A stretch of 41,151 bases of DNA from contig JAFAHT010000059.1 in NCBI GenBank assembly GCA_019237095.1, positions 1 through 41,151 of the forward strand. Reading direction: 5' to 3'. The notes under the pieces are model-generated. The model was not told where the DNA came from and did not search any database. It worked only from the letters and a program-made list of their open reading frames with translations. The position numbers were made by a program, and so were the translations under genes. This DNA is from Planctomycetaceae bacterium (lineage in GTDB: Bacteria > Planctomycetota > Planctomycetia > Isosphaerales > Isosphaeraceae). Below, in pieces: positions 1 through 41,151 of this stretch (positions within the stretch are counted from its first letter, which is position 1; every line of letters begins with the position of its first letter).

Positions 1-809
1 ACTTCATCAAGGCGAGCGTCAAGCTGCTCCTCGGGGAGGACCGTCACCGACGACGAGGGCTTCGCGCCCAGGCTTTCGCCGGCCGCCCGGCTCGACCCTG
101 ACGGCCGGGTCCGGGGCTGATCGACCGGCATCGGGGTGAAGATGCGCAGCCGGGGCCGGCGGATTCGCCCCGTGACCAGCCGCGACCAGCGGAGGTCGAA
201 CAGCTTGAAACAGAATGCGAATGCCGCACCCATCAAGTGGGCCTGGTATGCCACTGTCCCGTTGTCCCCGAACAGAGGGAAGACGAGATAGATTCCCAGC
301 AGCACCCACATCGGCATCGGCAGGAAGAAGAAGAGAATCTCACGACGGGGATAGTAGAGCGTGTAGAGAGTCACCACGGCCATCACGGCCCCGGAGGCGC
401 CGAGCATGTGGCGCTCCATGCCGCCGGAGAGCGCCGCGATGACGGCCCATCCCAGGGTGCTGACTCCTCCCGCCAGGAGATAGAACGCCAGGAAGTCGCG
501 GCTCCCATAGAGTGATTCCATCTCCCGGCCCACGAGCCAGAGGAACCACATGTTTCCCAGGATGTGGAGGATGCCGGAGTGCAGGAACGTTGCCGTCCAG
601 AGCTGCCAGATCCGGCCGTGCTGAAAGATCGCCTCGGGCGTGGCCGCGAGCCAGTCCACGAACAAATGAGAATCGCCACTGAATGCGTTCTGGAGCAAGA
701 ACATTGCGCAGTTGATGACGATCAGAGTCTTGCACCAGGGTGCTACCCCGCTAAACCAGCTCGGACCACCCGTTTCACCACGATAATATTCGCGGTCGTA
801 GATTCCCAT
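1..809 (-). CDS. Rhomboid family intramembrane serine protease (partial, 3' end outside window)
   Basis: The ORF track misses this gene because it has no stop inside the window. I translated it from the ATG at 809, which has a GGAG-type site about 10 bases upstream. The protein begins MGIYDREYYRGETGG and runs at least 269 residues. Several hydrophobic segments carry the rhomboid hallmarks: a conserved HSGILHILGNMW region near residues 77-89, GASGAVMA with the nucleophile Ser at about 139, and AYQAHLMGA with the partner His at about 191. Known family role: cleavage of membrane proteins inside the bilayer. After the last helix there is a Pro/Arg/Ser-rich cytoplasmic-type tail (from about residue 212) that continues past the window edge. 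The STAS gene lies upstream on the same strand, about 290 bases away, with a stem-loop between them. The substrate is unknown. Confidence 0.9.
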   Translation of the reverse strand, partial: MGIYDREYYRGETGGPSWFSGVAPWCKTLIVINCAMFLLQNAFSGDSHLFVDWLAATPEAIFQHGRIWQLWTATFLHSGILHILGNMWFLWLVGREMESLYGSRDFLAFYLLAGGVSTLGWAVIAALSGGMERHMLGASGAVMAVVTLYTLYYPRREILFFFLPMPMWVLLGIYLVFPLFGDNGTVAYQAHLMGAAFAFCFKLFDLRWSRLVTGRIRRPRLRIFTPMPVDQPRTRPSGSSRAAGESLGAKPSSSVTVLPEEQLDARLDE

Positions 810-1000
810 GGCGGCTCCGCTCCGGTGGGTGGAACACCCAACTGGCCCGTGCATTCCCGATTCGCGAGATCCCGGATAACGAATTGTGATCGATCAAAAC
901 CTAGTCTTGAGCCCCGAATGACGGTACTCCAACTTCATCATGGGACCGGCCTTCAAACCTGTCAACGGGTCGCGCAACGCCGCCGGATCTTCCGCCCAGC

Positions 1001-1030
1001 CGCGCCCTGGAAACCCGCTCCCAGGGCGCG
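1001..1030. other. Perfect 10-bp stem-loop between STAS gene and rhomboid gene
   Basis: CGCGCCCTGG and CCAGGGCGCG are exact reverse complements separated by a 10-base loop. It lies just beyond the stop of the minus-strand STAS gene. No T-tract follows on either strand, so it is not a textbook intrinsic terminator. It may still end or stabilise the STAS transcript. Confidence 0.5.
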
Positions 1031-1101
1031 AACCGGCCGGGCAGTAGTAGCTTCGGTCACCGTGAACGACCGGGCTATCCCGCCTCGTCGTGTCGGCCCG
1101 A

Positions 1102-1482
1102 TCAGTCGAGCTCGAAGGCTTCCATCGCCTCTGACTTCGAGTCGTAGATCGGCCAGACGATGTCCAGCGAAGTGACGCGAAGCAGCTCGCGCGTCCGTTG
1201 TGAGACACCCGAGAGCGCCATCGATCCGCCGTGCGAGAGAGCCAGCTTCCAGCATCGGATCAAGAGTGCCAGAAACATCGAGCCGAAGTAATCGACCTGG
1301 CTCAGATCAAAGAGAATCAAGGGATTCTCCTGACGTTGCAATGGCTTCAAGATCAGCTCGGCCGCCTGCTCCTCGAGTCCGAATGCCAGCCGCTCCAGGG
1401 CTGGCGTCGCCGTGATGACCGTGATGTCGCCATGGCGTTCGATGGTGAACGCATCGTCGGAATTCGCTTCCCTGGTGATCAT
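1102..1482 (-). CDS. STAS-domain protein (anti-sigma factor antagonist type)
   Basis: A 126-aa single-domain protein. The central stretch LILFDLSQVDYFGSMFLALL (about residues 55-74) matches the STAS fold signature of SpoIIAA/RsbV-like proteins, where a Ser in a xxSSGLG-type loop is phosphorylated by a partner kinase. Here the loop reads YFGSM, so a Ser (about 68) sits at the equivalent position but the usual Asp and following Gly are replaced. Established family role: binding an anti-sigma factor or switch kinase in its unphosphorylated form. No RsbW-like kinase, phosphatase or sigma factor is encoded nearby, so it is an orphan within the window. The start codon has only a weak ribosome site (CCCGAG). 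Confidence 0.8.
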   Translation of the reverse strand: MITREANSDDAFTIERHGDITVITATPALERLAFGLEEQAAELILKPLQRQENPLILFDLSQVDYFGSMFLALLIRCWKLALSHGGSMALSGVSQRTRELLRVTSLDIVWPIYDSKSEAMEAFELD

Positions 1483-1701
1483 CGTGAGTGCTCGGGAGTC
1501 AGTACCGGACGGATCATCGGCTGCAGCGTGGCAGATCCAGCATGTCGCATTCTAGGTTAGGAAGCCAGAGCTGGACGGGCAAGGTTGTTTTGCCCGGATT
1601 GATTCTCCCGGGCCAGCGGCGGCAACTCCGGCTCTCTACACAACCTGCCAGGCCGGGCCGCTCCCCCATGCGACCCGGCAACGCGGGATCGAGCGCCAGG
1701 C

Positions 1702-1926
1702 TCAGGCCGAGGGTCGACAGTTCGAAAACGCCCGGATCACCTCGTAAAGATCGTTGCTGACCATCAGGCGATCGTGTTCGAAGTCGTGCAGCCACACGTA
1801 GTTATCGCGATGAGCCTGAGCGAGCAGAGGGTATAGATCAGAAAGTTGAATCGGGATGGAGGGGGTAGTTGCGTCTTCGTGTTCGTCCTCGGGGTAGGGA
1901 AATAGCCGCAATCGTGCGGTTGCCAT
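1702..1926 (-). CDS. Small conserved-looking hypothetical protein, 74 aa
   Basis: The track ORF begins at 2031, but the ATG at 1926 is directly preceded by a very strong GGAGGAGGACC ribosome site, so the protein starts MATARLRLFPYPEDEHED. It is acidic in its first third, then carries a hydrophobic and aromatic stretch (IQLSDLYPLLAQAHRDNYVW, about residues 30-49) followed by FEHDRLMVSNDLYEVIRAF. There is no signal peptide, membrane helix or metal motif. I do not recognise the family. The strong SD and clean high-GC coding make it credible as expressed. It lies divergent to the exported peptidase gene. Confidence 0.65.
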   Translation of the reverse strand: MATARLRLFPYPEDEHEDATTPSIPIQLSDLYPLLAQAHRDNYVWLHDFEHDRLMVSNDLYEVIRAFSNCRPSA

Positions 1927-2379
1927 TTTGGTCCTCCTCCTCCGTGCGGTTCTGATCGGGTCCAACTTCGGAACGCAGTTGCAAGCAAGGCTGCGGTCCG
2001 CCGGGCCGACTGTAAGAGCATGGTGGCACAACCGTGAGGAGCACTTTTCTCTGAGCCCATGACTCTCGTCCAGCCAACCTCTTCCATCGGCCGGCCAACG
2101 ACGCGATCATCAGCCATTCCACCGATCCCGCGATATTGCCGCTGCTTGCATGCGAGTGGTTCTGATCCGATGCCGCTTCTCGCATGCGTTACGAAGTCAA
2201 AGCCGGGGCGACAAGTCCGTCGGAATCTGCTAGAGTTCCGCTCACAAGTTCACAGCCGGCGGAGGAAGGCCGGTCGAATCGCGATCGTAGCCCGGCGGAA
2301 GCGATCCTTCGGTCCGGGACCTGGCGGATCTGGGGAATTGGGTCGAGAGCCAATCGGTGCTCAGGGAGGAGCGTGGCGC
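1927..2379. promoter_or_regulatory. Divergent intergenic region, 453 bp
   Basis: This stretch separates the minus-strand 74-aa gene from the plus-strand peptidase. The long track ORF starting at 2059 only extends the peptidase frame upstream without coding character. The best sigma70-like candidate on the plus strand is GCGACA, 17 bases, TAGAGT (2208-2236), a weak match. I see no RNA gene or repeat. Confidence 0.3.
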
Positions 2380-3213
2380 ATGGAAGCACACCGCGATCAG
2401 TTGGCGCGGCGGCTCGGCGGGATCGCGACCATGGTTCTGGGATGCGTTCCGCTGCTCTGCGGGGCCTCGTTTCGCACGGGCAATTTCGTTGTCGAGGCAC
2501 CCACCCAGAGCATCGCCAGAACCGTTGCCGAACATGCCGAGACGGAACGGGTCAACATCGCCAGGGCTTGGCTGGGCCGCGAGTTGCCGGCCTGGACCAC
2601 TCCCTGCCCGATCCGGGTGAAGGTGACATCGGGAGAGGCCGGCGGCTTGACCTCGTTCGGCTTCAACAACGGCCGCGTGACCGACCAGAGCATGGTGGTG
2701 GAGGGCCGGCTCGACAGGATTCTTGCCTCGGCTCTGCCGCATGAGATCACCCACACAATCTTCGCCGCATACTTCGGCGGCCCGATGCCGCGGTGGGCCG
2801 ACGAGGGGGCGGCACTTCTGAGCGAGGACCAGCGCGAGCGCAGGCGGCATGACCAGATCGCCGTCGATCTGCTAGCCCGGCGCGGCGAGGTGTCGCTGGT
2901 TCGCCTGTTCCGAATCGAGGAGTATCCCAAGGACCTGATGTCGTTCTACGGTCAGGGTTATTCGATCTCGCGGTTCTTGATCGAGATCGGCGGCAGGCCC
3001 AGGTTCCTGCGCTTTGTCCGCGACGGCCTCGAGTCGGGATGGGACAGTGCGACGTTGAACCACTACGGGCTGGCCGATGTCCGCGAGCTCGACCGCGCCT
3101 GGCGATCGTGGCATCGCGTCACTCTGACGGCCAGCGTCCCGGACCGCGACGAGGGAGAGCTCGTTTACCGCGATCAGCCCGGCGACACAGAGGAACAGCC
3201 TCCGGGGCGTTGA
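2380..3213 (+). CDS. Exported HExxH (gluzincin-like) metallopeptidase
   Basis: Start chosen at ATG 2380 because GGGAGGA lies about 9 bases upstream. The 277-aa product begins MEAHRDQLARRLGGIATMV and has a hydrophobic N-terminal segment (about residues 10-30) that reads as a signal peptide. The zinc motif is LPHEITHTIF (H121-E-x-x-H125), followed by PRWADEGAALL. The Glu at about 142 fits the third zinc ligand of a gluzincin-type, peptidase-MA-like fold. The first half (about 35-110) has no recognised domain. Known family role: zinc-dependent peptide hydrolysis outside the cytoplasm. The substrate is unknown. It is monocistronic here, and the gene after it is convergent. Confidence 0.75.
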   Translation: MEAHRDQLARRLGGIATMVLGCVPLLCGASFRTGNFVVEAPTQSIARTVAEHAETERVNIARAWLGRELPAWTTPCPIRVKVTSGEAGGLTSFGFNNGRVTDQSMVVEGRLDRILASALPHEITHTIFAAYFGGPMPRWADEGAALLSEDQRERRRHDQIAVDLLARRGEVSLVRLFRIEEYPKDLMSFYGQGYSISRFLIEIGGRPRFLRFVRDGLESGWDSATLNHYGLADVRELDRAWRSWHRVTLTASVPDRDEGELVYRDQPGDTEEQPPGR

Positions 3214-3215
3214 GG

Positions 3216-3270
3216 CTGCCGGCGGCACGGGCCTTCCCGGAGCAGCTGTTTGCGCCCTGAGCGCCGGCAG
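3216..3270. terminator. Possible terminator: 9-bp inverted repeat between convergent genes
   Basis: CTGCCGGCG at 3216-3224 pairs perfectly with CGCCGGCAG at 3262-3270, with a 37-base loop. It begins 3 bases after the peptidase stop codon and sits between convergent genes. There is no T-run, so this is a low-confidence terminator or mRNA 3'-end structure. Confidence 0.3.
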
Positions 3271-3485
3271 GCGAGCGTGCCGACATGTTTAGTCTCGCCA
3301 AAACAGACCGCAAGTACAAAGGAGCCTTGGGTTTACGCTTAAGTTTATGACATTCGGACCAACCACGTTTCCCGGGTGCCAGAAGGTGGGTGCCCCCTTC
3401 CGCTACGGGCGTTGGTGGTTCCCTGAACTCCAGAAATCTCTACTTTTCTCTACCACACGCCCGTTCAGTATCGGTGAAGAGTTGG

Positions 3486-5255
3486 TCATTTGTGGCTCAG
3501 CTCGATCACGTCGAAGGCCGTGTCGGGGGGGGACCGGAGGCACTCGCTGGCTCGGGCGAGCAGGGCGAGCGCGGGCTGATCGAACGCCTCCCTCCGACCC
3601 CGAAGGATCGGGTAGAGGGCGGCACACGACTCGGCCCATTCCCCCTGCTCGCAGAGGGAAAGGGCCGTTTCGTAGGCGTCGCGCATCGCGAGCCATTCCG
3701 GGGTGGGGTGGCCGCCGTGAAGCTCGTAAAGGTCGGTGGGGGCGTCAATCCCGACGACGCGGACCCGGCAGAGCCGGCGCGTGGGAAGGGAGTCACCAAT
3801 CAAGGCGCGGGTGGTGCCGGTGATCAGCACGGGGACGCCGAGCTGTTTCGTCGCCCCCTCCACTCGGCTGGCGAGGTTGACCGTGTTGCCTAGCGGGCCG
3901 TACTTCAGCCGCCGGAGGCTGCCGGTGTTGCCCACGAGAGCGTCGCCGGTGTTGACGCCGATGCCCAGCGCCAGGGTGGTCTGGACCTTCGAACCCCAGC
4001 ACTCGTTGAGCCCGGGCAGTTCGCCGAGCATGGCCTGCGCCGCGCGGCAGGCGCGAGCGGCGTGGTCCGCCTGGGCCAGTGGAGCATTCCACATCGCGAG
4101 GATTCCGTCGCCGACATAGTCGACAACCACACCCCCGTGCTCGTAGATCCGCGCGGTGAGCCGCTCCAGGATGTCGCCCATGAGGAGGCAGGTCTCGCGT
4201 GCCCCCAGTCGCTCGGCGATCCGGGAGAAGCCGCGGATATCGCTGACAAGGATTGACACCTCGCGATCCTGCCCCAGGAGGAGCTCCGGGTTGCGGTCGA
4301 GCTCGTCGGACAGCTCACGGGAGAAGAACTGCTCGAACTGGACATGGCGGCGGGCGGCCTCGGCCTCCGTACTGACCCGGGCGATCCCCGCGGCGGCTGC
4401 CGCGGCCAGAACCTGGACGAGCTGTGCGTGCAGGGGCTTCAACTGGGAGGGGCCGATCGCCTCGCGCCTCACCTTGGCCCCGAACACCGCCCCGATCACC
4501 GCCCCTCCGTCCGGGTCGAGGATCGGGGAGGCGACCACCGCCGTGATCCCGGTCAGGCTCACTGACGGGTCTTCCAGGCCACCGCCTTGATAAAACGTCC
4601 GCCGCTCCTCGCGAACGCGCTCCAGGACGGTCCGGCTGTAGTTGACGCGCGGGGCGCCCGGTGCCGAATGCACCGCGACAGGCTCCCACTTTTCGCCCTT
4701 ACGCAGCAACACCAGCCCGTGATCCAGCCCGATCAGATCGACCACCGCCCGGGCGATCTCCTGGTAGAACTCCGGAGACGATGCCGCGGCACGCTGGACG
4801 CTGACGAGCGTCTCGAACCAGCGCGTGAGCTGTGATGGGTCGGGGACGTCGGTGGCGGGGTCAAGCGTGAGCGCGCGTCGGAAGCCGGCAGTGGCGATCG
4901 GCGGTGTGACGGTGCACAGCACCGTGGAGTCGACCGGCAACTCCCCACCCTTGCGGATCTCGATCGCGGTCTGGCCGAGCGTAAGCCTGAGCGGCGTCGC
5001 GAGCTCGCGAGCCTCGCCGACCTTGATGTGCGAGCCGTCCTCGAGCGGGACCGCAACGCGCTTACTCAGGTTGGCAACTCGAACCGCTCCGGACGGCAAT
5101 TCTTCCACCCGCAGGTGGTCCTTGGACACATATGGGTCCTTGTCGAGCACGCACCGGTGGGTACCGGGCCGGGGCTCACGGCCAAACTCGAAGGGCCCCG
5201 AGTCGTGGTCGAGCTGTTGCGATCGGCCCTTGCTTGACACGAAGAACTGCAACAT
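3486..5255 (-). CDS. FHA-GAF-class III adenylate/guanylate cyclase
   Basis: A 589-aa soluble signalling protein. Residues about 20-75 form an FHA domain (FGREPRPGTHRCVLDKD, then VSKDHLRVEEL, with the conserved Gly-Arg and Ser..His), which binds phosphothreonine. Residues about 145-300 look like a GAF domain. Residues about 325-515 are a class III cyclase catalytic domain: VSDIRGFSRIAE with metal Asp 339, VGDGILAMW with metal Asp 383, and NTVNLASRVEG with Asn 460 and Arg 464. The positions that normally select ATP (Lys and Asp) are Asp 379 and Gly 453 here, so substrate choice cannot be read from sequence. The C-terminus (about 530-589) resembles a short helical repeat. No Ser/Thr kinase lies nearby to supply the FHA ligand. 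Confidence 0.88.
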   Translation of the reverse strand: MLQFFVSSKGRSQQLDHDSGPFEFGREPRPGTHRCVLDKDPYVSKDHLRVEELPSGAVRVANLSKRVAVPLEDGSHIKVGEARELATPLRLTLGQTAIEIRKGGELPVDSTVLCTVTPPIATAGFRRALTLDPATDVPDPSQLTRWFETLVSVQRAAASSPEFYQEIARAVVDLIGLDHGLVLLRKGEKWEPVAVHSAPGAPRVNYSRTVLERVREERRTFYQGGGLEDPSVSLTGITAVVASPILDPDGGAVIGAVFGAKVRREAIGPSQLKPLHAQLVQVLAAAAAAGIARVSTEAEAARRHVQFEQFFSRELSDELDRNPELLLGQDREVSILVSDIRGFSRIAERLGARETCLLMGDILERLTARIYEHGGVVVDYVGDGILAMWNAPLAQADHAARACRAAQAMLGELPGLNECWGSKVQTTLALGIGVNTGDALVGNTGSLRRLKYGPLGNTVNLASRVEGATKQLGVPVLITGTTRALIGDSLPTRRLCRVRVVGIDAPTDLYELHGGHPTPEWLAMRDAYETALSLCEQGEWAESCAALYPILRGRREAFDQPALALLARASECLRSPPDTAFDVIELSHK

Positions 5256-5346
5256 CAGATCGACCCCTCTCGCCGCTGATCGTCATCGCGGTGTCCGGTC
5301 CGGTCCGGCGGTCCGTGACGAAGGGATTGGTCGAAGAAAACCGTTT

Positions 5347-5496
5347 TCAGTTCCTGCCACCTTTTCGATTCTCGAGGACTCCGGACTCCACCAGCCGCTC
5401 GTACTCATCCACGGTCATCCGGTGGAGCTCGTCGAAACGAATTCCGCAGAGTCTCTCACCGGTTACGACTCTCCAGCGGCCATCGCTTCCCCCCAT
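5347..5496 (-). CDS. 49-aa ORF directly behind fumarase, resembling the N-terminus of Uma2-type proteins
   Basis: Too short for the ORF track. It starts with ATG at 5496, one base after the fumarase stop (TGAAATG), and ends in TGA at 5347-5349, giving 49 residues. The second half reads RMTVDEYERLVESGVLENR. From memory this resembles the opening of many planctomycete Uma2 (DUF820) proteins, where the chain would continue into the PD-(D/E)XK nuclease core. Here it stops after KGGRN. Two readings fit: a remnant of a decayed Uma2 gene, or a genuine short protein translated by coupling to fumarase. GC-rich third positions favour coding. There is no independent ribosome site. Confidence 0.5.
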   Translation of the reverse strand: MGGSDGRWRVVTGERLCGIRFDELHRMTVDEYERLVESGVLENRKGGRN

Positions 5497-5497
5497 T

Positions 5498-7126
5498 TCA
5501 AGATAGCACCGGTAACTGCGAGAAGAACTCGTTGCCCTTGTCGTCGACCAGGATGAAGGCCGGGAAATCGACGACGTCGATCTTGTAGACGGCCTCCATG
5601 CCGAGCTCGGGGTACTCGAGCAACTCGACCTTCTTGATGCTCTCCTGGGCCAGCAGTGCGGCGGGGCCGCCGATCGAGCCGAGGTAGAAGCCGCCGTGCT
5701 TCTTGCAGGCGTCGGTCACGGCCTGCGAGCGGTTGCCCTTGGCGATCATCACCATCGAGCCGCCGTGGGACTGGAACAGGTCCACATAGCTGTCCATCCG
5801 GCCGGCCGTTGTGGGGCCGAACGAGCCGGAAGGAGCCCCGGGTGGGGTCTTGGCCGGACCGGCGTAGTAGACGGGATGGTCCTTCAGATAGTCGGGCATG
5901 CCCTCTCCCCGGTCGAGCCGCTCCTTGATCTTGGCGTGGGCGATGTCACGCGCGACCACGATCGTCCCGGTCAGCTTCAAAGGGGTGGAGATCGTATACT
6001 TCGAAAGGTCGGCGAGAATCTGGTTCATTGGGCGGTTGAGGTCGATATCGACGCCGTGCTTGTAGCCCAGGCCCGAGCGGTACTGTGCGGGGATGAACCG
6101 GGCCGGGTCGCGCTCCAGCTCCTCGAGCCAGACCCCGTCGCGGTCGATCCGGGCCTTCATGTTGCGATCGGCCGAGCAGGACACGCCGATTCCCACCGGA
6201 CAACTGGCGCCATGGCGAGGCAGGCGGATCACCCGGGCGTCGAGCGCGAAGTACTTGCCGCCGAACTGGGCCCCGATCCCGCTCTTGCGGGCCAGGTCCA
6301 TCACCGTCTCCTCGAGTTCCAGGTCGCGGAAGGCCTGACCGAGCTTGCTTCCCTGCGTCGGCAGCTTGTCGAGATACCCCGCACTGGCGAGCTTGACCGT
6401 CTTCATGGTCGCCTCGGCCGACGTCCCACCAATCACCACCGCGAGGTGATAGGGTGGGCAGGCGGCCGTGCCCAGCGAACGCAGCTTCTCCTTGAGAAAC
6501 TTCTCCAGGCTCGCCGGATTGAGCAGCGCCTTGGTTTCCTGGAAGAGCATCGACTTGTTGGCCGATCCGCCTCCCTTGGCGACGAACAGAAACTCATACT
6601 TCTCGCCCGGGGTCGCGAAAATGTCGATCTGGGCCGGCAGGTTCGTGCCGGAGTTGATCTCGTCGTACATCGAAAGCGGAATGGTCTGCGAGTAGCGGAG
6701 ATTCTCTTTCTGATACGTGTCGAAGACTCCCCGCGACAGCCACTCCTCGTCCTTGGCGCCGCCGGTCCAGACGCGCTGGCCTTTCTTGCCGATGATCGTC
6801 GCCGTGCCGGTGTCCTGGCACATCGGCAGCTCGAACCCCGCGGCCACCGCGGCGTTTCGCAAGAGGGCCAGGGCAACGCCCCGGTCGTTGGGCGACGCTT
6901 CGGGATCGTCGAGAATCCCCGCGACCTTGGCGAGGTGCGCCGCGCGGTACAGAAACGAGACATCCCGCAGGGCTTCCCTCGCCAGAAGCCGGAGCGCCTC
7001 CGGCTTGATCTTGAGGATCTCTTCTCCCTCGAAGGTCGCAGTGGAAACGAGATTTGCATCGAGCTTGCGGTAACTGGTCGAATCAGGGGCCAGGGGGAAA
7101 GGGTCCTGGTAAGCGAACTCTGGCAT
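5498..7126 (-). CDS. fumA: Fumarate hydratase class I (single-chain, [4Fe-4S])
   Basis: A 542-aa protein of FumA/FumB length, collinear with the class I family. It catalyses reversible hydration of fumarate to malate in the TCA cycle, using an oxygen-sensitive [4Fe-4S] cluster. The expected Cys ligands are visible in [11 protein letters not shown] (Cys 103), [15 protein letters not shown] and [13 protein letters not shown]. The C-terminal half has the [13 protein letters not shown] region and [11 protein letters not shown], typical of the beta part of two-subunit class I fumarases, so alpha and beta are fused here. The start ATG at 7126 is supported by the family alignment. A 49-aa ORF follows with one base between. 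Citrate synthase is also in this window but not linked. Confidence 0.95.
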
Positions 7127-7201
7127 GATCGGCTCCTCCCGAAGAAGTCCGGGCGGGGTTGTTCTACCCTCGTCGGGTCAAATCACGAGGAGCCCATTGT
7201 A

Positions 7202-7870
7202 TCACGGCTGGAGCTCGAGAGTCGCCCAGAGGCTGGGATTTTCGCCGAGCGGAAAATCGCGGCCGACGCCCAGGAACTGGTCCTCGCGCTCGTGGTCCGA
7301 AACCTGATAGGCAAAGCCCAGCCGGCGGTTCGTCTCCGGATCGAAGCCGTGCAGGGCCCGGGCCGGCAGAAAGAGCTCCAGGAGCCAGCCAGCTCGGGAC
7401 AGCTCGGCGTGCATGCTCAGCACGTCGGGCGAGGCGATCGGGGCGTCGGCAACGGCCCGGGCAATCGCACGCTGGCTGACATCGACATCCAGGCTCTTGC
7501 AATCGCGCCCCAGAGTCAGATGCGCTGTGAAGCGATGGCAGAAGCGCGTGGCCCGGCTCACGTTGCGGGTATCGCGCGTGTCGATCCAGAGGTTGACATC
7601 CGCGAACCCTTCGGGCCGATTCGCACTTCTGGCAGCCTTGCTGGCCGGTGCGTCCGCCAGGATCGCGATTCCTAGCCCCCCAGGATTCCAGGCGAGCCGC
7701 ACTGATGCCCAGGAGACGCGGCCTTCGAGCGACGAAAGATCCGGAACCGCACAGGTTGCGGGCAGATCGAGCAGCCCGCCGCGCGCACCGCGACGGGGGA
7801 TCTCCTCGACCCGCGGACACGGTGCACTGAGCCGGAACCAGAACGCCTGGGGCAACAGGGCCTTGCCCAT
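7202..7870 (-). CDS. CBM9/DOMON-like domain protein, 222 aa
   Basis: The start is ATG 7870, preceded by CGGGAG at good spacing. A GTG at 7912 overlapping the upstream stop (GTGA) is an alternative that would add 14 residues. The protein carries beta-rich sequence with the pattern of carbohydrate-binding family 9/DOMON-like domains: DVNLWIDTRDTRNVSRATRF in the middle and WLLELFLPARALHGFDPETN plus RRLGFAYQVSDHERED near the end. In that superfamily the fold binds sugars or haem, but I see no clear ligand residues. No signal peptide is visible, which is odd for a sugar-binding domain. It lies just after the membrane protein gene, and translation may be coupled. Function unknown. Confidence 0.6.
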   Translation of the reverse strand: MGKALLPQAFWFRLSAPCPRVEEIPRRGARGGLLDLPATCAVPDLSSLEGRVSWASVRLAWNPGGLGIAILADAPASKAARSANRPEGFADVNLWIDTRDTRNVSRATRFCHRFTAHLTLGRDCKSLDVDVSQRAIARAVADAPIASPDVLSMHAELSRAGWLLELFLPARALHGFDPETNRRLGFAYQVSDHEREDQFLGVGRDFPLGENPSLWATLELQP

Positions 7871-7908
7871 CGCGAAACACTCCCGGACCGCACCGCAGCG
7901 CAACACGC

Positions 7909-8235
7909 TCACTCGAGCGACGAATCGACAAACGGCTTGGGTTTGGAGAACGGGCTGGGCTTGACCAGGGCACCGATGATCGTGCTGACCCCGAGCCCGA
8001 TCAGCAGGAACGCCAGGCTGTACCGCGCCAGGGCCCAGACCCCGATGAAGGCCGACCAGAATCCGAACTGGATCCCGTACCAGGGCTGGTCCTTGAGCCA
8101 TCCCTCGATGAAGGCGGTGATCGCGATCAAGAACATGATGCCCGGCCACCAGAATCGGGTTGCGAACAGGACGCCGATCCCGATCAACCAGATCCCGCCA
8201 ATCAAAGTCCTGCGACGTCCCGGCTCAGGGTGCAT
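7909..8235 (-). CDS. Small membrane protein with two hydrophobic hairpins
   Basis: A 108-aa protein from ATG 8235. The track start at 8256 is a TTG without better support. It has two hydrophobic blocks, LIGGIWLIGIGVLFATRFWW with PGIMFLIAITAFIEGW, and FWSAFIGVWALARYSLAFLL with IGLGVSTIIGAL. Each is long enough for one or two membrane passes, and a short charged C-terminal tail follows (KPKPFVDSSLE). The pattern is similar to LiaI/LiaF-type transmembrane modules, but this is a weak resemblance. It overlaps the possible GTG start of the CBM9-like gene and is probably co-transcribed with it. Confidence 0.6.
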   Translation of the reverse strand: MHPEPGRRRTLIGGIWLIGIGVLFATRFWWPGIMFLIAITAFIEGWLKDQPWYGIQFGFWSAFIGVWALARYSLAFLLIGLGVSTIIGALVKPSPFSKPKPFVDSSLE

Positions 8236-8330
8236 GTGCGATGCCCCGCGGTGCAAGAAAGTGCGCGAGTTCCCGGAAAGTCCGTCCGCGCCTCACGGAG
8301 TGGTTCGTGAAACCATCGCAATTATTGCGG

Positions 8331-8359
8331 CAAGAACTCTTCTTGTCGTACAGGACAAG
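8331..8359. terminator. Candidate terminator hairpins downstream of ribH
   Basis: CAAGAA-ctc-TTCTTG (8331-8345) and the overlapping CTTGTC..GACAAG (8342-8359) can form alternative stem-loops a few bases after the ribH stop on the minus strand. The following minus-strand sequence is only moderately AT-rich (AATAATT), so this is tentative. Confidence 0.35.
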
Positions 8360-8366
8360 TCCTTCC

Positions 8367-8846
8367 CTACGCCTCCAGTCGTTTCAGCAAGTTGACCATC
8401 TCGATGGCCGCCAGGGCAGCGTCGGCCCCCTTGTTGCCCAACTTGAGGCCGGCTCGATTGACGGCCTGCTCCACGGTTTCGGTGGTAAGGACGCCGAAGA
8501 TGACCGGGACGCCGGTCGCCAGTCCGGCCTGCATGACTCCGGCGGCGGCCTGGCCGGCAACGTGGTCGTAGTGCCCGGTCTCTCCCCGGATCACGCAGCC
8601 CAGGCAGATGACCGCGGCGTACCGGCCGCTCTCGGCGAGCTTGCGGGCCAGAAGTGGAATCTCGAACGAGCCAGGCACCCAGACCAGGTCGAGCCGGTCC
8701 TCGGGTACGCCGTGCCGCACGAACGTATCGCGGCAGCCCGTCCAGAGCGCCTCGGTCACGAGCGCGTTGAACCGGGACGCCACAATCGCGAACCGGCCCG
8801 CGGGCGCGGAGAAATCACCTTCGTAGGCAGGCATTGGGCAGTCCAT
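8367..8846 (-). CDS. ribH: 6,7-dimethyl-8-ribityllumazine synthase
   Basis: A 159-aa protein of normal family length. It condenses 5-amino-6-ribitylaminouracil with 3,4-dihydroxy-2-butanone 4-phosphate, the penultimate step of riboflavin synthesis. Family signatures are in order: VASRFNALVTEAL, WVPGSFEIPLLARKL, LGCVIRGETGHYDHVAGQ (catalytic His region), PVIFGVLTTET and NKGADAALAAIEM. Two in-frame ATGs (8846 and 8834) compete; neither has a clear ribosome site, and I kept the first. The gene follows rho on the same strand with structured RNA in between. I found no FMN riboswitch consensus upstream. No other rib gene is in the window. Confidence 0.95.
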   Translation of the reverse strand: MDCPMPAYEGDFSAPAGRFAIVASRFNALVTEALWTGCRDTFVRHGVPEDRLDLVWVPGSFEIPLLARKLAESGRYAAVICLGCVIRGETGHYDHVAGQAAAGVMQAGLATGVPVIFGVLTTETVEQAVNRAGLKLGNKGADAALAAIEMVNLLKRLEA

Positions 8847-8848
8847 GG

Positions 8849-8865
8849 GTCACGCCCCGCGTGAC
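8849..8865. promoter_or_regulatory. ribH: Stem-loop immediately upstream of the ribH start
   Basis: GTCACGC-CCC-GCGTGAC is a perfect 7-bp stem with a 3-base loop, ending 2 bases before the first ribH start codon. In RNA it would sit where the ribosome binds, so it could limit initiation or force use of the second ATG at 8834. Confidence 0.45.
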
Positions 8866-8871
8866 GTATCA

Positions 8872-8938
8872 ACCTCGGCAGGGCGCGGCTGCCGCTGGTT
8901 CCCCGCAAGGCTCGGCGGCAGATTTGCCCTCCCGAGGT
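8872..8938. other. Nested 67-nt hairpin between rho and ribH
   Basis: An outer stem pairs 8872-8884 with 8926-8938 (12 of 13 positions, one C-C mismatch). An inner stem pairs CTGCCGC (8889-8895) with GCGGCAG (8915-8921) around a 19-base loop. It lies 18 bases after the rho stop on the minus strand. It is either a rho mRNA 3'-end structure or part of the ribH leader. There is no T-tract. Confidence 0.5.
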
Positions 8939-8956
8939 ATCGACTCGTGAGCGCCG

Positions 8957-10843
8957 TTACGACAGGTTCATGGCCATCAGGAACTCGGCATTGGTCTTGG
9001 ACTTCTTCATCCGGCCGGTGAGCAGTTCCATCGCCTCGACCGAATTCATGTCGTTGAGCACGCGGCGGAGGATCCAGACCCGGCGCAGCTCTTCGGCATC
9101 CATGAGCAGTTCTTCCCGGCGCGTGCCGGACTTGTTGACATCGATGGCCGGCCAGACTCGCTTGTCGACGAGACGGCGGTCAAGGTGCAGCTCCATGTTG
9201 CCGGTTCCCTTGAACTCCTCGAAGATGACATCGTCCATCCGGCTGCCGGTATCGACCAGGGCGGTCGCGAGGATGGTGAGCGACCCCGCTTCCTCGATTT
9301 TGCGAGCCGCGCCGAAGAATCGCTTGGGCTTCTGCAGGGCCGAGGCGTCGATGCCGCCGGTAAGAATCTTGCCGGAATGCGGAGCCTCGGTGTTATACGC
9401 CCGGGCCAGCCGGGTGATCGAGTCGAGCAGAATGACCACGTCCTTGCCGTACTCGACCATCCGCTTGGCTTTTTCGATGACCATCTCGGCGACCTGGATG
9501 TGCCGCGAGGCCGCCTCGTCGAAGGTGGAGCTGATGACCTCGGCCGTCGGCCCCTTGACCGACCGCTCCATGTCCGTGACCTCCTCGGGCCGCTCGTCGA
9601 TCAAGAGGACCATGACATAGGCGTCGGGATGGTTGGCCAGAATGCTGTTGGCGATCTTCTGGAGCAGGATCGTCTTGCCGGTACGGGGCGGGGCGACGAT
9701 CAGCCCGCGCTGGCCGAAACCGATCGGCGTGACCAGGTCGACGACCCGCATATTGAGCTCGTCGTTGCCCGATTCGAGCCGGATGCGGCCCTGGGGATGC
9801 AGTGGCGTCAGGTCGTCAAAGCCGACCTTCTCGCTCAGCTTGTCGGGGTCTTCGCAGTTGATGGCCTCGACCCGCAGCAGGGCGAAGTACCGCTCATTCT
9901 CCTTGGGCGGACGGATCTGTCCGGAGACGATGGCCCCGGTCTTCAGGCCGAAACGGCGAATCTGGCTGGGCGAAACATAGATGTCGTCGGGGCAGGGCAG
10001 ATAGTTGTAGTCGGGACTGCGCAGGAAGCCGAAGCCGTCGGGCAGGACCTCGAGGGTACCCTCGCCGTACATCAGGCCGTTCTGCTTGACCCGTTCCTTG
10101 AGGATCTTGAAGATCAGGTCTTGCTTCTTGAGCCCCATGTACTCGCTGATGCCCTCGGTCTTCGCCGTGCGGATAAGCTGGGGCATCGTCATCTTCTGAA
10201 GCTCGGTGAGATGGATCTCGCCGCGCTTGATGTCCTCGTAGCGGTCGTGGATCGCCGCGTCGCCGAAGATGTCCTCGTCCTCGACGTCGGGAAACCCCTC
10301 GTCGGGGAACTCCGGGTTGAAGCCGGGAGCCGCGGGACGTTCGGCCCGAGGCGGCGGCGCAGCGTAATCGCGATCGCGGGAATTGAATGAGGAATCACGC
10401 TCGAATCGGTCGCGATGGTTGGGAGCGGTCTCGCGGTCGCGGATCACCGGCGCATTTTCCCGATCGCGGTCGCGGTTGACCGGAATCCCTTCATGATGGG
10501 CGGGGCCGGTGTCGCGCTCGGCACGGTCGCGGGCCAGGCGCTCGCGGATTGACATCCCTGGCTCCCGGTCGGGTCGTTCCCGGAGCGGCTCGCGCTCGCG
10601 GACGAACCGGATGGGCTCGCGGTCGGCCGGGCCTTCCTCGCGGTAGGACTCGCGGCCGGGGCGATCCCGATAGGACGACTCGGTGGCTGGCGACGGTGCT
10701 TCCCCGGTTCCGGGATAGGTCGGGGGCGGGGCGGAAGACGGGCCAGCGGTCTCGTCGGAGACGGGCGGAGAGGCAGGGGAGATCGGCTTGCGCAGGCGGG
10801 AGGTTCCGGAATTCTCCCGGCGGGGACGGGTCTCGTTGGGCAT
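8957..10843 (-). CDS. rho: Transcription termination factor Rho with long Arg-rich N-terminal extension
   Basis: A 628-aa protein; the E. coli enzyme is about 420. Residues 1 to about 200 are low-complexity, rich in Arg, Asp, Glu, Pro and Ser, with many RDR/RDRE units, and surely disordered. The conserved part follows: Rho_N helices ([20 protein letters not shown], about 212), the cold-shock RNA-binding fold (about 260-330, [15 protein letters not shown]), and the RecA-type ATPase with Walker [10 protein letters not shown] (about 383-391), [13 protein letters not shown], and Walker [17 protein letters not shown]. It forms a hexameric RNA translocase that ends transcription. Arg-rich inserts in Rho of other high-GC phyla raise RNA affinity or promote condensates, and the same is plausible here. 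The ATG has AGGAG about 10 bases upstream. The order polA-coaE-rho on one strand suggests a conserved housekeeping cluster. Confidence 0.96.
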
Positions 10844-11139
10844 GATGTTCCATTCTCCTGTTCAAACGAAATCAGTGATTCTGTCGAGCCGGGAGATCAC
10901 GACGGGGCTCGATGCGGGTCGGAGTTCCTGAAAAGGTCCAGCCGATGTTGCGAGCTGGAAAGGCCATTCGTGGCCGGAGTGCTCCGCCACCGCGAGGATT
11001 GGAATCGTTACGCGAAGAGAACGCTGGGCAAGGACTGTCATCAGCATTTCTGGGACGAGGACAAACGGCAGAGAACAGAACGCGATGAGCTGAACCAGAT
11101 CACTACAGGCATGTCAGGAAGGAAGCATGTCATCGAGGG

Positions 11140-11916
11140 TCACCAAGCTGAAGCGTCGCCGCCCTGGAAACTGGAGGCGGAACCGGAGAGCCGGCTCGAA
11201 GCCGACGTCCCGGAGGTGCGCGAGTCCAAGGATTTGCGATCGGTCGCCAGCCGGAATAATCGATCGACGTTCTGGTCCAGAATCTCGAGGCTCGAATCGT
11301 TGTGAATCGCGATATCGGCCCGGCTGAGCTTGCGCTCGCGGGGCCACTGGGCGGCCTCGCGGGCTTGCAAAACCTCCGCAGTCCAGCCGCGATCGCGGGC
11401 CACGCGATGGAGCCGGACCGGTTGCGAGGCATCGACGAAAACCACCAGGTCGCAGAGATTGTCCCAGCCGGCCTCGAGCAGGATGGCCGCGTCCAGCACG
11501 ACCGCCGGGGCGCGGCCGTGCACCGACTCATGATCGATGATCGCCTCGAACTGCTGCCGCATCGGCGGATGGACGATCGCTTCCAGATCGTCGAGCGCCG
11601 GCCTGGAGGCGAAGACGACCGAGCCCAAGGCCCGCCGATCGATCGCGCCAAGGGAAGCAGTGGCGTCCGGCCCGTGCGCAACCACCAGGGCGCCAAAGCG
11701 CTCGATCACCTGGCGGCGAACCTCGGGGTGCTCAAGCACCTCATGGCCCACACGGTCGGCGTCGATCACGACCGCCCCCCGTTTGCCCAGCAGCGCCGCG
11801 ACCTGGCTCTTGCCGCCGCCAATCGCGCCGGTCAAACCGATCACGGGGACCGCGCCGTGTTTCCACCGGACGGGCAACGAAGTCAACGAAAAGGCGCCGG
11901 AACAGGACGACGACAT
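11140..11916 (-). CDS. coaE: Dephospho-CoA kinase
   Basis: Last step of coenzyme A synthesis, phosphorylating the 3'-OH of dephospho-CoA. The track ORF begins at 11937, but ATG 11916 has AGGAG 5-9 bases upstream and is preferred (258 aa). The P-loop reads IGLTGAIGGGKSQ (about residues 26-38), slightly off the usual GGIGSGKS. VIDADRVGHEVL provides the family Asp, and AIVHPPMR, VVLDAAILLEAGW and the LID region with RHRVARDRGW-like basic residues follow. The first ~23 residues and the Ser/Gly-rich last ~30 residues are beyond the conserved core. It lies between polA and rho on the same strand, with long leaders on both sides, so separate transcription is possible. Confidence 0.92.
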   Translation of the reverse strand: MSSSCSGAFSLTSLPVRWKHGAVPVIGLTGAIGGGKSQVAALLGKRGAVVIDADRVGHEVLEHPEVRRQVIERFGALVVAHGPDATASLGAIDRRALGSVVFASRPALDDLEAIVHPPMRQQFEAIIDHESVHGRAPAVVLDAAILLEAGWDNLCDLVVFVDASQPVRLHRVARDRGWTAEVLQAREAAQWPRERKLSRADIAIHNDSSLEILDQNVDRLFRLATDRKSLDSRTSGTSASSRLSGSASSFQGGDASAW

Positions 11917-12412
11917 GGTACTCCTGAAGACAACCATTGGGCACGGCCAGGGTCGCGAGAGCGGGCTCGGTCTCGACGGCCGGACAACTCAGGCGGCCGG
12001 CTCGCATCGTTCCATGAATTGTGTCTGGTTGGTCAAATGGAACCGCCGTGTGAACGACTTCACCCGAGAGATTCACACGACCTATCGAGATCCGAAATCC
12101 GCGCCTCAGGCCTCATGAAGGGGGCATCGCGCAAACTTAGTCAAGCAGGTGGGGGTCCTGATGGTTCTTGGTGCCGTCATCTCCCGCCCCTTGCAGTTCT
12201 CAGGGGTAAGTCCGAGGGAGGGGAAATGAAGCGGGTGACGGGTAATCGCCTAGATCGGCAGCCGATCAATTCCGATTGTTCCCTTCTCTTATACGTCATG
12301 CCGCGTCCACCTGCAATGGGGTTTCGCTGATTTGGATCGAAAAACCCGTTGCGGATCCGAAGAACCGACTCTCCAGGAGATTCGCCCGGGGCCGGCGTAT
12401 ATTACGGCAATC
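11917..12412. other. 496-bp intergenic region between polA and coaE
   Basis: No ORF here has coding character. The listed plus-strand ORFs are antisense shadows of coaE running on. It contains a good sigma70-like promoter on the minus strand (listed separately). I see no T-tract terminator after polA. The stretch between the promoter and coaE (about 365 bases) is unexplained and could hold a leader or a small RNA. Confidence 0.4.
12288..12316 (-). promoter_or_regulatory. Sigma70-like promoter TTGCAG-N17-TATAAG
   Basis: Read on the minus strand, TTGCAG (12311-12316) is followed after exactly 17 bases by TATAAG (12288-12293). It lies just downstream of polA and points to coaE. Transcription from it would give a leader of about 360 nt. 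Confidence 0.45.
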
Positions 12413-15109
12413 TCATCCCTCGATCGCCTCGACGTCGAGCCAGTTGATGCCGGCGCCCAGGTCGACCTTCAGGGGCACCTCCAGCGCCAGGGCCGTGTTC
12501 ATCTCTTGTCGCACGAGAGCGGCGAGGTCGGGAACCTCGTTCTCGGGCGTCTCGAAAACGAGCTCGTCGTGGATCTGGAGGATCATCCGCGCTTGCAGAC
12601 CTTGTGCGCGCAGCCGCCGGTCAATCTTGATCATGGCCATCTTGATGAGGTCAGCCGCGGACCCCTGGATCACGGTGTTGACCGCCGTTCGCTCGGCGAG
12701 GTTACGGTTCCGGCCGGTGGTGTTCTTGATCCCCGAGATCGGCCGCCGCCGGCCCAGGATCGTCTCGACGCGCCCCGCGGCCAGAGCGGCCTCCAGGGTC
12801 CGCGTGATGAACTGGTCCACGCCCGCGTATTCCCGGAAGTACGAATCGATGAAGGCGCCTGCCTCGGCCTGAGAGATTCCCAGGCGGGCGGCCAGCCCAT
12901 AGGGGCTCAGGCCATAGATCACCCCGAAGTTCACCGTCTTGGCCACGCGCCGCATCGACCCGTCGACTTGCGATTCCGGAACGCCATAGATCCGGGCGGC
13001 CACCACGCTGTGGATGTCGTGATTGAGCTCGAAGGCCCGGCTGAGGGCGGGATCGCCCGAGAAGTGGGCCAGAATGCGCAGCTCGATCTGCGAATAGTCG
13101 GCTGTCAAGAGCCGCCAGCCCTCCCGGGCCACGAAGGCCTGCCGGATCTGCTTGCCCTCCTCGGTACGCACCGGAATGTTTTGCAGGTTGGGGTCGCTGG
13201 AGCTCAGCCTTCCCGTGGCCGCCACGCCCTGGTTGAACGAGGCATGAATGCGCCCGTCCTCAGGATGGACCAGGGCCGGCAGCGCATCGAGATAAGTACT
13301 CTTGAGCTTCGAGAGCTGGCGATGCTGCAAGAGCAAGGCGGGCAGCTGGTGCCTGGAGGCCAGCGCCTCGAGGATGTCCTGCGCGGTGCTTTGCTCGCCG
13401 CCGGGGGTCTTTTGCTGCGTGGGCAGCTTTAGCTTCTCGAAAAGCACCTCGCGGAGCTGGGGGCCGGAGTTGATGTTGAACGGCCCTCCAGCCAGCCTGT
13501 AGACGTTGTCCTCGAGCGTTGCCAGCCGCCCGGCGAACTCACGCGAAAGCTCGCCCAGGCGCCTCGTATCGACCCCAACCCCGACCTGCTCCATCCCGGC
13601 CAGAATCGATATCAAGGGCCGCTCCACCTCGGTGTACAGCTTCCAGAGCCCTTGGGACTTGACCCTGGGAGCCAGGATCTCCTCGATCCGCCAGGTCGCG
13701 TCAGCGTCCTCGCCGGCATAGGCCGCCACCCGCGCGACCTCGACCTGGTCCATCCGCCCCTGCTTCTTCCCCTTGCCGATCAGGTCGGTGATCGGAATCA
13801 TCGTGTGGCCAAGTAGTCGCTGCGCAAGCTGGTCGAGGTTGTGGTTGCGCTCGCCGCTTTCAAGCAAGTAGCTGAGGATCATCGTATCGTTGATCGGCCC
13901 CTCGATCGCCACCCCCGCGCGGCCCAAGGCGAGCATGTCATACTTGAGGTTTTGCCCGACCTTCTCGACCTCGGGATCGGCCAGGATCGGCCTCAAGGCC
14001 TCAAGCACCTCGTGGGGATCGAGGACCCGGCAATGGATTGGCCCGCGCAGCGGCAGGTAATACGCAAGGCCGGCCTTCCAGCTCACGGCGATACCCACCA
14101 GCGACGCGCGCAGCGGATCGATGTCGGTCGTCTCGGTGTCGAGGCAGAACCTGGGCTGGCGCTTCAGCTCGGTCAGAAAGTCCCCGAACAGCTCGGGCGT
14201 ATCCACGACCCGATAGTCGGCCACCCAGGTCTGGACCTCGCCCGCGGGCTGGGGCGCCGGCAGCTCGCTCATGAATCGATGAAATCCACATTCGATGCAC
14301 AGAGTCTTGAGGGCATCCACGTTCGGTTCCGACGTCTTCAACGTCTCCCAGTCCAGATCGAGTGCCAGGTCGTCGCGCAGGGTCACCAGCATGCGCGCCC
14401 GCCGGGCTGTCTCGGCGTGCTCGCGGAGGCTCTGCTGCTTCTTCGGCCCTCTCACCTTTTCGATGTTTTGCAGCAAGCTGTCGAGGGTCCCGAACTCTTT
14501 GAGGAACGTGGACGCGAACCCCTCGCCGATCCCCGGCACCCCGGGCACGTTATCGACCGAGTCGCCTGTCAGTGCCAGGAAGTCAACGACCTGGTCAGGG
14601 CGAATGCCCCATTCCTTCAGCAGTGCCGGCACGTCGATCACGGCATTCTTGCGCAGGTTGAGAATCCGGACATGATCGGAGAGGAGCTGCCGTGCGTCCT
14701 TGTCGGCCGTGCAGATGAAAACGTCCATCCCACGCTCCTCGCCGCGGCGGGCAAGGGTCGCGATGATGTCGTCGGCCTCCATCCCCGGCACCACCAGCAC
14801 GGGCACCCCGAAGCCCTCGAAAACCCGGCGGATCACGGCAATCTGGGGAACCAGATCCGCGGGCATCGCCGTCCGGTTGGCCTTGTACTGCGGGTAGATC
14901 TCCGAGCGGAAGACCGGCCCCTCGCCGTCGAAGGCCGCCGCGAGATAGTCCGGCTTGCGATCGCGCAGCAGGTTGAGCATGTCCCGGAATATCCCGAACA
15001 CCGCCTGTGTTGGCTGGCCCGCCGGACCGGTCATCTCGGGAATCGCATGGAAGACCTGAAAGATCAGGGAGAATGCATCAAGGATATAGAAGGTGGGGCG
15101 CTGCGCCAT
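12413..15109 (-). CDS. polA: DNA polymerase I with active-looking proofreading domain
   Basis: Start chosen at ATG 15109 (MAQRPTFYILDAFSLIF, 898 aa). The track extension upstream lacks family similarity and a ribosome site. Domains in order: 5'-3' exonuclease/flap domain about 1-300 (VPGMEADDIIATLARRG, TADKDARQLL, ALTGDSVDNVPGVPGIG); 3'-5' exonuclease about 300-500 with the catalytic pair in FCLDTETTDID (Asp 324, Glu 326), QNLKYDMLALG and the AAYAGEDADAT block; polymerase about 520-898 with motif A LLTADYSQIELRILAHFSG, motif B RRVAKTVNFGVIYGLSPYG and motif C ILQIHDELVFE. Because the exonuclease acidic residues are kept, proofreading is expected, unlike in Taq-type enzymes. Role: gap filling, RNA primer removal and repair. 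Confidence 0.97.
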   Translation of the reverse strand: MAQRPTFYILDAFSLIFQVFHAIPEMTGPAGQPTQAVFGIFRDMLNLLRDRKPDYLAAAFDGEGPVFRSEIYPQYKANRTAMPADLVPQIAVIRRVFEGFGVPVLVVPGMEADDIIATLARRGEERGMDVFICTADKDARQLLSDHVRILNLRKNAVIDVPALLKEWGIRPDQVVDFLALTGDSVDNVPGVPGIGEGFASTFLKEFGTLDSLLQNIEKVRGPKKQQSLREHAETARRARMLVTLRDDLALDLDWETLKTSEPNVDALKTLCIECGFHRFMSELPAPQPAGEVQTWVADYRVVDTPELFGDFLTELKRQPRFCLDTETTDIDPLRASLVGIAVSWKAGLAYYLPLRGPIHCRVLDPHEVLEALRPILADPEVEKVGQNLKYDMLALGRAGVAIEGPINDTMILSYLLESGERNHNLDQLAQRLLGHTMIPITDLIGKGKKQGRMDQVEVARVAAYAGEDADATWRIEEILAPRVKSQGLWKLYTEVERPLISILAGMEQVGVGVDTRRLGELSREFAGRLATLEDNVYRLAGGPFNINSGPQLREVLFEKLKLPTQQKTPGGEQSTAQDILEALASRHQLPALLLQHRQLSKLKSTYLDALPALVHPEDGRIHASFNQGVAATGRLSSSDPNLQNIPVRTEEGKQIRQAFVAREGWRLLTADYSQIELRILAHFSGDPALSRAFELNHDIHSVVAARIYGVPESQVDGSMRRVAKTVNFGVIYGLSPYGLAARLGISQAEAGAFIDSYFREYAGVDQFITRTLEAALAAGRVETILGRRRPISGIKNTTGRNRNLAERTAVNTVIQGSAADLIKMAMIKIDRRLRAQGLQARMILQIHDELVFETPENEVPDLAALVRQEMNTALALEVPLKVDLGAGINWLDVEAIEG

Positions 15110-15445
15110 CGTGATTCGAAGGAATCGACAGTTCGAGATCGTGTTTCTTAACCGAGCGTGAATCTTACCACCACGAACTACGCGCGGCCATGAACTATCG
15201 CCTGCCGCCGCTCGGACAAACGGGGCAAAGATCAGCGGCTTTGATTCCATTTGAATCTTGGCATGACGGGTTTTACAATCCAATCAATCGCGCAGATTCT
15301 TTCGAGGAAGCGTACCGGGTGTCATGGCTCGGCACCTTTCTTCGTCGTTGCCTTCGTCGTTACCTCTCTTGTGTGACATATTTCAACAAACCGGCGGACC
15401 GTATCAGCAGGGCGCCACCGCTCTGCCTGGAGGGAGTCATGATCC
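15110..15445. promoter_or_regulatory. Divergent promoter region of polA and the coiled-coil gene, 336 bp
   Basis: AT content rises here compared with the flanking genes. The plus-strand promoter is listed separately. The track ORF at 15190 has no ribosome site and no family features. The polA start has only a weak ribosome site, and I could not choose a convincing polA promoter. Confidence 0.4.
15251..15279 (+). promoter_or_regulatory. Sigma70-like promoter TTGAAT-N17-TACAAT
   Basis: TTGAAT (15251-15256) and TACAAT (15274-15279) are separated by exactly 17 bases and lie about 165 bases before the start of the coiled-coil gene. This is a close match to the primary-sigma consensus. Confidence 0.5.
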
Positions 15446-17077
15446 ATGGCCGCAGCAGCTAACGAGTCGCAAGGGCTCAAGATCGCCGTCGCCGCGTTCG
15501 TGACGCTCACGATCGCCCTGGCCGTGACGTCGTATTTCCTGTACTCGTTTTACTCCCAGAGCGAGGCCCAGCTCGAGTCGGAGAGGCACAAGCTGAAGAA
15601 TGCGCTGGATGAGGCCGTCAACCGGGGGGAAAACTATGATGAGTTCCGCAAGCTGGCCGGCGCCAGGGCCGAGGAGTTCGACTCGGCCAAGGCCGAAGTC
15701 GCTGCGTTCTTCAAGAAGAATAGCGAGCGCATCAATAATCTGGTCACAACGACCAATGCCGCCATCCAGAAGGCCCAGCAAGCCGGCGCCGAGGGCAAGG
15801 ACCTCGAGGAAGCCAGGGCCCGCGTCCAGACCATCATCAACTCCTACCAGAGCGAGCCCAACAAGAACTTCTTATCCACCCTGGACCGGCTCACCGAGCT
15901 GCTCGAAAATATCAGCCTCCTGAGCACCGAGATGAGCTCCAACTATCTCGGCCTGAGGAAGAGCCTGGAATCATCGACCAGCGTGGCCAAGCAGGCGAAC
16001 GACATCCAGGCCAAGGCCGCCTCCGACAGCAAGGCCGACCTGGAAGCCGAGCACAACAAGCACGAACAATTGCGCCAGGAGCTGCTGACCAAGGTCGACC
16101 AGCTCCAGACCGACAATGACAAGAAGACTACCCAGATCGCCAACCTCGAGACCCAGTACCGTCAGCTCAAGGACGACAGCGATCGCAAGCTCGAACTGGC
16201 CAACGCGATCATTCGCGAGCAACGCGATGTGCTCGACAAGAACGAGAACGTGCTCGACAAGCCCGACGGCTATATCACCTTCGTCGATCTCACACGTAAC
16301 GAAGTTCAGGTCAACGTCAACCGCCGCCAGGGCGCTCGACCGCAGATGAAGATGACGGTCTTCGTCGCTGGCTCGCCGGGTGTTCCGACCGAGAAGCCCA
16401 AGGGGAACATCCAGTTGATCCAGGTCGGCGACCAGTACAGCATCGCCCATATCGACAAGATGGTCAAAGATATCGATCCGATCCGCGTCGGCGACATCGT
16501 CTACTCGCCTGCCTGGTCGCCCGAGGAGCCCATGCGGTTCGCCCTGATTGGCAAGATCGATGTCAATCGCGACGGCAAGGACGATCGCCTGGACCTCAAG
16601 CGGATGATCGAGGAGGCCGGCGGCATCGTCGATTATGACCTGCCGCCGCCCAGTCACGGTAAGGAATCGGGCAAGCTGAGCGCCCGCATCTCCTGGTACG
16701 TGACCGACGAGCGCATGCCCCTCCGCGAGGTCTTCGAGGCCAGGACCGACGCGGGGATGGCCGCGCAGGCCCAGTTCGATAAGCGTTTTGGCCAGGCGAT
16801 CAAGGAGGCGCGGAGCGAGGGCATCCGGCCCATGCCCTTGGGCCGTCTTCTGGCGTACTTTGGCTACGAGATGGGCACTCCCGTCGTGGGACGCACCGAG
16901 GCCGTCAATGCCGCGGCGATGCTACGCTTGGTCCAGCCCCGAAAGAAAGCGGCCGAGCCCAAGATCGAGACCGACAGCAGCAAGGCCGGTGCCGAGCCGG
17001 CAAATGCCAAGCGTGAAGTCGAGGCTGCCAAGCCTGAACCTGAAGCTGCCAAACCCGAGGAAGAGCCCAAGTCCTAG
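15446..17077 (+). CDS. Membrane-anchored coiled-coil protein of unknown function, 543 aa
   Basis: ATG 15446 follows GGAGGGAG by about 10 bases. Residues about 10-35 form one transmembrane segment (IAVAAFVTLTIALAVTSYFL). Residues about 36-270 are long heptad-type coiled coils rich in Glu, Lys, Gln and Ala. The compact region about 270-365 (YITFVDLTRNEVQVNVNRRQ, KGNIQLIQVGDQYSIAHIDK, RVGDIVYSPAW) looks beta-rich. Then ALIGKIDVNRDGKDDRLDLK and RMIEEAGGIVDYDLPP, a well-formed small domain reminiscent of BRCT. The tail (about 505-543) is a repeated AAKPEPE-type low-complexity sequence. Predicted topology: short inner N-terminus, coiled coil and domains on the other face. I recall similar planctomycete-only proteins, but no function. 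A terminator follows at 17242. Confidence 0.7.
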   Translation: MAAAANESQGLKIAVAAFVTLTIALAVTSYFLYSFYSQSEAQLESERHKLKNALDEAVNRGENYDEFRKLAGARAEEFDSAKAEVAAFFKKNSERINNLVTTTNAAIQKAQQAGAEGKDLEEARARVQTIINSYQSEPNKNFLSTLDRLTELLENISLLSTEMSSNYLGLRKSLESSTSVAKQANDIQAKAASDSKADLEAEHNKHEQLRQELLTKVDQLQTDNDKKTTQIANLETQYRQLKDDSDRKLELANAIIREQRDVLDKNENVLDKPDGYITFVDLTRNEVQVNVNRRQGARPQMKMTVFVAGSPGVPTEKPKGNIQLIQVGDQYSIAHIDKMVKDIDPIRVGDIVYSPAWSPEEPMRFALIGKIDVNRDGKDDRLDLKRMIEEAGGIVDYDLPPPSHGKESGKLSARISWYVTDERMPLREVFEARTDAGMAAQAQFDKRFGQAIKEARSEGIRPMPLGRLLAYFGYEMGTPVVGRTEAVNAAAMLRLVQPRKKAAEPKIETDSSKAGAEPANAKREVEAAKPEPEAAKPEEEPKS

Positions 17078-17182
17078 TGTCCCGTCAATCTTCGATTGAC
17101 AGGTTCTTGAAACTGGAAGTCCTGGGTATTCAAGAAATTCCGGCGAGCGCTGCCCGTCAATTGAAGATGGACGGAACACTAG
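17074..17182. repeat. Long imperfect inverted-repeat element (MITE-like), overlapping a stop codon
   Basis: Two 30-bp arms, 17074-17103 and 17153-17182, are reverse complements at about 26 of 30 positions. They both end in CTAG (CTAGTGT at the left, ACACTAG at the right). Inside them TTCTTGAA (17104-17111) pairs with TTCAAGAA (17129-17136). The left arm begins on the TAG stop of the coiled-coil gene. The AAGTCC hexamer occurs on both flanks. It may be a non-autonomous mobile element or a very long 3'-end hairpin. No transposase is nearby. Confidence 0.6.
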
Positions 17183-17241
17183 AACAAGTCCAGGCAAACG
17201 GAATGGGACCTGAGCATGGTCCTCTCGCGCCCTACCCAGGC

Positions 17242-17273
17242 CCCCCGGAATCGTGATGATTCCGGGGGATTTT
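17242..17273 (+). terminator. Intrinsic terminator of the coiled-coil gene
   Basis: CCCCCGGAATC (17242-17252), loop GTGAT, GATTCCGGGGG (17258-17268), then ATTTT. This is a perfect 11-bp stem followed by a short U-tract on the plus strand, between convergent genes. The stem alone could also slow the polymerase coming from gltA. Confidence 0.85.
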
Positions 17274-17339
17274 GCCTTGGTTCAAGGGCTCACGCAGCCG
17301 GCCGGGGAGGGGAGCATGGCGAACCCTCCCGGCGGAAAC

Positions 17340-18485
17340 TCATCGGCCCGCTGCGCGAACATGGCGCCGGGGTGGCCCGATATAGCGGCCTCGAGGCCGC
17401 ATGAGTCGATTGTGGTCGAGCTGCTCGATGCAATGAGCCGCCCAGCCAGCCACCCGGGCCATGGCGAAGATGGGAGTGTAGATCCGGACCGGCAACCCCA
17501 GGTAGTGATAGAGCCGTGCAGTCGGCCAGTCCACGTTGGGAGGCAGCTTTTTGCGGGCCACCACGGCCTGCTCGATCGTTGCGGCAATGTCTTCCCAGCG
17601 CTCCTCCTGAACCTCGCGCGACAGCTCCTGGCAGTAAGGCTTGAGGATCGTGGCCCGGGGATCGGCCTGCTTGTACACGCGGTGGCCAAACCCCATGATT
17701 CGCTGCTGGCGGGCCAGCGCAAGATCGATCCAGCGCCCGGCGCTTTCGGGAGAGCCCACGCTCTCCAGTGCGCTCCAGGCCTCCTCACTGGCTCCTCCAT
17801 GCAGTGGGCCCTTGAGCGCTCCGATCGCAGCCACGATTCCCGAAGCGACGTCTGACAGGGTAGAGACCGTCACCCGGGCCGAGAATGTGGACGCATTGAG
17901 CTCGTGCTCGGCATAGAGAACCAGCGAGGCGTCGAATGCCTGATGCATCCGTGCCGACGGAACCTTGCCTGTGACCATGAACAAGAAATTGGCGGCATGG
18001 TCGAGTTCGGCGTCGGCGGCGACCGGCGGCAGCCCCGCGGAGAGTCGCTCTCGCAGCGCGATGGCCGTGGCCATCTGGGCAATCATCCTTTCGGCCTTGC
18101 GGACATTCGCTGCATGGTCGGAGGCGGGCTGGCCGAGCTCGGGGTCGAAATGGGACAGCACGCTCACCGCCGTCCGCAAGACATCCATGGGGCTCACGTG
18201 CGGCGGTATCGTTTTCAGGAGGTCGACCAGCGGCTCGGGAATCTCTCGCCAGCCGCGCAGTCGAGCGTCGAACTCGCGAAGCTGATTGGCATCGGGTAGG
18301 TCGCCGTGCAAGAGCAGGAACGCCGTCTCCTCATAGCTGACATGGCCCGCGAGGTCCTCGATCCGATAACCCCGGTATTCGAGGATCCCCGAACCTTCCC
18401 GCTCCTCGATATTCGAGATGGCCGTCTGAACGGCAATGACCCCTTCGAGCCCCGGATGATACTGTTCCACTGACGCTTCGCTCAT
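17340..18485 (-). CDS. gltA: Citrate synthase
   Basis: ATG 18485 (MSEASVEQYHPGLEGVIAVQ) is preferred over the track start at 18707, which adds 74 residues without family similarity. The result is 381 aa, the size of the Gram-positive/archaeal dimer type. Catalytic residues are all present: His 229 in KGPLHGGA, His 268 in GFGHRVYK and Asp 319 in NVDWPT, plus His 194 in AEHELNAST. It makes citrate from oxaloacetate and acetyl-CoA. Members of this clade also include 2-methylcitrate synthases, which cannot be excluded, but no prp genes are close. The C-terminal RPRGRYIGP motif is normal for the family. It lies downstream of a GbsR/MarR-type regulator on the same strand. Confidence 0.93.
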   Translation of the reverse strand: MSEASVEQYHPGLEGVIAVQTAISNIEEREGSGILEYRGYRIEDLAGHVSYEETAFLLLHGDLPDANQLREFDARLRGWREIPEPLVDLLKTIPPHVSPMDVLRTAVSVLSHFDPELGQPASDHAANVRKAERMIAQMATAIALRERLSAGLPPVAADAELDHAANFLFMVTGKVPSARMHQAFDASLVLYAEHELNASTFSARVTVSTLSDVASGIVAAIGALKGPLHGGASEEAWSALESVGSPESAGRWIDLALARQQRIMGFGHRVYKQADPRATILKPYCQELSREVQEERWEDIAATIEQAVVARKKLPPNVDWPTARLYHYLGLPVRIYTPIFAMARVAGWAAHCIEQLDHNRLMRPRGRYIGPPRRHVRAAGR

Positions 18486-18505
18486 AAAACTCGTCGCGGC
18501 GGAAA

Positions 18506-18526
18506 CCCGTGCCTTTAGGCATCGGG
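18506..18526. other. Leader hairpin upstream of gltA
   Basis: CCCG-TGCC-TTTA-GGCA-t-CGGG forms an 8-bp stem with one bulged base. It lies 21-41 bases before the gltA start, so it would be in its 5' leader. Confidence 0.35.
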
Positions 18527-18661
18527 AGGAGCCGCGCCTCCACTGGTCAAAGAAAGAACTCAAAACGGCCGGAACGTCTCCCGACATGCCGGACCCAAAA
18601 GACCTCGTAAGAGATCGGTCTCCCATTGCTGGGGTAAAGTTGGCCTCGACAAAGTTATCAC

Positions 18662-18705
18662 GGCTTGTCGTGTCTGACACACTGACCGAATTTCTTCGAC
18701 AAGCC
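18662..18705. promoter_or_regulatory. Palindromic element between the GbsR-type gene and gltA
   Basis: GGCTTGTCG (18662-18670) and CGACAAGCC (18697-18705) are perfect 9-bp inverted repeats, with GTGT-CTG-ACAC nested between them. It starts 8 bases past the regulator stop codon and about 180 bases upstream of gltA. It could be a terminator without U-tract, or an operator. Confidence 0.4.
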
Positions 18706-18712
18706 ACGCCCT

Positions 18713-19279
18713 TCAGGGCTGGGGCCGCTGACCGTCAGAGAGAAACTCGCCGAGATCGACCATCTCTCGCGGATCGAGAGAGAGCAGCCGGATCGCCATC
18801 GCATCGATCAGCCCGAAGAACTGGCGAAGGGGCTCAACGCGTGACTTCAGATCTTGCAGCGCCGGCTCGCTTTCCGAGAGTCGGAAGATCAGGTCCAGGA
18901 CGGTCAGCGTAGGGTCGAGCTCGCGCCGCTTTCGTTCTTTCAAGATTCTCCGAAACAGAGTCCAAACCTCCGTTTCCGCACGGTAGAGTTCGCGCCGTTC
19001 ACCCGGCCGATGGAGTTTTCGGACCACGCCCCAGGCCAGCAGCTCACGGAGATTCATGCTCACGTTACCGCGTGAAACGTGCAGCCAGCTCCGTAATTCT
19101 TCCGCGGTCCAGTCGGTGCCGGTGATGTACATGAGCGCAAAGAGCTCTCCCATGGTCGGGTTGATTCCCCAAGCTCGGGCCATCATCCCCCAGTGTTCCA
19201 CAAACTGCCGGACCACCGAGTCGGATCGAGTATCCGAGTTTGGATTCTGAGGAACAGAAGTGACCGCCGGATCATCCAT
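18713..19279 (-). CDS. GbsR/MarR-type transcriptional regulator
   Basis: A 188-aa protein. FVEHWGMMARAWGINPTMGE near residue 26 is characteristic of GbsR-like regulators. A winged helix-turn-helix follows: DWTAEELRSWLHVSRGNVSM, then NLRELLAWGVVRKLHRPGER (about residues 55-95). The C-terminal ~90 residues are helical and probably dimerise (LTVLDLIFRLSESEPALQDL). GbsR proteins regulate glycine-betaine uptake and synthesis genes in Bacillus, and in others they respond to osmolytes or other small molecules. Nothing osmotic is encoded here. The nearest downstream gene is gltA (228 bases away), so that is the candidate target alongside itself. A dyad lies 45 bases upstream of its start. Confidence 0.85.
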   Translation of the reverse strand: MDDPAVTSVPQNPNSDTRSDSVVRQFVEHWGMMARAWGINPTMGELFALMYITGTDWTAEELRSWLHVSRGNVSMNLRELLAWGVVRKLHRPGERRELYRAETEVWTLFRRILKERKRRELDPTLTVLDLIFRLSESEPALQDLKSRVEPLRQFFGLIDAMAIRLLSLDPREMVDLGEFLSDGQRPQP

Positions 19280-19761
19280 AGCTCAATGCCTGCCTCGCCA
19301 CGACGTGTTGAATCCTCGGATCGGGCACAGCGCTTGTGCCTGCGGGGTCTCGGCCGCCCCAGGCGACTCGATCGTCAAAACAATCGACAGGGCAACCGTC
19401 GTTCCAGCAATCCTATCACGATTATGTAAGCAGGAAACGAGCCTGGTCGTTGCCACAAAAAGCTCCCTAAGTCTCAGAAGTGCATCTCTTCCAAGACGCG
19501 GATCGTTGACCTGATGGATTCTCGAACAAATCCGCGATGGCACACTCATTTGTGTCTTGCAAGTCTGATCTGATTGCACACAATAGAGTGCCAGTCAAAC
19601 CGTATCATCTCATTGGGAAATAATCAAAGTCTCGCAAAAAATCGGGTAAGATGGTTGGTATGTCTTGCTTGCCGAGAACTGGTCAGGACTTGAGACTTCG
19701 GTGCTCGATGTGCTGGTCGGATTCTTTGGATTGTTTTTCACGATGTTGAGGAGTCTGTTCC
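19280..19761. promoter_or_regulatory. 482-bp divergent region, AT-enriched
   Basis: The region lies between the GbsR-type gene (minus) and the RHH gene (plus). It is distinctly more AT-rich from 19390 onward. It contains the dyad at 19324, a bulged hairpin at 19338-19364, and a weak plus-strand TTGCAA-N16-CACAAT promoter candidate (19557-19584). No gene is supported in it; the track ORFs lack ribosome sites. Confidence 0.35.
19324..19340. promoter_or_regulatory. Dyad GGCACA-N5-TGTGCC upstream of the GbsR-type gene
   Basis: A perfect 6-bp dyad with a 5-base centre, 45 bases upstream of the regulator start. Size and symmetry fit an operator of a MarR/GbsR dimer, suggesting autoregulation. In RNA it would form a small leader hairpin. 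Confidence 0.4.
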
Positions 19762-19923
19762 ATGCCTGAGACAGTCGTCCATTTCCAGATCCGTATGCCT
19801 CCCGTGCTGCATGAGCAGCTCGCGAGCTGGGCGAAGGATGACAAAGCTTCACTCAACGCCCTGATCGTGGGTATCCTCGAGAAAGCGATCGAGCAGCACG
19901 AGAAGGTCGCACGCGCTTCGTAG
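19762..19923 (+). CDS. 53-aa ribbon-helix-helix (Arc-type) DNA-binding protein
   Basis: Below the ORF-track cutoff. ATG 19762 has GAGGAG about 9 bases upstream, and the ORF ends in TAG at 19921-19923. The sequence fits the Arc/MetJ fold exactly: a beta strand TVVHFQIRMPP, helix one VLHEQLASWAKDD, the turn KASLNALIVGILEKA (helix two) and a charged end. HFQIRMPPxLH and SLNALIV are typical of RHH antitoxins and HicB-like C-terminal domains. Such proteins bind DNA as dimers. No toxin or other gene follows in the same direction before tRNA-Asn, so this is a solitary RHH protein. It probably regulates itself or distant genes. Confidence 0.8.
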   Translation: MPETVVHFQIRMPPVLHEQLASWAKDDKASLNALIVGILEKAIEQHEKVARAS

Positions 19924-20062
19924 AGACCGGGCCGTGGGTTGACCCTCTGCTCGAAATCTTGCATCGATTGACGACGGCACGGGACACGCAATGGTTCATG
20001 TCCATTGACGCTTCCTGTTGCGCTCTTGGTACTTTCCACGGTTTCCCTGCCGTCGTTTGCCC

Positions 20063-20091
20063 TTGAGTCTCGCCGGGATCACCGGTATGCT
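20063..20091 (+). promoter_or_regulatory. tRNA-Asn promoter TTGAGT-N17-TATGCT
   Basis: TTGAGT (20063-20068) and TATGCT (20086-20091) are spaced by 17 bases. The tRNA begins 12 bases after the -10 box, which places the start site a few bases before the mature 5' end, as is usual for single tRNA genes. Confidence 0.65.
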
Positions 20092-20102
20092 TCAGGGCAT
20101 AT

Positions 20103-20175
20103 TCCCCGATAGCTCAATCGGTAGAGCGAGCGGCTGTTAACCGCTAGGTTCAAGGTTCGAGTCCTTGTCGGGGAG
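20103..20175 (+). tRNA. tRNA-Asn (anticodon GTT)
   Basis: A complete 73-nt cloverleaf: acceptor TCCCCGA/TCGGGGA with discriminator G, D-stem GCTC/GAGC, anticodon stem AGCGG/CCGCT with loop CTGTTAA (GTT at 20136-20138), variable loop AGGTT, and T-arm CAAGG-TTCGAGT-CCTTG. The 3' CCA is not encoded. No duplicated 3' end is visible in the window, so there is no sign of an integrated element here. Confidence 0.97.
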
Positions 20176-20471
20176 CTCTCTGTGGATGTTCCCGCGCTCT
20201 CCGCGCCAAGTCTCCTCCCAAGAGCATCCTGATCCTGATCCATCCCACCACCCGTGAGCCTTGGGCCGTCTGTGCCCGCACATGGCTCCAGCATCCCGCG
20301 TGACCTGGCTTCGCCAGAAACCCGGTGGGTGTGTGCTCGCAATCGAGCAAATGCTTGCGCACGATCGCGATCCCGGAGGTGACCGTAAGCATGGTGACAC
20401 CAAAACCCGCGCCAGCCTGATGATCTTTGGGCCCTGACCCGCCAAGATGGGTCGCGATCGCGGCCGTCAAG

Positions 20472-22595
20472 TCAGCGGTTTTCAGGCTCGGAGACCAGGA
20501 TGATCATCGAGCGCTCCTGGACGCAGTAGGTGTGCCAGATCGAGATTTGCGGGCCCTGGTCGATCTCCAGGAAATCCTCAGGAGAGGAGAGAGCCGTATC
20601 GACAATCCTGCGCCACGGGCGGCCCGAGGGCGAAGCAGGGATCCGGAAGTCAAGCCGCGTCCACCCGCTATTCATGGCGACATAGATGTCGGAGTCGACG
20701 AACCCCTGGCGGTCGCTGCACCGTCCGTCGAGGGCAAATGCCAGCGCATGACTGGTGTCGGAGAAATCGGGATGCGCCGGCTGGACACCATGCCAGAGGA
20801 TGTCAGGTGGTCCTCCTGCCGCGCCGCCCGTGAAAAAAGTCCGCCGGCGGAGCACCGGATGAGCCTTGCGAAAGGCGATCATGTTCCGCACGAACCGGAG
20901 GAAACCGGCGTTCCGATCCTTCAGCGACCAGTCCACCCAGCTTGTGCTGTTGTCCTGGCACCAGGCATTATTGTTGCCGTTCTGACTGCGGAGGAACTCA
21001 TCTCCCCCCAGGATCATGGGAATTCCTTGGGAGACCAGGAGCGTTGCCATCAGGTTGCGTACTTGCCGCTCGCGGATGCGGATGACCGCGGGATCCTTCG
21101 TCGGTCCCTCTGCTCCGCAGTTCCAGCTAAAATTGGTATCGCTGCCGTCTCGGTTTCCCTCGCCGTTGGCCTCGTTGTGCTTTTGGTTGTAGGAAACCAG
21201 GTCATTCAACGTGAACCCGTCGTGGCAGCAGAGGAAGTTGATCGAGTGCAGCGGCCCGCGCCCCGCGTACAGATCGGCGCTGCCGCAGATCCGGGTGGCC
21301 AGCGCCGAGGTCATGCCCGGCTCGGCTCGCCAGAACCTGCGAACATCATCGCGATAGCGGCCATTCCAGTCCGACCACCTCGCTCCTCCCGGGAACGTCC
21401 CCACCTGGTACAGCCCTGCGGCATCCCAGGGCTCGGCGATCAGCTTGGTGCCGTAGAGCAACGAATCCTCGGAGATGCGCCTCACCACCAGTGGGTTGAC
21501 GAGCACTTTGCCCCGCCGGTCGCGGCCAAAGACCGAGGCAAGGTCAAAGCGAAACCCATCGATCCCGGCCTCGGCGACCCAGTTCCGCAGGCACGCCAGC
21601 AGATAGTCGCGAACAACCAGGTGATCGCTATTGAACGTGTTGCCACAGCCCGAGAAATTCAGGTAGCGGCCGTGCTCGTCGAGAATGTAATAGCGCGAAT
21701 TGTCCAGGCCGCGGAAGCTGTAGGTCGGCCCATCCTCTCCGCCCTCGGCCGTGTGATTGAACACGATGTCGAGAAAGACCTCGATCCCGCGCCCGTGGAA
21801 TGCGCCGACCATGTCGCAGAACTCGTCCCAGGGCTCCGACCGCTCAGGGTACTGCGCATAGGCCGCTTTCGGTGTGCCGAAGGAGATCGGATTGTAGCCC
21901 CAGTAATTCTTCAACCGCTCACCAGTCAGCGGGTTGACGAACCGGCAATCGTTCTCGTCGAACTCGTCCACCGGCAGCAGCTCGACCGCCGTGATCCCCA
22001 GCCACTTCAGGTAGTCGATCTTCTCGGAAAGGCCTTCGAACATCCCGGGATGGCGCACCTCGGAAGACGGGTCGATCGTATAACCGCGCACGTGCAGCTC
22101 GTAGATGATCGTATCCTCGAGCGGGACGCGAGGGCTGATGACGCCAATGCGTTCGGTCATCGACTTGTTCATCAAACTGCGCCGGGGCGGGTTGCCGCCT
22201 GTCCCCCATGGCCGCCCGCAGGAAATCGCCCGGGAATAGGGATCCAGCAGGATGTTCCTGGCATCAAAGCGATGGCCGTTGTCCTTGGGCCCATCGACGC
22301 GATAACCGTAACAAAACTCCTCCGGCAGCCCGTCCACGCGGACATGCCAGTGATCTCCGGTTCGATTGTACAGGTCATCAAGTTGGATCTCGGTGAGAAC
22401 CTGGCCCTCGCATGGCTCGGAGAGAACCAGCCAGACCGCGGTGCCATGCCGGCAGATCAGGGCGAAGTTGACCCCGTTGGTCATGGGGTTGGCCCCCGGG
22501 GGCAACGGGCTTCCGCGGCCGACGATCAGGGTGCGGTCGCGATAGGTGTACTCGGTGCGAAAACCTTGCCGCGTTGCAGTCTTCATTGGTGTCAT
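20472..22595 (-). CDS. glgX: Glycogen debranching enzyme GlgX (isoamylase type, GH13)
   Basis: A 707-aa enzyme that hydrolyses alpha-1,6 branches of glycogen after phosphorylase trimming. An N-terminal CBM48-like beta domain (about 20-130; NGVNFALICRHGTAVWLVL) precedes the GH13 barrel. Catalytic motifs: FLDIVFNHTAEGG (about 275-286), GIDGFRFDLASVFGRD with nucleophile Asp 351, KLIAEPWDAAG with acid Glu 388, and CCHDGFTLNDLVSYN with transition-state Asp 459. ILGGDEFLRSQNGNNNAW is typical of GlgX/TreX. A beta domain ends the chain. Two starts (22595 MTP, 22586 MKT) are possible with no clear ribosome site. No other glg gene is adjacent, so it stands alone between tRNA-Asn and a gene-poor region. 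Confidence 0.95.
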   Translation of the reverse strand: MTPMKTATRQGFRTEYTYRDRTLIVGRGSPLPPGANPMTNGVNFALICRHGTAVWLVLSEPCEGQVLTEIQLDDLYNRTGDHWHVRVDGLPEEFCYGYRVDGPKDNGHRFDARNILLDPYSRAISCGRPWGTGGNPPRRSLMNKSMTERIGVISPRVPLEDTIIYELHVRGYTIDPSSEVRHPGMFEGLSEKIDYLKWLGITAVELLPVDEFDENDCRFVNPLTGERLKNYWGYNPISFGTPKAAYAQYPERSEPWDEFCDMVGAFHGRGIEVFLDIVFNHTAEGGEDGPTYSFRGLDNSRYYILDEHGRYLNFSGCGNTFNSDHLVVRDYLLACLRNWVAEAGIDGFRFDLASVFGRDRRGKVLVNPLVVRRISEDSLLYGTKLIAEPWDAAGLYQVGTFPGGARWSDWNGRYRDDVRRFWRAEPGMTSALATRICGSADLYAGRGPLHSINFLCCHDGFTLNDLVSYNQKHNEANGEGNRDGSDTNFSWNCGAEGPTKDPAVIRIRERQVRNLMATLLVSQGIPMILGGDEFLRSQNGNNNAWCQDNSTSWVDWSLKDRNAGFLRFVRNMIAFRKAHPVLRRRTFFTGGAAGGPPDILWHGVQPAHPDFSDTSHALAFALDGRCSDRQGFVDSDIYVAMNSGWTRLDFRIPASPSGRPWRRIVDTALSSPEDFLEIDQGPQISIWHTYCVQERSMIILVSEPENR

Positions 22596-23139
22596 GACAG
22601 TCGGTCGAAGTGTCGCAAGAGAATGAAGAGCAATTCAGATGCGGACCCGGTCGCTCGGAGGTCTTGCTCCGCGTCGCCAGGTCTCTGAATTGATACTAAC
22701 CTGGCGCGACCGATTTCTCGACGGTTGCGACCTCTCGACCACGATTTTTTCGAAGAAAACACTCGTCAAGATGAGGTGTTCTTGCCCAGACCGCCACCGT
22801 TGTCGCCCGTCTGGCGGTCGGGGTCCGCCCGGAGGCGGTCCCATTCCTCGACCTCCAGGTGGGCTCATTCCAGGCCCAAGACGCGGTGTTCGCGATGGCA
22901 AGCCATGCACGAGCCGCCCAGGCTGTCGAGCGCTTTATGGAGAAGACAAGAACCGAGCTCCAGGTCAGCTCTCACCGGCTCGAGAGGCTAACAAAAATGC
23001 CGAGCCTAATGCTCCGACCGGTGTCGGACAGAAGGATCGGCAAGAATTTCGCTGACAGATTGGTAAAGGCGTGATCCAGGACTGGCCTGGGCCGTTCAGG
23101 AGCGGTGATCGCGGATGATCCGATCAGCCCGGTGCAGCC
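22596..23139. other. Gene-poor region upstream of glgX
   Basis: Overlapping short ORFs exist in several frames but none has a ribosome site plus coherent sequence. The minus frame around 22800-22900 encodes a Gly/Pro/Met run (GMSPPGGRGMGPPPGG) that resembles the low-complexity tail of a real protein and may be a relic. The glgX promoter should be within the first 200 bases, but I could not assign it. Confidence 0.3.
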
Positions 23140-23170
23140 TCAGCGCTCGGAACCCGAGCGCTCGCTGATC
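23122..23170. other. Nested hairpin at the end of the small basic ORF
   Basis: AGCGCTCGG-aac-CCGAGCGCT (23142-23162) is a perfect 9-bp stem, enclosed by GATCAGC/GCTGATC (23122-23128 and 23164-23170). It overlaps the last codons and the stop of the 65-aa ORF and may act as its mRNA 3'-end structure. Confidence 0.4.
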
Positions 23171-23337
23171 CGACCACCTCGGGTGGAATTGGCATAGGTC
23201 GCGGTCAGCATCCCCAGCAGGGCCGCACGACGGCCGGCACGGGTGGACTTGCCACCACGACGCACCCGAGCGACAGCGCCCGCCCACTCGAATCCACCAT
23301 GCACAGGTGCGGTTTTCTTGGACTTCGGTTCATTCAT
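23140..23337 (-). CDS. Possible 65-aa basic protein
   Basis: From ATG 23337 (the track start is a TTG two codons earlier), with GGGGAG about 12 bases upstream. The product MNEPKSKKTAPVHGGFEWAG onward is strongly basic, with VARVRRGGKSTRAGRRAALL in the middle and a Ser/Arg-rich end. There is no membrane segment or known motif. Net charge suggests nucleic-acid binding, but this is only inference. The ORF ends inside a nested hairpin. I do not recognise a family, and it could be a chance ORF in GC-rich DNA. Confidence 0.35.
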   Translation of the reverse strand: MNEPKSKKTAPVHGGFEWAGAVARVRRGGKSTRAGRRAALLGMLTATYANSTRGGRISERSGSER

Positions 23338-23925
23338 CGACAATAACTCCCCACGAGCAGAAACGCGACCCGAAACAGCAGGTCATCGCTCCACCACTCC
23401 GTTGGGCCAGGAGGAACCCGAATTCCACCCGGCATCGCCTTCCTGGCCTCGCTCACTTCTCACCCCGCCGCAGCTTCATTCGGCTGCGGGGCCAATGTCC
23501 CGTTGAGCCGGTCTCGACCAAAACCCGAACCGTCAATCTCTCGCGAGTGGTTACTTTCGTGGTGTGACCACGGCGATTATTCCCAACGGCTACCTCGAGT
23601 CCCTATCTCATCGGTTCAAGGACACGTCTTTGTTGACCGGCATCATAACGAACCAGGACTCTTACTGAAGAACGAAATCTGGCGGCGAACCCGACAGAGC
23701 ACGACTTCCCGTCGCCGATGGATCTCCCTCTCCCTTGGTCTGTCCAAACTGTATCAGCCCCGCCAATCGACGTCTAGAAAAAAAAGCCGGCAATCGTTCG
23801 TTTTCTGATTTCTGTAGACGCCTTGTTTCGTCCTCGCACCAACAGGAGCGCCAGAGAACATGCATTCTCAATTCTTGTCAGGCAAACCACGGTTCCGGAT
23901 GGCCACCTACCGCATCTGGGTGGTT
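23338..23925. other. 588-bp stretch without supported genes
   Basis: Lower GC than the neighbours. It contains a 7-bp hairpin CCGCAGC/GCTGCGG at 23468-23489 and a TCTAGAAAAAAAAG run near 23774. Track ORFs here (for example 23503-23808) have Ser/Arg-rich shadow composition and no ribosome site. The CPBP gene ends at its right border. Confidence 0.35.
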
Positions 23926-25218
23926 CTACATAAAGCCCATGATAGAAAGAAATTCCGTCAGTACACGGCCCCCGGAAGATGGCAGGGCAGCGGGCTGAAT
24001 GGGTGCTTGGACATGAAGACTGAGCGCGAGAAGCAAAAGGAGCAGCGTGTTAACTCCGTTGAACGTCGCGTGCATTGTGATCGCCGCAAGGAGACTGCCG
24101 GTTCGTTGGTAAACCGTCCCCAGTGCTATAGAAAGCAGAAGAATTGCGATAGGTGCAGGCCACTGGGGAAGATGCATGGCCGCGAAGAAGAACGAGGTGA
24201 GTAGTATCGGCAGACTCGAGGAACGCGACGACGGCTGCTCTGCTGGTTGGTGGCCACTCGCCAGAATTTCGCTTCCAGGGTCGATCGGGGTGCTCTCGGT
24301 CGGCGCAGCTTTCGAGTTCAAGAAAAACGACTCGTTCTCCGGCTCCAAGGGGCCAAACCGTCCCTTTTCTGGGATGGTCGTGGTTGGTAATGGCCGGCCC
24401 TCAACCAACCGGCCAAGCCAGCGCTGAAAGATGCCCCGAAATAGCAACTCCTCAATCAACGGCGCCAGCACCATCGTGGAGAGGACAGCAAGAATCGCCA
24501 CCCCCACCGTGAGCTTCTCGAGAACCATCTGTTCCACGGGGTGCGCCTGGGAGTGCCAGATTTGGACTGTGAGAAACTGAATCGCGCAAACGGGTGGCGT
24601 CATCAGCATCGCCGCCCGCACACCGATTCCCATCTGCCGCGGCCACTCCTGCCGATGCAGGCCAAGGTCCGCCAGGCCCGCTCCCGAGGTCAACCGCACG
24701 AATGCTGGAACGAGCACGAGCAACAGGCCATTGCTCACGGCAAATTGAAACATCAGCTCGGCTAGCGATTGTTCCGTCGAAGCGTCGGGGCCCGGATCGT
24801 GCGGTCCGGCCTTCACGTCCTTGCTCTGCCCGTCCGCGGAGGCTTCCCCCGGTAATGGTGCTTTCTCGGCGTTCTTCGACTTGTCGATCGCCTTGTCGGG
24901 CTCCCGGGCGTCGCCATGGCCTTGGTTCCCGGCCGCTTTGGCGACTCGCGGAAGCTGCCGGCCCGTGGCCGCGGCGTAAATGCGAGAGACAGTCATGTTC
25001 ACGCCCAGGTAAAGAAATACCAGCGAGAGGACCGTCAAGCTTCCCCACGGAGCCGACTTGAGCGGCCACGCGCGGTCGTCGGCCACAATCGGCAACCCCT
25101 TCCAGATCCGGCCCAGCGCCCAAACCCAGGCCCAGAGCATTCCGAGAAATGCGGCCCCGAGAAGGATCAGGATGAAGAGGATCGAAAACACGAAGAGCTC
25201 AGGCGAATGGCGGTCCAT
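23926..25218 (-). CDS. CPBP family intramembrane metalloprotease
   Basis: A 430-aa multi-pass membrane protein. The CPBP (Rce1/Abi-type) catalytic motifs are present: APLIEELLFRGIFQRWL with Glu 256, Glu 257 and Arg 261, FFFAAMHLPQWP with His 349, and AITMHATFNGVN with His 383 and Asn 387. Two long hydrophilic inserts are unusual: about 90-150 (Lys/Asp/Pro-rich) after the second membrane helix, and about 270-335 between the first and second catalytic motifs. Family roles range from CAAX processing to bacteriocin self-immunity and unknown bacterial functions. Neither a bacteriocin nor a peptide gene was found beside it. Divergent from tyrS. Confidence 0.88.
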   Translation of the reverse strand: MDRHSPELFVFSILFILILLGAAFLGMLWAWVWALGRIWKGLPIVADDRAWPLKSAPWGSLTVLSLVFLYLGVNMTVSRIYAAATGRQLPRVAKAAGNQGHGDAREPDKAIDKSKNAEKAPLPGEASADGQSKDVKAGPHDPGPDASTEQSLAELMFQFAVSNGLLLVLVPAFVRLTSGAGLADLGLHRQEWPRQMGIGVRAAMLMTPPVCAIQFLTVQIWHSQAHPVEQMVLEKLTVGVAILAVLSTMVLAPLIEELLFRGIFQRWLGRLVEGRPLPTTTIPEKGRFGPLEPENESFFLNSKAAPTESTPIDPGSEILASGHQPAEQPSSRSSSLPILLTSFFFAAMHLPQWPAPIAILLLSIALGTVYQRTGSLLAAITMHATFNGVNTLLLLLLALSLHVQAPIQPAALPSSGGRVLTEFLSIMGFM

Positions 25219-25390
25219 GAGACGACTTCAATCCTTGGAAGAGTTTGTAGAACAACCTGAATGATCGTACTCTTCATGACTCGGTTCGGCCACCTTGTCG
25301 GGGCCGCGCGCCAACCCTAAAATCGCCAGTTCGTTGGTCCTCAACGCGACGAGATCCCGACCTGGTCGAACGCAGGAGCCAAACCCGACG

Positions 25391-26608
25391 ATGCCGGACC
25401 TTGATGAACAGCTTCGCATCCTCCGCCGCGGGGTCGAACAGATTGTTCCCGAAGACGAATTCCGCAAGAAGCTCGAACGATCACTCCACGCGAACCGGCC
25501 CTTGCGGGTCAAGTACGGCATCGACCCGACCGGGATCGACGTCCACCTCGGCCACACGGTTCCCCTGCGCAAGCTCAGACAGTTCCAGGACCTGGGCCAC
25601 ACCGCCATCATCATCATCGGCAATTATACGGCTCTGGTCGGTGACCCCTCCGGCCGCGACGAAACCCGGACCAAACTGACCGAGGCCCAGGTGGAGGCCA
25701 ACGCGCGCGATTACCTCAAGCAGGTCGGCCGGATCATCGACCTGGACCGAGCGGAGGTTCACCACAACGGCGACTGGTTCTCGAAATGGTCGTTTCTCAA
25801 AGTCCTGGACTTGATGCGGCACATGACCCTTGGCCAGATGAGTGCCCGCGAAGACTTCGCCAAGCGAATCGCCGCCGAAAAGCCCGTCTATCTCCACGAA
25901 TGCCTTTATCCCCTCATGCAAGGCTGGGATTCAGTCGAGATCCGGGCCGATGTCGAGCTCGGAGGAGCCGAACAGCTCTTCAGCTTGCTGGTTGCACGCG
26001 ACTTGCAGCAATCCCAGGGCCAGGAGCCCCAGGTCGCTCTCACGATGCCGATCCTGGTCGGCACCGACGGCGTCCGGAGGATGGGTAAAAGCCTGGGGAA
26101 TTACATCGGGGTGGCCGAAACGTCCGAGAATCAATTTGGCAAGGTGATGAGCATTCCCGACGAGCCGATGCGGCAATACTTCACGCTGCTGACCGACCTG
26201 CCAATGCCGGAAATCGACGTCCTGCTCGCGTCCGGAGTGAACCCCAGGGACGCCAAGGAAGCGCTTGGCAAGGCGATCGTTTCGCAATATCACGGAGCGG
26301 TAGCAGCCGAGCAGTCGGCCGCTGAGTTCCGCCGGCGGGCCGCTGGCGAGGACCCCGACGAAATTCCGGATATCGCGCTCTCGGCCGACAAGCTCGATGC
26401 CGAAGGCCGCGTTCCCGCGCCCATCCTGATCAAGGAGCTGAAACTCGATTCGAGCACCTCGAATGCCCGGCGGGTGATCGAGCAAGGAGGGTTCAATGTC
26501 GGTCCTGAGCGGGAAACCATCTCGGACCCCAAGGCCCTGATCTACGTTTCCGACGGCTTGATCGTCCGGGTCGGCAAGCGCAAGATCGCAAGAATACGCC
26601 TGGTTTGA
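25391..26608 (+). CDS. tyrS: Tyrosyl-tRNA synthetase
   Basis: Start at ATG 25391 (MPDLDEQLRILRRGVEQIV, 405 aa); the track start at 25295 adds a Pro/Arg stretch with no similarity. AGGAG lies 12 bases upstream. Class I signatures: the HIGH motif as VHLGHTVPL (52-55), DPTGIDVH before it, and the KMSKS loop as RRMGKSLGN (about 229-233), with Gly replacing the first Ser. PVYLHECLYPLMQGWDSVEI carries the tyrosine pocket region. A C-terminal S4-type RNA-binding domain (about 340-405) reads SSTSNARRVIEQGGFNVG. It charges tRNA-Tyr. I see no T-box leader. A Gfo/Idh gene follows after 21 bases and is likely co-transcribed. Confidence 0.96.
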   Translation: MPDLDEQLRILRRGVEQIVPEDEFRKKLERSLHANRPLRVKYGIDPTGIDVHLGHTVPLRKLRQFQDLGHTAIIIIGNYTALVGDPSGRDETRTKLTEAQVEANARDYLKQVGRIIDLDRAEVHHNGDWFSKWSFLKVLDLMRHMTLGQMSAREDFAKRIAAEKPVYLHECLYPLMQGWDSVEIRADVELGGAEQLFSLLVARDLQQSQGQEPQVALTMPILVGTDGVRRMGKSLGNYIGVAETSENQFGKVMSIPDEPMRQYFTLLTDLPMPEIDVLLASGVNPRDAKEALGKAIVSQYHGAVAAEQSAAEFRRRAAGEDPDEIPDIALSADKLDAEGRVPAPILIKELKLDSSTSNARRVIEQGGFNVGPERETISDPKALIYVSDGLIVRVGKRKIARIRLV

Positions 26609-26629
26609 TCGGCCTGCTAAAACTCGAAC

Positions 26630-27709
26630 ATGATGGAAACGCCCATGGCCCAGCATGGTTTCGGCATCATCGGCTGCGGCATGATCGCCGAGTTTCACAC
26701 CCGGGCGATCAACGAGATCCCCATCGGCCGCGTGGTCGCCGCCTACGATCGGGCGAAGGCCAACGCCGAGAAAATCGCCGCCATGGCCCTTGGCCAGTGC
26801 CAGATCTGCGACGACCTGGAAACGATGCTCGCTGAGCCGGACGTGGACGTGGTTTGCATCTGCACGCCCAGCGGCGCCCACGCGGAACCGGCCGTGCGAT
26901 CAGCGCGTGCTGGGAAACACGTGGTTGTCGAGAAGCCCTTGGAGATCACCCTGCCCCGTTGCGATGCGATCATCGAGGCCTGCGACTCAGCCGGCGTCCG
27001 GCTCTGCACCATCTTTCCGTCGCGGTTCACGCCGGCGAATATCCGCCTCAAGGACGCCATTTCAGGTGGCCGGTTCGGCCGCCTGACCCTGGGCGATACC
27101 TACGTCAAGTGGTGGCGGAACCAGCAGTATTATGATTCGGGCGGCTGGCGGGGCACATGGACGCTTGACGGCGGCGGGGCCCTTATGAACCAGGCAATTC
27201 ACAATGTGGACCTCCTGTACTGGCTGATGGGCGACGTTGATTCGATCGTCGCCCAGACGGCCACATTGGCGCACACGCGGATCGAGGTCGAGGACACGGC
27301 GGTGGCCAGCTTGCGGTTCAAGAATGGCGCCCTGGGCACAATCGAAGCCGCCACCAGCGCCTATCCGGGCCTGCTCAAGCGCACCGAGATCCACGGCGAC
27401 CGCGGCTCGGCCCGGGTCGAACAGGACGACATCACCCTCTGGGACTTCCAGGAAAAGGTTCCCAGCGACAACGAGGTCTTCGCCGCCATGGCCGCCATTT
27501 CCGGCTTCAAGGCCGGCGCCAGCGATCCCCGCGGCATCACTTTTGTCGGCCACCGCGACCAGCTCATCGATTTTCTCGAGGCCATCGACCACGACCGAGC
27601 CCCGATTGTTGATGGCCGCGAAGGCCGTAAGTCCGTCGAGATCATCCGGGCGATCTATCAGTCAGCCGGTTCCGGACAGGTCGTGAAACTGCCACTGCAT
27701 GAGCACTGA
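26630..27709 (+). CDS. Gfo/Idh/MocA family NAD(P)-dependent oxidoreductase
   Basis: A 359-aa protein with an N-terminal Rossmann fold (FGIIGCGMIAEFHTRAI, about residues 11-27; VDVVCICTPSGAHAEPAV) and the catalytic Lys in HVVVEKPLEITLPRC. The C-terminal alpha/beta domain contains GGWRGTWTLDGGGALMNQAI and HNVDLLYWLMGD, where the His-Asn-Val-Asp region usually positions the sugar substrate. Family members oxidise sugars, inositol or sugar acids; the substrate cannot be inferred here. Start either ATG 26630 or the in-frame ATG 26645 (MAQHGFGII). It is 21 bases after tyrS and ends just before a strong terminator, so tyrS and this gene form one unit with no obvious functional link. Confidence 0.9.
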   Translation: MMETPMAQHGFGIIGCGMIAEFHTRAINEIPIGRVVAAYDRAKANAEKIAAMALGQCQICDDLETMLAEPDVDVVCICTPSGAHAEPAVRSARAGKHVVVEKPLEITLPRCDAIIEACDSAGVRLCTIFPSRFTPANIRLKDAISGGRFGRLTLGDTYVKWWRNQQYYDSGGWRGTWTLDGGGALMNQAIHNVDLLYWLMGDVDSIVAQTATLAHTRIEVEDTAVASLRFKNGALGTIEAATSAYPGLLKRTEIHGDRGSARVEQDDITLWDFQEKVPSDNEVFAAMAAISGFKAGASDPRGITFVGHRDQLIDFLEAIDHDRAPIVDGREGRKSVEIIRAIYQSAGSGQVVKLPLHEH

Positions 27710-27732
27710 ACGGCCCTTCGTGAACGGGGCAG

Positions 27733-27761
27733 GAGCCGATCCGCGGCTCGATCTTTTTTTT
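27733..27761 (+). terminator. Rho-independent terminator of the tyrS unit
   Basis: GAGCCG-ATCCG-CGGCTC (27733-27749) followed by GATC and eight T residues (27754-27761). This is the clearest intrinsic terminator in the window. It also separates the unit from the convergent Uma2 gene. Confidence 0.9.
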
Positions 27762-27786
27762 CTGCTTCGTCAAGACCGGGCCGGCC

Positions 27787-28671
27787 TCAGTCGCCGGGCG
27801 GCCCGTTGCCAAGCCGCTTCAGCTCGGCCTCCAGCGCTCGGATTCTCGCCTCGGCTCGAGCGCGGGTCTCCGCCTCGGCCTGCGCCCGCGCCTCGGCAAG
27901 GGCGGCGCGAGTTTCGGCTTCGGCTCGCGCCCGGGCTTCGGCCTCCAGGGCCTGGCTGATCGCCGTGTAGTCGCCAATCTCCTCACCCGTCTCCGGGTCG
28001 AAGCAGGCCAGGCGGTCGTAGCCCAACCTGGCCTCGGGGGCGATCCCCAGCCAGACTCCGATCGGCTCCAGCCAGATCCATCCCCGCTCATCTGGCCTGA
28101 TGCGCTCGTACCCGTCTGCTGTGTGCCGGTAGACGATCAGCTCCAGCCGGCGCTCGAAGTCGTCCTCCTCGAGTACATCCGCTACCACATAGAGGGGAAT
28201 TCCCGCCCGATAGTAAAAGTCGACCTTCTTCCCCACGTCGTTCTGTCGCGTGTCCAGCGAGGTAACCTCGACCACCAAGAGCGGGCGAGCACCTTCGGCC
28301 GCCACGTCGAGGGTCGCCCAGTCCCGATGGCGCTCGACGTCCGCGAAAACGGCGATGTCCGGGCCCAGCGGCCTGACCCCCGGCAGGTTCCAGTCCACGC
28401 GACAGTCCGATACCACCACCGTCGTGGCCTGGCCGGCCAGGCGCGCCTTGAACACGTCCTTGAGGTAGGTCAAGTCGCTGTTATGTGCGTCCGTTTGCAC
28501 GATGAAGTCCCCCATCTCGGGAAAGAGCACATCCTCCAGGGACAGCGGGATCTGATCGAGCGTTTCTTCCCCATCGGGCCCGACACGCTTGACGTAACGC
28601 CAGCCGTAACGGAACGGATCGGGCCCGGGACCCGAAGGAACATGCACACCGGAGGTCGAGACGGTACTCAT
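27787..28671 (-). CDS. Uma2 family nuclease-fold protein with C-terminal coiled coil
   Basis: ATG 28671 has GGAG 8 bases upstream; the track start at 28722 is 17 codons earlier without support. Of 294 residues, about 45-240 form the Uma2 (DUF820) PD-(D/E)XK fold: VRPLGPDIAVFADVERH, LLVVEVTSLDTRQNDVGKK with acidic and Lys residues, then DFYYRAGIPLYVVADVLE. From about 245 the chain is a run of Ala/Arg/Glu heptads (EARARAEAETRAALAEARAQ), a coiled coil. Uma2 genes occur in large paralogous numbers in planctomycetes and cyanobacteria; a nuclease role is proposed but no biological role is established. It is monocistronic. Confidence 0.88.
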   Translation of the reverse strand: MSTVSTSGVHVPSGPGPDPFRYGWRYVKRVGPDGEETLDQIPLSLEDVLFPEMGDFIVQTDAHNSDLTYLKDVFKARLAGQATTVVVSDCRVDWNLPGVRPLGPDIAVFADVERHRDWATLDVAAEGARPLLVVEVTSLDTRQNDVGKKVDFYYRAGIPLYVVADVLEEDDFERRLELIVYRHTADGYERIRPDERGWIWLEPIGVWLGIAPEARLGYDRLACFDPETGEEIGDYTAISQALEAEARARAEAETRAALAEARAQAEAETRARAEARIRALEAELKRLGNGPPGD

Positions 28672-28883
28672 GATCGGCGCTCCGAGAACGGGGCCGCGAC
28701 AGGATCGGAATCTGCTCTTCAAGCCATTCTACCGGTGGGTTCAACGCCGGTCAGCGCCAAGCGCCGGGCCGATCTTCTGCTTGATCGAAGTGCTCGGGGC
28801 AGGATATAAGACTGATCGGCCCCGGGCGGTGACCGCTGCTTGCAGAATCTCCCTGGGCGGTCTCTGGTCAACGGAGTGACACC

Positions 28884-29831
28884 ATGCCCCGCCGCAAGAC
28901 GCGCAGACCCTGGATCGATTACCTCGTCTACCTGGCGGTCCGCCTGGTTGTGGCGTTCGCCCAGACGCTCACCATCGCGCAGTCCTACGCCCTGGCGCGG
29001 TTCCTGGCCTGGGTGATGTACAAGGTGGACGTCCGGCACCGCATGGTGGGAATCGAGAACCTGCGGCTGGCATACGGGGTTCGCTACGACGATCCGCAGC
29101 GCGACCGCATCGTGCGCTCGGTTTACCTTCACTTCTGCATGATGACCATGGAGCTCTTGCACATCCCGCGGAAGATCCATGTGACAAACTGGCGGCAGTA
29201 CGCCAGGCTGGTCGGCCACCCGCCGATTCTCGACCGGTTCATGACCGGCGGGCCGATGATTTTGCTCACCGGTCACTACGGCAACTGGGAGCTGGCGGGC
29301 TATCTCTTCGGCCTCTTTGGATACCCGACGTACTCCGTGGCCCGCACACTGGACAATCCTTACCTCGACCGTTTTCTGCGCGCGTTCCGGGAGCGGACCG
29401 GCCAGAGGCTGATCCCCAAGTCGGGGGGCTACGACCAGATCCTCGAGGTGCTCCAGTCTGGCCAGGCATTGTCAATGCTGGCGGACCAGGACGCCGGGCA
29501 ACGGGGGATGTTCGTGGAGTTCTTCGGCCGGCCTGCCTCGACGCACAAGGCCATCGCGCTGCTGGCTATCGAGCACCAGGCACCCGTGGTCGTCGGCGTC
29601 GCGCGACGCATCGGCCCCGGCTTTCGCTACGAGATCCGCTGCGCCGACATCATCCAACCCGGAGAGTTCAACGGCTCCGCCGAAGACGCGCGGCTGCTCA
29701 CCCAACGCTACACGAGTGCTCTGGAAGAACTGATCCGCCAGGACCCCACGCAGTATCTCTGGCTGCATCGACGGTGGAAACATCAGCCACAACCGCGGAG
29801 GGCACGAGCGGCTATTGCTAGTGGCGAGTGA
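28884..29831 (+). CDS. LpxL/HtrB-type lysophospholipid acyltransferase
   Basis: ATG 28884 with CGGAG 7-11 bases upstream. The 315-aa protein has an N-terminal hydrophobic anchor (about 12-48) and the acyltransferase core: TGHYGNWELAGY with the His131-x4-Glu136 catalytic pair, LADQDAGQRGMFVEFFGRPA, and QYLWLHRRWK near the end, all diagnostic of lipid A late acyltransferases. It would add a secondary acyl chain to a lipid A precursor on the cytoplasmic face. Planctomycetes carry lipid A genes, so this role is plausible, but other glycolipid acceptors are possible. Ends in a Pro/Arg/Ala tail. Convergent to the M16 genes. Confidence 0.9.
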   Translation: MPRRKTRRPWIDYLVYLAVRLVVAFAQTLTIAQSYALARFLAWVMYKVDVRHRMVGIENLRLAYGVRYDDPQRDRIVRSVYLHFCMMTMELLHIPRKIHVTNWRQYARLVGHPPILDRFMTGGPMILLTGHYGNWELAGYLFGLFGYPTYSVARTLDNPYLDRFLRAFRERTGQRLIPKSGGYDQILEVLQSGQALSMLADQDAGQRGMFVEFFGRPASTHKAIALLAIEHQAPVVVGVARRIGPGFRYEIRCADIIQPGEFNGSAEDARLLTQRYTSALEELIRQDPTQYLWLHRRWKHQPQPRRARAAIASGE

Positions 29832-29879
29832 ACGCGATCCCGTTTACCTGGCGCACTTGGACCGCCGATTGCGTTGACT

Positions 29880-29907
29880 GCTGGTTAGCTGGCCACTCGC
29901 AACCAGC
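29880..29907. terminator. Candidate bidirectional terminator stem-loop
   Basis: GCTGGTT (29880-29886) pairs with AACCAGC (29901-29907) around a 14-base loop, in the 78-bp gap between the convergent acyltransferase and M16 genes. No U-tract. Confidence 0.35.
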
Positions 29908-29909
29908 AA

Positions 29910-31439
29910 CTATTCCTCAAACATCCGCTCGACCGGCACGATCTTGACGGTCACGTTCTTGAGCGGAAAGGCGGCGATTTGCTTGTCCTCGGCGAGGATA
30001 TTCTCGGGGGTTCCCCGGGTGTCGTAGGTGATTGGCGAGGGCTTGCCCGAGGTCAGAATGTCACGCAGCTCGTCGGCGTTCCGGGACACGATGGCGATCT
30101 TCATGCCGGGCGGCTTCAGATGCTTTCGGACGGCCGCGTTGACTTGCTCGACGGTCAGCTTCGGCAGCCGCTCCGCCAGCTCGGTGACGAGGTCGTTGCG
30201 GCCGTAGAACTGGCCGTCGATTGCATAGCCCAGCCGGCGTGAAAGGGTCTGGACCCAGAGCTTGCTGTAATTGAGCAGGAACGAGCGCGTGGCCTCGAAA
30301 TCGGCCGGGCTCATGCCCTCGGTAGCGAGTCGGTCCAGCTCCCAGAACGCGGCGCGGAGGGCGAAGGCGGCCTTGTCGATCGGCACGGGCCGCACCCAGA
30401 TCGAGAAGTACTGCTGTCTTCTCGGGTTATTGGGAACCTGGAAAGTGCTCATGCCTTCCTGGATGAAATCTTCGATGTACGAGTAATCGCCGTAATTGAG
30501 CCCGCGCTTGCCGCGGAGGTCCTGCATGAGCTTGCCATTGAACGTGCGGTGCTCGCCGAGATACGAGTTGGCCACGGCCAGCGCGTAGAATTCGTCATCG
30601 CGCCGGGTCACGTCGATTGGGAAGCCGATCGAGATGGCTGTGGCCTCGGCCGGTTTGGCGACGATCGTCACCTCCAGTCCGGGACGTACGGCCGGCGGAT
30701 CGAGCAGTGGCAATCCCTGCGCCTGGCGGGGCAGGGACGCCAGGTTCGACTCGACCTGCGAGGCGGCCGCCGGTTCGAATCCGCCCGCCATGCCCAGGGT
30801 GAGCGCCTCGCGCGTGTAGTAGCGCTTGTGAAACGCCTTCACGTCGTCGAGCGTGATCGCCTTGAGGCCCTGCACGGTCCCGCGGTCGGGATGGCCATAG
30901 GGATGACCCTTATAGAGGTCGCACTGTAAGGTCCACTTGCCCAGCTCCTCATCGTTGTTGCCGCGCAGGGTTTTGGTGACGTAGTCGAGGGCCTCGTTGC
31001 GCAGCCGCTCGAAGTCGTCGGGGGCGAACCGGGGGGCCGTCAGCAGCTCGGTCACCAAGGGGATATAGGCCTTGAGGTTGTCTCGATGCACGGTGCCCTG
31101 GAAGGCCGTGGCCTCCTTGCGGCAGGCGCCGTCGAGGGTCGCGGCCATGGGGTAGAACTTTTCCAGGAGCTGTTCATACGAGAGGCTGGCCGTGCCCCCC
31201 TCGGCGATCATGGCCGTGGTCAGGGCGGCCAGACCTTCCTTGCCGCTGGGGTCGTCTTGCGAGCCAACCCGGAACACGAATCGGAGGGAGACCAGGGGGC
31301 TGGACGGAGAAGGGATCAGAATCGCACTCTTGGCAGCGACCTTGGTCTGCCCAGGCTCGGCGGAAGGTGCCGTGGATCCGGCGGTTAGGAGCAGCCAACC
31401 GAGTGAGAGGGCCAGGACGATGCGGTGTTTCCCATTCAT
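29910..31439 (-). CDS. Non-catalytic M16 peptidase-family subunit, exported
   Basis: A 509-aa protein with a signal peptide (IVLALSLGWLLLTAGSTAPS, about residues 7-26). It has the two M16 half-domains but the expected HxxEH zinc site is absent: the equivalent helix reads GLAALTTAMIAEGG. The conserved C-domain segment LMQDLRGKRGLNYGDYSYIE, with the Arg and Tyr that help substrate binding in M16B enzymes, is kept. This is the pattern of the inactive partner in two-subunit M16B peptidases. The start overlaps the stop of the catalytic gene by 4 bases (ATGA), with GGAG 8 bases upstream, so both are translated together and probably form a heterodimer in the periplasm. Confidence 0.9.
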   Translation of the reverse strand: MNGKHRIVLALSLGWLLLTAGSTAPSAEPGQTKVAAKSAILIPSPSSPLVSLRFVFRVGSQDDPSGKEGLAALTTAMIAEGGTASLSYEQLLEKFYPMAATLDGACRKEATAFQGTVHRDNLKAYIPLVTELLTAPRFAPDDFERLRNEALDYVTKTLRGNNDEELGKWTLQCDLYKGHPYGHPDRGTVQGLKAITLDDVKAFHKRYYTREALTLGMAGGFEPAAASQVESNLASLPRQAQGLPLLDPPAVRPGLEVTIVAKPAEATAISIGFPIDVTRRDDEFYALAVANSYLGEHRTFNGKLMQDLRGKRGLNYGDYSYIEDFIQEGMSTFQVPNNPRRQQYFSIWVRPVPIDKAAFALRAAFWELDRLATEGMSPADFEATRSFLLNYSKLWVQTLSRRLGYAIDGQFYGRNDLVTELAERLPKLTVEQVNAAVRKHLKPPGMKIAIVSRNADELRDILTSGKPSPITYDTRGTPENILAEDKQIAAFPLKNVTVKIVPVERMFEE

Positions 31440-32794
31440 TTTTTCTTCTCCGTTTCGAGAATGATCACCGTCTCGTTGGTCGGGATGAAGTACCTGGCGG
31501 CCACGCGCTGGAGGTCGGCGGGAGTGAGACGTTCGAAGGCGGCGAAGAGGTCGTTCATGGCGTCAGGCCGCCCGGTGATCGCGATCGATTCGCCGATGGC
31601 ATGAGCGACCGCGTCGGCGCTGCGCAGCGACGCGGCGTAAGCGTACTTCAGATGCGACCGGACAGCGTCCAAGCGCGCGGAATCGATGGGCGTCCGGCCC
31701 GCCTCCGCCAAGGCATCGGCGATTCGCTGCCGCACCGCCGGCGGGTCGGCGGAGATCCGAACCCGCGCGATGATTGAGAACAGCCCCGGATCGCGGTGTG
31801 GAGAGGCCTCGGCCATGAGGGTCACGACTTTCTGCTCCTTGAGCACCAGCTCCCGGTAGAGTGGGCTGGTCTCGCCGAAGACGGCCTGCTCGATCGCTGC
31901 CAAAGCGGCGATGTCGGGATTTGCCGGGTCCGACGCGGGCATGTGATAACCGAGGTAGAGCGTGGACAGAGTCGGCACGGGCCAGCTCAGGTGGGCATTT
32001 CGCGGCTCGGTCTGCGGCGGCTCCTTGGGAATCTCCACGCTGGCCTTGCCGCGAGCCCACGAACCGTAGTGGGCCTTGACGAGGGAGACGAGCTCGTCAT
32101 GCTTCACGTCACCAGTCACCACGATGGTGCAGTTCTCGGGCCGGTACCAGCGGTCGAAGAAGATCTTGCTGTACGCATACTGGTTGGGCATGTCCTTGAT
32201 GTCTTCCAGGAACCCGAGCGTTGTATGCTTGTAGGTGTGCCTGGTGAAGGCCGTGTTCTGCATCGCCTCCTCCAGCTTGAGGAACGGCGAGGAGGCGTTC
32301 TTGTTGTACTCGCCGAGCACGGCCCGGGCCTCTTTCTGAAACGACGGCTCATCGTACTTGAGGTTCTCGAACCGGTCGGACTCGATCTCGACGGCCGTGG
32401 CCAGCGCAGAGGCTGGGATCGTCATGTGATAGCACGTCCAGTCATCGGTCGTGAAGGCATTTGAATCGGCGCCCAGCGACTTGAGGACGTCGTTGTACTT
32501 CTCTTGCGAGTACTTCTGGGTGCCGCGGAACATCATGTGCTCGAAAAAGTGGGCGAAGCCCGAGAGCCCCTTTTCCACCTCGTTGCGCGACCCGGTGCGG
32601 ACCACCGTGTAATAGGCAATGATCCCCGGCGAGTCAAACGGGACGGAGATCACGGAGAGGCCGTTGTCCAGGGTTGTCTGCTGGATCGGAAACGGAAAGA
32701 TCGGCTGTCGCTCGGCCTGCCCTGGTCCGGCCGCGGGGGCGGTTACCAGCATGAAGAGCATGATCACCGCCGCGAATTGTAGGCATCGAGGCAT
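31436..32794 (-). CDS. Catalytic M16 zinc peptidase subunit, exported
   Basis: ATG 32794 is chosen (MPRCLQFAAVIMLFMLVTA, 452 aa) because AAAGGAG lies 12 bases upstream; the track start is a TTG. A signal peptide covers about 1-25. The inverted zinc motif is GFAHFFEHMMFRGT (His82-x-x-Glu85-His86), and Glu162 in VLGEYNKNASS, 76 residues on, is the third ligand as expected. RWYRPENCTIVVTGDVKHDE and the second half-domain follow. It cleaves peptides or misfolded protein fragments in a closed chamber with the downstream partner. A 62-aa exported protein gene lies 42 bases upstream on the same strand, suggesting a three-gene operon. Confidence 0.93.
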   Translation of the reverse strand: MPRCLQFAAVIMLFMLVTAPAAGPGQAERQPIFPFPIQQTTLDNGLSVISVPFDSPGIIAYYTVVRTGSRNEVEKGLSGFAHFFEHMMFRGTQKYSQEKYNDVLKSLGADSNAFTTDDWTCYHMTIPASALATAVEIESDRFENLKYDEPSFQKEARAVLGEYNKNASSPFLKLEEAMQNTAFTRHTYKHTTLGFLEDIKDMPNQYAYSKIFFDRWYRPENCTIVVTGDVKHDELVSLVKAHYGSWARGKASVEIPKEPPQTEPRNAHLSWPVPTLSTLYLGYHMPASDPANPDIAALAAIEQAVFGETSPLYRELVLKEQKVVTLMAEASPHRDPGLFSIIARVRISADPPAVRQRIADALAEAGRTPIDSARLDAVRSHLKYAYAASLRSADAVAHAIGESIAITGRPDAMNDLFAAFERLTPADLQRVAARYFIPTNETVIILETEKKK

Positions 32795-32836
32795 CGTGAA
32801 ATTGAACTCCTTTGGATTCAAAATCGCCGCGAAAGA

Positions 32837-33025
32837 TCACCGGGACGCGAACTCGCGCCGCGGGCCGTCGGGCCCGATCTGAACATGGAATTTCGATCCG
32901 TCGGGAGTCACCGAGACATGGTAGATGTCCAGCGGCCGCGGCCCGAATTCATCCCCACGCGCAGAGCCCGTCAAGACGACCAGGCCAGCAAGTCCCGCAC
33001 ACAACCACCGCCAAGAAAAATCCAT
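32837..33025 (-). CDS. 62-aa secreted mini-protein upstream of the M16 pair
   Basis: ATG 33025 follows AGGGAG by about 9 bases; the track ORF starts 9 codons earlier without support. The product MDFSWRWLCAGLAGLVVLTG has a clear signal peptide with cleavage likely after SARG or nearby. The mature part is about 38 residues: DEFGPRPLDIYHVSVTPDGS followed by KFHVQIGPDGPRREFASR. It is a small, probably beta-structured peptide with an internal xxPDGSKFHVxxGPDGP pattern. It ends 42 bases before the catalytic M16 gene on the same strand, so an operon is likely. It could be a substrate, chaperone or inhibitor of the peptidase, but no such function is known. Confidence 0.6.
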   Translation of the reverse strand: MDFSWRWLCAGLAGLVVLTGSARGDEFGPRPLDIYHVSVTPDGSKFHVQIGPDGPRREFASR

Positions 33026-33727
33026 CGATGTTTGCTCCCTGATCCACGGCATTCACTGGGCCTCGAGCGACTTCTCCGTCCGTGCCGAGTGTCCCAGGGC
33101 ATCGAGGCGGATCTCGTGCAGATCGTCGCCAATCTCAAGCCCATAAGCAAGAGCCGACAATTCCCGCCGGCAGTCGCGCCGATCTCAGCGACGAGATCCC
33201 GATCTTGGTCGCAGCGATCGAGGGTTTCCGCGATCTCGATCCCGATATCCAAAAGCATCAACACAGTACGACCCTCAGCCTCGACTTCCGAGGTCCAGCC
33301 GCATGGTGCAACCACTCATCATGTTGCTTCTGTGAAGCTCTCAGGTTGAAAAAAAGAAACATTAGGTGGCACTCGATGTCGCGATAGCCATCGTCGTTAC
33401 GCCTTCTAAAGGGGCAGTCGCCCGTTCGCAAGTTTTTTTCTCATGATTACTTAGAGAATCTTTGTGAAATCTTGTGATCCGGGAGATCTCACAAGTCGAA
33501 GAAATCCTTTAGAGTTGATGTTGCAGGCCAAGGTCTTCCAGGCTAGGGATACTCAGATCTGCAAGTAGGTGTCGTGGCTTGCGATCAATTGCGGTTCCTT
33601 GCGTAGCGAGGGACCATGTGTCGACGGCTGAATTTCGACGGCTGAAGGCGCCCAGTCACAGGTCCCCACCGCGACGACGTTCAGCACGAAGAGGTCGCGT
33701 TCATCGCACGCACGGAGTGTGCCACGT
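33026..33727. other. 702-bp divergent intergenic region
   Basis: The left part (33053-33258) holds a possible broken gene. The right part (33340-33560) is clearly AT-rich and contains a 7-bp palindrome CTTGTGA/TCACAAG at 33471-33495 and a tandem repeat TCGACGGCTGAA at 33621-33632 and 33635-33646. Promoters of the mini-protein (minus) and receiver gene (plus) must be here. A weak plus-strand TTGCAG-N17-TAGGGA can be placed near 33521-33549. Confidence 0.35.
33053..33258 (-). pseudogene. Possible frameshifted small gene upstream of the mini-protein
   Basis: One minus frame opens at ATG 33258 with MLLDIGIEIAETLDRCDQDR and DLVAEI, then loses coherence. The next frame is open from 33184 and reads RELSALAYGLEIGDDLHEIR then LDALGHSARTEKSLEAQ, ending at 33053. 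Both halves look like real amphipathic protein, while the full single-frame translation does not. One indel near 33185 would join them into about 68 residues. The end lies 27 bases from the mini-protein start. It may be a pseudogene or a sequencing error. Family not recognised. Confidence 0.3.
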
Positions 33728-34189
33728 ATGATCGATGCAACGATCCTGGCAGTGACGGAAAATCCAAGCTGGCTGGAGTTCTTCTGGACCAAGTCGCGTT
33801 CGGTCCAGGGATCTCGGCTCGTCGTGACCGGCTCGATGGAAGAAGCGTGCGACCTGCTGAGCTGCACAGATGCACGCTTGATCGTGGTTGACTGGCAAGA
33901 TGCCACGGTTTCCAGCGAGCAGATGGACCATCTCCTGTGGGCCAATTCAATTCTTGCTCATCCCGCAAGAGTGCTGGTCGTCGCAGAGAGTTACCAGTGG
34001 GATCATGCCTTGTCGCTCTTTCAGATGGGTGTGGATGATTATATCGGCGTCTCCGAGCACTCGGACCAGTTGAGGACGATTGTCGACAGGTTGCTGGTGA
34101 GAACGACGACGCATTCGATTCGCAGCGCCCAGCCGGTTTCCCAGGTTCCCAGGCCGGTGCAGGATCCACTGCCCTTGCCAGCGCGGTGA
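33728..34189 (+). CDS. Stand-alone atypical receiver (REC-like) protein
   Basis: ATG 33728 is preferred to the GTG at 33719. The 153-aa protein has a receiver-like alternation of strands and helices: ATILAVTENPSWLEFF, RLIVVDWQDATVSSEQMDHL, ARVLVVAESYQWDHALSLFQ and MGVDDYIGVSEHSDQL. Asp 55 sits at the phosphoacceptor position, but the N-terminal acidic pair is replaced by Glu-Asn and the conserved Lys of DDYxxKPF is missing (DDYIGVSE), so normal phosphorylation-dependent switching is doubtful. A Pro-rich tail follows instead of an output domain. No histidine kinase is nearby. It lies in its own unit and converges with the amidohydrolase gene. Confidence 0.65.
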   Translation: MIDATILAVTENPSWLEFFWTKSRSVQGSRLVVTGSMEEACDLLSCTDARLIVVDWQDATVSSEQMDHLLWANSILAHPARVLVVAESYQWDHALSLFQMGVDDYIGVSEHSDQLRTIVDRLLVRTTTHSIRSAQPVSQVPRPVQDPLPLPAR

Positions 34190-34256
34190 GTCGCGGCGGC
34201 GGCTTCGGCCTGAGAGCTGGACTTGCAACTTCTTCACGAAGTCATGCGTACCGATT

Positions 34257-37200
34257 TCACGGCGAGGCCGGAGATGGCGACGCCGCGGCGCGGGTCGGGA
34301 TGCGCGCTGGAGCGGTGCTGGGACGATCCAGTCCCAGGGGAGCGGATCCGTCTCTGACCTCCTGGAGTCTACGCAGATACCGGGAATAGAGCTGAGTGTG
34401 GCGGCTCTCTGGCGTCAGGTGCTTGCCGTCGATAAAAAGGGCGAGTACCGACGTCGTGGGCTGGAGAATATGGCCGGCCGTGACGACCAGGTTGGCGCGC
34501 TTGCCGGCTTCCAGCGACCCGACCCGATCGGCGATACCCAGAATCTGCGCCGCAGTGAGCGTCACCGCCTTGAGCGCAACGTCCTCGGGGAGGCCGAATG
34601 CGACGGCCGTCGCCGCCTCGTAGGGGACATTCCTGCCATTGGTCGCCCCGGCGGTGCCCCCTCTCTTGGAGCTGATCGCAACGGTGACACCCGCTGCGTG
34701 CAGCCGCGCCGGGTTGGCATACGCGGCGTCGTAGGGATCATGATCGTGGGACGGCACGTTCAACGTTCCACCGACGAGCACCGGCACTCCGGCCTCCTTG
34801 AGCGCGCCGGCAACCTTCCAGGCCTCGCTACCTCCCGAGATCACCGCCTTGAGCTTCAGTTCCTTGGCGATCGCCAAGGCGTCGAGAATCTCGGTGCGAT
34901 GGTTGGCCAGGAAGACCACCGGCTGCTGACCCTTCGCATAGGGGACAAGCGCGCTGAGGCGCGGGTCGAAGGGCGGGGGAGCCACACCCTTGGACCGGGC
35001 CTGGGCCACGATCTCGCCGTATCTGAGCGCCCTGCGAAAGTGCTCGCGGATTGCCTCGAGCTGCTCTTTCCGTCGGGCCTGCGGGTCCGGACCACCCTCA
35101 GCGTCTTCCTGTCCAGGACCTGGACCTGCACCGGGCCTCCTGCGCGGGCCTTCGGGCGTCCGGGGAACGAAAGTGGGAATGGTCACGTCAAGCGCTGCGG
35201 GATCGACGACGACGAGCTCGCGAGGAACCCAGCCGCGCAGGTTGATCACGCAGCCCTGGCCCGAGATCAGCCCCCCGGTCGGCTGCACGTACGCGGTCAA
35301 GACGCCGTTGGCGCGGGTCACCGGAATGTGTTCGGAGTCGGACCGGAGGGCCGTGCTGGCCCGCAGCTCGGGCTCGAATCGGCTGGCGTCGGCGTAGTCC
35401 TGGGTCACGGGCAGGCTGTCGATCTCGGAGAGTCCGATGGTCGAGCCGGCGTCAATCAGGCCGGGCCAGATCTCCAGTCCGCCCAGCTCGATCGTCTGGG
35501 CTTCTGGTGGAACCCGCGTGCCGGCGGGGCCGACCGCGGCAATCTTGCCATCGGCCACGATCAGTGTTCCGTTGGGGATCGGCGGGCCAGACACGGGGTG
35601 CAAGGTTGCGCCGACCAGCGCGAAGACGCCCTTGGGCTGGGAAGTGAACTCGACCACGTGGTTCCGAGCGGCTTCGGTAGCCTGCGGCATCGTCTGGTGG
35701 TCTCCGGGCCGGGCGCCGAGCTTACCGTCGGGCTCGGGCCGCTGGAAGTAGACCTCGCCCTCGATCAAAGCCAGCTCGCAGCGCGAGAAGGCATCGAAGG
35801 GATGGGCGTTGAAGAGCACGATGTCGCCGTCCTTGCCGGCCTCGATCGAGCCCAGACGACGGTCGAGTCCGAGCTCGCGCGCGGGGTTGAGCGTGATCAT
35901 CGCCAGCGCCTGAGCCTCGCTGACCCCGCCATACTTCACCATCTTGGCGGCCTCGAGGTTCAGATGGCGGTTCAGCTCCTCGCTGTCGCTTTTGATGCAG
36001 ACATTGACCCCGGCCTTGGTCAGCAGGGCGGCGTTGAACGGAATCGCATCGTAGGCCTCGACCTTGTAGGCCCACCAGTCCGAGAACGTGGAGGCACTGG
36101 CACCGTGGTCGCTGATCTCGGCGGCGACCTTGTAGCCCTCGAGCACGTGCTGGAGCGACTGGACCTTGATGCCGTGGCGCTCGGCGGTGCGCAGCAGCAT
36201 CAGGATCTCGTCGCTGCGGTAGCAATGACTGTGAATCTTGATCGATCCCTCGACGATCTGGGCCAGGGCTTCGAGCCGCAGATCCCTGCGCGGGGGCGGA
36301 CCGGCCTTGTCCTTCATCCGGGCTTGCTCGTAGCTCTTCCATTCCGCAAGGTACGCCTTGCCCTCCTCGAACGCCCGCTCGATCACCGACTCGACACCCA
36401 TCCGCGAATTGGGAAATCGACCCTGCGACCGGGTCACGTTCTCACCCAGGGCGAACTTCACGCCCTGGGGGGCATCGCGGATCAAGAGCTCACGTCCCGG
36501 CTTGCCGTAGCGCAGCTTGACCACGGCGTCCTGCCCCCCGATCGTGTTGGCCGAGCCGTGCAGCAGCCGAGCGGTGGTCGTACCGCCGGCCAGGGCCCGA
36601 TAGATCGACACATCATCGCCCGTGACCACGTCCTTGACGCGCACCTCGGGAACGATCGACAGACTGAGCTCGTTGACACCCCCCTGGATGGCGATATGGG
36701 AATGGGTGTCGATAATTCCGGGCATGGCGACGAGCCCTGCCGCCTCGATCACGGTGATTCCAGGTTTGGCCTTCACGCCTGGCCCCACGGCCGTGATCTT
36801 GCCGTTCTCGACGAGTATCGAGCCGCGGGCGATGGTTCCCTGGGAGACGGTCAGGATCGTCGCATCCTTGATCAGCACGCTGCCGCCGGTTTTGATCTTC
36901 GGCGCGCGATCGGCATCGAATTCGGTGGCCACGTCAACGAGTGGCTTGGGCGGAGCCTTTTCCTCGGGGCTGGCCGGCCTGGAACCGGGTGCTGGGCCAC
37001 GGCCCCCAGCCGGCTCGGCCTTGGGCTTCGCACTGGCAGGTGGCAAAGCCGTCTTGGGCTCGGCCTCCGCGGGCGGCTGAGCGGCTTTGGACTTTGTCTC
37101 TGCTGGCGGAGTGGCCTTGAGCTTGGCCTCCGCGGGCTCCTGAGCGCCCTTGGGCGGACAGGGGCTCTCCGATTTCGCGTCGGGCGATAGGGTGCCCGCG

Positions 37201-38918
37201 TTGGTCTTGGCGGCATCCGGGCGGTTTCCGGTCTGCGGTGGAGCTTGCCTCTGCACGTCAGGACGTGCCGAGGGATCCGGTCGTGGCCCGCCCGGAGAAT
37301 CGCCGGTTCTTTCCTGTGCGCCGGGTCGCGATTCACCCCGCGGCCCTCCCCCGCGCCCTGAAGAGAGACGGCCTTCTCCGGCCCCTGGCTCGGGAGCCTT
37401 GACCTCGAACTTGAGCCCGTCGATCAGCACGAACCGGGCCTTCGCCTGCTCGTTCTGGAACGGTGCCGTGAATGCCACCAGATGGCCGAGCTTGCCCCGC
37501 TCGAGAGTACCCAGCTTGCTCTCGAGGCCCGCGATGGTGGCGGCCTGGGTCGTGAGCGCCGCAAGGGCCTGGTCAGCCGTCAGACCGTTGGAGATCAGGG
37601 CGCGAAGCCGCGCCGGGAAGCTGTCCAGCCGCTCGAGACCCTCGGTGGCGAAGGCAAACGGGATTCCCGCCCGCGCCAGGGCGGCCGCCGTGGCCACCTG
37701 TTCCTTCCACTTGTCGCGGCGATGGGCCAGTAGCTTCAGCGGCTCTTCCTGCTCGAGCAGCGGCCGCTTGCGGTATTCCTCTTCGGTCGGGACCTTGGGC
37801 TCCTCGGGAAAACTGAGCGGGAGGATGACCGCGACGTGTTCGGCTTTCAACCGGTCGGCGACCTCGGCGGCCTCGCGGCCGCCGACGATGACGGCCGTGG
37901 TCCCGAACTCGGCGGCGAGATCGAGCGCTCGGTGGATCTCGTCGCGAGTGTCGGCCTGCCACCACACCGGCAGTTTCCGGCCCCGGGCCTGCCACAGAGT
38001 CCGCAGCGCAGGGTCATAGGGCGTACGGACAGAGCTACCGCCCTGATCCAGATCCACGAGCTTCTGGTGATATTCGGCGTCGAGCATCGCCTGCCGCAGG
38101 TGGGCAACCGCGCCCATGAGCGCGCGAGGGTAAGGGTTCTCGCTGCCGCCCTGATCCACGGCCAGCTTGCGGCGGCCAAGGCCCGGCGGCTGGAGTGAGG
38201 TGTCCGGACGGCCCGGGGTCGCCGCGGCGGAAGGTTCGGTGGGCTGCGCGAGGTGGACGTGGAGCGCGACGGGAGCCTTCACAATCGCCTCGCGACGGGG
38301 AAGGCCGCTCAGGCTGACCAGAGCGCTCTGGCCGGTTGCGATCGCGCCGCCGGGCGCCGACACGAAGGCAGTGAAACCGAGGCGACGGCGTGACTCGGCG
38401 AGCGCATCGGTCAGTTCGAGCGCCCCGGCCGCCTCGAATTCTGGGGTCAGCCCCCGGCGATTGTCGGCCGGCGTCGCGGCCAGCGGCGATTCGGCCAGGT
38501 CCACCGGCCGCCCGCGCCCGGTAGCCGACCGTTCCACACCCGGCCGCTGCCCGGCCGTCGTGAACAGGTCGATGAAGCCGGGATAGACTGTCAGACCTTT
38601 GCCGTCGATCACCTCGGCATCGAAGGGCACCACAACGTCCTTGGCCGGCCCGACCGCCTCGATCAGCCCGCCCCGGACCACGATCGTTCCCGGGTCATGA
38701 ACCTTGCCCGGCGCGGCGATGATCTTCGCATCCTTGATCGCATAGGCAACGGGGTAGCCATTCCGCGGCCGCGCGGGGTCGTCGTCTCCACGCGCGGGAG
38801 CGAGCGCCGGCAGAGCGGCTCCGAGCCAGCCGATCGCCAGGGTCAGAAGCAGAGCGCCCAGAAGAGAGTTAGTGAGCTTCATCGGCCGCCGCGAACCCGG
38901 ATTCAAGGGTCGTCTCAT
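34257..38918 (-). CDS. Giant exported three-module amidohydrolase
   Basis: ATG 38918 follows CCGGAG; the track start is a GTG four codons earlier. The 1553-aa protein has a signal peptide (about 13-45) and three imidazolonepropionase-like amidohydrolase modules. Module 1 (about 55-510) has the beta entry and AGLESKLGTLERGKLGHLVA exit but reads YPGFIDLFTTAG where the metal HxH should be. A 150-residue Pro/Ala/Lys linker follows. Module 2 (about 675-1065) is intact: MPGIIDTHSHIAI with the HxH pair, IKIHSHCYRSDEI, SLQHVLEG and CIKSDSEE. Module 3 (about 1095-1530) again lacks HxH (WPGLIDAGSTIG) but keeps the fold and GIADRVGSLEAGKRANLVV. Only module 2 should be catalytic, hydrolysing an amide or cyclic bond outside the cytoplasm. 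The substrate is unknown. Confidence 0.9.
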   Translation of the reverse strand: MRRPLNPGSRRPMKLTNSLLGALLLTLAIGWLGAALPALAPARGDDDPARPRNGYPVAYAIKDAKIIAAPGKVHDPGTIVVRGGLIEAVGPAKDVVVPFDAEVIDGKGLTVYPGFIDLFTTAGQRPGVERSATGRGRPVDLAESPLAATPADNRRGLTPEFEAAGALELTDALAESRRRLGFTAFVSAPGGAIATGQSALVSLSGLPRREAIVKAPVALHVHLAQPTEPSAAATPGRPDTSLQPPGLGRRKLAVDQGGSENPYPRALMGAVAHLRQAMLDAEYHQKLVDLDQGGSSVRTPYDPALRTLWQARGRKLPVWWQADTRDEIHRALDLAAEFGTTAVIVGGREAAEVADRLKAEHVAVILPLSFPEEPKVPTEEEYRKRPLLEQEEPLKLLAHRRDKWKEQVATAAALARAGIPFAFATEGLERLDSFPARLRALISNGLTADQALAALTTQAATIAGLESKLGTLERGKLGHLVAFTAPFQNEQAKARFVLIDGLKFEVKAPEPGAGEGRLSSGRGGGPRGESRPGAQERTGDSPGGPRPDPSARPDVQRQAPPQTGNRPDAAKTNAGTLSPDAKSESPCPPKGAQEPAEAKLKATPPAETKSKAAQPPAEAEPKTALPPASAKPKAEPAGGRGPAPGSRPASPEEKAPPKPLVDVATEFDADRAPKIKTGGSVLIKDATILTVSQGTIARGSILVENGKITAVGPGVKAKPGITVIEAAGLVAMPGIIDTHSHIAIQGGVNELSLSIVPEVRVKDVVTGDDVSIYRALAGGTTTARLLHGSANTIGGQDAVVKLRYGKPGRELLIRDAPQGVKFALGENVTRSQGRFPNSRMGVESVIERAFEEGKAYLAEWKSYEQARMKDKAGPPPRRDLRLEALAQIVEGSIKIHSHCYRSDEILMLLRTAERHGIKVQSLQHVLEGYKVAAEISDHGASASTFSDWWAYKVEAYDAIPFNAALLTKAGVNVCIKSDSEELNRHLNLEAAKMVKYGGVSEAQALAMITLNPARELGLDRRLGSIEAGKDGDIVLFNAHPFDAFSRCELALIEGEVYFQRPEPDGKLGARPGDHQTMPQATEAARNHVVEFTSQPKGVFALVGATLHPVSGPPIPNGTLIVADGKIAAVGPAGTRVPPEAQTIELGGLEIWPGLIDAGSTIGLSEIDSLPVTQDYADASRFEPELRASTALRSDSEHIPVTRANGVLTAYVQPTGGLISGQGCVINLRGWVPRELVVVDPAALDVTIPTFVPRTPEGPRRRPGAGPGPGQEDAEGGPDPQARRKEQLEAIREHFRRALRYGEIVAQARSKGVAPPPFDPRLSALVPYAKGQQPVVFLANHRTEILDALAIAKELKLKAVISGGSEAWKVAGALKEAGVPVLVGGTLNVPSHDHDPYDAAYANPARLHAAGVTVAISSKRGGTAGATNGRNVPYEAATAVAFGLPEDVALKAVTLTAAQILGIADRVGSLEAGKRANLVVTAGHILQPTTSVLALFIDGKHLTPESRHTQLYSRYLRRLQEVRDGSAPLGLDRPSTAPARIPTRAAASPSPASP

Positions 38919-39182
38919 GGTCGTGTTCACTCCGGATCGAATCTTCCGAGCAATTCCGGAACGGGCGATCCGGCTCCGCTCGACGAGGAGAAACCGAAAA
39001 GCAGGTGGGAGAGGTCGCGTCCTGGAAAGCCCGCCGGTCCTGTCCGAGATTCTCCAAATGAAATGATTGGAATCAACCCGGGCCGCACCATCAAGTCCCG
39101 ACCAGGTTCACTTTACGGAATGGCGCTTTTTCCCTGTGTCCTGGACCGGTTTTCTGACGTGATCGTCGCCTGCCCTACGATC

Positions 39183-40037
39183 TCACGGCGAGGGCGGCCA
39201 TCCACGTGGAAAGCAGCCGTAGATCGCCTTGTAAGCCCGGACCGTTGTCGGCGGCGGGCCTTTGAGGGCCTCCTCGATCGACTCGCGATACCCCTCCTCG
39301 AGTGTTTCGCGCAACTCGGCCAGGTTCTTGTCTTGCTGCTTGGCCTCCGCCTCCTTGGCAAGGACTTCGGAGGGAGAGTAATTCAGCCAATCGGGATCGT
39401 GCTTTTCGTCCAGGGCTTCCTTGAGCGGCCGCAGATCGACCGCGTAAAGCTTGGGAAAGTGATAGATCCAATCGAGCCGGCGACCCTGGAAACGGCGGAA
39501 GATCATTTGGTAGACAGGCGTGAGATCCGCACGCTGAGCAACCCAGATCGTCCCCATGTAGAAATCAAGATAGTCGTAATGCTCCGCGCCTGTCTGCCGA
39601 TTCAGGATCTCCGCCAGAAAGCCGCCACTAGCCCGGAACGAACCGAGATCGAGCACGCGGCCATCAGTCGCGGTGACCTGGTGACCATCGGAGAAAAGGT
39701 CCCAGAGGCACTGCCCGACCAGCTCACGGACTTCCCGCACGGTCTCCACGGGACGTTCTCGAAAGTCCCTGGCAACTTCGTCGAACGTTGGTTCCAGCGG
39801 CAAGGGGTGCCGGTCGTTCGGCCTTCGTAGCGCGCAAACGTTGCGATGGAGGCGGAGAGTCTCTTCATAACTTTGCGCGAGTGAGGGGTGGAACACGGCG
39901 AGCAGTGGCGAGTTTTCCCAGCCGGCGGGTGCAAGTTCTTGCAGAACATCCGGGCCGGCGAATCCTTGGGGGAACAAGCGGTCGAATTCCGCCCCAAGGT
40001 CCGCTTCGCTAAAGGAATCCGTGTCGAAGTTCGTCAT
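39183..40037 (-). CDS. Hypothetical protein, 284 aa
   Basis: ATG 40037 has GAGG 7 bases upstream. The product begins MTNFDTDSFSEADLGAEFDR and is soluble. The centre holds HYDYLDFYMGTIWVAQRADL then TPVYQMIFRRFQGRRLDWIY, a well-conserved-looking aromatic block. A Lys/Glu-rich helical segment (about 215-265; SEVLAKEAEAKQQDKNLAEL) follows, and the C-terminus is RAYKAIYGCFPRGWPPSP. I recall similar uncharacterised proteins in planctomycetes but cannot name a family. No catalytic motif is evident. The gene sits 74 bases after the PIN toxin gene on the same strand and could be a passenger of that module. Separated by 264 bases from the amidohydrolase. Confidence 0.7.
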   Translation of the reverse strand: MTNFDTDSFSEADLGAEFDRLFPQGFAGPDVLQELAPAGWENSPLLAVFHPSLAQSYEETLRLHRNVCALRRPNDRHPLPLEPTFDEVARDFRERPVETVREVRELVGQCLWDLFSDGHQVTATDGRVLDLGSFRASGGFLAEILNRQTGAEHYDYLDFYMGTIWVAQRADLTPVYQMIFRRFQGRRLDWIYHFPKLYAVDLRPLKEALDEKHDPDWLNYSPSEVLAKEAEAKQQDKNLAELRETLEEGYRESIEEALKGPPPTTVRAYKAIYGCFPRGWPPSP

Positions 40038-40111
40038 GATCTACCTCGATGACCCGGTGACAGCCGCTTCTTCCGCAAGAGGGCGATTCGTCCGTTGTCC
40101 TTCGGCCGTTG

Positions 40112-40498
40112 CTACCAGAGCCGCTTGACCGGGTAGGAATCCAGCACGGTGTCGCCGCTGATGATCGGAATCCCTTCGATAATCGCCTGAGCGATCAGCA
40201 GCCGGTCGAACGGGTCCTTGTGGTGAAACGGCAGCGTGGTCAACGCCGCCGTGTGCTTCGGCTCGATGTGCAGATAGCCGAACCCGTTCTTGTCGATGGC
40301 TTCGTCCATGAAGATCTCGTAGGACTTCGATAAGGCATACTTCTTGATGCTGATCTTGATTGCGATCTCCCAATAGCTCGCCGGGCTAACCAGCTTCTCG
40401 TTGTCAGGGTCTATGATAAGCGAAGTGGCTGTGCCGCTGAGTTGCGGGTCTGTCAGTGCAAACCACAGGAGCGTGTGCGTATCTAGCAGGAGTCTCAA
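40112..40498 (-). CDS. PIN-domain ribonuclease toxin (VapC-type)
   Basis: A 128-aa PIN domain with all acidic residues: MRLLLDTHTLLWF (Asp 6), SYWEIAIKI (Glu 44), HHKDPFDRLLIAQA (Asp 98) and PIISGDTVLDSYPVKRLW (Asp 116). Known family action: Mg2+-dependent cleavage of RNA, often tRNA or rRNA, when free of its antitoxin. The start ATG overlaps the stop of the antitoxin gene by 4 bases (ATGA), the usual arrangement. This PIN subgroup (HKDPFDRxLIAQA) commonly pairs with Phd/YefM antitoxins. It ends near the 284-aa hypothetical gene. Confidence 0.92.
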   Translation of the reverse strand: MRLLLDTHTLLWFALTDPQLSGTATSLIIDPDNEKLVSPASYWEIAIKISIKKYALSKSYEIFMDEAIDKNGFGYLHIEPKHTAALTTLPFHHKDPFDRLLIAQAIIEGIPIISGDTVLDSYPVKRLW

Positions 40499-40722
40499 GG
40501 CATGTATTCCTTGAAGTCTTCCAGGTGTTCCTCATCCTCCGCGACGATGGTCAGCATCCCCTTGCAACGGCCGGGAAGGGGGCGTGGCTTTTCTGCTCGG
40601 GATGCCACCAGCTTCGCCACCGGCTGGTTGTTCTCGGTGATCACCACTTCCTCACCCGGCGATAGTTGATGAATCAAGTCTGACAGCCTGGCCTGGGCTT
40701 CTTGAATTGTGACGGTCGCCAT
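40495..40722 (-). CDS. Phd/YefM-type antitoxin
   Basis: ATG 40722 has GGGAGAG 7-13 bases upstream; the track ORF begins 37 codons earlier inside the IS end. The 75-aa protein starts MATVTIQEAQARLSDLIHQL and continues with EEVVITENNQPVAKLVAS, the standard Phd/YefM DNA-binding and dimer fold. The acidic tail AEDEEHLEDFKEYMP should wrap the PIN toxin. It normally represses its own operon together with the toxin. The promoter must lie within about 40 bases of the IS left end, so the insertion may have altered expression. Confidence 0.92.
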   Translation of the reverse strand: MATVTIQEAQARLSDLIHQLSPGEEVVITENNQPVAKLVASRAEKPRPLPGRCKGMLTIVAEDEEHLEDFKEYMP

Positions 40723-40758
40723 GTTTGTCTCTCCCTTCCCGTTCATTTTACCAACCCC

Positions 40759-40784
40759 TGTACTGTGCCCCCCAAAACCGGACA
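40759..40784. mobile_element. Left terminal repeat of an IS3-type element
   Basis: TGTACTGTGCCCCCCAAAAC followed by CGGACA closely resembles the terminal inverted repeats of IS3-family elements (TG start, CCCCAAAA core). The transposase ORF begins 44 bases inside. No matching right end is visible in the window. Confidence 0.6.
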
Positions 40785-40827
40785 GATGCATAATGTAACA
40801 AGCCTGTTCTGTGGATGGCGCTTCAAC

Positions 40828-41046
40828 ATGCAATCACGCCGCCATTTTACTCTCGAGTTCAAGAGTCGTCTGGTCCTTGATATTCTCAGTGGAGTCCAGT
40901 GCCAAGCCGAGATCTGCCGCAAGCACAACCTGAGCCCAGACCTGTTGGAGAGCGAAAGACCGCCATGCGGTTTTTGGGACGGGAATGCGAGCGCGCACAA
41001 CACCCATGCTCGCATCACTGTGAGTTCATGGGATACATTTGATTAG
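40828..41046 (+). pseudogene. Truncated IS3-family transposase OrfA
   Basis: From ATG 40828 the frame reads MQSRRHFTLEFKSRLVLDIL then SGVQCQAEICRKHNLSPDLL, the helix-turn-helix start of IS3-type OrfA. After about 42 residues (near 40953) similarity stops abruptly, and the frame continues as unrelated ESERPPCGFWDGN to a stop at 41046. A short palindrome ACCGC-CAT-GCGGT lies right after the break, at about 40961-40973. No OrfB follows. So the element is truncated, by deletion or by another insertion. Confidence 0.7.
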
Positions 41047-41151
41047 GCAACGGCAGGGCCAAGTGTGCCACTTCTGTCATAAACCATGGATCACAGCTCG
41101 CCATACTGGTACATCAGGGGAGTGACCCCACGCCGCCGTATCAGGCGTTGG
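41047..41151. other. Unassigned right edge
   Basis: Contains small GC hairpins (GGGG-agtga-CCCC; CGCC-gtatca-GGCG region) and an open plus frame from ATG 41086 (MDHSSPYWYIRGVTPRRRIR) that runs off the window. Too short to judge; it may belong to a second mobile element. Confidence 0.25.

Follow-up and report, generated by a model that had tools for sequence, protein, structure and literature searches.

Elements of the IS630/Tc1-mariner type usually duplicate the dinucleotide TA at their target. For IS630, a preference for TA within CTAG is given in the title of Tenzen and Ohtsubo (1991), as cited in PMC2170065. The Repeat Unit of Pneumococcus (RUP) of Streptococcus pneumoniae is a 107-bp MITE attributed to IS630-Spn1 (PMC2229807, PMC3049150). 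MITEPsy1 of Pseudomonas syringae is a 100-bp element with inverted ends and a duplicated CTAG or YTAA target but is tentatively assigned to the IS5 type and thought to derive from ISPsy2, and its listed ends (GGAAGGTCTGAAAAAGCC) are unlike those of the element described here (PMC3189936).

The 109-bp inverted-repeat unit analyzed here, located at positions 17074-17182 of a 41,151-bp stretch of planctomycete DNA (hereafter the window), is very probably a non-autonomous MITE of the IS630/Tc1-mariner type. RUP is the closest known kind of element: compared by description, it resembles the planctomycete MITE in its length (107 bp), non-coding character, inverted ends in common with a co-resident IS630-family element and TA-containing target. 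The differences are the other host and the other partner IS, the copy number (about 110 in pneumococcus as against at least six here), and the strict CTAG boundary and longer ends of the planctomycete MITE. The full-length IS630-family elements, including ISPna1 and ISMae29, show CTAG adjoining most of the inspected ends, and their planctomycete members have the same 23-bp ends as the MITE; however, these elements, about 1.2 kb in length, encode a transposase, whereas the MITE has none and its interior is unrelated.

Structure and genomic context of the repeat unit

The unit is situated in the gap between two convergent genes, of which the upstream one (15446-17077) encodes a 543-aa protein without a Pfam or NCBIfam match. 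The features of this region are the following.

15446..17077, plus strand: gene for a coiled-coil-like protein of 543 aa, conserved in the family; its TAG stop is inside the target site
17074..17077, no strand: left copy of the putative target, CTAG, whose TAG terminates the 15446-17077 reading frame
17078..17178, plus strand (orientation arbitrary): MITE body, 101 bp, delineated from the copies in the host genome
17078..17100, plus strand: left terminal inverted repeat TGTCCCGTCAATCTTCGATTGAC, matching ends of IS630-family elements
17101..17155, plus strand: interior, which contains the inner TTCTTGAA/TTCAAGAA repeat, delineated from the alignment of the copies
17156..17178, minus strand: right terminal inverted repeat, TGTTCCGTCCATCTTCAATTGAC when read on the minus strand, recognized from the match between the arms and from ends of IS630-family elements
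17179..17182, no strand: right copy of the putative target, CTAG
17242..17268, plus strand: intrinsic-terminator-like hairpin, separate from the MITE
17340..18707, minus strand: convergent gene of the citrate synthase/2-methylcitrate synthase family

Over 27 bp, the arms of the unit have 24 matching positions and, when extended to 30 bp, 26, in agreement with the roughly 26 matches given in the preliminary description, which also correctly placed CTAG at both outer ends and recognized the inner 8-bp repeat (TTCTTGAA/TTCAAGAA). The same description listed AAGTCC as shared by both flanks; this hexamer is indeed present on either side but was rejected as a part of the element and is most likely a coincidence because the flanks of the other five copies have nothing in common beyond CTAG. 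No second pair of 27-bp arms that agree in 23 or more positions and span no more than 200 bp was detected elsewhere in the 41-kb window, and 20 simulated windows (first-order Markov) yielded no comparable inverted repeat. The strand folds far better than shuffled versions, with z = -4.0 as DNA and z = -5.1 as RNA for 17060-17200; the minus strand of the unit, folded as RNA, reaches z = -7.9.

Such a strong RNA hairpin directly after a stop codon might be taken for a 3' element of the upstream mRNA, that is, a terminator or a stabilizing hairpin. The hairpin lacks a T-run, however, and a separate terminator-like hairpin is found downstream, at 17242-17268, where the preliminary description had placed it. 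The distribution of the unit (next section) also argues against this explanation, which appears extremely improbable; a secondary effect of the MITE hairpin on the mRNA is possible.

Copies in the host genome and in relatives

Six full copies of the unit, 96-99% identical to each other, are present in the host draft genome (5.62 Mb in 603 contigs), a minimum given the draft state of the assembly. All six are bordered by CTAG on both sides, and their flanks are mutually unrelated. Thus, the unit is a short (109 bp), non-coding sequence with terminal inverted repeats (24/27) that occurs in several near-identical copies at unrelated sites; the status of the flanking CTAG as a duplicated target follows from co-varying sites in related IS, discussed below. 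The search for further copies and the comparison of the 3' end of the gene in relatives, both proposed in the preliminary description as checks on its MITE interpretation, leave this interpretation intact: five additional copies were found, and the structure is missing at the locus in the relatives.

None of the 198 other genomes searched contains a full-length copy; matches there are confined to the ends of the element and come from three genomes in the host's family. The MITE is absent from two genomes of the same genus, a plasmid search with the MITE as query gave no matches, and a scan of the region against Rfam produced no meaningful match. The five copies at unrelated sites, the lack of the unit at this locus in the relatives and the lack of an Rfam match all speak against an mRNA element that belongs to the upstream gene.

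In the alignment of the six copies, the first 54 bp of the MITE interior (17101-17154) are invariant, and the 55th base is C or T. All variable columns are in or adjacent to the terminal repeats, column 82 being the position immediately internal to the right repeat. This confinement of the variation to the ends could be due to chance or to exchange with the ends of other elements.

IS630-family elements with the same ends

A 27-base end pattern, searched with up to 3 mismatches, matches 17 times in the host genome and 18 times in another genome of the same family (G039), compared with no matches for the reversed pattern used as the control; matches were also obtained in G000, G006, G016 and G010. 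In G039, the matches form nine end pairs. Among the six of these pairs for which the DNA was inspected, four enclose 1,232 bp, measured from one target copy to the other, with CTAC instead of CTAG as the target in one case; a fifth encloses 1,230 bp, and the ends of the remaining pair are 4,066 bp apart. In the one copy examined over its whole length, an HTH ORF is accompanied by a DDE_3 ORF in a different frame; the latter scores above the NCBIfam cut-off for IS630 (NF033545). The host itself carries a 1,235-bp relative with matching ends, which deviate from the MITE ends at several positions, and with CTAG on each side (contig C424), as well as a second, interrupted relative (contig C98). 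A 1,224-bp element with nearly identical ends is present in a Phycisphaeraceae MAG (L112) and is likewise situated between CTAGs.

The MITE and these IS630-family elements have the ends in common but not the interior. Since none of the IS found has an interior resembling that of the MITE, the latter did not arise by simple internal deletion from a known element; the shared ends make mobilization in trans by such a transposase most likely. Under this scheme, a full-length IS630-family element whose ends are similar would supply the transposase that recognizes the 23-bp ends of the MITE, excises it and pastes it into CTAG, with duplication of the target. From the sequences of the ends, we infer that the MITE was moved by an IS630-family transposase of this kind. 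The MITE interpretation proposed earlier is supported by the six near-identical copies with their unrelated flanks and by the ends shared with full-length IS630-family elements.

The left end of the unit additionally contains a palindrome of its own, GTCAATC-TTC-GATTGAC, next to a TAG-containing tetranucleotide, a configuration reminiscent of a REP/BIME-type palindrome pair moved by a RAYT (Y1) transposase, and REPs are known in planctomycetes (PMC3733652). Nevertheless, single units are few, and the element has a fixed length of 109 bp with inverted ends and shares these ends with elements encoding DDE-type IS630 transposases, the only type of transposase found with them. Given this constant length and the association of the ends with DDE transposases, the REP/BIME origin was rejected and can be considered the least probable of the alternatives to an IS630-type MITE.

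Several other elements are bounded by ends of this type. Two of these are longer (L100 1049-4764 and L097 1030-5103; 3.7 and 4.1 kb, respectively) and possibly carry passenger DNA or nested insertions. Two short elements with the same ends, one of 257 bp in a Singulisphaera MAG (L101 919-1175) and one of 111 bp in a Pirellulales MAG (L108 6365-6475), likely represent further MITE families. On host contig C253, a 929-bp stretch between two such ends (L034 1533-2461) contains no clear transposase ORF and is perhaps a decayed element. At one locus in G039 (L061), two different sets of IS630-like ends lie side by side and have one CTAG in common.

The target site

CTAG adjoins the ends of most of the inspected elements, ISPna1 and ISMae29 included. 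In four IS630-family copies, an unusual target is changed in the same way on both sides: CTAC in L098 and L182, CTTG in L100 and CTTAG in L194. Because CTAG also flanks IS630 elements and several deviating sites match on both sides, it should be regarded as the target and not as a part of the element, and the co-variation at the four unusual sites favors duplication of the entire CTAG. The targets of three other copies differ between the two sides: in two copies from G360 (L198 and L199), the left side reads CTAT and the right side CTAG, and L185 has CTAG on one side and GTAG on the other. These do not fit the 4-bp model, and the two G360 copies favor a 2-bp duplication, so that TA may be the duplicated sequence after all. 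Judging from these sites, the IS630 subgroup that would move the MITE may duplicate the 4-bp CTAG instead of TA, a tentative proposal with somewhat less than an even chance of being correct.

CTAG is strongly under-represented in the window, with 16 sites compared to about 140 expected from the base composition. Apart from the site discussed here, at least one of these, at 7672, closes another long predicted ORF (659 aa).

The stop codon of the upstream gene

The TAG stop of the 15446-17077 gene coincides with the very start of the 109-bp unit, and the encoded protein has one extra C-terminal serine compared with its relatives. Both observations could be interpreted as a stop codon created by the MITE insertion, with truncation or alteration of the protein end, and the preliminary description had suggested that the insertion supplied the stop. 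This suggestion is not supported, however: when the flanks are rejoined through a single CTAG, they read ...CCC AAG TCC TAG AAC..., with the stop in frame, and TCC TAG is obtained in the same frame regardless of whether TA or CTAG is duplicated, so the gene already ended at this site. The assignment of CTAG to the target, from its presence next to IS630 elements and the deviating sites that are alike on both sides, also speaks against a stop brought in by the element. The versions of the gene in the two same-genus genomes end one codon earlier (...EPK-stop), not later, so that the protein is not truncated; these genomes have neither the MITE nor a nearby CTAG, and, with an upstream protein only about 65% identical, the nearest relatives compared are not conspecific. 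Altogether, creation of the stop codon by the insertion is highly improbable.

Most likely, the insertion preserved the stop codon. At this locus, the final sense codon of the upstream gene, TCC, and the TAG that follows it together contain a CTAG, which would have served as the target; duplication of this CTAG would regenerate the stop and leave the protein unaltered. The uninterrupted site was thus probably CTAG in the context ...TCCTAGAAC..., and under the CTAG-target model the site free of the MITE is expected to read ...AAGTCCTAGAACAAG....

Implications

The MITE family described here is new, although the kind of element is already well known. The possible 4-bp duplication is a point of interest to transposon specialists: if it is real, a rare tetranucleotide that is able to coincide with TAG stops would serve as a low-damage landing site. 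The locus itself appears to illustrate that insertion of a CTAG-targeting transposon at a TAG stop need not change the protein, and the Isosphaeraceae gain a MITE family along with a plausible candidate for its partner IS.

Follow-up and report, generated by a model that had tools for sequence, protein, structure and literature searches.

A dead-live-dead array of amidohydrolase modules in a planctomycete protein: putative fused form of an exported hydrolase complex

Introduction

Pseudoenzymes tend to come to light singly. Within the amidohydrolase superfamily, the CRMP and dihydropyrimidinase-like proteins are non-enzymatic folds that are kept for assembly; they give weak sequence matches to the protein described here but differ from it in being eukaryotic and cytoplasmic and in lacking a fused live module. 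Another case is Pseudomonas aspartate transcarbamoylase, which is reported to need an inactive amidohydrolase-superfamily partner, pseudo-dihydroorotase (pDHO), for activity and stability (PMC7053772). The likeness to the present case would lie in an inactive amidohydrolase being kept as the partner of an enzyme, as proposed below for the outer modules; pDHO, however, partners a transcarbamoylase, whereas the dead partner in the present case is a paralogue of a live amidohydrolase and is apparently exported. M16B peptidase pairs, composed of an active and an inactive subunit, likewise represent an exported-type live/dead homologous pair, although their fold is unrelated.

The closest solved relative of the central module studied here is a Thermotoga maritima amidohydrolase, 3ooq (phmmer E 1e-52; Foldseek TM 0.89), with which it shares the GGQ, GLKxAxGEN and HAHRADD motifs; unlike the protein described here, 3ooq is a single chain of 396 residues with its ligands intact. 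Xaa-Pro and arginine dipeptidases (3n2c, 3mtw) are among the next nearest folds, with far weaker E-values of about 1e-14 to 1e-15, and metal-dependent peptide cleavage as in these enzymes is the likely kind of chemistry. Neither a paper naming 3ooq nor a published account of live/dead amidohydrolase pairs was found in the open-access literature. Here we describe a trimodular member of the superfamily from a Planctomycetaceae bacterium, encoded on contig JAFAHT010000059.1 within an analysed stretch of 41,151 nucleotides (the window).

Architecture and predicted fold

The trimodular ORF lies on the minus strand at 34257-38930 and encodes 1557 amino acids from a GTG start; an in-frame ATG at residue 5, four codons past the GTG, would place the end of the gene at 38918. 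Its N-terminus (MRRP...LLGALLLTLAIGWLGAALPALAPARG, 38787-38918) is signal-peptide-like and is followed by module 1 (M1, residues 60-515, 37386-38753), a linker rich in Pro, Ala, Lys and Glu (about residues 516-681, 36888-37385), module 2 (M2, residues 682-1068, 35727-36887) and module 3 (M3, residues 1100-1510, 34401-35633), all on the same strand. The module exits read LGTLERGK, LGSIEAGK and VGSLEAGK. Among the relatives sampled, the linker ranges from 33 to about 200 residues.

Pfam Amidohydro_1 matches the ORF three times (157.6 bits, cut-off 25), and profile-profile comparison joins all modules (M1-M3 E 4e-68, M2-M3 E 2e-47, M1-M2 E 1e-34), with M1 and M3 as the closest pair. AlphaFold2, run on two-module constructs with 65-row alignments, gave a mean pLDDT of 89.2 and a pTM of 0.91 for M2+M3, and a pLDDT of 82.1 and a pTM of 0.83 for M1+linker+M2 despite about 160 disordered residues (pLDDT 31-45 in the linker core; blocks of M1 mostly above 90). 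Amidohydrolase secondary structure and a full barrel are predicted for each of the three modules. These pTM values would be hard to reach without confident relative placement of the modules, although in a fused chain tethering may inflate the packing.

The best PDB match of both models was 3ooq (Foldseek TM 0.87-0.89 by target length), followed by dipeptidases and other amidohydrolases with far weaker E-values. The Pfam scores above cut-off, the predicted barrels and the Foldseek matches place the protein among the (beta/alpha)8 barrels of the amidohydrolase superfamily, while full-length similarity to 3ooq in both sequence and fold was found for M2 only. Two narrower assignments were rejected: imidazolonepropionase (HutI, TIGR01224), whose cut-off is 298, reached 98.5 bits when its matching stretches were added up, and Xaa-Pro dipeptidase (NF051886) scored 128.6 against 500.

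The initial annotation had proposed a threefold amidohydrolase layout with a Pro/Ala/Lys linker after the first module, and both features are borne out by the Pfam matches, the profile links and the models, the linker being also Glu-rich and predicted to be disordered. It had named a non-barrel fold of M1 and M3 as counting against its reading, and both come out as barrels; its comparison with imidazolonepropionase-type enzymes holds at the level of the fold and fails at the level of family membership.

Retention and loss of the metal ligands

The metal-binding HxH motif had been noted in M2 only, where it reads IIDTHSHIA (from residue 739; ligands H743 and H745, 36696-36704), against FIDLFTTAG in M1 (residue 119, 38550-38576) and LIDAGSTIG in M3 (residue 1158, 35433-35459). 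The remaining ligands behave likewise. M2 carries K825 after strand 4 (36456-36458), H902 on strand 5 (36225-36227), H928 on strand 6 (36147-36149) and D982 on strand 8, a ligand or catalytic Asp (35985-35987), and the aligned K/H/H/D columns of the window protein are H/Q/G/E in M1 and D/L/G/K in M3. The invariant lysine after strand 4, a putative bridging carbamylated residue by comparison with the superfamily, suggests a binuclear site of the carbamylated-Lys type.

Eighty related loci, almost all of them titled planctomycetes, were recovered in one scan of genome contigs and yielded 65 full-length planctomycete relatives. All six M2 ligands are invariant in these 65, and the matching sites of M1 and M3 vary. 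In a wider alignment of 298 modules, the complete set was found in 102 of the 108 M2 modules; in the remaining six a truncated locus or ORF leaves gaps at HxH, so that every M2 spanning the positions is complete, and K825, H902 and D982 are invariant in 108/108. Both HxH histidines are kept in none of the 82 M1 or 107 M3 modules, and the strand 6 histidine is replaced by glycine in 80/82 M1 and 98 M3; one locus (L114) that was labelled M3 by its best HMM is a single live gene and was excluded from the M3 counts. No alternative set of metal ligands was found for M1 or M3 in either the 65-sequence or the 298-module alignment.

The order of a live M2 followed by a dead M3 recurs in 20 further loci, with two exceptions. 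L146, from a planctomycete, is an unpaired live gene, and L155 (G018:C198) has M1 only, as a separate M1-like gene of 623 residues. The M2 and M3 pair of the L155 genome lies on a different contig from the M1-like gene; both are near contig edges and their linkage is uncertain. The pattern of ligand retention and loss is far above chance, holding in the 65 planctomycete relatives and in all deeper relatives examined. The dead-live-dead array on one exported chain that had been proposed is thus supported, given that M1 and M3 are predicted barrels with no alternative ligand set, and the survey of planctomycete homologues extends the loss of HxH in M1 and M3 to all 65 full-length relatives, while module number and fusion vary.

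Gene order and fusion state across genomes

All 28 strong M2 loci (E <= 1e-84) identified in 79 genomes of the same phylum have an M3 directly adjoining M2, according to a cross-reading of two search tables. The gene order is always M1-M2-M3, while the state of fusion varies: all three modules are fused in the window gene and in L116, L117, L119, L121, L122 and L133; M1 is separate from fused M2-M3 in L118, L120, L123, L124, L125, L126 and L134; and fused M1-M2 precedes a separate M3 in L127, L130, L131, L135 and L149-L152. M2 and M3 occur as separate genes without M1 in L128, L132, L147 and L148 as well as in the sphingomonad loci L110 and L111. Beyond what the initial annotation had described, fusion is therefore optional, and the dead partners are elsewhere separate genes. 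Colinearity together with varied fusions forms what appears to be a Rosetta-stone pattern.

Outside Planctomycetota, where sampling comprised a handful of plasmid records, M1-M2 and M3 were also identified in Hymenobacter (Bacteroidota, L109), where the region is split among several ORFs. These lie at 3824-8245 of a Hymenobacter volaticus plasmid and overlap in different frames, reflecting either a decaying copy or sequencing errors. Active-type relatives encoded by a single gene are found in Bacillota, Actinomycetota, Thermotoga and the planctomycete locus L146, and a second, more distant set (L136-L145, L153, L154) has a live gene in tandem with a dead gene. Some dead copies of this second set keep the first histidine of HxH (e.g. 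IDAHAT), possibly representing an intermediate state.

At the start of the split-form ORFs, immediately ahead of the first module, lies a hydrophobic segment that is signal-peptide-like by eye. In Qipengyuania, the live subunit is lipoprotein-like (VAGC) and the dead subunit has its own signal-like start. Because of these export-like starts, the dead modules apparently reach the compartment of the live module even when they are encoded separately.

Evolutionary origin

In a tree of 96 modules, M1 and M2 each form one clade (100/100). When the second set was included (94 modules), the distribution of live and dead states needs one change, all dead modules falling on one side of a branch with good, not full, support (80/99); the main M3 group is the sister of M1 (100/100). 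With the root placed on the live relatives encoded by a single gene, the tree can be read as follows: the gene was duplicated once, the downstream copy lost its metal site, the two copies were inherited together for a long time, and the dead copy was then duplicated in turn, which would have given rise to M1. With such a late origin, M1 is expected to be missing from deeper-branching loci, a prediction borne out by the sphingomonad and L128-type loci, which lack it.

Selection on the outer modules and their possible role

For the 16 closely related pairs shown, dN/dS was 0.04-0.18 in M1, 0.03-0.30 in M3 and 0.02-0.16 in M2, the values of the dead modules being usually somewhat above those of M2; mean pairwise identity is 41%, 51% and 65%, respectively. 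All three modules thus have dN/dS values well under one, so M1 and M3 are maintained, and both show the loss of catalytic residues under purifying selection that is expected of a conserved pseudoenzyme. Comparison across genomes suggests that they are ancient conserved partner subunits and not decaying duplicates. Their constraint is distributed differently from that of M2: information content in the six ligand-equivalent windows and in the rest of the module is 3.59 vs 2.85 bits in M2, compared with 2.10 vs 2.27 in M1 and 2.53 vs 2.50 in M3, where the alignment is less sure and precision limited. The strongest conservation in M1 lies outside the pocket, e.g. at Y267, P268, M272, G273, R279, Q280 and D284. 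That the dead modules are constrained chiefly away from the old pocket speaks for a role in structure or at an interface.

We therefore favour, with reasonable confidence, an interpretation in which the window protein unites in one chain the three subunits of an exported hydrolase complex, where M2 is catalytic and M3 and M1 are ancient pseudoenzyme scaffold subunits. M2 would be the sole catalytic subunit, a metal-dependent amidohydrolase with a complete and probably binuclear HxH/K/H/H/D site, and would cleave an amide-type bond of a small extracytoplasmic substrate, most likely a short peptide or related amide. M3 would be an old pseudoenzyme, descended from a copy of the catalytic gene that arose by tandem duplication, that packs against M2, probably filling the place of an identical subunit in an ordinary oligomer and stabilising M2 or shaping the mouth of its active site. 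M1 would be a second pseudoenzyme, a later duplicate of the M3 lineage packing on M2 from the N-terminal side, and the long linker would serve simply as a tether, given that the modules occur as separate genes as well. The physical complex, the stabilising role, the metal number and the substrate are what we infer in this proposal; the association of M2 with the dead modules is proposed on the basis of fusion and colinearity and of the confident predicted packing of the fused two-module models. As single-gene active relatives exist, a dead partner is not required by the fold as such.

The same data bear on other roles for the outer modules. The initial annotation had left two options for them, scaffolds or substrate-binding lobes. 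If they were lobes of the latter kind, non-cutting barrels would bind substrate in the old pocket and hand it to M2, and both modules do keep a full predicted barrel with some pocket-side residues retained, such as a basic residue followed by Ser before the position of the strand 8 ligand in most M3; however, pocket-equivalent positions of M1 and M3 are no better conserved than elsewhere, unlike those of M2, and we regard this role as unlikely. Of the two options the scaffold is favoured, because the dead modules are strongly constrained while their old pocket shows no extra conservation over the remainder of the module. Next in rank, and improbable in our estimation, are allosteric or targeting subunits whose surfaces off the old pocket would contact a regulator or the cell envelope: the peak of M1 conservation outside the pocket and the predicted export of the complex would fit, but no additional domain was detected and no conserved neighbour among 81 ORFs of 22 loci points to a regulator, even though sequence alone cannot tell such subunits from a scaffold. 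A different, metal-free reaction in rebuilt active sites could accompany the total and fixed loss of ligands, yet no new conserved polar cluster was found at the six ligand-equivalent windows of M1 and M3, and we consider it very improbable. The least credible view, which treats the outer modules as neutral leftovers of duplication, draws on their faster evolution relative to M2 and is contradicted by strong purifying selection and by retention across phyla.

Returning to the scaffold interpretation, we lean towards regarding these loci as an undescribed and widespread class of exported hydrolase complexes, in which one old duplication would have produced a dead amidohydrolase that has stayed next to the live copy in planctomycetes, Bacteroidota and sphingomonads, with a further duplication producing the second dead subunit and repeated fusion and splitting leaving the M1-M2-M3 order unchanged. 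Since one family contains single live genes, live/dead pairs, live/dead fusions and dead-live-dead fusions, the contribution of a dead partner is testable across natural versions. Proteins annotated simply as "amidohydrolase family protein" can thus be non-enzymes, which bears on automatic annotation.

Genomic context

No function emerged from the neighbours, as no Pfam family was present in more than two of the 22 loci tallied (81 neighbouring ORFs, called mechanically). Clustering of neighbours in the planctomycete loci returned mainly a divergent gene, rho-like by eye, and a downstream thioredoxin-like gene. On the Qipengyuania citrea plasmid (L111, 819-5308), a peptide MFS transporter gene immediately precedes the live/dead pair and an FKBP-type isomerase follows it; a GntR-type regulator gene is also close by. 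In the window, an M16 peptidase gene pair is located at 29913-32821 on the minus strand, the first gene having an HFFEH active site and the second lacking HxxEH; judged by these motifs, it is another live/dead pair. Such a pair is found downstream of the trimodular gene in four Isosphaeraceae loci, namely the window, Aquisphaera (L016) and Singulisphaera (L018, L025). The peptide transporter, the M16 pair and the dipeptidases nearby in fold space are suggestive of a peptide-like substrate, to which they point weakly.

Upstream of the trimodular gene, a 284-aa ORF on the minus strand (39186-40037) is without any Pfam match. An open frame of 930 amino acids runs antisense to the trimodular gene on the plus strand (34398-37190) and most likely arises from the codon usage of high-G+C DNA.
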